From the NCBI RefSeq assembly GCF_008974145.1, contig NZ_BJKP01000022.1, forward strand, positions 1 to 61,262: a DNA stretch of 61,262 nt, read 5' to 3'. Origin of the DNA: Microcystis aeruginosa NIES-4325. GTDB taxonomy: Bacteria; Cyanobacteriota; Cyanobacteriia; Cyanobacteriales; Microcystaceae. Shown piece by piece: positions 1 through 61,262 of this stretch (the first letter of the stretch is position 1; the number at the start of each line of letters is the position of its first letter). A model generated the notes under the pieces. The model was not told where the DNA came from. It worked only from the letters and a program-made list of their open reading frames with translations, and did no database searches. The position numbers and the translations under genes are program-made.

Positions 1-120
1 TTCGCCACGACCCCGGCGACTGTTCGAGTTTTGTCAGGGAGATTATGGTGGTGACCCTTGCTACGAAGCGGTCTTTTCTGACCAAGGTTGGGACGGTCTG
101 CCACTTCTCTCAATATACAA

Positions 121-223
121 GGTTGGGCTGAAGCCGTGAGCTCAGCGTTTGACCGAGCGTTCGACAAAAGCTCACGTCGAAGTCTCACGCCGAGGTCTGA
201 ACGGTTGAAGCATAAAACCCAAC
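121..223 (+). other. Structured non-coding stretch at left edge, possibly the end of a transposon or its RNA
   Basis: Seen: GTTGGG at 122-127 can pair with CCCAAC at 218-223, enclosing a second perfect 7-bp stem (GTGAGCT at 136-142 with AGCTCAC at 169-175). A small imperfect hairpin, GTTAG/CTAAC, follows at 234-250. Positions 2-139 are open in one frame, but I do not recognise the 45 residues encoded and the window cuts off whatever lies upstream. Inference: a tnpB-like 3' end with an overlapping guide-type RNA is one possibility; a dispersed cyanobacterial palindromic repeat is another. I cannot choose between them. Confidence 0.25.
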
Positions 224-557
224 GACCGATCATGTTAGGCTACCGCTAACCCATCCTACTGGTTTGTTTCAGCTAATTTGGTGTATTAGAAAAATGCTAT
301 AAATTCTATAATCTAAGACTTTAAGCCGAAATCTATTGCCCTATTTTAGCTGAAACAGTCCACTACAAATAATTGTGCCTCCCTACTTATGAATGCTGAT
401 TTTGCACCTGTCCACCAGTCAACCTAGTTCTAGGTTTTAAAAATTTCCCAAAAAGATAGGCAATAATTATCGCCAAAATACTCTGGGGAGTAACCTAAAT
501 AACCAACCTCAAAAAAACTCTCTGCTACACTTGAGTCAGTAGATGCACCCTGATGAA
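224..557. other. Intergenic stretch without recognised gene
   Basis: About 330 bp of AT-rich sequence between the structured left-edge stretch and the terminator at 558. It holds the small GTTAG/CTAAC hairpin at 234-250. I see no convincing ORF: the open frame on the minus strand here is mainly an upstream extension across the terminator and lacks any recognisable protein features. Confidence 0.5.
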
Positions 558-590
558 AAAGGAGAGTCAAAGAAAGCTCTCCTTTTTTTT
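558..590. terminator. Bidirectional rho-independent terminator
   Basis: A 9-bp perfect stem (AAAGGAGAG at 558-566, CTCTCCTTT at 577-585) is followed by a run of eight T on the plus strand. On the minus strand it is followed by TTTTTCA. It lies about 30 bp past the stop of the minus-strand gene ending at 614, so it most likely ends that transcript and could also stop transcription entering from the left. Confidence 0.75.
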
Positions 591-613
591 GTTGAGAAAG
601 CAATCCGGGGGAT

Positions 614-1009
614 TTAGCCGCGGTTAGCAGGTAGTTTCGCCTTGCGCGCCATGTCTTTGAAACCATTCAAACTCGGACCAGGGCGACGGCGAGACATAGT
701 GGGAGTAATCAAGTATTTTGTCGCAAATTCCACTTCTTGCGGCTCTACTTTGCCGTTAGTAGCGGCTACGGGTGCCGGTGCGCTCACAGGAGCGGCGGGA
801 GTTTCTTTTACTTGCTTTTCTTTCTTAATAGAAGTTTTTTGGGTTTTTTTCTCGGCTACAGGGGCGGCAGCAGACTCCACAGCAGGGGCGGGCGCATCCA
901 CAACAGGGGCGGCTGCTGCCGTGGTTACTGTTGCTTGTTGTTCACCATCGGTTTCTTTTAGTTCTAGGTAAAAGTCAGATTTTTTGCCACCAAAGAGATT
1001 TTTTAACAT
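614..1009 (-). CDS. Ala/Pro-rich conserved cyanobacterial protein of unknown function
   Basis: 131 aa in three parts. The N-terminus (MLKNLFGGKKSDFYLEL) looks structured. A long low-complexity linker of roughly residues 18-90 is rich in Ala, Pro, Val and Lys. A basic C-terminal tail contains SRRRPGPSLNGFKDMA. The tail has the look of a conserved short linear motif, while the linker looks disordered. There is no signal peptide or membrane segment. The G/C-rich linker also leaves the opposite strand open, but those plus-strand frames give only Gly/Ala-rich nonsense, so the minus strand is the coding one. A strong terminator follows at 558-590. I do not assign a function. Confidence 0.7.
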   Translation of the reverse strand: MLKNLFGGKKSDFYLELKETDGEQQATVTTAAAAPVVDAPAPAVESAAAPVAEKKTQKTSIKKEKQVKETPAAPVSAPAPVAATNGKVEPQEVEFATKYLITPTMSRRRPGPSLNGFKDMARKAKLPANRG

Positions 1010-1230
1010 CGGGGATCACTCCGAGAGTTGGGAAAATGTAAAAGACTAGGTATTTAAAAATTTATCATTGACCGGGATCAGGCAGCAAACAAGATTATTG
1101 TCTTGACAATTTCTCTGCTTCATCTATTTTTCTTTGGATAATCACTACCAGAAAAAGGTTTTAAAAACAAGTTAAATTTACAAAAATTTACAAAAATTAA
1201 GGACGAGAAACCCCGACGCAAACAATGGCA

Positions 1231-1265
1231 AAAACTGCTGGAGACGTTGCTGACAACGTCTCCAG
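1231..1265 (-). terminator. Rho-independent terminator
   Basis: A perfect 12-bp inverted repeat (1238-1249 and 1254-1265) with a four-base loop is followed on the minus strand by AGTTTTTG. It sits 17 bp downstream of the stop of the minus-strand membrane protein at 1282, which fixes both its orientation and its likely client. Confidence 0.7.
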
Positions 1266-1281
1266 ATTATTTATTGGGGAT

Positions 1282-1596
1282 TTAGCTGGCTGCGGGTACA
1301 CGGCTGCCGCTAACTCCGGGTACAGGACCACGACGAATATTGGTTTCCGTTTCGATGGGAACGAATTCAATATGATTGAGGAGGGTAGTAACAAAAGCAA
1401 AGAGTAAAAAAGGCAAAGAGAGGACGACGACTAACCCCACGGTAGCGAGGGCAAAAATTTGTCTAGTGCTACTCCAAAGAGCTAGAGTGGAAGCCAGAGT
1501 AAGAAAAATAACGATTAACCAAACGATTATTTGTCCGTAAATATCCCCGAAGGTGAGGGTGCAAACCATGCGATAGTTACGAAAATCCTTATCCAT
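1282..1596 (-). CDS. Small two-helix membrane protein, unknown function
   Basis: 104 aa. Two long hydrophobic stretches, about residues 20-41 and 47-70, predict two transmembrane helices. They are preceded by a polar 17-residue start and followed by a hydrophilic, Arg/Gly/Pro-containing tail. I do not recognise a catalytic motif. The gene stands alone, with a clear terminator just downstream at 1231-1265 and about 270 bp of AT-rich sequence before the divergent gene at 1866. The length and architecture fit the many small conserved membrane proteins of cyanobacteria, but no family name can be defended from sequence alone. Confidence 0.65.
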   Translation of the reverse strand: MDKDFRNYRMVCTLTFGDIYGQIIVWLIVIFLTLASTLALWSSTRQIFALATVGLVVVLSLPFLLFAFVTTLLNHIEFVPIETETNIRRGPVPGVSGSRVPAAS

Positions 1597-1865
1597 AACA
1601 GTAAACCCGTAGATAGTCAGTTATTGTCTCAGGGTAAGTCTAGAATCGTCAGCTTGGTCAATATTTAAAGGTTTTTATAAACACTTGTTGATAAATCTTT
1701 ACAATTCTGCGCCGAGCGGGTGGCCAAATCTAGAGATAAGAGCGGTATTTTTTGGTTGCTCTCCTAAGAATTGATAAGAATTGCTAAGAATTAGCAAAAA
1801 ACTGGCCAAAATTTTGGCGAACGCTCTTTACAATTAAGTTAGAAAGGCAAGGAGGAGCAAGCCTA

Positions 1866-2369
1866 ATGAAAACTTTTGTTGAGCGTTATTGGTCTTGGTT
1901 TAATTGGACAACCCTAGCCATGGTTGTTCTCGGTTTCTGGTTAAGTGCCAGTTTCGTCATCGATTTAATCATTCTCCCCAGCTTATCCGTAGCTGGCATG
2001 ATGACACAAAATGGCTTTGCCAGTGCTGGTTACTTGCTATTTGGCGTTTTTAACCATCTGGAATTAGTTTGTGCGGCGATTGTGCTGTGTAGCTTTGTTG
2101 TCTTCCACCGCTATCATACCTTAATCCATCTCCCCGAGCATCGATCGCTCCTATTCGCCGGTGTTCTCTTAGTAATCACCCTAATTTACACCTATTTTCT
2201 CACTCCCAATCTGAGCGCTATGGGTTTACTGGCTCCCGTTACTGCTTCGGGAATGTCGGGAGAAATGATGTCTTTGCAGATTGGTTACTGGTTTCTGGAA
2301 GTGGTTAAGGGTTTGATAGCTTTTACCCTGTTGCGCTGGTGTTGGCGAGATGCCTTTAAGTTAGCTTAA
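1866..2369 (+). CDS. Four-helix integral membrane protein, conserved hypothetical
   Basis: 167 aa with four predicted membrane helices, around residues 15-38, 56-80, 90-113 and 138-160. The loops are short and the C-terminus is basic. AAGGAGGAGCAAGCCTA upstream gives a strong ribosome binding site with normal spacing to this ATG. The overall look resembles DUF4149-type small membrane proteins, but I see no diagnostic motif that proves it. The 270 bp upstream contain near-direct repeats of GAATTG(AC)TAAGAATT around 1765-1795, possibly part of the promoter. Confidence 0.75.
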   Translation: MKTFVERYWSWFNWTTLAMVVLGFWLSASFVIDLIILPSLSVAGMMTQNGFASAGYLLFGVFNHLELVCAAIVLCSFVVFHRYHTLIHLPEHRSLLFAGVLLVITLIYTYFLTPNLSAMGLLAPVTASGMSGEMMSLQIGYWFLEVVKGLIAFTLLRWCWRDAFKLA

Positions 2370-2492
2370 CTATTAGCGGCAATATTGCGGTTATCTGAAT
2401 AGTGAGGTAAGAAGCTTTCGGTATTAGGGAATAGGCAATCTTACGGCTTTTTCCCCCTTCCCTAGTCCAGTCTTAACCGGTGTGCTGGCAGC

Positions 2493-3581
2493 TTACCCCA
2501 AAGCAGACCAAACCTCTAACTTACTGACCACGCGACGAATCACCTCATCGGTAAACTCACTCATGGTCATTTGGCCCCCTAAATCGGGCGTTTTTTTGCC
2601 CTCGTGAATAGTTTCAAAGACACTTTCATAAATTGCCCGAGAAGCCTTGCGTGCTTCGCTGGTTTCGATATAACCTAACAAAGCTGCCGAGGCTAAAATC
2701 ATCGCCATGGGATTAGCGATATTTTTGCCCTCTAAAGCGGGGGCCGTGCCGTGGGGAGCTTCTGCCATAATAGTTTTAACTGCTAATGTCTTCTCATCAA
2801 ATCCCAAAACTAAACTTTCGGCCCCAGCAATACTGCCATAGAGTTGCAAGACAAAATCGGATAATAAATCGCCATCGCGATTAAGGGACGGAATCACCAA
2901 AGCTTCGCCGTCGGTTTGTAAAAGTAAGGCAAAAGTTGCATCAATTAACAGGGGTTGATAACGCACTTCTGGATGTCTTTGGGCTGCTGCGTCTAATTCC
3001 TCTTTAAACATCCCTTCGTAGGTGGCACTAACGGTGAATTTTGGGCCGCCAAATACCCGCGCCCCGGTTTTTTTGGCCTGTTGAAAGGTAAACTCGGCCA
3101 CAGCGCGACTGGTAGCCCTAGAAATACGCGAGGTGCGATAGGCAATTTCATCGCTGGTGGCAGTGGTTTCTCGCCATTCTTTGGCCCCGTAGGCATCGTC
3201 AACGGCCATGCGGACAATTGCAATGGGAGAATAAACGCCCCCAATCGGACGAATACCGGGGATACGGCGACCGATGCGGAGAATTACCTGAGAATTCATT
3301 GCTTCTCTTAAAATAGCGTTAGGACTGCCCACATCTCCTTTAATTTCTGGGGTAATAGTGGCAGCTTTCAGGGCTAATCCGGTTTTGAGAGTCGCTTCGG
3401 CAGCCTCATGAACCACTTGATTGTTACTCTGGCGACGTTGGGCTAAACTAAGATCAAAATCGGCAAAGTTAAGCGGTTGACGAATTATCGAGGGTTGTAA
3501 TACTCTCAGGGCTTCTAGTAATAGTTCTTCTCCAGTTTGGTCGCCGTGCATGACCACAATGGTGGGGATATTTTCAGCCAT
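2493..3581 (-). CDS. Isocitrate/isopropylmalate dehydrogenase family protein
   Basis: 362 aa, the usual length for bacterial NAD(P)-dependent beta-decarboxylating dehydrogenases. Seen: an N-terminal GDQTGEE that corresponds to the GDGIG start of the family; the substrate-binding arginine region (LRIGRRIPGIRPIGG, about residues 99-115); a metal-binding segment (NRDGDLLSDF) that keeps the aspartates; and the C-terminal HGTAPALEGKNIANPMA, which corresponds to the nucleotide-binding HGTAP...ANP block. Known: members oxidise and decarboxylate isocitrate, 3-isopropylmalate, tartrate or homoisocitrate. The arginine block is not a standard leuB or icd version, so I leave the substrate open. It stands alone on the minus strand. 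Confidence 0.85.
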   Translation of the reverse strand: MAENIPTIVVMHGDQTGEELLLEALRVLQPSIIRQPLNFADFDLSLAQRRQSNNQVVHEAAEATLKTGLALKAATITPEIKGDVGSPNAILREAMNSQVILRIGRRIPGIRPIGGVYSPIAIVRMAVDDAYGAKEWRETTATSDEIAYRTSRISRATSRAVAEFTFQQAKKTGARVFGGPKFTVSATYEGMFKEELDAAAQRHPEVRYQPLLIDATFALLLQTDGEALVIPSLNRDGDLLSDFVLQLYGSIAGAESLVLGFDEKTLAVKTIMAEAPHGTAPALEGKNIANPMAMILASAALLGYIETSEARKASRAIYESVFETIHEGKKTPDLGGQMTMSEFTDEVIRRVVSKLEVWSALG

Positions 3582-3723
3582 AATTTTTGAGTTTTAATAA
3601 AAATTTTCAAGTATATGTTAATGCTTAATTAGCTGGTTAATCGGCTAAAAAAGATACTTTTTACCTTAATTAATTCTGTAGTTTTATCAATCTTGCAGAA
3701 AAAAAATATATAATTAATATTAT

Positions 3724-3756
3724 GCCCGATCGCTAATTTAACTTAGTCAATCGGGC
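3724..3756 (-). terminator. Possible terminator downstream of the nfu gene
   Basis: GCCCGAT at 3724-3730 can pair with ATCGGGC at 3750-3756 across a 19-nt loop. On the minus strand the hairpin is followed by an AT-rich tract that only reaches a long T run about 25 bp later, so it is not a textbook terminator. Its place 28 bp behind the minus-strand stop at 3784 is the main argument for it. Confidence 0.35.
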
Positions 3757-3783
3757 AGTGGTGAGAATTAATTAAGCCAAGAT

Positions 3784-4020
3784 TTAGAAAGCTTGTTCAA
3801 CTTCGGCAATTTCTGGAATCATTTCCCGGAGACGGCGTTCGATGCCCATTTTTAGGGTCATGGTGGAACTGGGACAGGAACCGCAAGCGCCTTGAAGACG
3901 CACTTTGACGACTGGCCCGTCGATTTCGACTAATTCCACGTTACCACCATCGGACATCAGGTAGGGGCGCATTTCATCTAAGACTTTTTCGACGTTATCG
4001 GGAGTCAGTGTTAAAGACAT
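3784..4020 (-). CDS. NifU-like C-terminal domain iron-sulfur scaffold (Nfu/CnfU type)
   Basis: 78 aa consisting of just the NifU C-terminal domain. Cys46 and Cys49 form the CxxC ([10 protein letters not shown]) that binds a labile Fe-S cluster between two subunits. It is preceded by the family's MSDGGNVEL segment. Known: in cyanobacteria and plastids, free-standing domains like this assemble [2Fe-2S] or [4Fe-4S] clusters and hand them to photosynthetic apoproteins. The DUF3386 gene ends upstream on the same strand with a 73-bp gap, so the two may be co-transcribed. The assignment to the domain is firm; its specific clients are inferred. Confidence 0.92.
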
Positions 4021-4093
4021 AATCAGCCTCTGGTCAGAGATTTATTAGAGTGTAGTTGCTTCAATCCTAACGCTTTTTGGGCAAGGATAACCC

Positions 4094-4741
4094 TTAAGCT
4101 TCTAAAAGCTGTAGATTGATAAAAGTAAATTCTGTGGTGGATTTTTCGCCCCCGGCATCGATTGCGTTAATCACTTGACAGGAGGGTAAATAATAATTAC
4201 CGATTTTTTCGTAGGTTTCCTTAAAGTCCCGTTTTCCCTTTAATTCATCGGTTTTAGCATTACGGAAAATGGCATTATAGCGAATAGAAATATAACCTTC
4301 TCCCGTATCGAGACTTTCCTCGGTATTAATAGTAAAAGCCATCGGTCCCATGACTCGACTGACTTGACAGATTTCCTGGCCGCGTACTTTATAATTAGAC
4401 CCCATAGCATCGCCGGTGACAAGAATTTCTACCGCACCGGTGGGATCATCTTGCCCAAAATTAAACTGGTTTTTGCCGTGGGAAGCCTCAAAATTGCCTC
4501 TTTTACGGTGAGTAACGATGTCTCGCATTTGATTATAGATACTTTCTTGCACTTTCTCGTCATCAATGCCCTTTACTTCCACACTATAATCGGCATTAAC
4601 TTGAATTTTGCCCGTATGGACTTCCTCCCCTTGGGTGAGGATAATATCAGCAGTGTAACCGGGGAATCGTTCATCCCAAGTGTAACGGTTTTCGTAGGCG
4701 GAGCGGAAAATATCTCGGGCGTTCGTCGTGGCTACAGTCAT
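4094..4741 (-). CDS. DUF3386 family protein
   Basis: 215 aa, matching in length and composition the cyanobacterial DUF3386 family, whose function I do not know. There is no signal peptide or membrane segment. The middle contains a basic HRKRGNFEASHGKNQFNFG segment. The second half alternates charged and hydrophobic residues, typical of a beta-rich fold, and ends with TEFTFINLQLLEA. It is followed on the same strand by the Nfu scaffold gene. The ATG at 4741 is the natural start, with no in-frame upstream alternative of note. Confidence 0.75.
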   Translation of the reverse strand: MTVATTNARDIFRSAYENRYTWDERFPGYTADIILTQGEEVHTGKIQVNADYSVEVKGIDDEKVQESIYNQMRDIVTHRKRGNFEASHGKNQFNFGQDDPTGAVEILVTGDAMGSNYKVRGQEICQVSRVMGPMAFTINTEESLDTGEGYISIRYNAIFRNAKTDELKGKRDFKETYEKIGNYYLPSCQVINAIDAGGEKSTTEFTFINLQLLEA

Positions 4742-4928
4742 AATCGCTTTACTTGTGTTGATAACTCCATTTATATCATTGTCGCTGATTTTTTTGCCTC
4801 TGGCCGAGATTTCTAGAAAACTAGATGAATTCCACAGCTTAGGGAAAAGTCAGTTAGAATCGATCAATGACCCGTACCTTGCTCGATTGCCATAAATCTA
4901 AATAAGCAAAAAATAAACATGAGCAATT

Positions 4929-5165
4929 ATGACAAAATTAAGTCCAAAAGTTACCGCAATTATTCGTTCTGGTGAACAACAAGGATATGTAGGTGAATGC
5001 GTGGAAATTTCGATTGTCACCCAGGGAAATACCTTAGATGAGGTGGTTAATAATCTCCAAGAAGCCATTTTACTGCATTTAGAGGGAGAAGACCCCAGGG
5101 AGTTCGGTCTAGTTGCCAAACCTTCTCTACAGATTATATTTGAGTTACAGCCAGAATATGCCTAA
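4929..5165 (+). CDS. hicB: HicB-like antitoxin
   Basis: 78 aa with the partial RNase H-like HicB fold. Seen: an early IIRSGEQQGYVGECVEI strand-turn-strand, then GNTLDEVVNNLQEAILLHLEG, the helix typical of HicB antitoxins and of the short UPF0150 type. There is no C-terminal DNA-binding domain, so this is the minimal form. The toxin gene hicA starts inside its last codons (8-bp overlap at 5158-5165), implying translational coupling with antitoxin first. Known: HicB binds HicA and blocks its ribonuclease activity; whether the minimal form autoregulates its promoter is uncertain. Confidence 0.85.
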   Translation: MTKLSPKVTAIIRSGEQQGYVGECVEISIVTQGNTLDEVVNNLQEAILLHLEGEDPREFGLVAKPSLQIIFELQPEYA

Positions 5166-5400
5166 GCTGAAACAACTATCCGGCAAAGACATTATCAAAA
5201 TTCTTGATCGATTTGGTTTTACTATTCACAGTCAACGAGGAAGTCACATAAAATTGCGTCGTGTCATCTCGGAGAGAAAGGAGACTTTAACTATTCCCAA
5301 TCATCGGCAACTTGATCCCGGAACCTGTTACGCTATTTTTAGGCAAGCAAGTCAATATATTCCAGAATCAGAGCTTTATCCTTACTTCTATGACTTATAG
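5158..5400 (+). CDS. hicA: HicA-like mRNA interferase toxin
   Basis: 80 aa from the ATG at 5158. An upstream in-frame TTG at 5113 would add 15 residues that do not belong to the family. Seen: the dsRBD-like HicA pattern of GKDIIKILDRFGF, then QRGSHIKLRR with the expected active-site histidine (His30), then TIPNHRQLDPGT. Known: HicA cleaves mRNA and tmRNA in a ribosome-independent way and is neutralised by HicB. It overlaps hicB by 8 bp. Both reading frames are intact, so the pair looks functional. Confidence 0.88.
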   Translation: MPKLKQLSGKDIIKILDRFGFTIHSQRGSHIKLRRVISERKETLTIPNHRQLDPGTCYAIFRQASQYIPESELYPYFYDL

Positions 5401-5497
5401 AAAAAGTTAGGTAGTTGATCGGGGCGTATCCCGATAGTATTTGATGATCAAAAAATCGGGCTAAAATAGAAAAAACTCACCCTCAGCGACCACGGCG

Positions 5498-7261
5498 ATG
5501 GCAGAAGAAACGGCGAAAATCAAGCTTTATCGGAAAACCTATCAACTTCCCCAACTAAATCGCCCCGATTTATTAGTTTTGCAGGATCAGATTCAAGAAA
5601 GACAGCAACTGATTAAAACCGGAAAACGGGTTCGCAATACATGGTTAGGATTGAGTAAAAAAGAAGAACCCCTCAATTTCGAGGAAACTTTTCAAGAATT
5701 AGAAAGATTAGTCGGGGACTATAACCAGTTAATCAGATTTCTCACCGACCATAAGGATGAATACCGGCGGTTTTTCCAGTCACTGACCGAGGAAATCAAG
5801 GAGGCAGTGGCGGTTAAATGCCAGAAATTGGCAGAAACAGAGCGAAAACGCCAATCTTTGGAGAATAGCATCGGCTCGGCCGACCTGCGAGATACCCTGA
5901 GACTACAGAAACAGCAGATTTTCCGCACCGTGATTCTCGTTGGTCGCGCCAGCTTGCTCATGCTCAAGAAAATCGACCTAATCAGCGAAAGTATCCAGAA
6001 ATTAGCCGAAGATCAGGATACACAAAAACAGGTTTTCTCGAAAATGATCGGCGAGTTGAACGGGTACAAACAAGTGTATCAGTTGCAGCTGGAGTTAGAT
6101 AGTCTGGAACAAGAAGCGATCGAAATGGCCAAAGTAGCCATTAATCTAGAACAATACCTAAAACCAATTATCGGACAGTTTCAAGGCTTGATCGATCGAG
6201 TAGTGACCATTGACGGGGAACTTTCCCGCAGTGTCAGCGAAGTGGAATCCCTCGTCCAGAACATTCTTAGTTCCGAATCGGCCGTATCTTTCCGCAAAAA
6301 CGAGAATCTATCGGCTAGTTTGCTCAATTTCCTCGTCACCAGCGAAGAAAAGCGCGGCCGTTTAGCGATCGCATTAGAGCGAGCCGAGCAGGAAGGATGG
6401 CAATGGACGGAAGTGGAAATACCCGACGAGGAAATCGAACTCGAAACCGCCATTCAACGCATCAACAACCATGTAATCGAGAGAGTTGGGAATTTTATCA
6501 CCTCCGTCGTCGGTGATTCTCCTATTCCTCAAACTTCATTTACCGAAAACCTACCCAATGGGATAACACTGGAGATGGTGAGCTTACCAGCAGGTGAATT
6601 TCTTATGGGATCTCCTGACAGTGATTCTCATGCTCAAAGTAGAGAAAAGCCTCAACACCAAGTTCAAGTCAACAGTTTTGCGATCGGGAAATATCCGGTG
6701 ACTCAGGCACAATATGAAGCGGTAATGGGAACCAATCCCTCTCGGTTTAAAAATAATCGGCAAAATCCAGTAGAAAATGTTAGTTGGAATGACGCTCAAG
6801 CCTTTTGTAAGAAATTGAGTCAAATAACTGGGAAAACCTATCGCCTACCGACGGAAGCGGAATGGGAATATGCTTGTCGTGCGGGGACTACTACTCGCTA
6901 TTATTTCGGTGATGATGCCGATCAGTTAGAAGATTACGCTTGGCATAAAGGAAATTCTCAGGATAAAACTCATCCTGTGGGACAGAAAAAGCCCAATGCT
7001 TGGGGACTGTATGACATGAGTGGCAATGTTTGGGAGTGGTGCGAGGACAATTGGCACGATAACTATATCGGAGCGCCAAAGGATGGATCGGCTTGGTTTA
7101 TCAATAATGATAATCGTTCTCAGTTTCCTAAGTGTCTGCGGGGCGGTTCTTGGTTCATCGATCCAAATGTCTGCCGTTCCGCTTCCCGCTACCGGGACAT
7201 CCCCGACGACGGCTACAGCAGCGGCGGTTTTCGGGTTGCGTGTGTCTCCCTAGGACTTTAA
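5498..7261 (+). CDS. Coiled-coil protein with C-terminal FGE-like C-type lectin domain; putative DGR variable protein
   Basis: 587 aa. Residues 1-340 are helical and charged, predicted coiled coil, without a signal peptide or membrane helix; I do not recognise that part. From about residue 350 an FGE/sulfatase-modifying-factor fold begins (MVSLPAGEFLMGSP, then YPVTQAQYEAVMG, YRLPTEAEWEYACRAGT, GNVWEWCEDNW). The end runs from RGGSW (codons from 7139) to GGFRVA. The cysteine pair expected of a catalytic FGE is absent, so this is likely a ligand-binding fold. Codons at 7154-7225 show the pattern expected if a template of AAC/AAT codons had been mutated only at adenines: ttc, atc, gat, aat, gtc, tcc, tac, gac, atc, gac, tac, agc, agc. 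That is the hallmark of DGR target proteins. The VR is also richer in C-ending codons than the preceding segment. Confidence 0.85.
   Translation: MAEETAKIKLYRKTYQLPQLNRPDLLVLQDQIQERQQLIKTGKRVRNTWLGLSKKEEPLNFEETFQELERLVGDYNQLIRFLTDHKDEYRRFFQSLTEEIKEAVAVKCQKLAETERKRQSLENSIGSADLRDTLRLQKQQIFRTVILVGRASLLMLKKIDLISESIQKLAEDQDTQKQVFSKMIGELNGYKQVYQLQLELDSLEQEAIEMAKVAINLEQYLKPIIGQFQGLIDRVVTIDGELSRSVSEVESLVQNILSSESAVSFRKNENLSASLLNFLVTSEEKRGRLAIALERAEQEGWQWTEVEIPDEEIELETAIQRINNHVIERVGNFITSVVGDSPIPQTSFTENLPNGITLEMVSLPAGEFLMGSPDSDSHAQSREKPQHQVQVNSFAIGKYPVTQAQYEAVMGTNPSRFKNNRQNPVENVSWNDAQAFCKKLSQITGKTYRLPTEAEWEYACRAGTTTRYYFGDDADQLEDYAWHKGNSQDKTHPVGQKKPNAWGLYDMSGNVWEWCEDNWHDNYIGAPKDGSAWFINNDNRSQFPKCLRGGSWFIDPNVCRSASRYRDIPDDGYSSGGFRVACVSLGL
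7154..7240 (+). other. Candidate DGR variable region (VR) and IMH-like 3' end
   Basis: At the invariant positions of a DGR-type lectin repeat (SW, P, C-R-S-A, R, R, P-D, G-F-R-V) the residues are kept. At the positions where such proteins usually have template-encoded Asn, the codons are of the form NNC (eleven) or NNT (two). An 11-bp direct repeat TGTCTCCCTAG occurs at 7243-7253, right behind the VR, and again at 7290-7300. I find no template repeat or reverse transcriptase in the window, so any active DGR would have to act in trans. Confidence 0.6.
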
Positions 7262-7296
7262 CCCTCTGTTCTTTTGCTCTTTTGCCCTTTGTCTCC

Positions 7297-7640
7297 CTAG
7301 AAAGTGAATACGGGGTGAAATTATTCCATCGCGTCGGTCGTCATATCGAGATCACGGAAATAGGACGTTTACTGCAATTAGAAGCGCAACGCATTCTTAC
7401 TCAGATAACTTTGACAGAAAGGGGACTGGCGGAATTTAACGACTTGCAACGGGGAGAACTACAATTAGGATCGAGTTTGACTATTGGTAACTATTGGCTG
7501 CCAGCAAAAATTAGCGATTTTCAGTAGCGCTATCCGGCAATTAAGATCAACTGCACCCTAGCTAATACGGAAGAAATCTGTCTGGGTAGGGCTAACGGTT
7601 CTAAGATAACTCGACCGACTTCTCGGCAACAAAAAGCGTT
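7297..7640 (+). pseudogene. Remnant of a LysR-type transcriptional regulator
   Basis: The plus-strand frame reads as the second half of a LysR winged-helix domain and linker: YGVKLFHRVGRHIEITEIG, then LTERGLAEFNDLQRGEL, LGSSLTIGNYWLP, and after an in-frame TAG (7525-7527) RYPAIKINCTLANTEEI. The beginning of the helix-turn-helix is missing, and after about 7590 the similarity stops. No start codon or full effector domain remains. The 5' break lies exactly at the second copy of the TGTCTCCCTAG repeat, which suggests recombination joined it to the end of the preceding gene. Confidence 0.8.
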
Positions 7641-8009
7641 AGATTGATTAGGGGTTTCTTGAATTTGTACCCAGTAATGGGGCAGCAGAAATTCTCTTAA
7701 TCCCTGCTACAGCACAGGTTATGGCTTTTTGTCAACGGGAAATTCCAGTAATAGAGACTACTTTGGGGTTGCTGTGTGAGGGTTGAAACTGTGGTGAAGA
7801 TGTCGAAGACGATTTGAGGAACGCTGTTCAACGTGATGAAGGCCATGAAAATTGCCTAGCTAACTTGGCAAGCAAGCCTCTCAGGGCAACCTATACAAAA
7901 AAGACCGATCAAGCTAGACTCGTAAAAAGATAACTCCATCTAGAAGGCTTACCCTAGACTGGAAAGAACGTCGGAAAAATCTCGTCAGAAATAGGAGTCA
8001 ATCGAGTTT
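7641..8009 (+). other. Leader region before ado, with an unidentified gene fragment
   Basis: Around 7671-7786 one plus-strand frame reads AAEILLIPATAQVMAFCQRE and ends in TTLGLLCEG before a stop. This looks like the tail of a broken gene that I cannot name. The rest, up to the ATG at 8010, should hold the ado promoter. I see no strong sigma-70 boxes or riboswitch. Confidence 0.35.
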
Positions 8010-8705
8010 ATGCCAGAGCTTGCTGTACCATTAGAGCTTGATTTCACTAGCGAAACCTATAAATCAGCCTATAGTCGCATTAATGCCATCGTTATTGAAG
8101 GCGAATACGAGGCCAATAGCAATTATATTCAATTAGGAGAAATCCTCGCCGATAACAAAGAGGAGTTACACCGTCTGGCAAAAATGGAAAACCGTCACAT
8201 GAAAGGTTTTCAAGCTTGCGGCCAAAATTTGCAAATCACTCCTGACATGGATTATGCCAAAGAATTCTTTTCCTCTCTGCACAATAACTTCCAAATTGCC
8301 TACGCAGAAGGTAAGGTTGTCACCTGTTTATTAATCCAATCTTTGATTATCGAAGCTTTTGCGATCGCAGCCTATAATATTTATATTCCTGTTGCTGATC
8401 CCTTTGCCCGTAAAATTACTGAAGGCGTAGTTAAAGACGAATATTTACATCTCAATTTTGGCGAAGAATGGCTAAAAGCGAACTTTGAAACTGCTAAAGA
8501 GGAATTAGAAGCGGCAAATCGCGCTAATCTGCCCATTGTCTGGAGAATGCTCAATCAAGTCGAGGATGATGCTCGCGTCCTCGGGATGGAAAAAGAGGCC
8601 CTCGTGGAAGACTTCATGATTAGCTACGGGGAAGCTTTAAGCAATATTGGTTTCAGCACCCGTGATATCATGCGGATGTCTGCCTACGGATTAACTGCTG
8701 TCTAA
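8010..8705 (+). CDS. ado: Aldehyde deformylating oxygenase (alkane synthesis)
   Basis: 231 aa, exactly the cyanobacterial length. All six di-iron ligands of the ferritin-like four-helix bundle are in place: Glu32, Glu60, His63, Glu115, Glu144 and His147. Known: it converts C16/C18 fatty aldehydes with O2 and ferredoxin-derived electrons to C15/C17 alkanes plus formate, in the cytoplasm and at membranes. The substrate-producing reductase is the next gene. The two are separated by 146 bp containing a clear terminator, so they can be transcribed separately. Confidence in identity is very high. Confidence 0.97.
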
Positions 8706-8739
8706 AGCTTGAGCGTCTAGATTTCTTTTTTCCCCTGCT

Positions 8740-8766
8740 GCCGCTCAACACAGAGCGGCTCTTTTG
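8740..8766 (+). terminator. Rho-independent terminator between ado and aar
   Basis: GCCGCTC (8740-8746) and GAGCGGC (8753-8759) form a 7-bp GC-rich stem with a six-base loop, followed by TCTTTTG. It sits 35 bp after the ado stop, indicating that aar has its own promoter in the roughly 85 bp that follow. Confidence 0.8.
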
Positions 8767-8851
8767 TGTATTATATTTAAGAGTCTTAACGATTTCTTAG
8801 CAATATCCTAATTTTTATCTAGTGCCATCTAGTTTAACGAAAGAACAATCA

Positions 8852-9871
8852 ATGTTTGGTCTTATAGGTCATCTTACCAGTTTAGAACACGCCCAATCGG
8901 TCGCCGACGATCTAGGTTATCCTGAATATGCTAACCAGGGATTAGATTTTTGGTGTGCTGCTCCCCCGCAAATTGTCGATGATTTTCATGTCACCAGCAT
9001 CACGGGGCAAACCATCACGGGTAAATACATCGAATCCTGTTTTTTACCAGAGATGTTGTCGAATCGTTGGGTAAAGTCGGCTATTCGTAAGGTGCTAAAT
9101 GCCATGGCACTCGCTCAAAAAAGTGATATCAACATCACCGCACTCGGCGGTTTTTCTTCAATTATTTTCGAGGAATTTAATCTCAAAGATAATCGACAGG
9201 TGCGGAATATCGAGCTAGATTTTGGCCGTTTTACCACCGGTAACACCCACACCGCTTACGTCATCTCCACTCAGGTAGAAACCCTCGCTGAAAAAATGGG
9301 CATCGATTTAGCTCAATCTACCGTTGTGGTTTGCGGGGCAACCGGAGATATCGGCAGCGCCGTTTGTCGTTGGTTAAATGAAAAAACCGATACAAAAGAA
9401 CTAATCTATGTGGCACGCAATCAAGAGCGTTTACAATCTCTGCAAGAGGAGTTAGGACGCGGTAAAATTCTTCCCCTAGAGGAGGCTTTACCCCTAGCTG
9501 ATATCATTGTTTGGGTGGCTAGTATGCCTAAAGGAGTGGAAATTGATGTGGATAAACTCAAACGCCCCTGCATTATTATTGATGGTGGTTATCCGAAAAA
9601 TTTAGGCATGGTATTAAATGCCCCCGATATTTCGGTGATTAAGGGCGGCATTGTCGAGCATTCCCTCGATATTGACTGGAAAATTATGAAAATCGTTAAT
9701 ATGGATATTCCCTCTCGTCAAATGTTTGCCTGTTTTGCTGAGGCGATTTTATTAGAGTTGGAGGGTTGGCAAACTAATTTTTCTTGGGGACGCAATCAAA
9801 TTACCGTCCCTAAAATGGAACAAATCGGCGCAGCTTCCCGCAAACACGGGTTTCAACCTTTGCTATTTTAA
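8852..9871 (+). CDS. aar: Long-chain acyl-ACP reductase (alkane synthesis)
   Basis: 339 aa from the ATG at 8852, where the protein begins [15 protein letters not shown] as expected. A GTG at 8822 would add ten unsupported residues. Seen: a nucleotide-binding [10 protein letters not shown] (from residue 162) for NADPH, and the catalytic Cys294 in MFACFAEA, which falls at the family's position only with this start. Known: it reduces acyl-ACP to fatty aldehyde through a thioester on that cysteine and supplies ado. A terminator separates it from ado. The 3' end is followed by the insertion-sequence remnant region. Confidence 0.96.
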
Positions 9872-9997
9872 TTAATTTATCTAGAATGTCATTGGGTTCA
9901 TCCCACAACCCACTGCTAAGTTCAGCAATCAAAGAATCATCGATTGGCCTTGGATCCATCGCTTTTCTCTATGTTTTCAACCCATCAAGTCTATTTG

Positions 9998-10234
9998 CAG
10001 GGTAAGCGCATCTTAAAAATCCTTGACAAAATGAACTTTATGTGAGTTGCTTACCCAGAGAGCGATTCAGGAATATTTGAGGAGAATTTGCCATCTCAAT
10101 TGTTAAGCAAAAATTGACCAAATGGGTCGATTTCGCAACTATTCTGATTGACTGGTATCACTTGAAATGCCCACACAGCAAACGGATCAAAAAATTGGTC
10201 AATTGTCAATAGCGTTTGAGATGCTCTCACCCTG
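9998..10234 (+). mobile_element. ISKra4-related MITE, copy 1
   Basis: A 237-bp non-autonomous element with imperfect terminal inverted repeats: left CAGGGTAAGCGCATCTTAAA and right, read inward, CAGGGTGAGAGCATCTCAAA (16 of 20 matching). By eye it is about 90 percent identical to the second copy at 49504-49733. One interior frame encodes TILIDWYHLK, a trace of an ISKra4 transposase, so it is probably an internally deleted derivative. I see no target duplication here. Its right end abuts an ISAs1 remnant. Confidence 0.75.
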
Positions 10235-10628
10235 AATCATCCGACTCTTTATACTCAGATCAAAAACTGGTTTGAGCAAGCTCAAGCACATCAATTTGAT
10301 GGTATTCAATTTAGTTATGATTACCGTCTGGAAAAAGGTCATCATCGCCTCGAAAAACGTTGGTGCGGGGCTGGTACCCTTAGAAGCTTTCGGCGGTCTT
10401 TATCAACAAGCTCAATGGCTAGGACTTCAAAGTATTATCATGGTTAAACGAGTTCGTCATCTTTGGAATAAAACCACTTGTGAAGTCCAATTTTATCTCA
10501 GTTCTCTCCCTGCTGATGCTCAAAAAATAGGTAATGCTATCCGACGTAGTCTGGCACAAAAAAGTAAACGGGCGGCCATGGATAATAACTATATGATGGC
10601 TGTGCTGAAAGCCTTTTGTCAAGCCTAA
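10235..10628 (+). pseudogene. ISAs1-family transposase remnant
   Basis: Two frames together recover an ISAs1 transposase. The first reads YTQIKNWFEQAQ, then FDGIQFSYDYRLEKGHHRLEKR. After a frameshift near 10370 the second continues with WLGLQSIIMVKRVRH and FYLSSLPADAQKIGNAIR, the conserved ISAs1 core. It then jumps straight to a C-terminal end (KRAAMDNNYMMAVL), so the DDE-containing segment in between has been deleted. The N-terminal third is missing. It cannot encode a working transposase. Confidence 0.75.
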
Positions 10629-10647
10629 TTGAGATGCTCTTACCCTG
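10629..10647 (+). repeat. Solo ISKra4-type terminal repeat
   Basis: TTGAGATGCTCTTACCCTG matches the right end of the two MITE copies almost exactly. It begins where the ISAs1 remnant ends, so the ISAs1 piece is sandwiched between two ISKra4-type right ends (10215-10234 and here). Confidence 0.6.
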
Positions 10648-11120
10648 ACATGATGGTATCTAGAATTTATTTGGTCAGATAGGAGAGAAACAGGAAAGAA
10701 TTGAAATATTGGATTGGTATCATTTAATCGAAAACCTCTATAAAGTTGGCGGGTCATTCCAGCGAATTGAGGAGGTAAAATGTTTTCTATGGAAGGGGGA
10801 AGTGGACGCGGTTATCTCTTGTGCGCGAAGGATGGTCAGAGCCGCAAGTGGAGAATTTTATTACTTATTTGAACAAGCATAAACATCGAATTGTCAATTA
10901 TGGTTATTTGCAGGCGGAGGGCATTTCCATTGGCTCTGGCTCCGGGTCATCAAAAATTAAACAAATTGCTCATCGTCTTAAAATTACTGGTGCAAGTTGG
11001 GAATCTGGTAATGTACTGCAAGTCCTTCTTCATCGCTGTGCTTATCTAAATGGTTGCCTTTTTTAACTTTTTTATTGATCTCATTAAGCATTTCTAGTTA
11101 TTGCAAAGGTGAGATGCTCC
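10648..11120 (+). pseudogene. ISKra4-family transposase remnant with decayed right end
   Basis: The first frame reads ILDWYHLIENLYKVGGSF and then FLWKGEVDAVI, ending near 10878. A shifted frame continues with NFITYLNKHKHRIVNYGYL, ISIGSGSGSSKIKQIAHRL and VLLHRCAYLNG, ending at 11066. These are the conserved C-terminal blocks of ISKra4 transposases, with the family's GSGxxES replaced by GSGSGSS. The N-terminal half is missing. GGTGAGATGCTCCCA near 11106-11120 looks like a shortened version of the MITE terminal repeat, linking MITE and transposase. Confidence 0.8.
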
Positions 11121-11255
11121 CAATTTAATCTCTCTAAACGAACACCTGTTCTCACTGGCTTATATGTAAAGTTTTGTGTAGAAGCTCAACATTTCTGAAT
11201 TGTGGTATACTGCGACTTGTGGCAGCCTTTTAATATTTATAATCAAAAACTATAG

Positions 11256-12296
11256 ATGTTTACTTCATACGCTCAGAACTTTGAAGATGTAATTCTCAAT
11301 CGAATTTTTAAAGATAAAGAATCGGGTTTCTATATCGATATCGGAGCGCACCATCCCGTTTACGATTCAGTTACAAAAGCTTTTTACGACCGAGGTTGGC
11401 GGGGTATAAATGTAGAACCCGTACGGGATTTTTTTGAACTCTTACAGCGAGATAGACCCCAAGATGTTAATTTAAACTTAGCGGTTGGCGAGCAAAAAAC
11501 AACACTTGAATTTTTCGAGTTACAGGGTAGTGGTTTTTCAACACTCGATAGGAATATCGCCATCAAACTAGCTGCCGAGAGGCAATTAGCTCTATCTTGT
11601 TACGAGGTAAGCGTTACTACCCTCGCCGAAATTTGCCAGAAATATGGCTCTATTGCCATTGATTTTCTTAAGATCGACGTAGAAGGATGGGAAGAGCAAG
11701 TAATAGCGGGAAACGATTGGGACACTTTCAGACCTACCGTAATTATTATTGAAGCGACTATTCCTAATTCTACCGTTCGTCGTGAGACTAATATTGCCAG
11801 TTTTTTAGAGGAAAAAAGCTATGATTTAGTTTATTTTGACGGATTAAATGATTATTACCTAGCGAAAGAATCTAGTCAATTTAGATTTCATTTTCAAACT
11901 CCTCCTAACGTCTTCGATAATTTTAGTCTTTTTAGAATTAAAGATTTAACCGATCAAACGATTCTTCTAAATAAAAGTATACAAGAACGGGATAGAGAAA
12001 TAACCATATTAAACCAATGTTTGGAAGACGAACGATTTGAATCTCAACGTCTATCTCGAGCGCTAAAAAAACTAAAATTGTTTAAAGATGAGCAGGTCAA
12101 ATACTATCAAATCAAAGAAAGTGAACTACAAATACTAATATCTCAACTGAACCACAAGATTCTAGATTTAGAAGCCTTAAAAACTGATTTATACCAAGCC
12201 CAAGAGAAAATTTTAGCCATGGAAAGTAGTAAATTTTGGAAACTTAGATCTTTTTGGTTCCGCTTGAGAAAACGACTGGGAATCTCTGGGGATTAA
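11256..12296 (+). CDS. FkbM-family SAM-dependent methyltransferase with C-terminal coiled coil
   Basis: 346 aa. Residues 1-220 are an FkbM methyltransferase domain: YAQNFEDVIL, the SAM-binding YIDIGAHHPVYDS (about residues 26-38), WRGINVEPV, and IDFLKIDVEGWEEQVI. From about residue 230 to 330 the protein is a charged heptad-rich coiled coil (QERDREITILNQ and onward), a common appendage in cyanobacterial surface-glycan proteins. Known: FkbM enzymes O-methylate sugars or polyketides. The glycosyltransferase gene follows 117 bp later on the same strand, so a role in capping or decorating a cell-surface polysaccharide is a fair inference. Codon use is AT-rich compared with the core genes. Confidence 0.88.
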   Translation: MFTSYAQNFEDVILNRIFKDKESGFYIDIGAHHPVYDSVTKAFYDRGWRGINVEPVRDFFELLQRDRPQDVNLNLAVGEQKTTLEFFELQGSGFSTLDRNIAIKLAAERQLALSCYEVSVTTLAEICQKYGSIAIDFLKIDVEGWEEQVIAGNDWDTFRPTVIIIEATIPNSTVRRETNIASFLEEKSYDLVYFDGLNDYYLAKESSQFRFHFQTPPNVFDNFSLFRIKDLTDQTILLNKSIQERDREITILNQCLEDERFESQRLSRALKKLKLFKDEQVKYYQIKESELQILISQLNHKILDLEALKTDLYQAQEKILAMESSKFWKLRSFWFRLRKRLGISGD

Positions 12297-12413
12297 ATAA
12301 TATAACAAAACTTGATTGCGACAGAAAAAAATTTAGCAATATATGAAATTTTGAATTGACAGAGTCAAGAAATAATAACAAACCAATTAATTTTTTGCAC
12401 AAGGAAACTACAA

Positions 12414-14846
12414 ATGAGTCAAGAACTAGAGATGAAGGTCGAGTCCAATTTATCTTCATTTGCCAGCGGTCAAAATCAAAAAACATTGGCAATTATCACA
12501 ATTTGTTCTAATAACTATTTCCCTTACGCTAGAGTTTTATTTTCCTCTTTGCGTCGCTATCATCCAGAAGCAGCCCTATTTTTATGCCGAGCCGACAATA
12601 AATCAAACCTAGAATTAGGTATCGAAGGGGTCAAAATTATTGAGGTACAAGATTTAGATATACCTAATTTTTTTGATTTTGCTTTTCGGTACGATATAAT
12701 GGAGTTTAACACAGCAGTTAAACCATTTGTAATACGACTACTGTTGGAAAAATGGGATTTTGGGCGAGTCATTTATCTGGATCCTGATATCGAGTTATTT
12801 GCCCCGATGACCGTTGTTATTGAAGCACTCGCAAAAGGTGCGGATTTTGTTTTAACTCCCCACATCACTGCACCAGCCGAAACGGATTACTATCCAGACG
12901 ATATCGCAATGATGAGGTCTGGAATTTATAATCTCGGCTTTTTGGCCGTTAGTAACAGTGAGTCTACTCTAATTTTTCTTCATTGGTGGGGGAGACGACT
13001 AAGATTTTACTGCTTAAATCAAATTGACAGGGGGATTTTTGTCGATCAAAAATTTATCGACCTACTACCGAGTTTCTGCGAGCGGGTGAAAATTTTACGC
13101 CATCCTAATCTTAATGTCGCCTATTGGAATTTATGGCAACGTAATTTAGAAAAAACTCCAGAAGGATGGCGAGTTAACGGAGAACCTTTAATCTTCTTCC
13201 ATTTTAGTGGAATCGACGTTAAAAGTCATGCCCGTCTTTCCAAGCACACCTCTAGGTATAAAGAGAATTTAGAACCTGTTCTACAAAATTTAATCTCCTA
13301 CTATATCGCTCAGTTAAAACAATTTGGCATTAAGGAAATTCAAATGCTGGATTACGGTTACGGTAGTTTTAGCAATCAAGTTCCGATCACTAATCTGATG
13401 CGATGGTGCTATAGAGAAATCGAGGAGACTTGGGTAGATAATCCCTTTCAAACTTTCCATAAATTTCTCAATGAACCCTACTGGCAAGGTGCTGCAAAAG
13501 GCCTATATCCTTTGACTAATTTAATGTACTATTTTTGGGCGAAAGAGTCCAATCTACAGAAGCTATTCGATCTAGACGATCCCGATGGACGAAAAAATTA
13601 CGCTAAATGGTTTATTCAAAACGCCACCGAGCACCGCATTGATGAATATTTTGTGTCTCCCATTCTCGATCGCTTTGCCGAACAATTTAGCTTACCCCGC
13701 TCGTCTTCATCTCGCCGTCCCATCGATCCAAGCGAATGTGATGTTTGTGTTATCGGCTACCTTAAAGCAGAGATGGGAGTGGGACAAGCGGGACGATCGG
13801 TTTTGAAAAGTTTGGCGACGACTGGGGCGAAAGTCCAGGGCTTTAACGTATCCGTCAATGTGACCGCCCGTCAATCCGATCGCTCTGTTGCGTCGCTTCT
13901 CTCGTCCATACCCGATGCCCGCGTACAGATTTACTCGGTTAATGCCGATCAACTCGCCGTCGTTTCCGAGGCAGTTGCCCCGTTATGCCAACGATCGCCC
14001 CAGTATCGAATTAATATGCCTTTTTGGGAAATCAGTCGGTTTCCCAGTGATTGGATCGCTTCCTATGGAGACTTCGACGAGGTTTGGGCTCCCACGCGCT
14101 TTATCCAAGCGAGTGTACAGGGAACTTTAGACCTGCCAGTTGTTTGGATGCCGCCTGCCGTTGCCTTAACGGATTTCGAGTCGGTCGATCGAAGTCAATT
14201 TAACCTTCCTGCGGAGGCTTTTCTGTTCCTGTTCAACTTCGATTTTTCCTCCTACTCAACACGCAAAAACCCCCTGGCCGTGATCGAGGCTTACCGCCTC
14301 GCTTTTCGTCGTCGTCCCCTCAAAGTTGCCACTGCTCTGGCGATCAAAACAATGGGACGGGATGCGGACGGAAAGAATTTAGAACTACTCTTAAAAATGA
14401 CCGAGGAAGAATCAGACATCATTATTATTAACGAGCAAATGACTTACAGCGAAGTCCTTAGTCTAATGAATTGCTGCGATTGTTATGTCTCGCTACATCG
14501 CTCGGAAGGATTCGGTTACACTTTGGCGGAAGCCATGCTACTCGGCAAACCAGTGATCGCCACCGATTATTCTGGAACGAGAGACTTTGTCGATCAAACC
14601 ACTGCGTTTCCAGTCAAGTATAGATTGAAATCCCTCGAAAGGGATGACTACCCTTTTGGGGAGGGACAGAAATGGGCTGACCCCGATCTCGACCATGCGG
14701 CCTGGCTGATGCGGAGAGTTATTGAAGATGAACCCGATACTGGCAGAATCGCCCTCGCAGGAAGACACAAAATTCAAAGTACCTATTCTCCTGATCTGGT
14801 CGGTCAACGCTATCTCGATCGCCTCCGAAAAATCGGTGTTCTTTAG
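12414..14846 (+). CDS. Two-domain glycosyltransferase (GT-A-like N-terminus, GT4-like C-terminus)
   Basis: 810 aa. The N-terminal third resembles a GT-A sugar-nucleotide transferase: AIITICSNNYFPYARVL at the start, then VIYLDPDIELFAPM with a DxD-like metal-binding acidic cluster near residue 122, and later IFFHFSGID. The C-terminal half is GT-B/GT4-like: DVCVIGYLKAEMGVGQAGRS opens the domain near residue 443, and LHRSEGFGYTLAEAMLLGKP with the EGFG...E nucleotide-sugar motif lies near residue 695. Two transferases in one chain could add two successive sugars. It follows the FkbM gene, suggesting one surface-glycan locus. The start at 12414 has AAGGAAAC upstream. Substrates are unknown. Confidence 0.85.
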   Translation: MSQELEMKVESNLSSFASGQNQKTLAIITICSNNYFPYARVLFSSLRRYHPEAALFLCRADNKSNLELGIEGVKIIEVQDLDIPNFFDFAFRYDIMEFNTAVKPFVIRLLLEKWDFGRVIYLDPDIELFAPMTVVIEALAKGADFVLTPHITAPAETDYYPDDIAMMRSGIYNLGFLAVSNSESTLIFLHWWGRRLRFYCLNQIDRGIFVDQKFIDLLPSFCERVKILRHPNLNVAYWNLWQRNLEKTPEGWRVNGEPLIFFHFSGIDVKSHARLSKHTSRYKENLEPVLQNLISYYIAQLKQFGIKEIQMLDYGYGSFSNQVPITNLMRWCYREIEETWVDNPFQTFHKFLNEPYWQGAAKGLYPLTNLMYYFWAKESNLQKLFDLDDPDGRKNYAKWFIQNATEHRIDEYFVSPILDRFAEQFSLPRSSSSRRPIDPSECDVCVIGYLKAEMGVGQAGRSVLKSLATTGAKVQGFNVSVNVTARQSDRSVASLLSSIPDARVQIYSVNADQLAVVSEAVAPLCQRSPQYRINMPFWEISRFPSDWIASYGDFDEVWAPTRFIQASVQGTLDLPVVWMPPAVALTDFESVDRSQFNLPAEAFLFLFNFDFSSYSTRKNPLAVIEAYRLAFRRRPLKVATALAIKTMGRDADGKNLELLLKMTEEESDIIIINEQMTYSEVLSLMNCCDCYVSLHRSEGFGYTLAEAMLLGKPVIATDYSGTRDFVDQTTAFPVKYRLKSLERDDYPFGEGQKWADPDLDHAAWLMRRVIEDEPDTGRIALAGRHKIQSTYSPDLVGQRYLDRLRKIGVL

Positions 14847-15227
14847 ACGCTATCGATAACCTTTTTGTTCAGGGTAACCGCACGTTGATTGAGTTCTGAA
14901 ATTCTGAGAAGTTGGCCTAAAATTCGATGGCTAACTCAGGCTTGTGTCTGAACCGATCACCAACATCTCTAGCTCTTGTATCGCTCTTCCGGGAGTCTTA
15001 GGAGAACCATAATCTTCTCCAATTTCTTACAACTAAACAAGAATTAAAAATGCTAGAATGAGAGTGAGGATGAAAGGTGATTTACGAGATTCGCTGGGAT
15101 TGTTAAAGGGCTTAAACTGCGGAGGTATCTTCGAGCGAACACAACCCAAAGTCAGGCGGGTTTTTGTAAATCTTTACAACGGTTTATAACAATTAAAGTC
15201 CGAATCGATAAGTCGGGGAGGATCGCC
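14847..15227. other. Intergenic stretch with transposon-end-like sequences
   Basis: 381 bp without a gene. Near 14868 CAGGGTAACCGCACGTTGA is a degenerate match to the left end of the ISKra4-related MITE. Near 14977 TATCGCTCTTCCGGGAGTCT resembles the terminal repeat of the element proposed at 19075-19277. Both are likely relics. The 3' end should hold the promoter of the next gene; GTCGGGGAGGATCGCC gives it a good ribosome binding site. Confidence 0.4.
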
Positions 15228-16355
15228 ATGAGGATTTCTAATGCTGTATTACTAATACCTAACCTTGAGGTTCAAGAGGAGGTTCCCGACCTCGTAAACA
15301 TTAACGGGTTAACCCCTTACCAGGTGATCGATGATTTCAGCGGACAAGATATTGGTCAGCCCGAGGATGGGGTAACTCCCGTCCCGTCAGTAGAATCTGA
15401 CAGCGGACTAATCCAAGGGTCAGAAAAACTGGTTAGCGTTGCCGCGACCTTTCAAAACCCGATTCAATTTCCTCTGACGATAAACTCATTGGATGACCAG
15501 TCGATCAGAGGGGGGGATGATAAACAAGTTCAGCCTGATCACTCTGCTCAAGAAGTTTTTGATGGTGGTGGGATCACTGCGTCGCCAGTATTGATGGCCT
15601 TCGACAATCAGGATGACTCTTCTCTGATGGAGGCTCAGGAAGCTAGTGTCATGAGGGTGGATACCGCCGTGGCGGCCACAATCCCGGTGGCAGTGCCCTT
15701 TACTCCAGTTTTGCCGCCAGCTGCGATCCCGGTGACAGTGCCCTTTACTCCAGTTTTGCCACCAGTAACTCAACCGATTACGATTTCTCCACCTAGAACT
15801 ATTACTATTGGCGGACAAACAGTTGTTGTCGATCAACAACTGGTTAGTTCTGCGGTGAACGCTTTGTTTGCCTCGGTGAGATTTATGGAACAAGACCAAT
15901 TATTGAACAATCCGGTTGTCCGTTTCTCTAATCAAAACGTTCCTGGAACTCATTTCTATAGTGCTAGTGCCGATGAGGTTACGAATGTTGTATTGAACTA
16001 TCCAGAATTTCAATTAGATGGCATTGCTTTCCTCGTTGGCATCCAACCGGGAGACAATCTCTTACCTGTTCATCGCTTTGCCAATCAAAACGTCCCTGGA
16101 ACTCACTTCTACACTGCCAGCGAGGTGGAAAGACAAAATGTCGTCGCCAACTACCCGGAATTTCGCTACGATGGCATCGCCTATTACGTCTTCGACACGA
16201 CTGCTAATCTCGGAACCGATGTACATCGTTTCTCGAATCAGACCGTCCCCGGAACCCATTTCTATACCGCTAGTCAGGCGGAATACCAAAACGTCCTGGC
16301 GAACTATCCTCAGTTTCGTTACGACGGCATAGCTTACGAGGTGAACATTTTGTAA
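15228..16355 (+). CDS. Protein with three C-terminal DUF5648-like repeats
   Basis: 375 aa. The first 150 residues are acidic and unrecognised. Residues 151-180 contain a perfectly phased 15-residue repeat (IPV.VPFTPVLPP twice; 45-bp DNA repeat at 15681-15770). Three copies of a roughly 45-residue unit then fill residues 227-375: VHRFANQNVPGTHFYTAS, a following ERQNVVANYPEFRYDGIAYYV, and so on. This is the DUF5648 pattern (RF.N...GTHFYTAS.E...V...P.F..DGIA). Known: such repeats occur in secreted or surface-bound bacterial proteins. No classical signal peptide is visible, so type I secretion or cell-surface display is only an inference. The next large gene carries the same triple repeat. Confidence 0.8.
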   Translation: MRISNAVLLIPNLEVQEEVPDLVNINGLTPYQVIDDFSGQDIGQPEDGVTPVPSVESDSGLIQGSEKLVSVAATFQNPIQFPLTINSLDDQSIRGGDDKQVQPDHSAQEVFDGGGITASPVLMAFDNQDDSSLMEAQEASVMRVDTAVAATIPVAVPFTPVLPPAAIPVTVPFTPVLPPVTQPITISPPRTITIGGQTVVVDQQLVSSAVNALFASVRFMEQDQLLNNPVVRFSNQNVPGTHFYSASADEVTNVVLNYPEFQLDGIAFLVGIQPGDNLLPVHRFANQNVPGTHFYTASEVERQNVVANYPEFRYDGIAYYVFDTTANLGTDVHRFSNQTVPGTHFYTASQAEYQNVLANYPQFRYDGIAYEVNIL

Positions 16356-16901
16356 ACATCCGAGATAAATTGCTAAATCGCGTCAGATTCAAATCTCAGT
16401 GGGGGCAAAGTTACTGCCCCTACTCCGTAGTATAGATAGTGGCGATTTACTATCTAAAACTCAGCCGTGTTGCATAAATATTAAATGTTTATTGTGGTAG
16501 GGGCTTTTGGTTGGACAGGGTTGTTACACTGGGAATGTAGCAAATATCTTCAAACTCAGGAGGTGATTTCCTCCATGTGCGCTACATCATTTCCTTCTTT
16601 GGACATTCACGCAATCGCCAGCGAACCAGTCGCTGTCAACATCAGTCTAGAAGCTCCCCCCCTCGGTCCCCGAAACTGGCTGGACGGGGTTTTTACTCGC
16701 TACCGGTTGCGCTCGATTTCTGACTCGCTACTGGAGTAGGGTTATTGAGTTTCACATCTCAAAGGAAACGCTATAGCACCCTCGAGTTTGAGATGGGAGA
16801 AGATTATAGCGGTTCTCGTATCTGTGCGGCACACTTAAACCTTTGCTGATTAAGTTGTTCAGGATCGGGAATGTACCTCTTGTGAATCAGAAACGCTATA
16901 T
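16356..16901. other. Intergenic stretch between the two repeat proteins
   Basis: 546 bp. A short plus-strand frame at 16485-16739 is open, but its product matches nothing I know and it has no ribosome binding site, so I do not call it. AGGAGGTGATTTCCTCC at 16559-16575 is a small inverted repeat. The 160 bp before 16902 should include the promoter for the next gene. Confidence 0.4.
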
Positions 16902-18947
16902 ATGAATATGTTATTACAAAACACCAACTTTGCGGGACTCGAACAATACAGCGACCCGTATATTCCTCTAGAACAATCCCTAACTACCGCTGCTTCTTGG
17001 CTAAAGGGATTTCTAAGTCGTGATGATTTTATCCCGAAAATTCAATTAGCTTTTGGCGACACAGTGGATGGGAATGAGGCTAAACTGCTTATTGGGCAAT
17101 TGGCACGAAGAGAGCCTGATGTCTTACCTAAAATCGAGATTCGCTCTTCTGCGGAGATTAGTGGCGCGAGGGGAGCCTTCTCTGGCAGTAACTATACGAT
17201 ATATCTGTCACGGGAGTTCCTCGAACAAAATAGTAACAATCAAGGCGCAATTATCCCTGTCATCCTAGAGGAATTGGGACACAGTGTTGACTGGAAATTG
17301 CATCCTGGTTTAGATACTCCTGGTGATGAAGGGGAATTGTTTTCTGCTTTGGTGCGGGGAGTGGCGTTAAGTGAATCCGAATTACAACGGCTAAAAACAG
17401 AAGATGATAGGGGTGTTGTCACAATTGATGGGCAAGTTGTTGAGCTAGAGCAAGCTACTAACGTGTTCCTCCAATATCCTCTCTTGGAACCTTCAGGTGT
17501 TGTTGTCGATAACCAAGACAATATCTTAATTGATATAAATAATTTTGTCCAATTGGGAGGTCCACTTATTGCAAAATTTTCTTCTGGCGGTAAACAAATT
17601 GGTACTACTACTAATTCGATTTCTCTTGGCGTGAAGTTGGCTTCTATTCCTGACAGCAATATAGCTTTAGGATTAGGCAGAGATGGACAATTATTTTCCC
17701 TCGACTTAAACACATTAGCAGTTGACTCTTTATTTAATGTCAAAACACTGAATATAGATACCAGTTCGGTCTATGATCTTGTGACGACATTACCTCTTAA
17801 AAATCCTGGAGAAATTCAGCCACAAAACGCACTTTACAATGACATAGCAATTCAGCGGGGAAGCAACTTTCTTGACCTATTTATCACGGGTGATAGTCTC
17901 TCTGGTCTTGCTCCGTTCGTTATGAAAGTTCGTATTGAGCCGAACAAATCACCTCAAGCAAAAGTAATAATGTCGGGAATAGGAATTAATTTATACCCTC
18001 CTAGTGGTCGAGCTAATTTTCCTGCTCCAGGCATTGCGGTCAACTTCCAGGGAACAGTCCTCACAGCGTTACCTACACGCGAATCTGGTGGAAATGCCCT
18101 TACTCGTTTAATAACGTTTCCAAGCGATTTTAACCCTTCAGGTGGCATCAAACCGGGAGTTGTGCCCTATAGTCCCCTTGAAAGCTTTGGGATGACATCT
18201 GATAGTGCTGGAAACTTTTATGTGGATGCAGACATTGGAATTGTTAAGAAAGTATTGATCCTCCCTGCTAATGCTGGCAAAGTCGTTTATGAAGAAACGC
18301 TCTTGACAGAGAATTCTGTGTCGGGGAATTTGACTTTGTATCCGGGAGATGTTGCGATTGATCCATCCTGGACAAAAGGGTATGTCACTTACAACAATGC
18401 AGGCTTCGATCCAATAACTGGGTCTTACGGCACAGATTATGTATACACTTTCGATGTTCCTCTCAACCCCAACCCCAACCCTAACTCTTCAGATCTATTA
18501 AACTTGCTTAATACTCCATTTAACCGCTTCCAAAACATTGGCGTGCCAGGGACTTACCTGTTCGCTGGTCCATCAGAAACAGCAAATATTCGCCAAAACT
18601 TTCCAGGGTTCAACGAAGAAGGGTTGGCTTTTCAGGTAGGTGTTGAACCGAATGACGATTTGTTGCAATTCACCCGCTTTCAAAACACTCAAAGACCAGG
18701 GACTTACCTGTTTGCCGGGCCAGAAGAAGCCGCCAACATCCGCCAGAACTTTCCTGGTTTTAAAGAAGAAGGTGTGGCATTTTACGCCTTAGATTCGAGC
18801 CGAAACTTGGGAACGCAAATGTATCGCTTTCAAAACAGTAGTGTACCGGGAACTTATCTATTTGCTGGGCCAACAGAGAAGGATAATATTCTCGCTAACT
18901 TCCCCAACTTCCGTTTAGAAGGAGAAGCCTTTGAAGTGGTAGGGTAA
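16902..18947 (+). CDS. Large multidomain protein: metalloprotease-like N-terminus, NHL/ScyD-like middle, three DUF5648-like repeats
   Basis: 681 aa. Residues 1-190 resemble the N-terminal domain found in cyanobacterial extracellular proteins, with VILEELGHSVDWKL around residue 125; the E..H pattern is a degenerate zinc-site look-alike, lacking the HExxH. Residues 195-525 (LEPSGVVVDNQDNILIDINN and similar blades) resemble the ScyD/ScyE-type beta-propeller. After a Pro/Asn linker (NPNPNPN), three repeats fill 540-681: FNRFQNIGVPGTYLFAGP, each followed by an Asn-rich NFPGF/NFPNF ending. These are DUF5648-like, with YLFAG replacing HFYTAS. The pairing with the upstream gene points to paralogous extracellular proteins. 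No signal peptide is evident. Confidence 0.78.
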   Translation: MNMLLQNTNFAGLEQYSDPYIPLEQSLTTAASWLKGFLSRDDFIPKIQLAFGDTVDGNEAKLLIGQLARREPDVLPKIEIRSSAEISGARGAFSGSNYTIYLSREFLEQNSNNQGAIIPVILEELGHSVDWKLHPGLDTPGDEGELFSALVRGVALSESELQRLKTEDDRGVVTIDGQVVELEQATNVFLQYPLLEPSGVVVDNQDNILIDINNFVQLGGPLIAKFSSGGKQIGTTTNSISLGVKLASIPDSNIALGLGRDGQLFSLDLNTLAVDSLFNVKTLNIDTSSVYDLVTTLPLKNPGEIQPQNALYNDIAIQRGSNFLDLFITGDSLSGLAPFVMKVRIEPNKSPQAKVIMSGIGINLYPPSGRANFPAPGIAVNFQGTVLTALPTRESGGNALTRLITFPSDFNPSGGIKPGVVPYSPLESFGMTSDSAGNFYVDADIGIVKKVLILPANAGKVVYEETLLTENSVSGNLTLYPGDVAIDPSWTKGYVTYNNAGFDPITGSYGTDYVYTFDVPLNPNPNPNSSDLLNLLNTPFNRFQNIGVPGTYLFAGPSETANIRQNFPGFNEEGLAFQVGVEPNDDLLQFTRFQNTQRPGTYLFAGPEEAANIRQNFPGFKEEGVAFYALDSSRNLGTQMYRFQNSSVPGTYLFAGPTEKDNILANFPNFRLEGEAFEVVG

Positions 18948-19605
18948 TCTGAATCAAACTTTAAAAACCAAGTTAGGGATTGTTTCTCCCTGCTCCAGTA
19001 CTCCCAACTCTACTATACCTTTTAAACAGGATTTAGTATGATAAATACCTGAGAAAAACTGCTCAGTTTCAAGTTATCGCTCTTCTGGGACTCTGGCAAA
19101 AGTCTTACAGGCTCTAAACTCTAGCTCTCTTATGGGGTAAGCCTTCAAGCTATCGCTAACTAACAGAAACCCGAAATTTGAGTTTTTATTAGAAAAAAGG
19201 TTAGCGTTCGCTTGTCAACCGAGGGTTTCAGAATCTGGATTCGGTCAGGGATTTCCGAAAGTTCCAGAAGAGCTATAAATAGGAGTGAGTGCTTGACTTT
19301 GCTGGCGGCTTGGGTTATGATAGTCTTATAATCGGATGTTTATGTCTATCTATAAGCGCTTAGATAGATATTATAAATAAACTCTTTTAAAAAAATTATC
19401 CCAAAATCTCCCGACAAAAGCAAGCAAAATTTTGCCATCAATTGTTAAATTTTGTTAAGAAAAATCCTAAGAGTGGCAAGGAAGAGAACTCCCTTAACAG
19501 ATCAGTCTGATCTCCTTGATAGTTTCTCAGGGCTTTTGGGGTAATTCTAGAAGTGTGGGACTGAATTTAAGCGTTCTAGCAAAGACGACAAAACCACTAA
19601 ACCCT
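18948..19605. other. Long intergenic region before the DUF58 gene
   Basis: 658 bp without a recognised gene; 19075-19277 is a MITE-like element described separately. The 240 bp after it are AT-rich and probably carry the promoter of the DUF58 gene. A TTG-initiated extension of that gene from 19516 is possible but unlikely. Confidence 0.5.
19075..19277. mobile_element. MITE-like element with 18-bp terminal inverted repeats
   Basis: The left end TATCGCTCTTCTGGGACT (19075-19092) and the right end, read inward, TATAGCTCTTCTGGAACT (19277-19260) match at 16 of 18 positions and enclose 203 bp without coding capacity. A related single end occurs near 14977. I see no target duplication. It belongs to a different family from the ISKra4-like MITE. 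Confidence 0.45.
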
Positions 19606-20742
19606 ATGAAAACTTGGTTAGAAGATCGCGGTATCTTACCCGCTTACGGTGGGGGGGTAATCATTGGCATTACCCTCTGTTTTTTCGGAGCTGCGACCAA
19701 TACCATGGCGGGATGGTTGTATGCTATCTCTGGTACGATGATCGCTCTTTTAATTTTATCGATAATTTTACCCCGTCGTTCCCTTCTTCCCCTGAAAGTG
19801 CGTCGTCTTGCCATTGTACCCGTGAGTGCGGGAGACGATCTTAGTATTAGCCTAGAGATAGAAAATACGAGCAATCAGACGATAAATCTGTTAGAAGTGA
19901 CAGATATGCTGCCAATTGTCCTCGATCAGCCAAAAATAACCCCAATAGAAGCGATTGCCCCCAAAAGTTGCCATCGTTGGACCTATTATTTACCCACCAG
20001 TAAACGGGGTGTTTATCAATGGCAAGAAGTACAATTAAGAACAGCAGCCCCTCTGGGTTTATTTTGGTGTCGTCGTTGTCAGCAAGCAGCGGCTAAAGCT
20101 TTAGTTTATCCCCAAGTTTTACCCTTACAACAATGTCCCCTGATCGATTCCCTCGGTCAAGAGATGGAACAAAAATTAGAAAATAATCGCTATTATCAAA
20201 GGGCTAGTCAAGGACTTACCCGTAACCTGAGACAATATCGCTACGGTGATTCTACCCGTTTAATTCACTGGAAAACTAGCGCCCGTTTGGGAGAATTTCA
20301 AATTCGGGAATTAGAAGTGTTAACGGGGGGACAAGAAGTGATTATCTGTCTCGATACCCTCTGTGATTGGCCAGAAGACAGGTTTGAACGGGCGATTATT
20401 GCCGCTGCTTCCCTCTATTTTTATGCCCATCGTCGGCAATTAAATGTGAAACTCTGGACCGGTGAAACGGGTTTAATTCAGGGAGAAAGGGTCATTTTAG
20501 AAACTTTAGCCAGTATAGATGCAAAAGCTAGTCAAAAAAAGGCTAATCTGCCTAATTTACCGCTAATTTGGTTGACAAGTAACTTCAATTCCATCGAACA
20601 ACTCACCCCCGGCAGCCGTTGGTTATTTTTCCTCGCTGCCGATTCTAGGGAGAGTCCTTCCGTCTTAATCCGACAGTGTAGCGGATTGGCGATCGAACCA
20701 GAAACTTCTCTACAACAACAATTACAAAAACCCCCTCGTTGA
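19606..20742 (+). CDS. DUF58 domain-containing membrane protein
   Basis: 378 aa from the ATG at 19606. A TTG at 19516 would add 30 residues of doubtful sequence. Two hydrophobic segments (about 10-30 and 33-50) anchor the protein. The rest is cytoplasmic or periplasmic, with the diagnostic DUF58 block QYRYGDSTRLIHWKTSARLG near residues 206-225, followed by RELEVLTGGQE. Known: DUF58 proteins usually partner MoxR ATPases and von Willebrand A-type proteins. No MoxR gene is present next to it here; the SRP RNA gene follows downstream. Confidence 0.85.
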   Translation: MKTWLEDRGILPAYGGGVIIGITLCFFGAATNTMAGWLYAISGTMIALLILSIILPRRSLLPLKVRRLAIVPVSAGDDLSISLEIENTSNQTINLLEVTDMLPIVLDQPKITPIEAIAPKSCHRWTYYLPTSKRGVYQWQEVQLRTAAPLGLFWCRRCQQAAAKALVYPQVLPLQQCPLIDSLGQEMEQKLENNRYYQRASQGLTRNLRQYRYGDSTRLIHWKTSARLGEFQIRELEVLTGGQEVIICLDTLCDWPEDRFERAIIAAASLYFYAHRRQLNVKLWTGETGLIQGERVILETLASIDAKASQKKANLPNLPLIWLTSNFNSIEQLTPGSRWLFFLAADSRESPSVLIRQCSGLAIEPETSLQQQLQKPPR

Positions 20743-20828
20743 GAAAATTTCTGTTCCCAGTCTAGATTGAGAGGAAATTCTCCAGAAAAAAATACTGGTA
20801 TCCCCGAAAAAGATGTTATGATAGAAAA

Positions 20829-20926
20829 GACTCGGACTCATGCGATCGCAACGCCTTAACCTTGTCAGGACCGGAAGGTAGCAGCAATACGGGATGCTTG
20901 TGACTGGCGTGATCTCCGGGTCTTTT
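20829..20926 (+). ncRNA. ffs: Signal recognition particle RNA (4.5S-type)
   Basis: The universally conserved SRP RNA core is present: TTGTCAGGACCGGAAGGTAG with the GGAA tetraloop, and AGCAGCAATACGGGATGCTTGTG-type flanks (given in two parts). The ends GACTCGGA (20829-20836) and TCCGGGTC (20915-20922) form a perfect closing helix. TTTTTG follows immediately and serves as terminator. Known: it pairs with Ffh to target nascent membrane proteins. It lies directly upstream of the MFS gene. Confidence 0.95.
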
Positions 20927-20949
20927 TGTTGCCTGTGACGGTCGCTGTT

Positions 20950-22206
20950 GTGAACGCTTTCAAAACTTTTCGATCGCTTACTGCTGAAACTCGTCGTCAA
21001 CTAATCTTCCTCTTCGTCACGGCGCTGTTTTTCTGGATAAGTATCACCACTCTCGTCCCCACTCTCCCCACCTATATTAACTCCCTAGGCGGTGGCAAGC
21101 AACATATCGGTTTTGTCATGGGGGCTTTTGCCATCGGTTTAATTTTATCGCGCAGTTGGTTAGGCAATCTAGTTGATCGCCGCAGTCGCAAATTAGTGGT
21201 TTTATTTGGAACTATTGTCGCCGCTACCGCACCCCTCGGTTATCTATTTTTTCGGGATCTTTCCTCTTTATTCGCCGTCCGCGCCTACCATGGTCTCAGT
21301 ATCGCCGCTTTTACCACCGGTTACAGTACCCTAGTGGTGGATTTTTCCCCCGTTCGTCAACGGGGGGAGATAATTGGTTATATGAGCTTAACTGCACCCA
21401 TAGGCATGGGAATCGGTCCAGCTTTAGGCAGTTATCTCTACGAATCGATCGGTTATGACGGTTTATTTCTAGTTTCCGCCACTTCAGGAGCGATCGCCTT
21501 TCTCTTGGGTTTCTCCATTCAAGAACCAGACTTCAAGAAAAAATTAGCCGAAATGAAGGCAGAAAATCCGACAATTGAGCGCAGTTTCTGGGAATTATGT
21601 CAAGAACGGGCTTTTTTAGTTCCCACCTTAGTTTTTCTGCTGGTTGGTACTTTATTCGGCGGTTTAGTCGCTTTTTTACCCCTGTTTCTCCTCGAAAATC
21701 AGCTCCCTTTCAGTGCTGGTCTATTCTACAGTTGTGCGGCAGTGTCGGGCGTAATCGGACGGATTTTGTCAGGAGGAGCCAGCGATCGCTATGGGCGGGG
21801 TTTATTCATCACTATTAGCGTTCTTTGCTATGGTTTATCCATGTTGGTTCTATCTTCTGCTCGATCTCCTTCCGATTTAATTTTAGCCGCTATCCTCGAA
21901 GGTACGGGAGGGGGGATTTTATTCCCTATGTTACTGGCTTTAATCTCCGATCGCTCTGGGCCCCAAGAACGCGGCCGGGCCTATTCTATCTGTATCGGCG
22001 GTTTTTTTGTGGGAACAGCCTTAGCTGGTCCAATTCTGGGGGTTTTAGCAATTTCCTACGAAACTATGTTTAGTTTATCCTCAGGATTAGCTGTTATTGC
22101 TCTCTTTCTCTTTTTTACTCTCTCTAACCCCACCATACGCCATTCTTTTCTCTTCGCTTTCGGTTTAGAAAAAGATCTCTATGCTCTGCGCCGACAAGTA
22201 CAATAG
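20950..22206 (+). CDS. MFS transporter
   Basis: About 418 aa from the GTG at 20950 (VNAFKTFRSL). The TTG at 20926 overlaps the end of the SRP RNA and is unlikely; a GTG at 20935 is also possible. About 12 hydrophobic segments are present. The MFS signature in loop 2-3 (GNLVDRRSRKLVV) and the matching loop 8-9 motif (GGASDRYGRGLF) are visible. The 4-5 region AYHGLSIAAFTTGYSTLVVD is typical of drug-efflux-like exporters (MFS_1), so a small-molecule efflux role is the best guess; the substrate is unknown. It starts about 25 bp after the SRP RNA and might be transcribed by readthrough. Confidence 0.88.
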   Translation: MNAFKTFRSLTAETRRQLIFLFVTALFFWISITTLVPTLPTYINSLGGGKQHIGFVMGAFAIGLILSRSWLGNLVDRRSRKLVVLFGTIVAATAPLGYLFFRDLSSLFAVRAYHGLSIAAFTTGYSTLVVDFSPVRQRGEIIGYMSLTAPIGMGIGPALGSYLYESIGYDGLFLVSATSGAIAFLLGFSIQEPDFKKKLAEMKAENPTIERSFWELCQERAFLVPTLVFLLVGTLFGGLVAFLPLFLLENQLPFSAGLFYSCAAVSGVIGRILSGGASDRYGRGLFITISVLCYGLSMLVLSSARSPSDLILAAILEGTGGGILFPMLLALISDRSGPQERGRAYSICIGGFFVGTALAGPILGVLAISYETMFSLSSGLAVIALFLFFTLSNPTIRHSFLFAFGLEKDLYALRRQVQ

Positions 22207-22242
22207 GGTTTACTGAAAAAGTTTTTCCCAGGACAGGGTTAT

Positions 22243-22833
22243 TTAATAGGTTTGAGGTTGAAAATTATCGGGAATATCTAATTCAAATACTTGGTCATGA
22301 ATCCGAGCCACATAAAGCCCCTCTTGCAGAATTTTTTCCCGTAATTCCGGGGATAAATCAACGGCCGCTAATATGCCATAGAGTTTTTTATCTTTGTGTT
22401 CAGGAAAAAAACGGCGAAACCGTTGCAAAATATTTTTTAATTGTGTAATAGACTCCTCTTTGGCATGACTTTTAACCTCGACGATATAAGCAGTATTTAG
22501 ATCACCATTACTATAGGCAAGGACATCAATTTCTATGTGTTGTCCTTCTTTACTGACTCGCACACTAGGACTGATAACTTCCATACCAAATTGTTGTCTG
22601 AGAATCGTTTCCATTGAGGGAAGGGCAAGTCCTTCGGTAAAACTGCCGAATTTGGCAGCGAGTCCCCCAATTTGTTTGCCCAGTTCTTTGAGTTGTTTGT
22701 CAGTTTCCTTGAGTTGTCGGTCAGTTTCTTTTTGAGCGGCAGTTAATTCGGCTAAGAGTCGCCATACATCTTCGGATGTGGTTGCCATAGATGATTTTTT
22801 CCTTCTGCTCTGGTCTATTGCCATTTTAGCCAA
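22243..22833 (-). CDS. DUF3782 family protein, PD-(D/E)XK nuclease-like fold
   Basis: 196 aa; an ATG 15 codons in, at 22788 (MATTSEDVWRLLAEL), is the likelier start. A coiled-coil segment of ETDRQLKETDKQLKELGKQ precedes the C-terminal core. The core contains IEIDVLAYSNGDLNTAYIVEVKS, the D...E-x-K pattern of PD-(D/E)XK nucleases. Known: such DUF3782 proteins are abundant and multicopy in cyanobacteria, and their targets are unknown. It stands alone. Confidence 0.78.
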   Translation of the reverse strand: MAKMAIDQSRRKKSSMATTSEDVWRLLAELTAAQKETDRQLKETDKQLKELGKQIGGLAAKFGSFTEGLALPSMETILRQQFGMEVISPSVRVSKEGQHIEIDVLAYSNGDLNTAYIVEVKSHAKEESITQLKNILQRFRRFFPEHKDKKLYGILAAVDLSPELREKILQEGLYVARIHDQVFELDIPDNFQPQTY

Positions 22834-22867
22834 TCGCGCCGATACTTCCTAATTTTTAACCATAGGA

Positions 22868-22887
22868 TTTTAGATGAGCTTACCCTG
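22868..22887 (+). repeat. Solo ISKra4-type terminal repeat-like sequence
   Basis: TTTTAGATGAGCTTACCCTG resembles the right end of the 230-bp MITE (16 of 20 bases). No matching left end is visible nearby, so it is a relic or a chance match. Confidence 0.35.
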
Positions 22888-23013
22888 ATAATCAATTATC
22901 GGCAGCAAGAATTGACCTTTTCTATCCCTAATTGATGACAATTTTAGGCACTTCGTCTCTTTGATACACAAAAAAGAGCACTTGTCAATAGCGATCGCGG
23001 ATTAAATGTCCAG

Positions 23014-23589
23014 CTAAACTGATAGGCTATTCCCTTGCTCAGAAGTGGCAAAATGCCGCTCGATTAGGGAGGGGACATCTTGGGGAACCACCTGATTATA
23101 ATGCTTTTTATCGGGCATAACCACCAGATTCGGGCCTTTTTTGCACTGTTTCAAACAGCCGGTTAATTTAATATTCACCGCTTCTCCCAGTCCTTTTTCC
23201 TCTAAACCACTCTCTAACCTTTGGCAAACTCTCGCACCGCCATTTTTCCAACAATCGGACTTCTGACAGATTAAGACGGTGGCTTTTTTCGCTTTTGTTG
23301 GGGCGACTTCTGGGGTTTTTTCGCCAGATAAATGCTCAATCCCTAGTACCCTCAGTTTTAATTTTCCCTTTTTTGAACACAGACTACTTTCTCCCGTCAC
23401 TTTTAGCCATGAGTGGAGAGCAATATTGAGAGGTATGTGGTCTCGCAGTGTTTTTTCGGGCTTAAACCAATATTCCCGTTTATCAACACTGATTCTCAGA
23501 TATTTTACCTTATATCCGTCTTTGAGGACAAAACCGAGGAATTGACCGACCACTTGGAAGGGAATCATCGTAGTTGTAGATTTTGACAT
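23014..23589 (-). CDS. Thioredoxin-like [2Fe-2S] ferredoxin domain protein
   Basis: 191 aa. The N-terminal 90 residues (VGQFLGFVLKDGYKVKYL and onward) form an unrecognised beta-rich domain found in cyanobacterial relatives. After a linker rich in Lys/Ala/Pro, the C-terminal domain reads VLICQKSDCWKNGGARVC and KLTGCLKQCKKGPNLVVMP. These four key cysteines match the thioredoxin-like 2Fe-2S ferredoxins related to NuoE/HoxE. Known: they shuttle single electrons. Its partner is unknown. A small conserved gene lies 44 bp upstream on the same strand. Confidence 0.85.
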   Translation of the reverse strand: MSKSTTTMIPFQVVGQFLGFVLKDGYKVKYLRISVDKREYWFKPEKTLRDHIPLNIALHSWLKVTGESSLCSKKGKLKLRVLGIEHLSGEKTPEVAPTKAKKATVLICQKSDCWKNGGARVCQRLESGLEEKGLGEAVNIKLTGCLKQCKKGPNLVVMPDKKHYNQVVPQDVPSLIERHFATSEQGNSLSV

Positions 23590-23633
23590 ACTTTCTCACT
23601 TTTTACTCTCAGATTGCTAATTTTTCTTAAGGA

Positions 23634-23876
23634 TTATACCTGCCAACAGGTTTCCAGCCAACCGATTAAACAGCCTGGGGAAGCCTCTACCTGTCGCAGG
23701 ACAGTCCACAGCTGTACAAGTTGAGTCGGTCCATCGATGCGAACCTGCAAAGGCTTATGGAGCGAGGATTTACATTCAATGTCTAAGGCCTGCAGCTGGA
23801 GGTAAACCTGCCAGCGATCCCAAGCACTAAGATTGAAGATTTTCTCACTTTCCGATGGCCATTTCTCTATACTCAT
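23634..23876 (-). CDS. Conserved cyanobacterial small protein
   Basis: 80 aa. Seen: W-rich and leucine-rich, with SAWDRWQVYLQLQALDIEC and QLVQLWTVLRQVEASPG. There are no membrane segments and no metal motif. Conserved-looking composition and correct reading frame next to the ferredoxin-like gene support it. The function is unknown; co-transcription with the downstream ferredoxin-domain gene (44-bp gap) is likely. Confidence 0.7.
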   Translation of the reverse strand: MSIEKWPSESEKIFNLSAWDRWQVYLQLQALDIECKSSLHKPLQVRIDGPTQLVQLWTVLRQVEASPGCLIGWLETCWQV

Positions 23877-24096
23877 GGGGCTTTTAATTGAGAACTATTA
23901 GCAATATAACTCTAGGCTGATGTTCTCAGTATAGCCGACAACTGCAAATAATTATCAATAACTTGAAGAAAAAAAAGTTACCCGGTAGCGGCGATCGGCT
24001 AAAATTTTGCTTGTCCGCTTTGCCGACAGGAATCGCTACCGCCTACAATTGTCAAAGGGATAAAAATGGAGATAAAAAGATTTATTGACGAAAATT

Positions 24097-24936
24097 ATGG
24101 ATAAAAAAGCTCAAAAAACCGATAATTCAGCAATTCTCTATTTTGATGGTGGTTCTCGCGGCAATCCGGGAAGAGCAGCCGGTGCAGCGGTAATAGTTTT
24201 AGCCGAGGGCAATTCCTTAACCACGACTAGATATATGGAGAGAGCCACTAATAACGAAGCTGAATACACGGGATTGATTATTGGATTGGAAAAAGCCCAA
24301 GAATTAGGCTTAAAAAGCCTAGAAATTCGCGGAGACAGTCAATTAGTCATCAATCAAGTTAAGGGAGACTGGAAGGTAAAAAGCGATAGTTTACGTCCCT
24401 TTTATCAGCGTGCTTGTCAATTAGTCGCCCGATTCGATCGCATTAGCTGGTGCTGGATTGAACGAGCTAAAAATAGTGTGGCTGACGCTGCTGCCAATCA
24501 TTGTCTGGATGCGGCGAAAAAATCCCCAGAAAAACCGAAGGAAGGTGAAACTAATCTCGATATCCCGCTCCAATCCCTGAAAACAATCCTAAATACTGAA
24601 GAATTCGTTTTCTCTTCCCTAACAGCAACAGGAGTAGAACAGCTGCAATTAACCCCTATCTGCCAATTTCAGGAAGAGGAAGGCCTAACGGTGATTATTC
24701 CCCGTCAGCAAGCTGATCGCGCGAGTTTACAGTACAAATATATTTATAGACAAATTACTCTTTCTGTGCATTCTAGTTTAGCGGCGGTGGGATTTTTAGC
24801 GGTGATTAGTGAGAAACTGGCCGAAGCGGCAATTAGCGTCAATGTCATTTCTGGTTATTATCACGATCATTTATTTATCCCTAGGGATAGGGTGACAGAA
24901 GCGATGGCTATTCTCGAAGAAATTAGCCGCTCCTAA
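24097..24936 (+). CDS. RNase HI-like domain fused to a COG3602/ACT-like domain
   Basis: 279 aa from the ATG at 24097; a TTG at 24085 would add four residues. The N-terminal 140 residues are a ribonuclease HI with the four acidic catalytic residues Asp17 (YFDGGSRGNPG), Glu54 (NNEAEYTGL), Asp80 (GDSQLVINQ) and Asp130 (NSVADAAAN). A linker follows. Residues about 180-279 contain QEEEGLTVIIPRQQAD, ITLSVHSSLAAVGFLAVIS and VISGYYHDHLFIP, matching the COG3602 (DUF2241/ACT_7) domain. Known: RNase HI cleaves RNA in RNA:DNA hybrids, while ACT-type domains usually bind amino acids. The combination suggests ligand control of the nuclease, which is only an inference. Confidence 0.88.
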   Translation: MDKKAQKTDNSAILYFDGGSRGNPGRAAGAAVIVLAEGNSLTTTRYMERATNNEAEYTGLIIGLEKAQELGLKSLEIRGDSQLVINQVKGDWKVKSDSLRPFYQRACQLVARFDRISWCWIERAKNSVADAAANHCLDAAKKSPEKPKEGETNLDIPLQSLKTILNTEEFVFSSLTATGVEQLQLTPICQFQEEEGLTVIIPRQQADRASLQYKYIYRQITLSVHSSLAAVGFLAVISEKLAEAAISVNVISGYYHDHLFIPRDRVTEAMAILEEISRS

Positions 24937-24975
24937 TAGTAGCCGAGCCAGTCGTCAGGAGATTGTTTTTATTTA

Positions 24976-25034
24976 TTCTCCCTTCTCCCCTCTCCCCATC
25001 CCCCACTTCCCCACTTCCCCACTTTCCACCTCCC
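24976..25034. repeat. C-rich intergenic tandem repeat (CCCCACTT units)
   Basis: Three head-to-tail copies of CCCCACTT at 25001-25024 inside a C/T-rich stretch, between the convergent ends of the RNase H-ACT gene and the AI-2E-family permease gene. The same 8-mer appears, inverted, at 52284-52303 and in a longer form at 57419-57448. Such simple C-rich sequence recurs in intergenic regions throughout the window. Confidence 0.7.
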
Positions 25035-25052
25035 TTGAAACAAGATTTATTA

Positions 25053-26150
25053 TTATTTGGTCTCCTCTGAGGAATTTTTCACCGTTTCTTCTAGGAAAAC
25101 TACCGGTTCTTTTTCCCGCTGCTGCGAGCGGATGATATCGATGGTACTTTTCAGCACACTAGCGATGGGAACTGCTATCAATAAACCGAGAATTCCTGCC
25201 ACTTTGCCCCCGATAAAAAGAGATAGAATAATCCAGACGGGATTAAGTCCGATCATACCTCCCATTAACCGAGGGGCGATGACATTATCATTAATTTGAC
25301 CCACAATAATGGTCAGGGTCAAAACTTTTAATCCTAACCAAAAATCTTGAAACATCAGTAGGGTACTAATGCCAATAATGGTAAAGGCACTGGCAAAAGG
25401 AATTAATGTAGTTAGACCGATCGCCACACCGAATAATAGGGCATAATCAACCTTGAGAATCACAAAAACAAAAATTTGAGCAAGGCTGAGAATTCCCGCT
25501 AAAATGGTTTGACCAGCAAAATAGGTTTCAAAAGTTTGGCGAATAATCGTTCTTAATTTGAGATTCCAGGGAGCAGGAATCCAACTTAAAATTCCCTCCC
25601 AAATTTGTTCGCCATAGAGAACAAGAAAGACGGTGAGAACCAGTACAAATAGAATATTTAGGATACTGTTGATAGTTCCCAGCACAAAGCTAAGTAATTG
25701 AGTGCTAAGAGTTTGTAAAACATTGGTTAGTCGTTCCGATAACTGGGTGATTGATTGCTCGATATAAATCGCATATTTCTGAGTTTTATCCCACTTTTCT
25801 AAATTTTGTATCTGTTCGGTTCCCGACTCGATCCACTGGGGTAAACTATTGATTAAACTGCTTAATTGTTCGATAATCTGCGGAATTAAAATTAAACCTA
25901 AAACAATAAAAATTAATAGGGCAATTAAAAATACAATAGCGATCGAACTACTACGATTAACCCCGCGTCTTTGCAGCAGTTTGATGGGAACATCTAAGAC
26001 AAAAGCTAGTAAACTGGCAGTGACAAAAATACTGACTAAGGGTTCTAGGTAGCTAAATAATTGGAATAATAACCAGCCATTGAGAAATAAGAGCGGAAAA
26101 ACTAGACTTAGCCGCAACCAACGAGGTAGTTGCTTAAAAAGCTCTATCAT
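25053..26150 (-). CDS. AI-2E family (PerM/YdiK-type) transporter
   Basis: 365 aa with 7-8 predicted membrane helices. Seen: two N-terminal helices (about 15-70), a soluble middle (GTEQIQNLEKWDKTQKY), then hydrophobic helices in the second half, including VGQINDNVIAPRLMGG, a conserved PerM-family signature. Known: members are permeases thought to export small molecules such as autoinducer-2 or to act as sodium/proton antiporters; evidence for AI-2 transport varies. It lies on the minus strand upstream of the tRNA-Ala gene, which is on the same strand. Confidence 0.88.
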   Translation of the reverse strand: MIELFKQLPRWLRLSLVFPLLFLNGWLLFQLFSYLEPLVSIFVTASLLAFVLDVPIKLLQRRGVNRSSSIAIVFLIALLIFIVLGLILIPQIIEQLSSLINSLPQWIESGTEQIQNLEKWDKTQKYAIYIEQSITQLSERLTNVLQTLSTQLLSFVLGTINSILNILFVLVLTVFLVLYGEQIWEGILSWIPAPWNLKLRTIIRQTFETYFAGQTILAGILSLAQIFVFVILKVDYALLFGVAIGLTTLIPFASAFTIIGISTLLMFQDFWLGLKVLTLTIIVGQINDNVIAPRLMGGMIGLNPVWIILSLFIGGKVAGILGLLIAVPIASVLKSTIDIIRSQQREKEPVVFLEETVKNSSEETK

Positions 26151-26281
26151 ATAACTAATTTTGTCCTGAGAGAGTATCGAGGTAAAAAGAGACTTTTCTA
26201 ACCAGAAATCCTCTTTTAATCTACCATCTCCTCGCTACTTTTCTAGTCTCCAGTAAACCTGAAACTCTTATCCTAACTGTA

Positions 26282-26354
26282 TGGAGCTAAGCGGATTCGA
26301 ACCGCTGACCCCCTCAATGCCATTGAGGTGCTCTACCAACTGAGCTATAACCCC
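26282..26354 (-). tRNA. tRNA-Ala (GGC)
   Basis: On the minus strand a 73-nt cloverleaf begins GGGGTTATAGCTCAGTTGG, continues with CACCTCAATGGCATTGAGG (anticodon GGC in a perfect 5-bp stem) and ends GGTTCGAATCCGCTTAGCTCCA. The acceptor, D, anticodon and T arms all pair. No CCA is encoded. The GGC anticodon reads GCC and, by wobble, GCU. Confidence 0.96.
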
Positions 26355-26473
26355 TTGAAGACCATTTTTGAATATAGCTTAAATAGAATCATTTTGTCAA
26401 GGGGTGACGAGAAAAAAATTTGTCAGTCCCAAGGCGATCGCTCATAAGACAAGGGTAGAACAATCGCCCCCAT

Positions 26474-26674
26474 TTAGACGGGAGCCGGAATTTGGGTTAA
26501 ATAGGTTAAACAGTGACCCATGAGGAAATAAACTACTAACATAGCCGCTGCCGCTGCTGCCACTAAGGTTCCTGCCAGCATCAAGGAAAACTCTTGCTTG
26601 TTGAACGCTTGCTGCATCAGATGCAATGACCAAGCCACAAGACCGAGGTCAAAGATGAGAATCGGAACTAACAT
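26474..26674 (-). CDS. Small two-helix membrane protein, conserved hypothetical
   Basis: 66 aa with two hydrophobic segments, about residues 3-20 and 33-55 (AAAAAAMLVVYFLMG). No motif is recognisable. The protein is typical of the small cyanobacterial membrane proteins of unknown function. It starts with an ATG at 26674. The opposite reading frame shows no support. Confidence 0.6.
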   Translation of the reverse strand: MLVPILIFDLGLVAWSLHLMQQAFNKQEFSLMLAGTLVAAAAAAMLVVYFLMGHCLTYLTQIPAPV

Positions 26675-26920
26675 ATTTTAAATTTTGTTAACTTTCCTCT
26701 ATTCTAATACATAATTTTCCCGAGGGATAATCGGACGGAAGTTAAAAACAGGGATTTTTTGCCGGTTGCTCGATCGAGGTTGTCAGCCGTCAGCCATTGG
26801 CTTTCAGTAATAGGTGTAAAGCTTGCTCTTCTGGGGTTGCAGCCTGAAGAAATCCTTTTCCCTAAAAACCGACTCAATCACTAGATTAAGTTCTGCAAAT
26901 CTTGCTCTCATTTTCCCCAG

Positions 26921-27685
26921 CTAACGCACGGGTACTTGTTGATTTTGCAGATAATTTTTGACCTCAGCGATGGTTAATTGACCATAATGGAGCAAAGAAG
27001 CCAATAAAGCCGCTTCTGCCCGCCCTTCCGTCAATGCTTCGTAAATATGCTGACAATTACCCGCTCCTCCAGAGGCAATCACAGGAATCTCCACCCTTTC
27101 TGCGATCGCTTTTGTCAATGCCAGATCGTAACCCGCTTGCGTGCCGTCGGCATCCATACTGGTAACTAACAACTCACCCGCCCCGCGTTTTTCCACTTCT
27201 TGCGCCCATAATAAAGCATCAATACCCGTATTTTCGCGTCCACCCCGAACATAAACCTCCCAACCAGGGTTATGCTCATCCTTACGTCGTCTAGCATCGA
27301 TCGCCACCACAATACACTGTTTACCAAAGCGATCGCTGGCTCGATCGAGCAATTCTGGATCGCGCACGGCAGCCGAGTTAATGCTGACTTTATCGGCCCC
27401 GGCTCTTAACAAATTTTTAATATTTTCTAAGGATTGGATGCCACCCCCCACAGTCAGAGGAATAAAAACCTGTTCCGCCGTGCGATAGACTACATCAATA
27501 ATCGTGTCGCGATCTTCATGGGTAGCAGTAATATCAAGAAAAACCAACTCATCGGCCCCTGCCTGATTATACAAGCGAGCTAACTCCACGGGGTCGCCAG
27601 CATCCTGAAGATTGACAAAATTAACCCCTTTAACTACCCGACCTTTATTGACATCCAAACAAGGCAAAATCCGCTTCGCTAACAT
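26921..27685 (-). CDS. hisF: Imidazole glycerol phosphate synthase, cyclase subunit HisF
   Basis: 254 aa (beta/alpha)8 barrel. Catalytic Asp11 ([14 protein letters not shown]) and the second catalytic aspartate in [11 protein letters not shown] (about residue 130) are present, and phosphate-binding VTVGGGIQ-type and VIASGGAGN loops are complete. Known: with HisH-derived ammonia it converts PRFAR to imidazole glycerol phosphate and AICAR in histidine synthesis. The hisH gene is not next to it. It is divergent from ruvB with only 23 bp between the start codons, so their promoters overlap the coding ends. Confidence 0.97.
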
Positions 27686-27708
27686 ATCCTAGACTCTTGA
27701 TTGTAACA

Positions 27709-28785
27709 ATGGCCATCAAACGATCGCACAATTCCCCCCCGGCTGCCGAGGAAAATCTGCTCACTCCCAATCCCACTATAGAAGAAACGGAAAAAGCAGA
27801 AGCGCAGATCCGTCCCCAATCCCTAGAGGATTATATCGGTCAACAGGACTTAAAGGCTAATCTAAAAGTCACCATCGCCGCGGCCAAAGCTAGACAAGAA
27901 GCGATCGATCATTTGCTCTTCTACGGGCCGCCAGGATTGGGAAAAACCACCATGGCTTTAATTTTAGCGGCCGAGATGGGAGTAAATTGCCGCATTACCG
28001 CCGCCCCCGCTTTAGAGCGTCCCCGGGACATTACCGGCATCCTGATCAATCTTAAACCCCGGGATATTCTTTTTATCGACGAAATTCATCGACTCAATCG
28101 GGTGACGGAGGAGTTATTATACCCCGCGATGGAGGATTATCGGCTGGATGTGACGATTGGCAAGGGTCAAGCGGCGAAAATTCGCAGTATTTCTTTACCT
28201 CCGTTTACTTTAATCGGTGCTACTACCAAAGTTGGCTCTTTAACTTCGCCTTTGCGCGATCGTTTTGGCATGATTCAACGTCTGCGTTTCTATACAGTTG
28301 AGGAATTGACCACAATTCTTCTCCGAAGTGCCACTATTTTTAATATTCCCATGACCGAAGCGGGTGCGATCGAAATTTCCCGTCGCAGTCGGGGAACTCC
28401 ACGCATTGCCAATCGTTTATTAAAACGGGTACGCGACTATGTGCAGGTGAAGGGAGAAGCTATTATCACCCCCCAATTAGCCGCTGAGGGATTAAATCAA
28501 TTAAATGTGGATTCTATGGGTTTAGATTGGACCGATCGATTAGTATTAAAAACGATGATCGAACAGTTTCAAGGCAGACCCGTGGGATTGGAAGCAGTAG
28601 CGGCAGCCACGGGAGAAGATGCCAAGACGATCGAGGAGGTGTATGAGCCTTATTTATTACAAATAGGTTATCTCAATCGTACTCCCCGGGGTCGCATGGT
28701 GACGGCAGCCGCCTACGAACATTTAGGTTTACTGGCAAAATTGCCGAAAAATAATGATCAAAGTTTGCCTTTGTTTGAGTTGTAG
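27709..28785 (+). CDS. ruvB: Holliday junction branch migration DNA helicase RuvB
   Basis: 358 aa from the ATG at 27709; an in-frame TTG at 27697 is less likely. AAA+ ATPase: Walker [12 protein letters not shown], Walker [12 protein letters not shown], sensor [18 protein letters not shown]. The C-terminal winged helix is complete ([12 protein letters not shown]). Known: hexameric motor that moves Holliday junctions with RuvA. Its last 66 bp (28720-28785) are duplicated beyond the restriction-modification unit at 31187-31252, so the present ruvB 3' end may have been supplied by the inserted unit. The frame is intact. Confidence 0.97.
28720..28785 (+). repeat. Duplicated end of ruvB, proximal copy
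   Basis: The final 66 bp of ruvB, encoding [21 protein letters not shown] and the stop, recur in direct orientation at 31187-31252, with 57 of 66 bases identical. The two copies bracket the restriction-modification genes. See the distal copy. Confidence 0.8.
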
Positions 28786-28805
28786 TTTTCTAGATGTTAA
28801 CTAGG

Positions 28806-29777
28806 TTAAAGATGGCATAGCCAACGCATAATTGAAACCAGTTGATTATCATTGGTTAAGTTAGCGGCATTGGTGAGTTTTTTCGTCTCTAATTGCTGAT
28901 AAATTTCCCTGGCCATTTTTGTTTCAATAGCAGCGCCGATAAAAAAAGTATAAGGATGCTTAGAGATTTTTCTAAAAGCATTATCAATTCTCTGCAAAGC
29001 AGTACGAGCAGTTTTCCAATGTTCATCTGCTCCTGCGGGATCAATCCCACCTTTCAATTCTCCCAAAGCAATGTATAAATCAGCAGATTGTAAGGTTTGT
29101 TTTTTGATTTTTTTATTAGCTAATTGCGTCGAATCACATTTTTAAAGGCACAAATCAATATTGTTGTTATTAACAATGGGAACATTGACATTATAAATTA
29201 TTGTTCTTGGTTGGCTGTTATTTAACCAGCTAACACCTCTAACCAAGATTTCTAGATTAGGTGTCATTTCTTCAGCTTCTCTCCATTGATTATTACTAGA
29301 ATTGAGCCAATCATAAGCAATTCCTCCTACTCTTAAAGTTGCTAATAGAGAACGAGTAAATTTACTTTGAGCTAAGGAGCCACCTGCGTTTCTCATGATT
29401 CCTCCTAAAGTGTCACCCCGAATCAATAGAAATCTATAGACTAACTCCTCGACAAAATTAGTCCCCGCAGGTTCCAGAAAATTGACAATTAATTCTTGAA
29501 TTGCTTCTACCTTGTCTTGGGGATGTAAATAATTTTTAGCCTTATCAGAAATTCCCGATGCAGTTAATAAAGCCGCTTGAATATCTGGGATATTTAGTAA
29601 ATCTCTAGGATTGTTTACGGTTTGGGCAATAATTTTTAAGGTTCTTGCTTCTGCAATTAAAGGAGTAGCTCTCTGATTTTTTTCTAAGGCTAGAGCAATA
29701 AATCCTGAACGGATAGCTTCATAGGTAGTCTCCAAATCACCACTTTGGTTTAAATGCAAGAGATAGGGTTTTTCCAT
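28806..29777 (-). pseudogene. AvaI/BsoBI-like type II restriction endonuclease, interrupted by an in-frame TAA
   Basis: Read through the TAA at 29142-29144 (codon 212), the frame runs from the ATG at 29777 to 28806, giving 323 codons before the terminal stop, the length I recall for BsoBI. Seen: FIALALEKNQRATPLIAEAR, FLEPAGTNFVEELVYRFLL, RGDTLGGIMRN; after the stop, [19 protein letters not shown] and [12 protein letters not shown]. The catalytic E-x-K falls at residues 240 and 242 and a histidine at 253, matching BsoBI numbering. The stop lies between the putative catalytic Asp and the ExK. Known: AvaI/BsoBI cut CYCGRG. A TTG-started open frame (28806-29066) encodes the tail alone. Its ATG overlaps the methyltransferase stop (TAATG). 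Confidence 0.88.
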
Positions 29778-31189
29778 TAAGGCTTTCTCCACACATAAAT
29801 ACATTTTCTTAAAGATTCTCTACCATGACATCCCATTTGCTGACTACTATTACCTTTTCCCTGAGGAACTACTAAAATATTTTCTACTTTAAATCCAATT
29901 TCTTCAGCAATTTTTGACAAAATTAAATCTACAGAAATACTAGCTCCCGCATAACGAACGTTATCATTAATCATACAAAAAATACCAGAGGATTTCATAA
30001 CCCGAAAGCATTCATAAATTAGACAAGACATTTCCAGAAAATACCCCCTAATCATCCGAGGAATACCATGGTTATTTAAGGACTTGCTTGATTTTAATTA
30101 CTCTAAATAATCCAGGATACTCTCTAATAATTTTTGACGATCAGTTATGGCAATGGCTGGCGACCAATGTTCATTGATTTTTAGTAACTCTTTGGGTTTA
30201 TTTTCAACAGTGCAACTAAGCATTTGTTGACGTAATTGTTTTAATTGTAGTTGATCTATTCCCAACAGAGCCAATTCCAAAGCGTAGATACGAGTATAAT
30301 CATAGCGATTACAATAAGGAGGAGAAGTAATAATAGAATCGTATTTTTCTGACGAAATCTCTGGCAAAATCTCAAGACAAGAACCTTGATATAGTTGAAT
30401 TTTTCCCCGAGGATAATCTCTAGAAAAAAGTTCCAATTGTTGCTGACTAGGCTCTAAATCTGCGAGAATTTCTCGTAACTTGCTATGTAGGGCAATTTTA
30501 AAGTCTAAAATTTTTCCTTTGTCAAATATATTTTTGCCCTGTTGTTTACCAGAACGATAATCCCAACGGAGGTATTGACCATCTTTTCTAGTATAGCTAA
30601 TTGATTCGAGAATAGAAAGTAAGGCAAATTTTAAGATCGCTTGCACTCGCTCATTCTCTTGGGCAATCAACCCTAAGTAACTTTCTATACAAGCCTGATT
30701 TTCTTGGGGATATGCTCCTTGAGTAATTGGTAATTCTAATAACTTAACTTTGTCATCTACCTGTTGCCAAAGGCTATGGTTAGACCAGTACTCTAGACGA
30801 TGTATATCATCACTATTTAAGCCATTTTCTAAAATTTGTCTAGTCATAATTAATTCCTGTCCAATCGGCAATAGTTCTATTCCATCTGCTGATAAACCCC
30901 TGGCTGCCGCCGCAAACAAAGTTGTTCCGCTGCCACCAAAAGGGTCTAGTATTTTTCCTTGTTTGATACCATATTTTTCTAGAAGATAAACTATCAGATC
31001 AACGGAAAAACCCTCTTTATATTTATACCAGCGATAAACCGGTTGGTTCTTATTACCTTGAAAACTCACTAGGGTACGAGATAATTGCTCAGAATCAAGT
31101 AATTTGTCTTGAAAATAATTAAATAATTCTCGATCGAGATTGTTGATTTCTAACAATCTTGCTGCTACATTAACTGAACTATTAATCAT
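29777..31189 (-). pseudogene. DNA methyltransferase of the AvaI-like system, interrupted by an in-frame TAA
   Basis: One continuous frame of 470 codons before its stop, broken only by TAA at 30098-30100 (codon 364). Before it: SAM-binding LDPFGGSGTTLFAAAARG (from residue 81) and catalytic TSPPYCNRYDYTR (from 288). After it, in the same frame: LNNHGIPRMIRGYFLEMSC, FCMINDNVRYAG and KGNSSQQMGCHGRES. TSPPY-type motifs occur in N4-cytosine and N6-adenine enzymes; the partner suggests cytosine. The ATG falls within the duplicated ruvB end (CAT at 31187-31189). The last three bases overlap the endonuclease start. Truncated 363-aa product probably inactive. Confidence 0.88.
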
Positions 31190-31252
31190 TTAGGTTTACT
31201 GGCGAAATTGCCGAAAAATAATTATCAGAGTTTATCTTTATTTGATTGGTAA
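31187..31252 (+). repeat. Duplicated end of ruvB, distal copy
   Basis: Read on the plus strand it encodes [21 protein letters not shown] followed by TAA: 57 of 66 bases match the real ruvB end, with four amino-acid changes and a preserved stop. It lies directly beyond the start of the methyltransferase gene, whose ATG is the reverse of its first codon. The arrangement ruvB-end, R-M genes, ruvB-end is a long target duplication, and this copy is probably the original end displaced by insertion, or the other way round. Confidence 0.8.
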
Positions 31253-31319
31253 TTTTAATCGGTGGGGAAGGGGCGATACTTAAGGGTTAATTCTCGCACC
31301 GATTCCCCTAGATTTAATC

Positions 31320-32402
31320 TCAATCCCCTAGACAAATCCCCAAACCCCTGGCGGTTTTGACTAAAGTTTCTTCGGGATCGACAACGCGATAGGTTTTAAT
31401 CGCCTCCTCAATGGGAACACTGACCACTTGCCGATTTTGCCAAGCCACCATACGATCGAATTCCCTCCTGGCGATCAAATCTACGGCCGCCACACCAAAA
31501 GCCGCCCCCAGTAAGCGATCCATCGGAGAAGGAATGCCCCCCCGTTGAATGTGGCCCAGGAAAGTCACTCTCGTTTCGGCCCCGGTTTCCCTGGCAACTT
31601 CTTCGGCTAAATAGCGACCGATACCCCCGAGACGATCTTCCCCTAGGGCTTCCTTCTGCACTAGGCGATTGCCAGTTTCGGTACGCACAGCCTCGGAGAC
31701 AATAATCAGAGAAAACTGTTTATCCATACGCTGCCGTTGCCGGATCTTCTCGCAGACCTTCTCTAATCGGTAGGGAATTTCGGGAATGAGAATGATATCG
31801 GCCCCCCCCGCAATACCGGCAGCCAGGGCGATATGGCCGGCATCTCTACCCATAACTTCTAGAATCATCACCCGGTTATGACTAGCGGCGGTAAAATGGA
31901 GGCGATCGAGGGCTTCTGTGGCGATATTAGTAGCTGTATCGAAGCCGATGGAGACTTCTGTAGCTCCCACATCATTATCGATGGTTTTGGGGATACCAAT
32001 CAGATTAATGCCTCCCTGTTGGGCAATACGGCGCAAAATCGCCAGACTACCATCGCCACCGATGCCAATCAGGGCATCCAGTCCCAGACTATGATAGCCG
32101 TCGATGATGTCCTGAGAGCGATCGATCAGGGTTCCATCCGGCATCGGGAAAGCGAAGGGATCCCCCTTATTGGTAGTACCGAGAATCGTTCCCCCCATCA
32201 CTAACAGGCGGTCGACTCCTTCAATATCAAAGATCGTGGTTTTGGGGGGACGGCTAACTAATCCGTTCGTTGCTTCTCGAATACCCACCACTTCCCAGCC
32301 ATAATTGCCACTGGCATGGTGGACAACGGCACGAATGGCGGCATTTAAACCCGCACAGTCGCCACCACTGGTGAGAATTCCAATTCGTTTTTTTTCACCC
32401 AT
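31320..32402 (-). CDS. pfkA: 6-phosphofructokinase
   Basis: 360 aa. Seen: ATP-binding TSGGDCAGLNAAIR at the start; the GIGGDGSLAIL block, whose GGDGS favours ATP over pyrophosphate as donor; catalytic PKTIDNDV (Asp as base); and sugar-phosphate-binding MGRDAGH. Known: phosphorylates fructose 6-phosphate to the 1,6-bisphosphate in glycolysis, used mainly in darkness. It stands alone between the inserted restriction-modification unit and gltX. Intergenic 32403-32663 contains no gene that I can see. Confidence 0.96.
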   Translation of the reverse strand: MGEKKRIGILTSGGDCAGLNAAIRAVVHHASGNYGWEVVGIREATNGLVSRPPKTTIFDIEGVDRLLVMGGTILGTTNKGDPFAFPMPDGTLIDRSQDIIDGYHSLGLDALIGIGGDGSLAILRRIAQQGGINLIGIPKTIDNDVGATEVSIGFDTATNIATEALDRLHFTAASHNRVMILEVMGRDAGHIALAAGIAGGADIILIPEIPYRLEKVCEKIRQRQRMDKQFSLIIVSEAVRTETGNRLVQKEALGEDRLGGIGRYLAEEVARETGAETRVTFLGHIQRGGIPSPMDRLLGAAFGVAAVDLIARREFDRMVAWQNRQVVSVPIEEAIKTYRVVDPEETLVKTARGLGICLGD

Positions 32403-32663
32403 AGCTTTTTGTCAGGAGATTAACAAATCTATATTTAGGGAAAAGTTGCGGATAATGCCTAAAAATTAAGAAAGTTTCTAGATCGTCCCTGACAGTTAGG
32501 GGAAAAAACCGAAACATCCGCCCTCGTCCCCTCAGTAATCGATCACGAGCAGGGTATGCAGGGCGACACGGATTCCCATTATACTAGAAATTATATAGCA
32601 ATATTAGGGCATTTGTCAACCCTAATATGCGAGAAATTTTCTGATAACTGATAGCCAGTCAAT

Positions 32664-34106
32664 TTAACTATTTACTGCTTGCTGAAGACGGGATATATCC
32701 CAACCTTTTTGATTGAGAAGTAGCCAAGACTGCATTAAATCCGGACCGTGTAACTCCCCCATCAAAGCGGCCCGGAGAGACTTCATCACCAGACCTTTTT
32801 TCACTCCATGGGCTTTAGTTGTTGTCTCCACAATTCCCTTAGCCACTTCTCCAGTCAAATCGGGACTAATAGCGGCGAGAATATCCTTGATAATATCCTT
32901 AACTCCCTCTAATTGTAATTGACTCAAAGCCTCCTGATTATAATTAGCCAGAGGGGTTAAAAGTAAGCGACTTTCGGCGACAGCATCGCTTAAACGAGTT
33001 AAACTCGGACCGATGAGAGTAGCCAAACCGAGCAACCAAGCTCGATCGGTTTCAGCATCAAAATTATACCCCGCTTCTTGCCAGTAGGGGAGAAGTAAAG
33101 GCACTAATTCCTCACCGGTTAAACGATGGAGATATTGACTATTAATCCAATCCAATTTCGTCCAGTCAAATTTTGCCCCCGCTTTATTTACCCGTTCTAA
33201 ACTAAACACTTCTGCGGCCGCTTCAAGGGTAAAAATTTCTTCAGTGGAATCGGGAGGAGTCCAACCGAGGAGAGTCATGTAATTAACCAAAGCTTGCGGC
33301 AAAAAACCCAGTTTTCGGAAATCATCGATCGAAGTGACTCCATCCCGTTTAGATAACTTACGACCCTCTTGATTTAAGATCAAAGGAGTGTGGGCAAACT
33401 CTGGCACTTTTGCCCCCAAAGCTTCGTATAAAAGAATTTGTTTAGCAGTATTAGCGATGTGATCTTCCCCACGAATAACATGGGTAATTTCCATATCAAT
33501 ATCATCAACAACTACCGCTAAATTATAGAGAGGCTGACCGAAGTTTTCCTCGGCATTTTCCGAGGTACGAGCGATCACCATATCCCCCCCTAAATCACTA
33601 CCTTTCCAGATAACTTTTTCCCGGATTAAATCCTGCCAAATAATTTCTTGATCGTCATCAATAATAAAACGAATTACTGCTTTTCTCCCCCCTTGCTCGA
33701 ATTGCGCTTGTTGTTCGGGGGTGAGATAACGATGACGATTATCGTAACGGGGGGCAAGATTGCGGGCTTTTTGTTCTTCCCGCATTTTTTCCAATTCTTC
33801 TGGGGTACAATAACAACGATAGGCTAAACCTCGATCGAGCAGGGTTTGAATAGCCTGACGATAATAATTAAGGCGTTGAGTTTGAAAAAAAGGACCTTCA
33901 TCCCAATTCAGTCCTAACCATTGTAAGCCCGCTTGAATATTTTCCGTATATTCTGGTCGAGAACGTTCTAAATCTGTATCTTCCACGCGCAAGATAAATT
34001 TACCCCGGTGATGATGGGCAAAAAGCCAGTTAAACACGGCTGTGCGTGCGGTTCCAATGTGTAAATTTCCCGTGGGACTGGGGGCAATACGAACTCTAAC
34101 TGTCAC
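32664..34106 (-). CDS. gltX: Glutamate-tRNA ligase
   Basis: 480 aa, a class I aminoacyl-tRNA synthetase. HIGH-type motif [19 protein letters not shown] (about residues 8-26) and KMSKS-type [10 protein letters not shown] (near residue 247) are intact. The C-terminal helical anticodon-binding domain is complete. Known: charges tRNA-Glu, which in cyanobacteria also feeds tetrapyrrole synthesis, and usually mischarges tRNA-Gln for later amidation. It has its own start at an ATG and no co-oriented close neighbour. Confidence 0.97.
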
Positions 34107-34309
34107 GATTTAACTCCTAGGTTTTTTGCGGCAACGATATCCCATATTATGGCAAATTCACCTAGGCAAACTCGCGAAATTAAGAAAATTAAATGGATAG
34201 CTACCAAAAGGTGAGAAAGGAACAACAAACTCTCAAGAATTGAAGTTTCCCTCTCTGGGGAGAGGGTTTGAGGCAGAGATATTTCAATAACCCTGTTATT
34301 TCGATAATT

Positions 34310-34786
34310 CTAGGCAGCGATTAAAGATTTGCTCAAAGGTTGCCAACGGAAATATCTTTCCCCACCCAATTCGAGGACAAATTTTAACCGGGGTTCCTGT
34401 TGACTAAGATTAATTAAGTATTGTTTTTCTTGCGAGGATAAAACAAAACTTTCAATAATCCAAATCACTAAACCTTTAGATTTGGGAGGTAAATTTTCCA
34501 ATTGATAGGTAGCAATGGGAGGAATAAAATAAACCGGTCCAACGGCTGCTTCCCGACCGATATTTTTTTTACCCAAATGGGGGGGGCGGACTCCATGAAT
34601 GCCGGTAAGATAGGCACTTAAATCGCCTAGACCTCTAGCGGTGATATGCAGGACATTGTAACCAGTAGCCCGCAAACGTCTTTGATAGCGTCCCTCGTAA
34701 CCTCCTTCTAAGGGTGCGTAAACACCTAAAGCACCGTATTGTTCCAGATCGCGAATAAATGGTTTTCCTGTGGTCAGTAGTGCCAT
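34310..34786 (-). CDS. ndhN: NAD(P)H-quinone oxidoreductase subunit N (NDH-1)
   Basis: 158 aa from the ATG at 34786, the family's length. The longer open frame to 34885 adds 33 unsupported residues and includes the promoter. Seen: MALLTTGKPFIRDLEQYGAL at the start, GVYAPLEGGYEGRYQRRLR, GVRPPHLGKKNIGREAAVGP. Known: NdhN is a peripheral-arm subunit of the cyanobacterial/plastid NDH-1 complex, needed for cyclic electron flow and CO2 uptake. It is divergent from a 37-aa membrane protein gene. Confidence 0.95.
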   Translation of the reverse strand: MALLTTGKPFIRDLEQYGALGVYAPLEGGYEGRYQRRLRATGYNVLHITARGLGDLSAYLTGIHGVRPPHLGKKNIGREAAVGPVYFIPPIATYQLENLPPKSKGLVIWIIESFVLSSQEKQYLINLSQQEPRLKFVLELGGERYFRWQPLSKSLIAA

Positions 34787-34911
34787 AGCTAGTAAAAAAA
34801 TCTTTTTCCCTATAATCGCACGTTTTGTTAAGTTGTGCGTCAGGTGAACAGAAAAAGACTTAGGATCAAAGATAGAGAGGGACAATCGCTACTCTCTCCC
34901 GAGGAGGCAAT

Positions 34912-35025
34912 ATGTTTCACGATCTCCTTTATCCCAACGGACTGCTTTACATCCTGATTAAACTAACTATTTTAGCTTTAGCAGTCTTGCTCTGGTTTAT
35001 GGTCGTTTCGGCCCCGGCTGTCTGA
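34912..35025 (+). CDS. 37-residue single-helix membrane protein
   Basis: A short ORF preceded by a strong GAGGAGG ribosome binding site five bases before the ATG. The product begins MFHDLLYPNGLLY, has one hydrophobic helix (about 10-35) and ends in APAV. Size and composition are those of the tiny subunits of photosystem, cytochrome b6f or NDH-1 complexes, but I do not recognise it as any of them. It is divergent from ndhN, with 125 bp between their starts, and ends 75 bp before the ABC permease gene. Confidence 0.6.
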   Translation: MFHDLLYPNGLLYILIKLTILALAVLLWFMVVSAPAV

Positions 35026-35100
35026 AAAAAACACTGCTCTTGTCGCAGGTTAGCCTTGTCTTCTACAATTAGCGTTCTATGCAATGGCTAAATTTTGTCG

Positions 35101-35970
35101 ATGACTCCTGTTAGATTGCCGATCAATCCTTTTCTGAAACCCAACCTAACCACTAAGCTACTAGGGGTTGGGTTGGTGTTGACAATTATTTTTATCCTGA
35201 TTGCCCTGTTTTCGCCCCTTCTGCAAGCGATCGGACTGATTCAGGATCCAACCGACATTTTAAGCAATTATCCCCTACAAGCCCCCAGTTCCAGGCATTG
35301 GTTCGGGACAAATGTGCGCGGTTATGATGTCTTTTCCCGCACCCTATTCGGGGCGCGAGCGGCCTTGTCCGTGGTATTTTTGGCCACAGGATTATCTTTA
35401 GTCATCGGGGTTCCTTTAGGACTAATTAGCGGTTATTTGGGAGGTAAAATCGATCGAGTTCTCCTCTTTCTCATGGATACCCTCTACACCTTGCCGGGGT
35501 TATTATTATCGGTGGCTCTGGCCTTCGTTTTGGGTCGTGGTATCCTCAATGTAGCGATCGCTGTTAGCATTGCCTATATTCCCCAATATTTTCGCGTGGT
35601 CAGAAATCAAACCGCCAGCGTAAAAAATGAGTTATTTATCGAAGCGGCCCGAGCGATCGGGGCTACACCGGGTCGTATATTATCAAAATATCTTTTCTTT
35701 AATGTCGTCCAGAGTGTCCCAGTTCTGTTTACCCTCAACGCAGCAGATGCGATTCTGGTTTTAGGCGGTTTAGGCTTTTTAGGCTTAGGATTACCAGAAG
35801 AAGTGCCGGAATGGGGTCATGATCTCAAGGAAGCTTTGGCGGATTTATCTACAGGTATCTGGTGGACTACTTTATTCCCCGGATTAGCAATGACCACGAT
35901 GGTGGTGGGTTTATCCCTCTTGGGAGAGGGGTTAAGTGAAATTGTAAACCCCCTGAGTCGTAAACGCTAA
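35101..35970 (+). CDS. ABC transporter permease, dipeptide/oligopeptide (DppC/OppC) type
   Basis: 289 aa from the ATG at 35101. About six membrane helices. Seen: N-terminal HWFGTNVRGYDVFSRTLFGARAAL, the conserved DppC block, and the EAA loop EAARAIGATPGRILSKYLF that contacts the ATPase. Known: it forms the channel with a DppB partner, fed by a periplasmic peptide or metal-complex-binding protein. No partner genes are adjacent, so this permease is orphaned in the window. Confidence 0.92.
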   Translation: MTPVRLPINPFLKPNLTTKLLGVGLVLTIIFILIALFSPLLQAIGLIQDPTDILSNYPLQAPSSRHWFGTNVRGYDVFSRTLFGARAALSVVFLATGLSLVIGVPLGLISGYLGGKIDRVLLFLMDTLYTLPGLLLSVALAFVLGRGILNVAIAVSIAYIPQYFRVVRNQTASVKNELFIEAARAIGATPGRILSKYLFFNVVQSVPVLFTLNAADAILVLGGLGFLGLGLPEEVPEWGHDLKEALADLSTGIWWTTLFPGLAMTTMVVGLSLLGEGLSEIVNPLSRKR

Positions 35971-36017
35971 AAGTGCGGGCTAGAGTTCGGGGGAAATCAA
36001 CTCAGGACCCCGCACCC

Positions 36018-36686
36018 TCAGCCTCTCTGTCCAGTAACAATGTAAGATACCCTTTGGGCGATATTGGTGGCGTGATCGGCCATGCGTTCCAGATGACGGA
36101 TTAGTAAAGCCATCAGCAGGATTGGTTCCACCACACCCTTGATATCTCTTTGATGGGCGAGAGTGTGATAGAGATAATCATAGGCTTGATCGACCGTATT
36201 ATCTAGTTCTTTGACCTTTGGACCTGCTTCTTGATCGAGGTCAGCCAAGGCAACAAGGCTCGTGGCTAACATATACTGAGCATGGTGGGACATAGCCTCG
36301 ATCTCACTCATACAATCGTGGGGAGTATAGGCGAATAATTTGAGAGCTATTTCGGCCAAATCCTTGGCATAATCGCCGATACGTTCCAAATCGCGCACTA
36401 ATTGCATAAAAGCACTTAAAAGCCGCAAATCTTGGGCTACGGGAGCCTGTAGAGTCATGAGAGTGGCACAATCTAACTCGATTTGACGGTAGTAGCGATC
36501 GATTTCCTTGTCAAGGGGGGCGATTTTTTTCGCCATTTCCAAATCCCTAGCAAAGAGGGATTGATGGCTAAGACGAAAGGATTCTTCGACCAAGGTTCCC
36601 ATTCTCAGCACATCCTGTTCCAATCGCTGGAGAGAACGAGCGAAATAGGTGCGATCGGGATGATTGGTTTCTTTGGATAGGCTCAC
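36018..36686 (-). CDS. phoU: Phosphate signaling complex protein PhoU
   Basis: 222 aa, the usual two three-helix bundles. Seen: TYFARSLQRLEQDVLRMG near the start, LRLLSAFMQLVRDLERIGDYA and, in the second half, LIRHLERMADHATNIAQRV, with the acidic metal-binding ERIGDYA/ERMADHA motifs in both halves. Known: it links the Pst transporter to the histidine kinase and keeps the Pho regulon off when phosphate is plentiful. It follows sphS and sphR on the same strand and is probably co-transcribed. Confidence 0.95.
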   Translation of the reverse strand: MSLSKETNHPDRTYFARSLQRLEQDVLRMGTLVEESFRLSHQSLFARDLEMAKKIAPLDKEIDRYYRQIELDCATLMTLQAPVAQDLRLLSAFMQLVRDLERIGDYAKDLAEIALKLFAYTPHDCMSEIEAMSHHAQYMLATSLVALADLDQEAGPKVKELDNTVDQAYDYLYHTLAHQRDIKGVVEPILLMALLIRHLERMADHATNIAQRVSYIVTGQRG

Positions 36687-36814
36687 GGTCAGATTCGCTT
36701 AACATAAAACTACTCTTTCTCTACAGTCATAACAAGAAAATTTTCGATTTTGTACAGTTGTCTAGAGAACTTGACAGATTTTTTTCTCCCCACACCCCAC
36801 ACCCATCACCCCAC

Positions 36815-38107
36815 CTAATTTTTTTGACGGGGGAGAGTGACTTGTAGGCGAGCGCCCCCGGTGTTAGGATCATTTTGAGCGACGATCGAACCGCCATGGG
36901 CTTGAATAATCTCTTTGGTAATCGATAAACCTAAACCGGTACTATAATCCTTTGTGCCTTGTTTTTGACGGGTGCGGGAAGGATCACCGCGAAAGAGGCG
37001 ATCAAAAACGTAGGGTAGATCCGCTTCGTTAAATCCTTTGCCGTTGTCGATAACTTCAATTATCAGCCATTTTTCCCCGATAGTGTCGGATATTTCTCGA
37101 ATTTCTAGGCGTATTTTCCCTCGTTCAGGACTATACTTAATGGCATTATCAAAGAGATTCAGGAAAACCTGCAGCAGACGAGAGTGATCCACTTCTACCG
37201 TCCAATCCACCGGAGAGGAATAATCTAAGCTAATCTGTTTTTGGGCGGCTATTGGGGTGACAGTCTGCCAAGCAGCGGTGATTAAGTCCTCTAGATTAAT
37301 CATCTGGTATTGTAAAGATCGCCCCGCATCCGCTTGTAATTCACTGATTTCTAGCCAATCGCGCACTAATTGGCTCAAACGCTCCACTTCTTTAGCCATT
37401 TGTTCTAACCAGCGTCTTTCTGGCTCTTGGAGGCGTTTTTGTAAAGCTTCGGTAAGCAGAGAGATGGAGGTTAAGGGAGTGCGTAACTCGTGAGTTAAGT
37501 CAGAGAAAGCTCGCTCGCGATTTTGCGATAATTCCACTAAAGGCTGTCTATTTTCGATAAATACAGCGATTTCACCTTCTGGCAAGGGATAACCGTAACC
37601 CTTCAAGGCAATCGATTTAGGAGCAATTACTTGGCGATCGCTGACAGGGTTGACAGGATAATTAGTCGGGTAAAAAGTCCAAGTTTGCACCTGTGGACTC
37701 TGTTTTTGGCGAGTTTCTTGAATTAATTGATCTAATTCGTAGGAGCGCACCAATTCCAGCAGCAGACGCACCTGATCTGGCTGCCAGCGATCGAGTTTTA
37801 AGAGGGTTATTGCCTGTTGATTACACCAGAGTAGTTGATTATCGGCATCTATATGAAGATAGGCGATCGGGGCTAGTTCTAGCAAGGATTTCTGAATTTC
37901 TAAGCTCTTTTCTCGCTCTTGCAGACTTTGGGAGAGAAACTGTAATTCTCGACGCACTAGGGAGGTAACGGGAAAAGAAGCCGACAAATCCGCCGAATCC
38001 GAGAGAGCGCTCAGGGTTCGCTTTAACTCTCTGTTTAAGCGTGAGACTTGCCAATAACAAATACTCAAACCTAAAACTACCCCGAAAATAAAAGCGAAAA
38101 TAGTCAT
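36815..38107 (-). CDS. sphS: Phosphate-sensing histidine kinase SphS
   Basis: 430 aa. One N-terminal hydrophobic helix (about 1-20), a linker with coiled coil, a PAS-like domain (about 90-190; LAPIAYLHIDADNQLLW), then the H box FSDLTHELRTPLTSISLL (His around 212), N box NLFDNAIKYSPERG, G1 DNGKGF and G2 STGLGLSITKEI. This fits SphS, the PhoR-like kinase of cyanobacteria, which lacks PhoR's long periplasmic loop. The sphR gene lies directly upstream (47-bp gap) and phoU downstream. Assignment by order and architecture. Confidence 0.88.
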   Translation of the reverse strand: MTIFAFIFGVVLGLSICYWQVSRLNRELKRTLSALSDSADLSASFPVTSLVRRELQFLSQSLQEREKSLEIQKSLLELAPIAYLHIDADNQLLWCNQQAITLLKLDRWQPDQVRLLLELVRSYELDQLIQETRQKQSPQVQTWTFYPTNYPVNPVSDRQVIAPKSIALKGYGYPLPEGEIAVFIENRQPLVELSQNRERAFSDLTHELRTPLTSISLLTEALQKRLQEPERRWLEQMAKEVERLSQLVRDWLEISELQADAGRSLQYQMINLEDLITAAWQTVTPIAAQKQISLDYSSPVDWTVEVDHSRLLQVFLNLFDNAIKYSPERGKIRLEIREISDTIGEKWLIIEVIDNGKGFNEADLPYVFDRLFRGDPSRTRQKQGTKDYSTGLGLSITKEIIQAHGGSIVAQNDPNTGGARLQVTLPRQKN

Positions 38108-38154
38108 TATCCCAGAAAGCGGCGATCGCTAAATTTGAAAATATAATCGCTCAC

Positions 38155-38907
38155 CTAGCCAAAACGATAACCGAAACCGCGTACAGTAATCAGGTATTCC
38201 GGTTGACTGGGATCGATTTCCAGTTTTTCCCGTAACCAGCGAATGTGAACATCGACGGTTTTGGTGTCTCCTAAAAAATCTGGTCCCCAAATTTGTTCAA
38301 TTAACTGCTCTCTTGACCAAACTCGGCGCGGATAACTCATAAACAGGTCGAGGAGACGGAATTCTTTAGGAGAAAGGTTAATTTCTTCATCTCGCACTGT
38401 CACCCGACATTCCTGGGTATAGAGAAAAACATCCCGGAATTTTCGCACGGGAGCGGCAGCTAGGGAAGTAAATCCTTGACGACGAATCAGAGCGCGACAA
38501 CGAGCGACTAATTCGCGCATACTAAAAGGTTTAGTCAGATAATCATCAGCACCCACTTCTAAACCCAAAACTCGATCGGTTTCGCCAGCCTTAGCACTTA
38601 AGATTAAAATCGGGATAATATTGCCGTGATAGCGCAACAGACGGCAGATATCAAGACCGTTGATTTGGGGTAGCATTAAATCCAAAACGACCAAATCAAA
38701 CCGAGACTCACCGTGATGAGATTCTTGACTTTGCAGTAATTCTAGAGCAGCGCGACCATCACTCACACCGAGTGCCTCGTAACCTTCTTCTTCCAAAGCT
38801 AAAATAATCATATCCCGAATCACTTCTTCGTCTTCAACGATTAAAATCCGATGATTGGGAACGAAATTCGTACTCGCCGACAAGGGGGGGTTGTCAAGGG
38901 TTAACAT
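38155..38907 (-). CDS. sphR: Phosphate response regulator SphR
   Basis: 250 aa. Receiver domain: acidic pair in LIVEDEEVIRD, phosphoacceptor aspartate in VVLDLMLPQINGLD, threonine/serine ILSAK and lysine LTKPFSMREL. The C-terminal OmpR/PhoB winged helix shows LSPKEFRLLDLF and VDVHIRWLREKLE. The gene starts at 38907, 74 bp from the divergent creatininase gene, and leads the sphR-sphS-phoU transcript. Known: activates high-affinity phosphate uptake and phosphatase genes at Pho boxes; I did not find a clear tandem Pho box upstream here. Confidence 0.9.
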   Translation of the reverse strand: MLTLDNPPLSASTNFVPNHRILIVEDEEVIRDMIILALEEEGYEALGVSDGRAALELLQSQESHHGESRFDLVVLDLMLPQINGLDICRLLRYHGNIIPILILSAKAGETDRVLGLEVGADDYLTKPFSMRELVARCRALIRRQGFTSLAAAPVRKFRDVFLYTQECRVTVRDEEINLSPKEFRLLDLFMSYPRRVWSREQLIEQIWGPDFLGDTKTVDVHIRWLREKLEIDPSQPEYLITVRGFGYRFG

Positions 38908-38981
38908 AAAAATACTTGATTATTCGTCCTAATTTTATCTCAATTTGTCAACCCGCATTCGTTTTGGAAGGCTAGAGCCGA

Positions 38982-39737
38982 ATGTTATTACAGTTATCTA
39001 CCTGGTTAGAGGTGGAATCCTATCTAGAACAATCTCAGGGAATTATTATTCCTATCGGTTCCACGGAACAACACGGGCCAACGGGACTAATTGGTACAGA
39101 TGCTCTGTGTGCGGAGGCGATCGCTAAAGGAGTAGGGACACAGGTACGAGCAATGGTAGCGCCGACCTTAAATGTCGGTATGGCCCTACATCACACGGCT
39201 TTCCCCGGTACAATTAGTCTTCGTCCTAGCACTTTGATTCAAGTCATCCTCGACTATGTGACTTGTTTAGCTAGAGCCGGTTTTCGTCAATTTTTCTTTA
39301 TTAATGGTCACGGGGGCAATATTGCCACCCTAAAGGCCGCTTTTGCGGAAACCTATTATCATTTGGATTCCCTCAATTTGCCTAACACAAATGAGGTTAA
39401 ATGTCAAGTGGCCAATTGGTTTATGGTGCGAGAAGTTTATCTTTTAGCCAAAGAATTGTATGGAGATCAGGAGGGTTCCCACGCTACACCGAGCGAAGTG
39501 GCGTTAACTCAATATCTTTACCCTGAGAGTCTTAAAAATGCCTTTTTATCAGAAAAAGTGGCTTCTGGTCATGGTATTTACGGTGCGGCTAATTTTCGCC
39601 AAAATTACCCCGATGGTCGTATGGGTTCCAATCCTGCTTTAGCGACTCCCGAACACGGTCAGAGGTTCTATGAATTAGCCGTGAAAGAATTGAGTAATAC
39701 TTATCTGGAATGGCTCTCTTGCACTGTGTCGGAGTGA
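38982..39737 (+). CDS. Creatininase family protein (creatinine amidohydrolase-like)
   Basis: 251 aa. Seen: IIPIGSTEQHGPTGLIGTD (metal ligands Glu and His, then Asp), ALHHTAFPGTISL, FFINGHGGNIATLKAAF, and the late EGSHATPSEVAL with another glutamate ligand. Known: the fold covers creatininases, formamide hydrolases such as ArfB, and enzymes of unknown substrate; true creatinine hydrolysis in a cyanobacterium is unlikely. It is divergent from sphR. The upstream frame at 38945 is a shifted shadow. Confidence 0.88.
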   Translation: MLLQLSTWLEVESYLEQSQGIIIPIGSTEQHGPTGLIGTDALCAEAIAKGVGTQVRAMVAPTLNVGMALHHTAFPGTISLRPSTLIQVILDYVTCLARAGFRQFFFINGHGGNIATLKAAFAETYYHLDSLNLPNTNEVKCQVANWFMVREVYLLAKELYGDQEGSHATPSEVALTQYLYPESLKNAFLSEKVASGHGIYGAANFRQNYPDGRMGSNPALATPEHGQRFYELAVKELSNTYLEWLSCTVSE

Positions 39738-39816
39738 TAGTGACCAGGCCACCAAGACCAGGAATAATTTAACTGTAACCCTAGAGACAAAACTTAAATA
39801 TCCAAGTAGAAAATTG

Positions 39817-40581
39817 ATGATTACCACCACTGACAATAACTCCAATCAAGCTCTGGCTAGTTTGCGGGAAATACAAGAGATCGCCATCGCAATTACAGCC
39901 AAAAGCCTCAATCCCGCCATGCTAACGGTTGATTTCCTCAAATATTCGGGAATAGTTCCTCCCGACTGGGAATTAAATGGCCAGCCGGTACTCAATCCTA
40001 ATTACGCTCAAGTTAATTTTCAAAATGGCATCAGCATCGTCGCCCAACCCCGGAAAATTACCTTTGTGGAGATAATTAACTCTCCCGATAGCCTGAACCT
40101 GAAACTGCCAGAAATTGTTGGTTTATATCTAGATAAACTCCCTTTAGCCGAATATCAAGCCCTGAGTATCGCCCCGAAAAGCATTGTTCCTCTCCCTAGT
40201 AGCCCCGATGCCGCTAAAAAATATATCACCGAAACTCTTCTCGCCCCTGGTTCCTGGCACAATTTCGGTACAGCCCCCCTACAAGCGGGCATCAATCTAC
40301 TTTATCAGTTAGAAACCTCTCAGCTATCCGTGGCGATTAACGAGGCAAAATTGCAATTACCCGATGGCAAAATTTTAGGGGCGCTATTATTTGCCGGCAA
40401 CTTTAACTATAATCTGGCCGAGGGCAGCGATCGATTAAATCTGCTCAAACAATATCTGGGACAATGGCAAAAAGACCTAGAGATTTTCCGAGAATTAATC
40501 ACTCAACGCTTTCTGGAAAGACAAGTCCCAATTTTCCCCTCTAATATCAATCTACCCCTAGGACCCCAAGATGGACTGTAA
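39817..40581 (+). CDS. Conserved cyanobacterial hypothetical protein
   Basis: 254 aa from the ATG at 39817; a TTG just before it adds one residue. There is no signal peptide or membrane helix. Mixed alpha/beta composition, with FLKYSGIVPPDWELNG, NGISIVAQPRKITFVEII and GSWHNFGTAPLQAGINLLY. I do not recognise a catalytic motif. It follows the creatininase-family gene by 79 bp, same strand, so co-transcription is possible, and it is convergent with glcD. Confidence 0.7.
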   Translation: MITTTDNNSNQALASLREIQEIAIAITAKSLNPAMLTVDFLKYSGIVPPDWELNGQPVLNPNYAQVNFQNGISIVAQPRKITFVEIINSPDSLNLKLPEIVGLYLDKLPLAEYQALSIAPKSIVPLPSSPDAAKKYITETLLAPGSWHNFGTAPLQAGINLLYQLETSQLSVAINEAKLQLPDGKILGALLFAGNFNYNLAEGSDRLNLLKQYLGQWQKDLEIFRELITQRFLERQVPIFPSNINLPLGPQDGL

Positions 40582-40610
40582 TCAGTCATCAGTCAATACT
40601 TGCCGATAAC

Positions 40611-42077
40611 CTAAAACACATCCACCCCCGCAAACCCTTGTATTTTGGCATTAGCGGCTTCCCCACAGCTGCGCGGGGTGGGGAATAATTTCCCCGGGTT
40701 AGCTAAACCTTTGGGATTAAAGCAATCCCGCACATAGCCCATAGTTTCTAAGTCAATCTCGTTGAACATAGCGGGCATATAACAATTTTTATCGATGCCG
40801 ATACCATGTTCCCCCGATAAACTGCCCCCAACCCGCACACAAAGCTGGAGAATTTCACCGCCTAATTCCTCCACTTCTGCCCAAGCCCCCTCTACCTTGT
40901 TATCGTAGAGAATCAACGGGTGTAAATTGCCATCCCCGGCGTGAAAAACATTGGCGATTTTATAACCGTATTTTTCACTTAAAGCCTTAATTTCCTGAAG
41001 AACAGACACCAATTGAGTGCGCGGTATCACCCCATCTTGCACAAAATAATTAGGGCTAATTTTCCCCGCCGCCGCAAAAGCCGCTTTTCTGCCCTTCCAT
41101 AGTTTCAAGCGGGTTTCGGCATCATTAGCCGTGGTGATATTTCTCGCCCCATTTTGACGGCAAATCTCGGCAACCCGATGTTTATTACTGGCGACTTCTA
41201 CCCCTAAACCATCCAATTCCACTAATAAAACTGACTCGGCATCCCGGGGATAACAGCCCGTAGCCACCACGTCTTCCACGGCGTTAATACTGAGATTATC
41301 CATAATCTCCATCCCCGCCGGAATCATTCCCGATTTAATAATATCCGCCACCGCTCGGCCCGCCGCCTCGATACTGGTAAAATCAGCCAGTAAAACACAG
41401 ATAGATTCCGGAGTTTTCAGGATTCTTAAGGTGATTTCCGTGGCAATGCCTAAAGTTCCCTCGGAACCCACAAATAAACCAGTTAAATCGTAGCCCGGTT
41501 GTTCTGGTACTGCCCCCCCCACATCGATAATTGAACCATCGGGAAGGACGATTTTTAAGCCCATAACGTGATTGGTAGTGACACCGTATTTTAAACAGTG
41601 AACCCCGCCGGAATTTTCCGCCACATTACCACCGATCGAGCAGATAATTTGACTAGAGGGATCCGGTGCATAATAAAATCCCGCCCCGCTTACTGCTTGC
41701 GTCACCCAATTGTTAATCACCCCGGGCTGTACCACTACCCTTTGATTATCTAAATCAACGCTGAGAATCTGATTCATCCGCGCCGTAACGATGAGAATCC
41801 CCTCTTCTAAGGGTAACGCCCCCCCCGATAAGCCTGTTCCTGCCCCCCTCGCTACCCAGGCAATCTCGTTATCGTGACAGAGTTTCACCACCGCCGCAAT
41901 TTCTGCTGTGCTGCGAGGCAGTACCACAAGAGCGGGTCTTTGTCTGTATCCCGTGATACCATCGCACTCATAGGTTAATAATTCATCCTTACGACGGATG
42001 ACTCCATCTTTGCCAAGGATCGCTTCTAGCTGTTTGATCAGATTGGGGGAGATTTTCGGGGGATTTTTGAGTAACAT
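40611..42077 (-). CDS. glcD: Glycolate dehydrogenase subunit GlcD-like FAD-linked oxidase
   Basis: 488 aa. FAD-binding PCMH domain: ALVVLPRSTAEIAAVVKLC, then the pyrophosphate loop VARGAGTGLSGGALPLEEG, ICSIGGNVAENSGGVHCLKYG and LFVGSEGTLGIATEIT. The C-terminal cap contains NVFHAGDGNLHPLILYD and GSLSGEHGIGIDKNCYM with conserved His and Glu residues. Known: oxidises glycolate (or D-lactate) to the 2-oxo acid in cyanobacterial photorespiration. Partner subunits are not adjacent. A start at 42077 is favoured by family length. Confidence 0.92.
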   Translation of the reverse strand: MLLKNPPKISPNLIKQLEAILGKDGVIRRKDELLTYECDGITGYRQRPALVVLPRSTAEIAAVVKLCHDNEIAWVARGAGTGLSGGALPLEEGILIVTARMNQILSVDLDNQRVVVQPGVINNWVTQAVSGAGFYYAPDPSSQIICSIGGNVAENSGGVHCLKYGVTTNHVMGLKIVLPDGSIIDVGGAVPEQPGYDLTGLFVGSEGTLGIATEITLRILKTPESICVLLADFTSIEAAGRAVADIIKSGMIPAGMEIMDNLSINAVEDVVATGCYPRDAESVLLVELDGLGVEVASNKHRVAEICRQNGARNITTANDAETRLKLWKGRKAAFAAAGKISPNYFVQDGVIPRTQLVSVLQEIKALSEKYGYKIANVFHAGDGNLHPLILYDNKVEGAWAEVEELGGEILQLCVRVGGSLSGEHGIGIDKNCYMPAMFNEIDLETMGYVRDCFNPKGLANPGKLFPTPRSCGEAANAKIQGFAGVDVF

Positions 42078-42224
42078 AGGTTTCAGGGCGGCGGAGTGGC
42101 CATAAAATCGCTCTATAGGTTAAAATATCGCCAAAAAGCCAGAAATGAAGCTTTAAAAACTGCTCTCTCCTATTTTAGCACTATAACCCCTTCCTCTGTA
42201 GATAGAAACCTGCAAGGGTCAGGA

Positions 42225-42776
42225 TTATAGAGGAAATTGCCGATAAATTTCCCATCGCTTACCGTTATGAATTAGGAGGGTAATTTGATCGATCATCACC
42301 TCAAAAAATAGCTCTTGATTAGCATATTTTGACCAAGCTTTCCAGAAATTATCTTTAGTTAAATCTCGGAAGCCAACGGTTAAATGAGGCGCAAAAGCTC
42401 GGCTTTTTGAGGCATTATCGCTGATATTCAAGGAAGATTCTAGCTGCTGTAAAAGCCGTTTTTGTAGGGTTAATAATTCTGGGGTTTTCTGGACATTAAT
42501 ATAAATGACTCGCGGTTTAAAGGCGGCAAAATTCTGGAGAATCAGGGGAATAGGAGAGTGCAAGCAGGCAAATTCCTCTAAACATCTTTTTAAATCCGGT
42601 AATTGTCCTAAATTCCACCAGAAAGGAGGTTGGAGAGTGACGTGGGGAGGCGATTTCAGGGCAGCGCGACTATTGTAAATTTCTGCAAACTCTAACTTGA
42701 TTTTTGTGGCAATTTCCTGTACTTCTGGCGGCGGCAAAAGTGCAATAAAAAATAGAGATCCCTGGAGTTGATTCAT
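42225..42776 (-). CDS. 2'-5' RNA ligase/2H phosphoesterase family protein
   Basis: 183 aa from the ATG at 42776; the open frame reaches 42788, adding four residues. Two H-x-T/S-x motifs characterise the 2H superfamily: PPHVTLQPP and FAPHLTVGF. Spacing (about 90 residues apart) and length are normal. Known: members hydrolyse 2',3'-cyclic phosphates or act as LigT-type ligases. It is a solitary minus-strand gene; the target RNA is unknown. Confidence 0.88.
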   Translation of the reverse strand: MNQLQGSLFFIALLPPPEVQEIATKIKLEFAEIYNSRAALKSPPHVTLQPPFWWNLGQLPDLKRCLEEFACLHSPIPLILQNFAAFKPRVIYINVQKTPELLTLQKRLLQQLESSLNISDNASKSRAFAPHLTVGFRDLTKDNFWKAWSKYANQELFFEVMIDQITLLIHNGKRWEIYRQFPL

Positions 42777-42937
42777 GGAAACAAGCAAAGCTACAGAAAT
42801 GAAGCTGTCACATCGATTCTAGCAGTCTTCCACAACTCTAAGCTAATTGTATATCTCTGTTACATTGCACCCTCGACGGCCAAGATTAATCGGTATAATT
42901 ATAGGATTGTTGATCAGTCCTAGCCTCCTGAGAATTT

Positions 42938-43204
42938 ATGCCCTGGTTTGTCAAGATAGAAAAAGGCATTGTTGATAAAGATATCTTTGATCGCTATGTC
43001 AGCGCCCATAAGGACTATGTGCGTGATTTAATTAGCCAAGGACGAGAAGCAAAAACCGGTTATTGGGCAGAAAGAGGCGGCGGAATGTTATTATTTAAGG
43101 CCGATTCTCTTGAGGAAGCCCAAGCAATTATAGTTTGCGATCCTTTAATCGAGAATGGTTGTGTGGAATATGAACTCCATGAATGGCGAATTGTCGTAGA
43201 ATAA
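42938..43204 (+). CDS. YciI family protein
   Basis: 88 aa, ferredoxin-like fold. Seen: PWFVKIEKGIVDKDIFDRYV at the start, a histidine in SAHKDYV and an aspartate in CDPLIENGCVEYELHEWRI, both characteristic of YciI. Known: proposed dimeric enzymes or ligand binders with a His-Asp pair and no settled reaction. It stands alone upstream of the ribosomal cluster. Confidence 0.9.
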   Translation: MPWFVKIEKGIVDKDIFDRYVSAHKDYVRDLISQGREAKTGYWAERGGGMLLFKADSLEEAQAIIVCDPLIENGCVEYELHEWRIVVE

Positions 43205-43455
43205 TCTAGCTTTTCAGGGAACAGTGAACAGTAATCAGTCATCAGTGAAAAGACAGCAAGGTTAAGCTGTTGATTATCTAAATATTACTCGTTAATACTG
43301 CTTGGGAGTGGGGGGAACCAGAGAAGGGAGCTTTTTTACTGCGAACTGATCGCTGAGCACTGATCACTGATAAGCTATACTGGGGGAATTGTGCTAACAG
43401 CACGGTTGCTGCTGCCGCTCATTAAATTGTCCCCAGTGAAATTGAGGAATTAACT
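43205..43455 (+). other. Repeat-bearing leader of infA
   Basis: 251 bp holding dispersed AGTGAACAGTAATCAGTCATCAGTG-like units (43218-43251 and around 43342-43372), which recur at 44980-45009, 40581-40600 and 57358-57382. The infA promoter must lie in the last 80 bp. No gene or riboswitch is recognised. Confidence 0.45.
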
Positions 43456-43686
43456 TTGTCTAAACAAGATCTCATCGAAATGGAAGGAACCGTCACCGAA
43501 TCTTTGCCTAACGCCATGTTTAGGGTGGATTTAGATAACGGTTTCAACGTCTTAGCCCATATATCCGGCAAAATCCGCCGTAATTATATCAAAATCCTCC
43601 CCGGCGATCGAGTCAAAGTAGAACTCACCCCCTACGACCTAACAAAAGGAAGAATTACCTATCGCCTGAAAAATCAGAAAAAATAG
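43456..43686 (+). CDS. infA: Translation initiation factor IF-1
   Basis: 76 aa from a TTG start, preceded by GAGG at a normal distance. This is required to include the conserved [21 protein letters not shown] beginning (given in shortened form as positions 2 onward). OB fold: [20 protein letters not shown] and [11 protein letters not shown]. Known: binds the ribosomal A site during initiation. It heads the rpmJ-to-rpmE cluster; secY and adk, the usual upstream neighbours, are absent here. Confidence 0.96.
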
Positions 43687-43750
43687 CGATAAAGACGGGC
43701 AGAGAAGCCAAAAAGCCTAATAAGCAGCCAAATTTATTTAAAAAAAATAG

Positions 43751-43780
43751 GTGACACAGGTAAAAGAAATCTGATATAAT
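43751..43780 (+). promoter_or_regulatory. Candidate sigma-70-type promoter for rpmJ-rpsM-rpsK
   Basis: GTGACA (43751-43756) and TATAAT (43775-43780) with an 18-bp spacer, 34 bp upstream of the rpmJ start. The -10 is a perfect consensus. It would let the downstream ribosomal genes be transcribed apart from infA. Confidence 0.5.
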
Positions 43781-43813
43781 AATAAGCTTGCAGTGTTGCC
43801 AGAATACTTAGGC

Positions 43814-43927
43814 ATGAAAGTTAGAGCGTCTGTCAAAAAAATGTGCGAAAAGTGCCGCGTCATCCGTCGGCGCGGTCGAGTCATGGTAATTTGTTCTAAC
43901 CCCAAACACAAGCAGAGACAAGGTTAA
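43814..43927 (+). CDS. rpmJ: 50S ribosomal protein L36
   Basis: 37 aa, the full length. [19 protein letters not shown] followed by [13 protein letters not shown]. The C-x2-C, C and H zinc ligands (Cys11, Cys14, Cys27, His32) are present, so this is the zinc-binding form. It lies between infA and rpsM as in the standard order. Confidence 0.97.
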
Positions 43928-44020
43928 TCCACCAAAGTCACTGTCTTGGGGCAGAGAATCGTTACCGTTAATTGTAGTCGTTTTTGGAAAAAAAATCGTT
44001 CATAGGGAGAAAGAAAAAGC

Positions 44021-44404
44021 GTGGCAAGGATAGCTGGTGTAGACCTACCTCGCGATAAGCGTGTGGAAATCGCCCTGACCTACCTCTACGGAGTGGGTCT
44101 ATCGCGTTCCCAAGAAGTCTTATCTGCGACGGGTGTTAACCCTGACACTCGGGTCAAGGATCTCAGCGATGAAGACGTGGCGGCGCTACGGACTTATATC
44201 GAAACAAATTATCAAATCGAGGGGGATTTGAGACGCTGGGAGGCGATGAACATCAAACGCCTCGCCGATATCGGCACCTATCGAGGTCGTCGTCATCGGC
44301 TAGGATTACCCGTGCGCGGGCAACGGACGCGAACCAATGCGCGGACACGTCGCGGTCGTCGGGTGACAGTGGCAGGGAAGAAAAAAGCCCCCTCCAAGAA
44401 ATAA
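44021..44404 (+). CDS. rpsM: 30S ribosomal protein S13
   Basis: 127 aa, GTG start preceded by GGGAGAAAG. Seen: [19 protein letters not shown], then the helix-two-turn-helix [12 protein letters not shown] and the basic tail [18 protein letters not shown] that reaches the 30S head and P-site tRNA. Complete and in the normal position before rpsK. Confidence 0.98.
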
Positions 44405-44443
44405 TTTTTTATTCATTGCGATATCCCCCAATCAAGAAAAACT

Positions 44444-44836
44444 ATGGCGCGACCAACCAAAAAAACCGGACCGAAAAAACAGAAGAAAAATATTCCTACC
44501 GGAGTCGCTCACATTCAATCGACCTTCAACAATACCATTGTCACGATCGCCGATACCAAAGGCGATGTGATCTCTTGGGCATCGGCGGGATCGAGTGGTT
44601 TTAAAGGAGCCAAAAAAGGAACCCCCTTCGCAGCCCAAACCGCCGCCGATAACGCCGCCCGCCGAGCGATCGAACAGGGAATGCGTCAACTAGAAGTGAT
44701 GGTTAGTGGCCCTGGGGCAGGACGGGAAACCGCAATCCGGGCCCTGCAAGGAGCAGGATTAGAAATCACCCTGATCCGGGACGTGACTCCCATCCCCCAC
44801 AATGGTTGTCGTCCTCCCAAACGCCGGAGAGTGTAA
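44444..44836 (+). CDS. rpsK: 30S ribosomal protein S11
   Basis: 130 aa. [41 protein letters not shown] and the C-terminal [18 protein letters not shown] are universal S11 features (each shown in part). Known: 30S platform, near the mRNA exit. Followed by 194 bp of repetitive, gene-free sequence before rpoA, an unusual gap in this operon. Confidence 0.98.
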
Positions 44837-45030
44837 ACAGTGAACAGCTTTTTCAGGTGACAGGGATCTTGTGGCCAGCAGCCGTTAGCTTTGAGCGCAT
44901 CAGCAGCAGAATCGGGTCGTCAAAGACCATCTGTTCAAAAAGCCGAACGCCGAACGCTAAAGGCCCAACGCTAAAGAAAACTGATAACTGATAACTGAAA
45001 ACTGATAACAGCAACAAGGGAGGTCAATCG
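44837..45030 (+). repeat. Repeat-filled gap between rpsK and rpoA
   Basis: 194 bp with ACTGATAACTGATAACTG and relatives (44980-45009) and GCCGAACGCCGAACGCTAAAGG-type repeats (44942-44977). No plausible gene is present; an open frame here merely extends out of rpsK. The last bases before 45031 provide the AAGGGAGG ribosome binding site of rpoA. Confidence 0.6.
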
Positions 45031-45972
45031 GTGGCGCAATTTCAAATCGAGTGTGTAGAAGCAAAAACTTACAAGAATCAGAGTCAGTACAGTAAGTTTG
45101 TACTAGAGCCTCTAGAAAGAGGCCAGGGTACAACCGTAGGTAATGCCCTGAGACGGATTCTCATTTCCAATCTGGAAGGGGCGGCCGTGACGGCCCTGCG
45201 GATCGCGGGGGTCAATCACGAGTTTGCCACCGTCGAGGGAGTACGCGAGGACGTGATGGAACTCATGCTCAACATGAAAGAAATCACCCTCAAAAGCTAC
45301 ACCAATCAAACCCAGATCGGGCGTTTAGTGGCAACTGGACCGGCGACGGTAGTGGCGGCACAATTTGATTTACCCTCAGAAGTAGAGATAGTCGATCGCA
45401 ATCAGTACGTCGCTACCCTGGCCGAAGGGGCCAAGCTAGAGATGGAATTTCGCGTGGAAAAAGGCAAAGGCTATCGGGCAATTGATCGCAGTAAAGACGA
45501 AGCTACTTCGCTAGACTTTCTGCAAATCGACTCGATTTTTATGCCCGTAACCAAAGTCAACTACAGCGTCGAAGATATCCGTTCCGAAAGCGGTCAAGCT
45601 AGAGATCGTCTGCTCTTGGAAATTTGGACAAACGGGAGCATTAACCCCAAAGAAGCCCTTTCCCAAGCGGCCGATATGCTGGTCAATCTCTTTAACCCGC
45701 TCAAGGACCTCAACGCCCTCGAAGCCTCTGGTAACTTTGACGACCAAGAGATCAACCAAGAAAACCAAATTCCGATCGAGGAACTACAATTATCCGTGCG
45801 CGCCTACAATTGCCTGAAGCGAGCGCAGATCAACACCGTAGCCGACCTCCTCGATTACAGCCAAGAAGATCTCTTAGAAATCAAAAACTTTGGGCAGAAA
45901 TCGGCCGAAGAAGTCATTGAAGCCCTACAAAAACGGTTAGGAATCACCCTACCCCAAGAAAAAAGCAAGTAA
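45031..45972 (+). CDS. rpoA: RNA polymerase alpha subunit
   Basis: 313 aa, GTG start with AGGGAGG upstream. N-terminal dimerisation domain: LEPLERGQGTTVGNALRRILI. C-terminal domain: LSVRAYNCLKRAQINTVADL and NFGQKSAEEVIEAL, the helix-hairpin-helix region that contacts UP elements and regulators. Known: scaffold for polymerase assembly. Complete, between rpsK and rplQ. Confidence 0.98.
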   Translation: MAQFQIECVEAKTYKNQSQYSKFVLEPLERGQGTTVGNALRRILISNLEGAAVTALRIAGVNHEFATVEGVREDVMELMLNMKEITLKSYTNQTQIGRLVATGPATVVAAQFDLPSEVEIVDRNQYVATLAEGAKLEMEFRVEKGKGYRAIDRSKDEATSLDFLQIDSIFMPVTKVNYSVEDIRSESGQARDRLLLEIWTNGSINPKEALSQAADMLVNLFNPLKDLNALEASGNFDDQEINQENQIPIEELQLSVRAYNCLKRAQINTVADLLDYSQEDLLEIKNFGQKSAEEVIEALQKRLGITLPQEKSK

Positions 45973-45993
45973 ACCCAATTCCAGGAAAATACC

Positions 45994-46344
45994 ATGAGAC
46001 ATCGGTGTAAAGTGCCTCAATTGGGTCTGCCGGCTGACCAAAGAAAGGCACTGCTGCGCAGCTTGGCTACCCAGCTAATTCGCCACGGTCAGATCACCAC
46101 CACCCTAGCGAAAGCGAAAGCGGTGCGAGCAGAGGTAGACCACATTATCACCCTAGCTAAAGACGGTTCCCTGAGCGCTCGTCGCCAAGCTATGGGCTAC
46201 ATCTACGATAAACAACTGGTTCACGCCCTCTTTGAAGGCGCCCAGTCCCGTTATGGCAACCGTAACGGCGGTTATACCAGGGTCGTGCGTACCCTGCGCC
46301 GTCGCGGGGATAATGCCCCCATGGCGATTATCGAACTGATGTAA
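45994..46344 (+). CDS. rplQ: 50S ribosomal protein L17
   Basis: 116 aa. [40 protein letters not shown] and [20 protein letters not shown] cover the conserved fold. It starts 21 bp after rpoA and ends two bases before the ATG of truA, implying a single transcript. Confidence 0.98.
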
Positions 46345-46346
46345 CG

Positions 46347-47162
46347 ATGACAGCTTGCCCCCAGTCGCGGATCGCCCTAGTTATCCAGTATGTGGGAACT
46401 AATTTCCACGGCTGGCAACGGCAACCCCATCACAGGAGCGTGCAGGAAGAAATCGAGAAGGCTCTGGCCGATATTCTCGGTCATGCCGTCACTCTGCACG
46501 GGGCCGGACGTACCGATAGCGGTGTTCACGCCGCCGCCCAAGTTGCCCATTTCCAGCAGCAGAGTCCGATTCCACCTGCCCATTGGGCCAAGGTTCTCAA
46601 TGCTCGGCTAGATGACGATATCGTCATTCGGGCTTCAGCCCAAGTTCCCGATCACTGGCACGCCCGTTTCTCGGCCCTCTGGCGACGTTATCGTTACACC
46701 CTCTATACCGACCCCATCCCCAATCTCTTTGTTAGCCCCTTTAGTTGGCACTACTACCATCGTCCCCTCGATGCCGATTTGATGGCATGGGCACTCGCTC
46801 CCTTATTGGGTAAGCACCATCTGGCCGCCTTTCACCGTGCCAACTCTAGTCGTGACCATTCCTGGGTAGAAGTGCAGGGGGTGGAATGCTACCGTCAAGG
46901 GCCGTTTATACAGATGGAAATTCAAGCTAATGGCTTTTTGTACGGGATGGTGCGGCTATTGGTGGGAATGTTGGTGGAGGTGGGAACCGGTGAGCGATCG
47001 CTAGAAAACTTTACCGACATCTGGGTCAATCAGCGCCGAGAATTGGTCAAATACGCCGCACCAGCTAAAGGACTATGTTTACTGCGGGTGGGTTACGCCG
47101 ATTTTCCCTTTGCCGATAGCGTCTGGTGCGAGACTCAGCCTCTTTATTATTTCCGAGCATAG
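46347..47162 (+). CDS. truA: tRNA pseudouridine(38-40) synthase TruA
   Basis: 271 aa. Catalytic aspartate in the canonical HGAGRTDSGVHAAAQ (about residues 52-66). Flanking YVGTNFHGWQRQP and HYYHRPLDADLMAWAL support the family. Known: modifies uridines at positions 38-40 of the tRNA anticodon arm. It sits inside the ribosomal cluster, as in other cyanobacteria, two bases after rplQ. Confidence 0.96.
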   Translation: MTACPQSRIALVIQYVGTNFHGWQRQPHHRSVQEEIEKALADILGHAVTLHGAGRTDSGVHAAAQVAHFQQQSPIPPAHWAKVLNARLDDDIVIRASAQVPDHWHARFSALWRRYRYTLYTDPIPNLFVSPFSWHYYHRPLDADLMAWALAPLLGKHHLAAFHRANSSRDHSWVEVQGVECYRQGPFIQMEIQANGFLYGMVRLLVGMLVEVGTGERSLENFTDIWVNQRRELVKYAAPAKGLCLLRVGYADFPFADSVWCETQPLYYFRA

Positions 47163-47206
47163 GGGATAGGGGAATAGGGAGATAGGGAAATAGGGAAATA
47201 GGGGAA
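47162..47206 (+). repeat. AGGGAAAT-type short tandem repeat
   Basis: GGGGATAGGGGAATAGGG and continuing GATAGGGAAATAGGG give four to six imperfect copies of a 7-8-bp unit right after truA. Similar units are common intergenic sequence in cyanobacteria; no function is implied. Confidence 0.7.
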
Positions 47207-47294
47207 TTTCAACTAAAACCCTAAAACCCTAACCCCCCAACACCCAGGTGGGCAATAAAAAAAATTAATTTTTGTAAACCAAGGCAAACTCACC

Positions 47295-47750
47295 ATGAAC
47301 AAAACACCTCTACCAAATTTAGAGACTCTAGAGCAGAAATGGTACGTCATCGATGCGGCCGATCAGCGTCTAGGTCGTCTGGCTACCGAAATCGCTATGA
47401 TTCTACGGGGCAAAAATAAAGCCACCTTCACCCCCCATCTGGATACGGGGGATTTTGTCATTGTTATTAACGCCGAAAAAGTGACGGTGACGGGCAAAAA
47501 ACGCCAACAGAAAGTTTATCGCCGCGACTCCGGCAGACCGGGTGGTATGAAGGTAGAAAGCTTCGATAAACTGCAAAAACGCATTCCCGAACGGATTATC
47601 GAACACGCTGTTAAGGGAATGCTCCCGAAAAATAGCTTAGGTCGGAAATTGTTCACGAAACTGAAAGTTTATGCCGGTGCGGAACATCCCCATCAGGCAC
47701 AACAACCGGAAGTTTTAGCGATTAATACGATTCCCGCAGGAGGAAATTAA
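47295..47750 (+). CDS. rplM: 50S ribosomal protein L13
   Basis: 151 aa. [38 protein letters not shown] and [19 protein letters not shown] are diagnostic. It starts 132 bp after truA, after the short tandem repeat, and ends five bases before rpsI. Known: early-assembling 50S protein. Confidence 0.98.
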
Positions 47751-47754
47751 GTCA

Positions 47755-48168
47755 ATGCAAGCCACAGACAGTAAAAATAAGGTAGTTTATTGGGGAACAG
47801 GACGACGCAAATCGGCGGTCGCTTCCGTGCGTCTGGTGCCGGGGACGGGGGCAATTACCGTTAACGGTCGCGATGGGGAAACCCATTTTAACCGCATTCC
47901 CACCTATATCCAGACGATTAAAGCTCCTCTGGAGACTTTGGGACTGGAAAACGAGTATGATATCATCGTTAAGGCCGAGGGCGGTGGTTTGACCGGTCAA
48001 GCGGACGCGGTGAAATTGGGTGTTGCTAGAGCTTTATGTCAATTGGCCCCAGAAAATCGTCCTCCCCTCAAGAGTGAAGGTTATCTGACTCGGGATCCCC
48101 GGGCGAAGGAACGGAAAAAATACGGTCTTCACAAAGCGCGTAAAGCGCCTCAATACTCGAAACGTTAG
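47755..48168 (+). CDS. rpsI: 30S ribosomal protein S9
   Basis: 137 aa. [35 protein letters not shown] and the C-terminal [20 protein letters not shown] followed by YSKR, which touches P-site tRNA. It starts four bases after the rplM stop, with GGAGGAAATTAAG as ribosome binding site overlapping it. Confidence 0.98.
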
Positions 48169-48187
48169 GTTAATAGAGAGGTTTATT

Positions 48188-48421
48188 ATGCCGAAAAAAA
48201 TTCATCCTACTTGGTATCCGGACGCTAAGGTGATCTGTAATGGTGAAGTGGTAATGACGGTGGGTTCGACAAAACCGGAAATTCATGTGGAGGTTTGGTC
48301 GGGTAATCATCCTTTTTATACGGGAACCCAGAAGATGATCGATACGGAAGGCCGGGTTGATCGCTTCTTGCGTAAGTACAAAATGGGCGATAAGTCAAGC
48401 AAAAAGGCCGATCAGAAATAA
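48188..48421 (+). CDS. rpmE: 50S ribosomal protein L31
   Basis: 77 aa. MPKKIHPTWYPDAKVICNGE, GNHPFYTGTQKMIDTEGRV and a Lys-rich tail. Only one of the four zinc cysteines of the classical form is present, so this is the zinc-independent type. It closes the cluster; a strong terminator follows 22 bp later. prfA, the usual next gene, is absent. Confidence 0.97.
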   Translation: MPKKIHPTWYPDAKVICNGEVVMTVGSTKPEIHVEVWSGNHPFYTGTQKMIDTEGRVDRFLRKYKMGDKSSKKADQK

Positions 48422-48442
48422 TTCTTTACTTTTGCCTTTTTG

Positions 48443-48476
48443 ACCCGGTGGGGAGATTTTCCCGCCGGGTTTTTTG
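48443..48476 (+). terminator. Rho-independent terminator of the ribosomal cluster
   Basis: ACCCGGTGGG (48443-48452) pairs with CCCGCCGGGT (48461-48470), including one T-G pair, followed by six T. It lies 22 bp after the rpmE stop. Confidence 0.9.
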
Positions 48477-48592
48477 CTATTTTTAGGCTGGTAGGGTCAT
48501 TATGTAAAAATGTCTGGGTGAATACCATGATTGTTTTACTGATGGCACGGGGCTTTTGAAGGGGCGAAGTAATTCGCCGGCTCTTCTAGTTT

Positions 48593-49195
48593 TTAAGGTG
48601 AACCATCATATAAATTGACAATACAGTAGTCTCCTTTTTTCCGTATATCAGTATTTCGTTTTTCTCTACCTAGGGTTATACGCCAAACGTTGATAATTGC
48701 CTGACTGCCTCTATTAGTCGATTGAATACGCACCCTAGCTGAACCAACCATCTGTTTATCGTTATAAGGAGGAGGATAAGCCATTAAGTCCAGAATTTCA
48801 TAGCGGAAAGGGTTAAAAAGGGTACTAGCTAGATCTTTCGTTTGGTCACACCAGTATAGTTCAAAGCTATGGTTTTTATTTACTATTGTATCCAAAGTAT
48901 CTTTTAAAAAATTCGTGAGTTTCTGTTGCATATTCAGTTGATGCTCTTCTGGAGGAGCCTTTGAGACTATCACTTTAGGTTTTGATTGTACAATACTATT
49001 CTTTACAACCTTATTTTTTAGAGCGTTCTCCTTTTTTCTTTGATACTCTTCAATTTTAGTTTGAGCGATTTTATAGAACTGGTCTTCTGAAGGGATTTTT
49101 TTTAGAGAATTTATAGATTCCTTGTACAAATCTATAATTAATTTTCTATCATTTTCGTGCTTGGCATCTAATGTTGATGCCATGTTAGCTTTCAT
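48593..49195 (-). CDS. Hypothetical protein; possibly the 3' part of a frameshifted lipoprotein gene
   Basis: 200 aa. The first 70 residues (MKANMASTLDAKHENDRKL, then INSLKKIPSEDQFYKIAQTK) match a helical cyanobacterial repeat with the pattern AM.A..L..A...W...AI.L.K.VP....Y..A..K. After a Lys-rich linker comes an unrecognised domain with SFELYWCDQTKDL and NVWRITLGREKRN. Its ATG overlaps the stop of the upstream lipoprotein-like ORF by one base (TAATG). Known proteins with this helical repeat often carry it continuously after a signal peptide, so a +1/-1 frameshift joining the two ORFs is as likely as true coupling. Confidence 0.6.
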   Translation of the reverse strand: MKANMASTLDAKHENDRKLIIDLYKESINSLKKIPSEDQFYKIAQTKIEEYQRKKENALKNKVVKNSIVQSKPKVIVSKAPPEEHQLNMQQKLTNFLKDTLDTIVNKNHSFELYWCDQTKDLASTLFNPFRYEILDLMAYPPPYNDKQMVGSARVRIQSTNRGSQAIINVWRITLGREKRNTDIRKKGDYCIVNLYDGSP

Positions 49196-49437
49196 TATTG
49201 CGTCATTGCGTCGTCGAACACAGATTTATAGTTAACAACTGAATGCGTTTTTAAAGGTAGTGTTTTTGAAGGAAGATTATTCGAGTTTTTAGAGTTAGTA
49301 TTTACTTGATTCTGTACCCCCACAAAGGAAGGTGTCGCTTGGGTATTACTATTACTAGATGATTCAAAGGAACAAGAGGTGAGAAAAAAAATAGCGAAAG
49401 ATTGAACTATTTTTTCAACCGTAAACTTTGTACTCAT
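49195..49437 (-). CDS. Lipoprotein-like N-terminal ORF
   Basis: 80 aa from the ATG at 49437; an in-frame start three codons earlier also exists. MSTKFTVEKIVQSFAIF is a signal sequence, and LTSC (around residue 20) is an adequate lipobox, followed by a Ser/Asn-rich linker. The C-terminus, YKSVFDDAMTQ, could continue directly into the next ORF if one base were restored. A MITE sits 67 bp upstream of this ATG, with its target duplication ending 57 bp from it, so the original promoter may have been displaced. Function unknown. Confidence 0.5.
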   Translation of the reverse strand: MSTKFTVEKIVQSFAIFFLTSCSFESSSNSNTQATPSFVGVQNQVNTNSKNSNNLPSKTLPLKTHSVVNYKSVFDDAMTQ

Positions 49438-49493
49438 AGTTAACAAGCAAATGCAAATAGGAATAATAGAATTTAATTATTTCTATGATAATC

Positions 49494-49743
49494 ATATTCA
49501 CTACAGGGTAAGCGCATCTTAACAATTCTTGACAAAATTAACTTTGTGTGAGTTGCTTACTCAGAGAGCGATTTAGGCATATTTGAGGAGAATTTGCCGT
49601 CTCAATTGTTAAGCAAAAATCGACCAAATATTAAGATTTCGCAACTATTCTGATTGACTGGTATCACCTGAAATGCCCATGCGGATCACAAAATTGGCCA
49701 ATTGTCAATAGCCTTTGAGATGCTCTCACCCTGATATTCACTA
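49494..49743. mobile_element. ISKra4-related MITE, copy 2, with 10-bp target duplication
   Basis: The 230-bp element (49504-49733) is bounded by CAGGGTAAGCGCATCTTAA and TTTGAGATGCTCTCACCCTG. Perfect direct repeats ATATTCACTA flank it at 49494-49503 and 49734-49743. It is about 90 percent identical to copy 1 at 9998-10234, with a 9-bp gap near its right third. The same trace of ISKra4 coding sequence (DWYHL) is present. It lies between two minus-strand genes. Confidence 0.88.
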
Positions 49744-49754
49744 TATATAAATAT

Positions 49755-50174
49755 TCAGTGACCGAGATCACGTTCCAAAATAGCAAATCCATATAGGGTT
49801 TGCTGAATATTACTGGAAGCCTTGCTATAAAACAGTTTTGGGGCTTTTTTTGCCAAAAAAGTGCAAGAAACAAACGTTGAGAAATCGAAATAGGGACTCA
49901 AAACCCCTGCACTTTCATTGGCGATCGCAAGGGGTTCCGCTTCCAGTACCATTACCTCGGCATCAGAAAAAGACGCTTCTTGACTGTCGCTGGCGATTAA
50001 ATCCCATTTTTCTCGTTCAAAATCCCAAATTTGTCGGCGTAAATCTTCGATTTGCTGCTTGATCCTCACTTGTTCTTCCGGTGCAATTGTCACTAAAGTG
50101 TTTCGCTTTCCCGCTAATTGTTGTTTTAAGCGTTGAATATTGTGTTCGAGGTTTTGTAATTCGTCAGTAGCCAC
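49755..50174 (-). CDS. Coiled-coil protein with an aberrant C-terminus
   Basis: 139 aa. Residues 1-65 form a strong coiled coil (LEHNIQRLKQQLAGKRN, then EQVRIKQQIEDLRRQIWDFE), as found at the start of many cyanobacterial effector-domain proteins. From about residue 80 (EPLAIANESAGVLSP) the sequence loses structure and reads like frameshifted material ending in LERDLGH. It probably is the intact head and broken body of a larger gene. The MITE lies 12 bp beyond the stop. Confidence 0.5.
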   Translation of the reverse strand: MATDELQNLEHNIQRLKQQLAGKRNTLVTIAPEEQVRIKQQIEDLRRQIWDFEREKWDLIASDSQEASFSDAEVMVLEAEPLAIANESAGVLSPYFDFSTFVSCTFLAKKAPKLFYSKASSNIQQTLYGFAILERDLGH

Positions 50175-50372
50175 GGGAAAATAAGCTTAAATTAGCCAAT
50201 TAATTCAATTATGATATGTCATTCCTTTAGCTGCCCACACTCCCCAACACCAAAACCCCAACACCCAACCCCTCACGGATCACTGAAAAAGCCTAGCTCA
50301 ATCTGAAAATTTTGATTATGATCATTAAGTGATTGACCTGTATTTGTGATATAGATTCAAAGGAGAGACACG

Positions 50373-50660
50373 GTGTCCACAGAAGTGATCGAAAAGCGTT
50401 CCACAGCGACAATCCGTAAACCAGCACCGCGTTATCGCGTTTTACTCCACAATGACGACTTTAATTCGATGGAGTATGTGGTTCAGAGTTTAATGCAAAC
50501 GATCGCCGGTATGACGCAACCCCAAGCAGTCGATATCATGATGGAAGCACACACTAATGGTACAGCCTTGGTGATTACCTGCATCCAAGAACACGCGGAA
50601 TTTTACTGTGAAACCTTGAAAAATAAAGGTTTAACCAGCAGCATCGAACCCGATGAATAA
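50373..50660 (+). CDS. clpS: ATP-dependent Clp protease adaptor ClpS
   Basis: 95 aa, GTG start with AAGGAGAG upstream. The N-degron pocket: RVLLHNDDFNSMEYVVQSL, VDIMMEAHTNGTALV and HAEFYCETLKNKGL. Known: delivers N-end-rule substrates to ClpAP/ClpCP and is often duplicated (ClpS1/ClpS2) in cyanobacteria; this version matches the ClpS1 type by its simple N-terminus. It overlaps the next gene by 8 bp. Confidence 0.95.
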   Translation: MSTEVIEKRSTATIRKPAPRYRVLLHNDDFNSMEYVVQSLMQTIAGMTQPQAVDIMMEAHTNGTALVITCIQEHAEFYCETLKNKGLTSSIEPDE

Positions 50661-51489
50661 AAGATTACAGGTAATTGTCACTTACCCAGTCCCCCTGCGA
50701 CTGGGGATTTTTATTTTGCTCCTACTTTTTCTCTGGTTGCCGATCGCACTTCCCCTCTATCACTTTTTTGCCACTAATGCTAATCTGGTTTCAATTTTGA
50801 CCCTTTCTGTTCTCTATCTGGAATTTTTGGGGTTATCCCATTGGTGGGGACGGACAATTTATGGCGATGAGGGATTAGCTGATTATGGGTTGATTTGGCG
50901 AATAAAAACGCTGATCGAGTTAATTAACGGCTTGGCGATTGGTTTATTTTTCACTTTCTCGCTTTTTCTATCCCAAGCGTTCCTAGGTTGGTTAAATTTC
51001 TTACCCGCAAATCCCCAAATCAGCAAAATCATCCTGGAGGGGTTTTTAGTAGCTTTAGCGGTGGGTTTTGCCGAAGAATTACTATTTCGGGGCTGGTTAC
51101 TGGGAGAATTAGAAAAGGATTATCGTCCCGCTATCGCTCTAGTGATTAGTGCCTTCATTTTCGCTCTTGCCCACTTTATTAAACCTTTAGCCGAAATTAT
51201 CCGCACTTTTCCCCAATTTCCTGCTTTAGTCTTGCTAGGATTAATTCTCGGTTGGGCAAAACGCGCCTGTGGTGGTAGTTTGGGTAAAAGTATCGGTCTG
51301 CACGCAGGTTTAGTCTGGGCATACTATATGTTAAATGTGGGTCAGTTAATTAAATACACTGGTACTGTTCCCGATTGGCTAACTGGAATCGATAAAAATC
51401 CTTTAGCGGGAGTGATGGGTTTACTTTTTCTGACAATTCTCGCTATCTGGACAAGAAAAAAAGTAACCGATGTAAAACTGGACAGTTAG
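50653..51489 (+). CDS. CPBP family intramembrane glutamic endopeptidase
   Basis: 278 aa, about eight membrane helices. The CPBP/Abi motifs are complete: EELLFRGWLLGELEKDY (EExxxR), IFALAHFIKPL (FxxxH) and SIGLHAGLVWAYYML (HxxxW/N). Known: Rce1-type proteases acting on membrane substrates, often in stress or bacteriocin immunity. Its ATG lies inside clpS (8-bp overlap), indicating translational coupling of two proteolysis genes; I do not know a functional link. Confidence 0.92.
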   Translation: MNKRLQVIVTYPVPLRLGIFILLLLFLWLPIALPLYHFFATNANLVSILTLSVLYLEFLGLSHWWGRTIYGDEGLADYGLIWRIKTLIELINGLAIGLFFTFSLFLSQAFLGWLNFLPANPQISKIILEGFLVALAVGFAEELLFRGWLLGELEKDYRPAIALVISAFIFALAHFIKPLAEIIRTFPQFPALVLLGLILGWAKRACGGSLGKSIGLHAGLVWAYYMLNVGQLIKYTGTVPDWLTGIDKNPLAGVMGLLFLTILAIWTRKKVTDVKLDS

Positions 51490-51665
51490 ACTGTTTTCTC
51501 TCGCTGTCAATTTCGGTCTTTTGAGGGGTTTTTCGCCCATAAGTATTCAAGGTTTATGCTGCCGATATTTCCGATGAATGACAATTTTCTAGCGATCGAG
51601 CCTTTCCACTACCGAAATTCGAGTTTATCATAAAGAGAAATCCTCTCTCAGGTAAGAGCGGTAGT

Positions 51666-52253
51666 ATGGCTTACTCGACACAGCAGTTAATTGAAATTCT
51701 CGAGCGAGAAATGCACGCCACTTGCAAAGGGGAACGTCTGTTACTCTCTCCGGCGGAGCGCATTGATAATCCGGTGATTGCCAAGGCGATCAATCTAGAA
51801 AAGGTGGGCAAAGTCTTCGCCTATCAAGATTTTCGCCGCCAAGTTCACGATTATCAACAAAAATATCAGGTTTCGGGTATTATCTGGCGTGTTTGTCAAT
51901 GGGACGATCGCACTCTCCGTTATCCCGAAATTCATAATCAATTAGTTGCCGTCGCGGGTGACAAGGAAATTCTCATGGCTGCCAAAGCCTCGGTTTTAGA
52001 TTTTTGGAACAGTATCACCCCTAATATGAATTTCTGGTGGGCGCTTAACTCCCGTCGTCCCATTTCTGCCGATTCTCTAGCCGAATTAGTCGCCCATTCC
52101 GAATGGGCGGAATTAGATGTGGCGCGCACGGAATTATATCTCGGTCTCTGTTGGGGTAATCCTTTAGAACACCAGTATCAATGGGCGCAACCCTTTTCCG
52201 GTTGTCATCGCATTATCGCCGCCGTCGATGAACCTAGTTCGATTAAGGTATGA
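51666..52253 (+). CDS. Conserved cyanobacterial hypothetical protein
   Basis: 195 aa, soluble, Trp-rich. Seen: YSTQQLIEILEREMHATCKG near the start and GIIWRVCQWDDRTLRYPEIHN in the middle (both shortened). No catalytic motif is recognisable. ATG at 51666 follows a TATCATAAAGAG region. It stands alone between the CPBP protease and a small conserved gene. Confidence 0.65.
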   Translation: MAYSTQQLIEILEREMHATCKGERLLLSPAERIDNPVIAKAINLEKVGKVFAYQDFRRQVHDYQQKYQVSGIIWRVCQWDDRTLRYPEIHNQLVAVAGDKEILMAAKASVLDFWNSITPNMNFWWALNSRRPISADSLAELVAHSEWAELDVARTELYLGLCWGNPLEHQYQWAQPFSGCHRIIAAVDEPSSIKV

Positions 52254-52283
52254 GGACGATTGATGTCTTGGGGTGTGGAGTGT

Positions 52284-52303
52284 GGGGAAGTGGGGAAGTG
52301 GGG
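52284..52303. repeat. GGGGAAGT repeats
   Basis: Two copies of AAGTGGGG in tandem, the reverse of the CCCCACTT units at 25001-25024, in the gap between two genes. Part of the same family of dispersed C/G-rich intergenic repeats. Confidence 0.6.
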
Positions 52304-52463
52304 ATAATAAATAAAAGCTGCCCCCTGTCTCCTATTGTAAAGTTTTGTTAATTTTTCTGGGATTAGGGCATTTTGTAAAAATAGATACAGAATTGTATGT
52401 TATATATATTAGTGGGTGATTAAAAAAGTTCAAAACACGATTTGCAGCTCGGAGGAAATGATT

Positions 52464-52664
52464 ATGTCCACAGAACAACAAGCTCGCGCCTTAATGATGC
52501 GTCACCACCACGCCGTCAAAAATCGTCAACAATCGATGTTAGACAGAAGTGCTTCTGAAATCGGTATTGACAATGACAATGGCTCCGGAGAAACCGTTCA
52601 ACGTCGCTTCTCGGCCGACTTTTCTTCACAAACTTATGATCGCTCTGGTGCTACTCTGAGTTAG
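52464..52664 (+). CDS. Small conserved cyanobacterial protein
   Basis: 66 aa from the second ATG at 52464, chosen because CGGAGGA is eight bases before it; the earlier ATG at 52458 is too near. Seen: a hydrophilic protein with ALMMRHHHAVKNRQQSMLDR and a C-terminus rich in Ser, with FSADFSSQTYDRSGATLS. This arrangement occurs in related cyanobacterial small proteins of unknown function. There is no membrane segment. Confidence 0.7.
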   Translation: MSTEQQARALMMRHHHAVKNRQQSMLDRSASEIGIDNDNGSGETVQRRFSADFSSQTYDRSGATLS

Positions 52665-52789
52665 GCTCTTAGATTTCGCCAAAGTATCAGCTTTCGATCT
52701 TAGAATTAAGTGAACAATCGGCCCACACAAACCGAGATTGGTAGGTGTGGGTTTTCGGTTTTTAGAGATAGGGGTCAGTCCTGGGCCGA

Positions 52790-53545
52790 TTACGGGGTTT
52801 CATCGGGATTTATGCCTAATTGCCGTAATTGCGCCGCTAAACGTTCCGCCCGTTGACGTTCGCTTTCGGCCTGTTGATAGGCTGCCTGGGTGCGTTGACG
52901 TTCGATTTCGGCTAATTCCGCAGGTAGAAGGATTAAATTGCCGTCTAGGTCATAAAAACGCAGCCAAGGGGCTTCTTCTCGCTGAATGCTTCCCCTCCAG
53001 ACTCCTAACCATAATCCCAAACGTTGACACCATAACCAACCGCGGTGGTCGGGAATAATTTCTTGATAGCATTGATTTGGGTCTAAAGCCCAACCTTGCA
53101 GGGAAGTGGCATCAAAGGGATTATAAACGAAGTATTGGGAACAGCGAAAAGTCCGCTCATAGAGGTCTTTTTTGGTAGTTAAATCGATTTTTGCGGTGCT
53201 TTCTGACATTAATTCCACGATCACATCGGGATAACGTCCTTTTTCGTCCCAAACCACCCATCCTTGTCGTTTATAACTACCATCGATATCGAGGACAACG
53301 AAAAAATCGGGGCCACGAAAATCTTTATTAAAAACCCGCTCACGGCTAAAGTAAATAAACATATTACCGCCAACAAAAAAGTCCTCTCGATCCTGATAGG
53401 CTTGTTCGATAGAATCGATTAAGACATTCATAGCCTTGCGGTGACGGTGCGTTTCCAAAGGTTCTCCATCATCAAAAATCAAGTCTTCTGGGGGAATCGG
53501 GGGTTCTTCCCAATCGATAACTGGAGGAGTGAGGGGTTGAGTCAT
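52790..53545 (-). CDS. Uma2 family (DUF820) putative endonuclease
   Basis: 251 aa. PD-(D/E)XK-like Uma2 core: GGNMFIYFSRERVFNKDFRG and then GPDFFVVLDIDGSYK, with YPDVIVELMSESTAKID carrying the Asp/Glu residues; CSQYFVYNPFDAT. A C-terminal coiled coil (AELAEIERQRTQAAYQQAE) is typical of the cyanobacterial versions. Known: hyper-abundant multicopy family in cyanobacteria with unknown targets. It is a lone gene, divergent from the alcohol dehydrogenase only in position, on the same strand. Confidence 0.88.
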   Translation of the reverse strand: MTQPLTPPVIDWEEPPIPPEDLIFDDGEPLETHRHRKAMNVLIDSIEQAYQDREDFFVGGNMFIYFSRERVFNKDFRGPDFFVVLDIDGSYKRQGWVVWDEKGRYPDVIVELMSESTAKIDLTTKKDLYERTFRCSQYFVYNPFDATSLQGWALDPNQCYQEIIPDHRGWLWCQRLGLWLGVWRGSIQREEAPWLRFYDLDGNLILLPAELAEIERQRTQAAYQQAESERQRAERLAAQLRQLGINPDETP

Positions 53546-53573
53546 CGGGGTTACGTCCGGGATAGAGATGGTT

Positions 53574-54578
53574 TTATTTTATTTGCAAGACAAGGCGATA
53601 TTTAGGTTGTCCAGTTCTCAATTTTTCCATAGCTTCATTCACCCGGGAGATAGGATAGGTTTCTGTAACGGGTTCAATGCCATGACGAGAGGCAAATTCA
53701 ATCATTTTACTGATGGTACTGGGACTACCCAAAGGACTGCCGGAAATCGATTTTTGACCCATAATCAAGGGAAAAGCGTAGGTAGCCATGGGTTCAAGAA
53801 CAGCCCCAACAATATGCAGACGACCTTTGGGACGTAAACAGGCGATATAAAGACCCCAATCGAGATTAACGTTAACGGTAGAGATGATGAAATCAAAGTA
53901 ATTTTGTACTGATTGCAAGGCTTCGGGGTCTCTGGAATTGATAAAATGAGTCGCGCCTAGTTCTTTTGCTTCTGTTTCTTTGTCGGGACTACTAGAAAAA
54001 GCGGTTACTTCGCAGCCCCAAGCTTTGAGGAATTTTAAGGCTATATGGCCCAATCCACCAATACCAATGACACCAACTCGGGCCGTGGGTTTAATATCAA
54101 ATTGGACAATCGGATTAAAGACGGTTATACCACCACAAAAAAGCGGGCCAGCTTTGGCAGCATCTAACTGGTCCGGCAAGGGAACTAACCAACTATGATG
54201 GGCCCGGACTCTTTCGGCAAAACCGCCATGGCGACCGACGATAGTTCCTTCGGCAGTGGCACAAAGGTTTTGATCCCCTGACATACAAGTTTCACAGGTC
54301 AAACAGGAACGGGAAAACCAACCAAGACCGACTCTTTGCCCTAATTTTAACTCTTTGACTTTAGCACCGAGAGCGGCGATCGTACCGACTACTTCATGAC
54401 CGGGGACAAAGGGATAGGTGGTCAGTCCCCAATCGTTATCGAGCATACTTAGATCACTGTGGCAGATGCCGCAATATTCCACCTCGATTTCTACATCTTC
54501 ATCCGCTAATATACCCGGATCGTAGTCAAAAGGCTCTAGTTTCCCCCCTTTTTCTTGGGCAGCATAGGCTCTAATCAT
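53574..54578 (-). CDS. Zinc-dependent alcohol dehydrogenase (CAD/YahK-like)
   Basis: 334 aa, medium-chain dehydrogenase. Catalytic zinc: YCGICHSDLS (Cys), GHEVVGTIAALG (His-Glu); structural zinc cysteines CLTCETCMSGDQNLC. Rossmann motif GVIGIGGLGHIALKFLK. Known: NADP-dependent aldehyde reductases of the cinnamyl-alcohol-dehydrogenase group; broad substrates. The gene stands alone, with an ATG at 54578. Cofactor preference is inferred. Confidence 0.92.
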   Translation of the reverse strand: MIRAYAAQEKGGKLEPFDYDPGILADEDVEIEVEYCGICHSDLSMLDNDWGLTTYPFVPGHEVVGTIAALGAKVKELKLGQRVGLGWFSRSCLTCETCMSGDQNLCATAEGTIVGRHGGFAERVRAHHSWLVPLPDQLDAAKAGPLFCGGITVFNPIVQFDIKPTARVGVIGIGGLGHIALKFLKAWGCEVTAFSSSPDKETEAKELGATHFINSRDPEALQSVQNYFDFIISTVNVNLDWGLYIACLRPKGRLHIVGAVLEPMATYAFPLIMGQKSISGSPLGSPSTISKMIEFASRHGIEPVTETYPISRVNEAMEKLRTGQPKYRLVLQIK

Positions 54579-54676
54579 GATTAAGTTCTCTAGAATGGGT
54601 TTATTGGTTATTTTATTCTAGATTGATCTGAGTATGGCTGACTATGGTCTATTGCCTGTTCCCTAATAGCGGATAA

Positions 54677-54817
54677 TTAATTCCACTGGTAATTTTCATC
54701 TGCTCCTAACAAAACTTGTCGGTAAAGTCCGCAGGCATCGAGAAGCGACCAGTAATCGCCGACGAAAAAATCGAGAGGGGTGACTGGGAAAGTGACAGGA
54801 TGATTGGAGGAAATCAT
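54677..54817 (-). CDS. Small unidentified ORF, possibly a gene end
   Basis: 46 aa, starting with an ATG at 54817 (or a GTG one codon earlier). The product contains HPVTFPVTPLDFFVGDYWSL and ends GADENYQWN, which looks like genuine folded-protein sequence, unlike the longer competing frame at 54696-54887. It may be a complete small protein or the tail of a decayed gene. No ribosome binding site is evident. Confidence 0.35.
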   Translation of the reverse strand: MISSNHPVTFPVTPLDFFVGDYWSLLDACGLYRQVLLGADENYQWN

Positions 54818-55322
54818 CACTCATGTAAATAAACAAAGCCTCGAAATTGCTAGTGGCAGGATTGGCGGAAAAAAAACCGCTAGGCAAATCAATCGAGTCA
54901 CCGAAGAACTTTTTCGGGAGATGCCCTCCGAAAAATCAGTTTTCAGTCAATAATATCAAGCGACAAACTCGAACCTGCCTGTTTACTGTTTACTGATTAT
55001 TGAATCATTGGTGGTAAAGGGGATTAAACCGGCAAAATGGACTATTAGAACAATTTTTGGCTGAGGGAACGAATTTTCAAATTGTCAAACTGGAGAAGGT
55101 GAAAAGATCCGTAAACTTAATTAACAATCGGCTGCGAAAATGTCTTGACTATCAGACCCCAAATGAGGTATTCTATGAAAGTAGATTCAGGTAGTGATGC
55201 AATTAAGACTTGAATTAGCCATGGTGCGGAGAAGTCAAACAAGGCGAAAAGCCCATGCCCAACTTTGAGATAATTCTTGTCGGCAATCCTATTCTATTAA
55301 CTACCATTATTACCAGATTGTC
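54818..55322. other. Intergenic stretch before dnaK
   Basis: 505 bp containing the IS30 relic (55036-55190) and repetitive GTTTACTGTTTACTGATTATTG near 54981-55002. The last 100 bp should hold the dnaK promoter. I did not find the TTAGCACTC-N9-GAGTGCTAA CIRCE operator. Confidence 0.45.
55036..55190 (+). pseudogene. IS30-family transposase remnant
   Basis: One frame reads NGLLEQFLAEGTNFQIVK and NLINNRLRKCLDYQTPNEVF, the conserved C-terminal end of IS30-type transposases (NNRPRK.L.Y.TP.EVF). The rest of the gene and the terminal repeats are missing. Confidence 0.8.
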
Positions 55323-57332
<2,010 letters not shown>

Positions 57333-57418
57333 AAAAGGAAAAGCTATCAGCCTTTTCAGGGATCAGTAATCAGTGATCAGATGTGAGTTTTCAGCTTTTT
57401 TCTCCCCATCTCCCCACT

Positions 57419-57448
57419 CCCCACTTGCCACCTCCCCACTTGCCACCT
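57419..57448 (+). repeat. 15-bp tandem repeat between dnaK and dnaJ
   Basis: CCCCACTTGCCACCT occurs twice in a row, followed by a partial third copy. It is an extension of the CCCCACTT unit seen elsewhere in the window (25001-25024). Confidence 0.65.
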
Positions 57449-57561
57449 CCCACCAAAAAAAATAGTAGGGATAACCCAACTAAACTATTATGTATAGTTT
57501 GTTAAAGTAACAACTAGACTGAAAATTTATTTATAAATTGCGAGCAGAACCATAGCCACCT

Positions 57562-58686
57562 ATGCCCACTGATTATTACGAAATTCTAGGTGTCTCGCGA
57601 GATGCCGGCAAAGAAGACATCAAACGCGCCTATCGTCGTCTCGCCCGAAAATACCATCCCGATGTTAACAAAGAAGCGGGAGCCGAGGAACGCTTCAAGG
57701 AAATTAACCGCGCCTACGAAATTCTCTCGGAACCTGAAACCCGTAATCGTTATGACCGCTTTGGTGAGGCTGGGGTTTCTGGGGGCGCTGCCAGTTTTGA
57801 TCCCGACAATATGAGTGGTTTCGCCGATATCTTTGAGACAATCTTTAGTGGTTTCGGGGGCATGGGCGGCCAAGCAACCGCCCGACGACGCACAGGGCCT
57901 ATCCGGGGCGAGGATCTACGTCTCGATTTCAAACTAAAATTCCGCGAGGCGGTCTTTGGCGGCGAAAAGGAAATCCGTATCCGTCATCTGGAAACCTGTC
58001 AAACCTGTAAGGGCAGTGGGGCCAGACCAGGGACCAGTTCTCGCACTTGTACTACTTGCAATGGTACTGGACAGGTGCGTCGCGCCACCCGTACTCCCTT
58101 CGGTACTTTTGCTCAGGTTTCGGCCTGTCCCACCTGTGATGGTGCGGGAGAAGTGATCGAGGAAAAATGCGACCTTTGCGGCGGTTCCGGACGAAAACAG
58201 GAAACCAAAAAACTGAAAATTACCATCCCTGCGGGGGTTGACAACGGCATGAAATTGCGCGTTGCCCGGGAAGGAGACGCAGGACTGAAAGGCGGGCCGC
58301 CGGGGGATTTATTAGTTTATCTAACCGTGGAAAACGATGCAGAATTTCAACGGGAAGGCAATGATATTAAATCGGATATCACGATTAGTTATACCCAAGC
58401 GATTTTAGGATGTACCATCAAAGTTAATACGGTAGATGGCCAAGAAGACCTGACTATCCCGGCCGGTACTCAACCGAACACCGTACTGATTTTAGAAAAC
58501 AAGGGGGTTCCCAAATTGGGCAATCCCGTCAGTCGCGGCGATCATCGCATTACCGTTAAAATCTCGATTCCTACCCGTGTCACCGGAGAAGAACGGGAAT
58601 TACTGGAAAAATTAGCAAAAGTTCGCGGGGAAACCGTGGGGAAAGGCGGCATCGAGGGGTTTTTAGGTAACATCTTCCATAAATAA
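57562..58686 (+). CDS. dnaJ: Chaperone protein DnaJ (type I)
   Basis: 374 aa. J domain with [17 protein letters not shown] and its HPD at about residues 32-34; a G/F-rich region (FSGFGGMGG); four zinc-finger repeats [32 protein letters not shown]; and the C-terminal peptide-binding domain with [10 protein letters not shown]. All four CxxCxGxG motifs are intact. Known: stimulates DnaK ATPase and loads substrates. It ends two bases before the TusA-like gene, suggesting one transcript. Confidence 0.97.
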
Positions 58687-58688
58687 CT

Positions 58689-58910
58689 ATGACTTTAGAC
58701 CTGCGCGGCACTCCCTGCCCAATTAATTTTGTCCGGACAAAATTGCAATTAGAGAAAATGACCGCCGGGGAACGGTTGGAAGTCTGGTTAGATGCCGGGG
58801 AACCGATCGAACAGGTTCCCACTAGCCTGACAGTGGAGGGTTATCAGATAGAATCGATCGAGGACCGAGATAGCTTTTTTGTTCTCAAAGTCTATCGCCC
58901 CGATTCCTAA
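58689..58910 (+). CDS. TusA/SirA-type sulfur carrier protein
   Basis: 73 aa. The family signature LRGTPCPINFVRTKLQLEKM places a conserved Cys-Pro (CPxN here) after the first strand; the cysteine carries persulfide sulfur. GERLEVWLDAGEPIEQVP follows. Known: TusA-like proteins deliver sulfur for tRNA thiolation or molybdopterin synthesis. It ends one base before the rsgA start and begins two bases after dnaJ, so these genes are tightly packed. Confidence 0.9.
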   Translation: MTLDLRGTPCPINFVRTKLQLEKMTAGERLEVWLDAGEPIEQVPTSLTVEGYQIESIEDRDSFFVLKVYRPDS

Positions 58911-58911
58911 A

Positions 58912-59988
58912 ATGGTAGATGCACAATTAACCGATTTATACGGCACAGTGGTGGCCGTACAGGCGAATTTCTATCAGGTACGCTTGGATTCTCCCGTTAT
59001 GGGCGAGAATCTTCTCTGTACCCGTCGCGCTCGCTTGCAAAAAATCGGTCAATCGGTGATGGTTGGTGATCGGGTGCGCGTGGAGGAGGCCAATTTTGCC
59101 GATCAACAGGGTGCGATCGCAGAAGTCCTCCCCCGCAGTACCGAGATCGATCGGCCTGCCGTTGCCAATATCGAGCAGATTTTGCTAGTTTTTGCCCTTG
59201 CTGAACCCGTCCTCGATCCTTGGCTGATTAGTCGTTTTTTGGTGAAAGCCGAGTCCACAGGCTTAGAAATTGCGGTCTGTGTCAATAAAATTGATCTGGG
59301 GGAACCGGAAAAAATAGAGGTCTGGGGCGATCGCCTAGCTAGTTGGGGATACCGGCCCTTTTTTGTCAGTGTGGAGAAAAATCGGGGATTTGAGGCTTTA
59401 TTGGCACAATTAAACCATAAAATCACTCTCTTGGCCGGTCCATCGGGGGTGGGAAAATCGAGTTTAATTAATTGCCTAATTCCTGAGATTAATCAACGGG
59501 TGGGGGATGTGTCGGGAAAACTGCAAAAAGGTCGTCACACCACCCGTCATGTGGAGTTATTTGCTTTACCAAATCGGGGTTTATTGGCCGATAGTCCGGG
59601 GTTTAACCAACCGGATATTAACTGTTCACCGGAACAATTAACTTTTTATTTTCCAGAAGTGAGAGCGCGTTTAGCTTTGGGAAATTGTCAATTTAATGAT
59701 TGTACTCATCGTCGGGAACCTAACTGTGTGGTGAGGGGAGATTGGGAACGTTACCAACATTATTTAGAGTTTTTAGAAGAAGCGATCGCACGAGAACAGT
59801 CATTACAGAAAACTAGCACAAAAGAGTCAAGTTTAAAGTTAAAAATTAAAGAAGCAGGTCAAGAAACCTACGAACCCAAATTAGCTAATAAAAAATATCG
59901 TCGTCCCTCCCGTCGCGGCAAAAATCAAGATCAGGAACGCTACGAAAATAAAACTCTCCAAGATATTTATAATGATGATTCTGAATAG
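58912..59988 (+). CDS. rsgA: Small ribosomal subunit biogenesis GTPase RsgA
   Basis: 358 aa from the ATG at 58912; a longer frame starts at 58879 inside the TusA-like gene and is unlikely. N-terminal OB domain, then a circularly permuted GTPase: CVNKIDLGEP (G4), LLAGPSGVGKSSLINCLIP (G1), KGRHTTRHVEL (G2), ADSPGFNQP (G3). C-terminal zinc site CQFNDCTHRREPNCVV. The tail is Lys/Arg-rich. Known: late 30S maturation with 16S rRNA. Gene order dnaJ-tusA-like-rsgA suggests co-transcription. Confidence 0.96.
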   Translation: MVDAQLTDLYGTVVAVQANFYQVRLDSPVMGENLLCTRRARLQKIGQSVMVGDRVRVEEANFADQQGAIAEVLPRSTEIDRPAVANIEQILLVFALAEPVLDPWLISRFLVKAESTGLEIAVCVNKIDLGEPEKIEVWGDRLASWGYRPFFVSVEKNRGFEALLAQLNHKITLLAGPSGVGKSSLINCLIPEINQRVGDVSGKLQKGRHTTRHVELFALPNRGLLADSPGFNQPDINCSPEQLTFYFPEVRARLALGNCQFNDCTHRREPNCVVRGDWERYQHYLEFLEEAIAREQSLQKTSTKESSLKLKIKEAGQETYEPKLANKKYRRPSRRGKNQDQERYENKTLQDIYNDDSE

Positions 59989-60230
59989 AATTGGTTAGGT
60001 TTCCTTTATCTTCAGGGGGACTTTATAATACTAAATCCGTTGAGTATAAGCTACTTATGAGGACACGCAAAAGGCAATAGGCAAAAGGAGCAATAGATAA
60101 TCAGTTTTTAATAACCAGATTTAGTATAAATACTGTCTAAAGATGAAAATCTAACAGCAATGATTGTATCTATGGGTTTTTATCTGAACTATTTTTCATT
60201 TTTTTGTTTCTACTTTGTGATTAATTCAAC

Positions 60231-61175
60231 TTATCTACGAACTAAATTTTTAAGAGTTCTAGAGTTAGCTATTTTCCATGTTCCCTCGTCATTTTCAAGA
60301 TTATAGCGAACTAATAAGGTACTTAAACCACTATTTTTTTGATCAATTTTACCCTGACTGTTATAGAGGGTTCTTTCTTCAGTAACCACCACATCCACTG
60401 TAGCTTGATCGTCCGAGTTTGTAAAATTATTAACTGAATCTATTCTCTGAACTCCATAGATATAATAAGCACCATTATTAGCCAACCATTCGGAAGAACT
60501 TTCTTGACCATCAGAGCTTTTTATTTTGTCATTATAAGCTTTACCTGTAAGTAATTCTTCTCCTAAATAGGTTTGATAGGAAGGACCGAAAATATCTCTT
60601 TTTGCCTTTAACCAGCGCTCGATTAAATCCACCGCTTCTGAACGAGAAATAGAGTTAACTGTCTGTTGAGGAACAGGTGAATAGACGGGTTCAGGACTGG
60701 GGGAATAGACAGCTTCAGGACTGGGTGAGGTATCGATGACACCTTGGATGATTTTAACTTGATTAAAGTATTTAATTAGCTGCCTTTGTAAATCTTGAGC
60801 GCGATTTAAGTCACTAAAAGCTGCTACCTGAATATTACCATCATTAACAAAAGCATCGCGACAAAAGTTACTTTTAACTCTCTCTAAACTATCCTCGTCA
60901 GTTACTACAACTTTATAGTAAGTATCGGTGATATTCTCATCTCCACAGACAGATTTAGGAAACTCATTATTAATGGTAATATCTGAGTCTTGATTCTCTG
61001 GGGAAGGTGACGGAGAAATTGATTTATCTCCAGAAGAATTTGAGAGATAATGACTTAAGACAAAACCACCTAAAATGCCAGTACCGATCATACTCCCTAT
61101 AATTATTGCTTTCACCCATTCAGGTAAAGTGCGGGGGGAGCAAGTCAGTTTTGTCAGAACATAAATACTATTCAA
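60231..61175 (-). CDS. Membrane protein with IMS (ARC6-like) domain, probably 5'-truncated
   Basis: 314 aa from a TTG at 61175; no upstream ATG exists because the same frame runs into the TAG of an adjacent ISKra4 transposase (61179-61181). Seen: a hydrophobic helix (about 22-45, AIIIGSMIGTGILGGFVL), a middle rich in Pro/Ser (SPSPEAVYSPSPEPVY), and a C-terminal IMS/DUF4101 domain with RWLKAKRDIFGPSYQTYL and TWKIANSRTL. Known: such domains sit at the ends of cyanobacterial serine/threonine kinases and of ARC6. The truncated N-terminus next to a transposase suggests IS-mediated loss of the front part. Confidence 0.72.
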   Translation of the reverse strand: MNSIYVLTKLTCSPRTLPEWVKAIIIGSMIGTGILGGFVLSHYLSNSSGDKSISPSPSPENQDSDITINNEFPKSVCGDENITDTYYKVVVTDEDSLERVKSNFCRDAFVNDGNIQVAAFSDLNRAQDLQRQLIKYFNQVKIIQGVIDTSPSPEAVYSPSPEPVYSPVPQQTVNSISRSEAVDLIERWLKAKRDIFGPSYQTYLGEELLTGKAYNDKIKSSDGQESSSEWLANNGAYYIYGVQRIDSVNNFTNSDDQATVDVVVTEERTLYNSQGKIDQKNSGLSTLLVRYNLENDEGTWKIANSRTLKNLVRR

Positions 61176-61178
61176 TAG

Positions 61179-61262
61179 CTAAAGACTGTTATTTAGGTAA
61201 GCACAGCGGTGTTTAAGCACTTGAGGGATATTTTCTTCATTCCACTGGGCTCCAGAAATTTT
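61179..61262 (-). mobile_element. ISKra4-family transposase, C-terminal end (cut by the window)
   Basis: Minus-strand frame reads ISGAQWNEENIPQVLKHR and CAYLNNSL before TAG. This is the same C-terminal block as the remnant at 10648-11120 (ISKra4), but a different copy. No terminal repeat is visible between its stop and the IMS-domain gene. Confidence 0.8.

Follow-up and report, generated by a model that had tools for sequence, protein, structure and literature searches.

The last codons of a gene in Microcystis aeruginosa NIES-4325 bear the marks of adenine-directed mutagenesis, and we propose that the gene is most probably an ordinary cyanobacterial target of a diversity-generating retroelement (DGR) that was written at an earlier time, was orphaned by loss of the machinery and now holds its variable region (VR) as a fixed allele. 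The gene lies in a stretch of 61,262 nucleotides (the window) that constitutes contig C22 of its own assembly (G000; 3.88 Mb in 166 contigs, completeness 99.85%). In that assembly we detect no DGR reverse transcriptase (RT), Avd or template repeat; in other Microcystis genomes we find all three, with templates that differ from the window VR mainly at adenines.

The target gene joins an N-terminal helical module to an FGE-sulfatase domain (Table 1), and sequence comparison places a VR at the 3′ end of what is predicted to be a C-type-lectin/FGE-fold gene. DNA shared with templates extends from CTGCG at position 7136 to near 7259, the last ~32 codons, with the GGSW motif encoded from 7142; the VR had been predicted at the gene end, at 7133–7258, and its position is hardly altered. 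By sequence, the solved structures nearest to the target protein are PvdO (5hha) and then Treponema denticola variable protein 1 (2y3c). Alignment to a bacterial FGE (6s07) places isoleucine at the first and the conserved cysteine of CRSA at the second of two cysteine positions that we take to be the FGE catalytic pair. The protein thus lacks the full pair of active-site cysteines of an active FGE through replacement of the first position only, and the original prediction that the pair is absent holds for the first cysteine and fails for the second.

Table 1 Coordinates of features at the target locus (positions in the window)
Feature	Positions	Strand	Remarks
Target (variable protein) gene, 587 aa	5498..7261	+	ORF; G002 ortholog directly upstream of Avd–RT–template repeat
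N-terminal helical module, ~340 aa, without Pfam family	5498..6520	+	low-confidence models
FGE-sulfatase (C-type-lectin-like) domain, PF03781	6572..7240	+	residues 359–581, E 4e-58
DGR variable region (VR), homologous to G002 template repeat	7136..7259	+	
5′ VR tract	7142..7186	+	34/34 non-adenine bases equal to class II template of NIES-2481 plasmid
3′ VR tract	7187..7237	+	32/32 non-adenine bases equal to class I template of G002
Adenine-poor 3′ end of VR, class I type	7226..7259	+	putative site of homing initiation, as in other DGRs
3′ flank common to class I target genes	7262..7297	+	ends at first arm of the terminator-like hairpin of many relatives
Fragment, LysR-like by eye	7286..7598	+	96% copy on C10; marks rearrangement junction ~7297
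Dispersed repeat, MITE-like by copy number	7599..7760	.	adjoins junction

Between GGSW and GFRV, 19 of 32 codons end in C, compared with 4/29 just upstream and 27/197 in the FGE body, bearing out the contrast first noticed between the third positions of the VR and those of the codons before it. At the 14 codons that read AAY in the template, the window VR retains C or T as the third base in every case (14/14), with 17 of the 28 first and second bases changed, which is the NNC/NNT signature of adenine-directed mutagenesis that had been proposed from the letters alone; two non-DGR FGE tails of the same length from the same genome have non-pyrimidine third bases at 7/14 and 2/14 of these codons. 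Ten FGE domains were found by search in the genome, of which six, the target gene included, have tails with the NNC signature. The five further DGR-type VRs comprise two in tandem on C43 and two on C20 (loci L002/L003), all within tandem FGE domains of kinase-fused proteins, and one at C13:34528-35184. The first C43 VR differs from its counterpart in a congener (G001) at 1 of 102 nt.

The closest view of an intact system comes from a second congener, G002, where the ortholog is followed in order by Avd (117 aa; NF033474, 131.7 bits against a cut-off of 80), an RT (352 aa, with MGNLTSQ) and a template. The ortholog is 98% identical to the window gene over most of the N-terminal DNA, and synteny blocks connect the two loci from the Iso_dh gene (2493–3581), presumably leuB, through the target gene to 7297. 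Compared with the VR of its own genome, the G002 template differs at 13/33 adenines and 1/91 other bases; compared with the window VR it differs at 19/33 adenines and 8/91 others (Fisher 5e-8), and at codon positions 1 and 2 the corresponding counts are 19/31 and 0/33. Five of the eight non-adenine differences lie inside GGSW–GFRV, all at third codon positions and in the 5′ half.

A composite of a class II template for the 5′ tract and a class I template for the 3′ tract (Table 1) differs from the window VR at 17/30 adenines and 0/66 other bases. That all 17 changes fall at adenines, which make up 30 of the 96 sites, has P ~4e-11, a value not corrected for having chosen the templates and the breakpoint. 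The differences are thereby confined to template adenines, with templates taken from relatives only; since the own assembly contains no template, the donor is assigned from relatives. Among 53 tails, three of them controls, only that of the window matches class II perfectly at its 5′ end and class I perfectly at its 3′ end. On this comparison of bases, the window VR is a mosaic of two template families, a feature that the original prediction did not include, any more than it did the five further VRs. Such a match implies two homing events, a chimeric ancestral template or recombination. Most simply, there would have been two successive homing events, class II and later class I, in each of which an Avd–RT complex of the past would have reverse-transcribed template RNA, misreading adenines, and the VR would have been exchanged for the resulting cDNA; the class I event would have started at the VR 3′ end and stopped inside the VR. 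One template that was already chimeric in an ancestor, or recombination among paralogs, might have produced the same pattern.

The machinery is absent from the whole of the own assembly. RVT_1 gave 0 matches there, as did the G002 DGR RT protein at E ≤ 1 (a query that does find its relatives in other fetched loci), Avd (NF033474) and the template pattern. The original prediction had noted that the window holds no RT or template, and this extends to the rest of the assembly; the check that it proposed, for a template repeat and a DGR RT with Avd elsewhere in the genome, came out negative in pattern, profile and protein searches, which by its own criterion counts against it, and the matching templates are those of relatives. 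Across 12 genomes of the genus, the own included, RVT_1 has 30 matches in ten. Four of the 30, in G002, G003, G004 and G009, are 66.7–100% identical to the G002 DGR RT over 347–352 aa, contain GNLTSQ and are each followed after ~30 bp by an AAC-rich template; the other 26 score at most 94 bits against that RT and lack GNLTSQ. Avd exceeds the curated cut-off (80 bits) in exactly these four genomes of the 12, with weaker, sub-cut-off matches in G004, G007, G009 and G011, and the template pattern occurs at 0 mismatches in the same four; six matches at 2 mismatches are VRs.

The targets are more widespread. The last 283 bases of the target gene have DNA matches in 12/12 genomes, a subset of which we read as VRs. 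VRs are present in G001 (one contig), which has no DGR-type RT, Avd over the cut-off or 0-mismatch template; in G011 (two contigs), which has no DGR-type RT or 0-mismatch template and only Avd-like matches of 24 and 28 bits; and in G010, which has no DGR-type RT, Avd match or 0-mismatch template. The VRs of G001 and G010 match the template of the M. aeruginosa FD4 plasmid p1FD4 at 70/70 non-adenine bases and differ from it at 16 and 21 of 29 adenines, respectively. Because relatives carry matching templates, the want of a template in the own genome most likely means that the machinery has been lost or is absent; the Avd–RT–template unit that stands behind the G002 ortholog would later have been lost from the window lineage.

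With the own assembly in 166 contigs, and DGR parts present on two Microcystis plasmids, this absence may be an assembly gap, and a DGR on a plasmid or unassembled stretch might still rewrite the window VR in trans, a mode of action proposed for other DGRs (in the accessible part of PMC10907252). We consider this unlikely: the assembly is 99.85% complete, the draft assemblies G003 and G004 contain their DGRs despite comprising 220 and 240 contigs, the one-contig G001 and two-contig G011 show the same orphan state, and four VRs are nearly unchanged between species (0–1 difference in 96–102 nt, with upstream flanks 91.7–99.1% identical). Near-identical VRs of this kind look like fixed alleles, the state that we suggest for the window VR. 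One such pair, between G011 and G002, includes an RT-bearing genome, so VR sharing occurs with RT-bearing genomes too.

Sharing also bears on whether the window VR was written in its own lineage at all. Compared with 11 copies (ten full-length and one with an internal N-terminal deletion, counted over 200 residues), the window protein is 89–98% identical in the N terminus, 58–88% in the FGE body and 47–62% in the VR. The FGE bodies are 78–88% identical in ten of the 11 copies and 58% in one, and in this domain the paralogs of the own genome are no more distant than the G002 ortholog. FGE bodies are evidently exchanged among paralogs, so shared alleles may be imported ready-made, and the alleles common to several species fit a scenario in which the window VR arrived by recombination or transfer of an FGE domain from paralogs or strains and was never rewritten in the window lineage. 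Against this, the window VR peptide is absent from all other tails of the 53 distinct ones, and the class II tract starts where template homology starts, although only one diagnostic base marks it; we judge ready-made arrival to be improbable, to about the same degree as rewriting in trans, and retain an orphaned target, written before the machinery was lost, as the preferred reading.

The VRs behave as products of adenine mutagenesis. The window VR differs from that of the G002 ortholog at 22/33 adenine sites and 7/91 others, and in a cross-species comparison of six class I copies, 30/31 adenine sites vary against 15/65 others, a concentration at predicted adenines that speaks strongly for the original prediction; at the non-adenine sites, variation affects 2/33 at codon positions 1 and 2 and 13/32 at position 3. 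The alternative of a non-DGR gene with an FGE domain, shaped by ordinary divergence or by positive selection, draws on the fact that much of the GGSW..CRSA..GFR scaffold is common to all FGE domains, so that conserved codons alone prove nothing, yet it has next to no credibility given that replaced codons keep C or T third bases (14/14), that template differences are so uneven (19/33 against 8/91; 17/30 against 0/66 for the mosaic), that three non-DGR FGE tails of the own genome mismatch their best template at 8–19/36 and 11–14/26 non-adenine bases, and that DGR cassettes exist in congeners.

Behind the stop codon, the window departs from its relatives. Of 35 terminal VRs, 21 are followed, under a strict pattern, by a hairpin with a GC stem of 6 bp, a short loop and a T run (two more are one base off, by eye); none of 5 templates is. 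No such hairpin follows the window VR, where it is cut by the junction at ~7297 and the DNA fold has a z-score of +0.82, compared with −3.83 in G002; a rearrangement 36 bp past the stop would have joined the target gene to unrelated DNA. Two p1FD4 VRs match their own plasmid's template perfectly and lack a hairpin, so we make no claim that loss of the hairpin killed the window target. The repeat beside the junction is short and present in dozens of copies across the genus. Farther along, window positions 8010–9871 hold a long-chain aldehyde decarbonylase gene (PF11266) and then a dehydrogenase-like ORF; the two are presumably the pair of the cyanobacterial alkane pathway.

Some DGR loci of the genus are partly decayed, in line with loss of the machinery. 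On p1FD4, the ortholog of the window gene adjoins an annotated avd, beyond which the DNA looks transposase-like by eye; the plasmid further carries a second avd, a DGR RT, a template and a second FGE target, with an IS5 transposase gene between this other avd and the RT. Genes of TIR, MoxR ATPase and SAV_2336 types neighbour the p1FD4 DGR (L166). The FD4 chromosome has a third avd over the cut-off (G009:C1:4485773-4486084, L177) with a DGR-type VR in the same stretch, and no RT was found at this site. Plasmid p1 of NIES-2481 carries a truncated RT (residues 104–347) and a template; this RT, at L167 8001–8732, is unannotated, has its AAC-rich repeat just behind it and is probably a relic. G007 retains a 31-aa Avd remnant on a separate contig (C262, locus L173). 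A conserved stretch ~150 nt behind five templates (L134, L135, L136, L138 and L167) is possibly a spacer RNA needed for cDNA synthesis.

On the low-confidence models of the N-terminal module, any resemblance to solved helical folds (BAR, chemoreceptor, alpha-pore-forming) is tentative. The module has its own distribution. A profile built from the 11 copies matches in 27 of 291 genomes of the order, ten of the 27 being Microcystis. Of the relatives scanned, one ends in GUN4 (PF05419, 124.6 bits) and two in FGE, and further relatives have GUN4-like ends by eye, defining a cyanobacterial module without a Pfam family that is fused to GUN4 or FGE (window 5498–6520; L190, L189, L193). A partial second copy, 98% identical, lies at G000:C18:20099-20559 (L125), with a similar fragment in G006:C4. 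DGR targets of cyanobacteria are reported to include GUN4-like domains in the available text of PMC7517822, and the p1FD4 neighbours are like the ternary conflict systems described in that of PMC10907252; on these grounds the target protein may be an intracellular sensor, of which the VR would now be a fixed allele. Since GUN4 proteins and DGR-diversified FGE proteins have this helical module in common, two types of sensor may signal through a shared partner.

Most reports of DGRs concern places where an RT has been detected. Eight of the 12 genus genomes carry DGR-written receptors and no DGR-type RT, so surveys based on the RT would miss them; the available part of one survey lists only group II RTs for NIES-843 (PMC8934634). 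The templates of other strains thus become a means of tracing past hypermutation, and a mosaic VR records two template families within one target. We tentatively entertain a broader picture, possible though rather doubtful at present, in which the Microcystis DGR is a split pan-genomic system: resident targets with class I or class II homing sites, present across the genus, would be visited by a transient, partly plasmid-borne Avd–RT–template unit that acts on several of them in trans, in some cases with two templates successively rewriting a single VR. Once the unit is lost, mosaic receptors would remain fixed and pass from species to species as alleles. The kind of DGR target is already known; what is new is the orphan state across much of the genus, the match to templates from other strains and the mosaic made from two templates. 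Within the accessible literature on Microcystis and FGE, nothing treats Microcystis DGR targets, supplements and subscription journals lying outside this scope so that a prior listing is possible, and the accessible literature on orphan DGRs is archaeal work only.

Among known systems, p1FD4 likewise has an ortholog of the window gene adjoining avd; its RT and template stand elsewhere on the plasmid, whereas the window genome gave neither. T. denticola TvpA (2y3c), presumably a DGR variable protein from its record name, is the second-closest solved structure by sequence, with a match that spans the FGE-like part only. The DGR of Bordetella phage BPP-1 also comprises Avd and an RT. It shares with the systems described here a template, a VR, adenine mutagenesis and a hairpin behind the VR; its target is that of a phage, and efficient homing there depends on the hairpin (PMC3240598, available text), whereas in the window the hairpin is cut off and a role in homing is putative. 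In Thiohalocapsa PB-PSB1, DGRs 1, 4, 5 and 7 also have incomplete loci, remote targets and a perfect non-adenine match to a distant template; the matching templates named there lie in the same genome, whereas those of the window VR lie only in other strains and their plasmids (accessible text of PMC10907252). Cyanobacterial DGR variable proteins described in the available part of PMC7517822, where Microcystis is mentioned for orthocaspases only, likewise have a C-terminal C-type-lectin VR, N-terminal signalling modules (kinases, GUN4-like) and remote targets. Nostoc sp. PCC 7120 has two DGRs, in contrast to the window genome and seven further genus genomes, which gave none; its all3226 still shows homology to a template and has no RT close by, for which removal of the machinery after selection has been suggested (PMC7517822, same portion).
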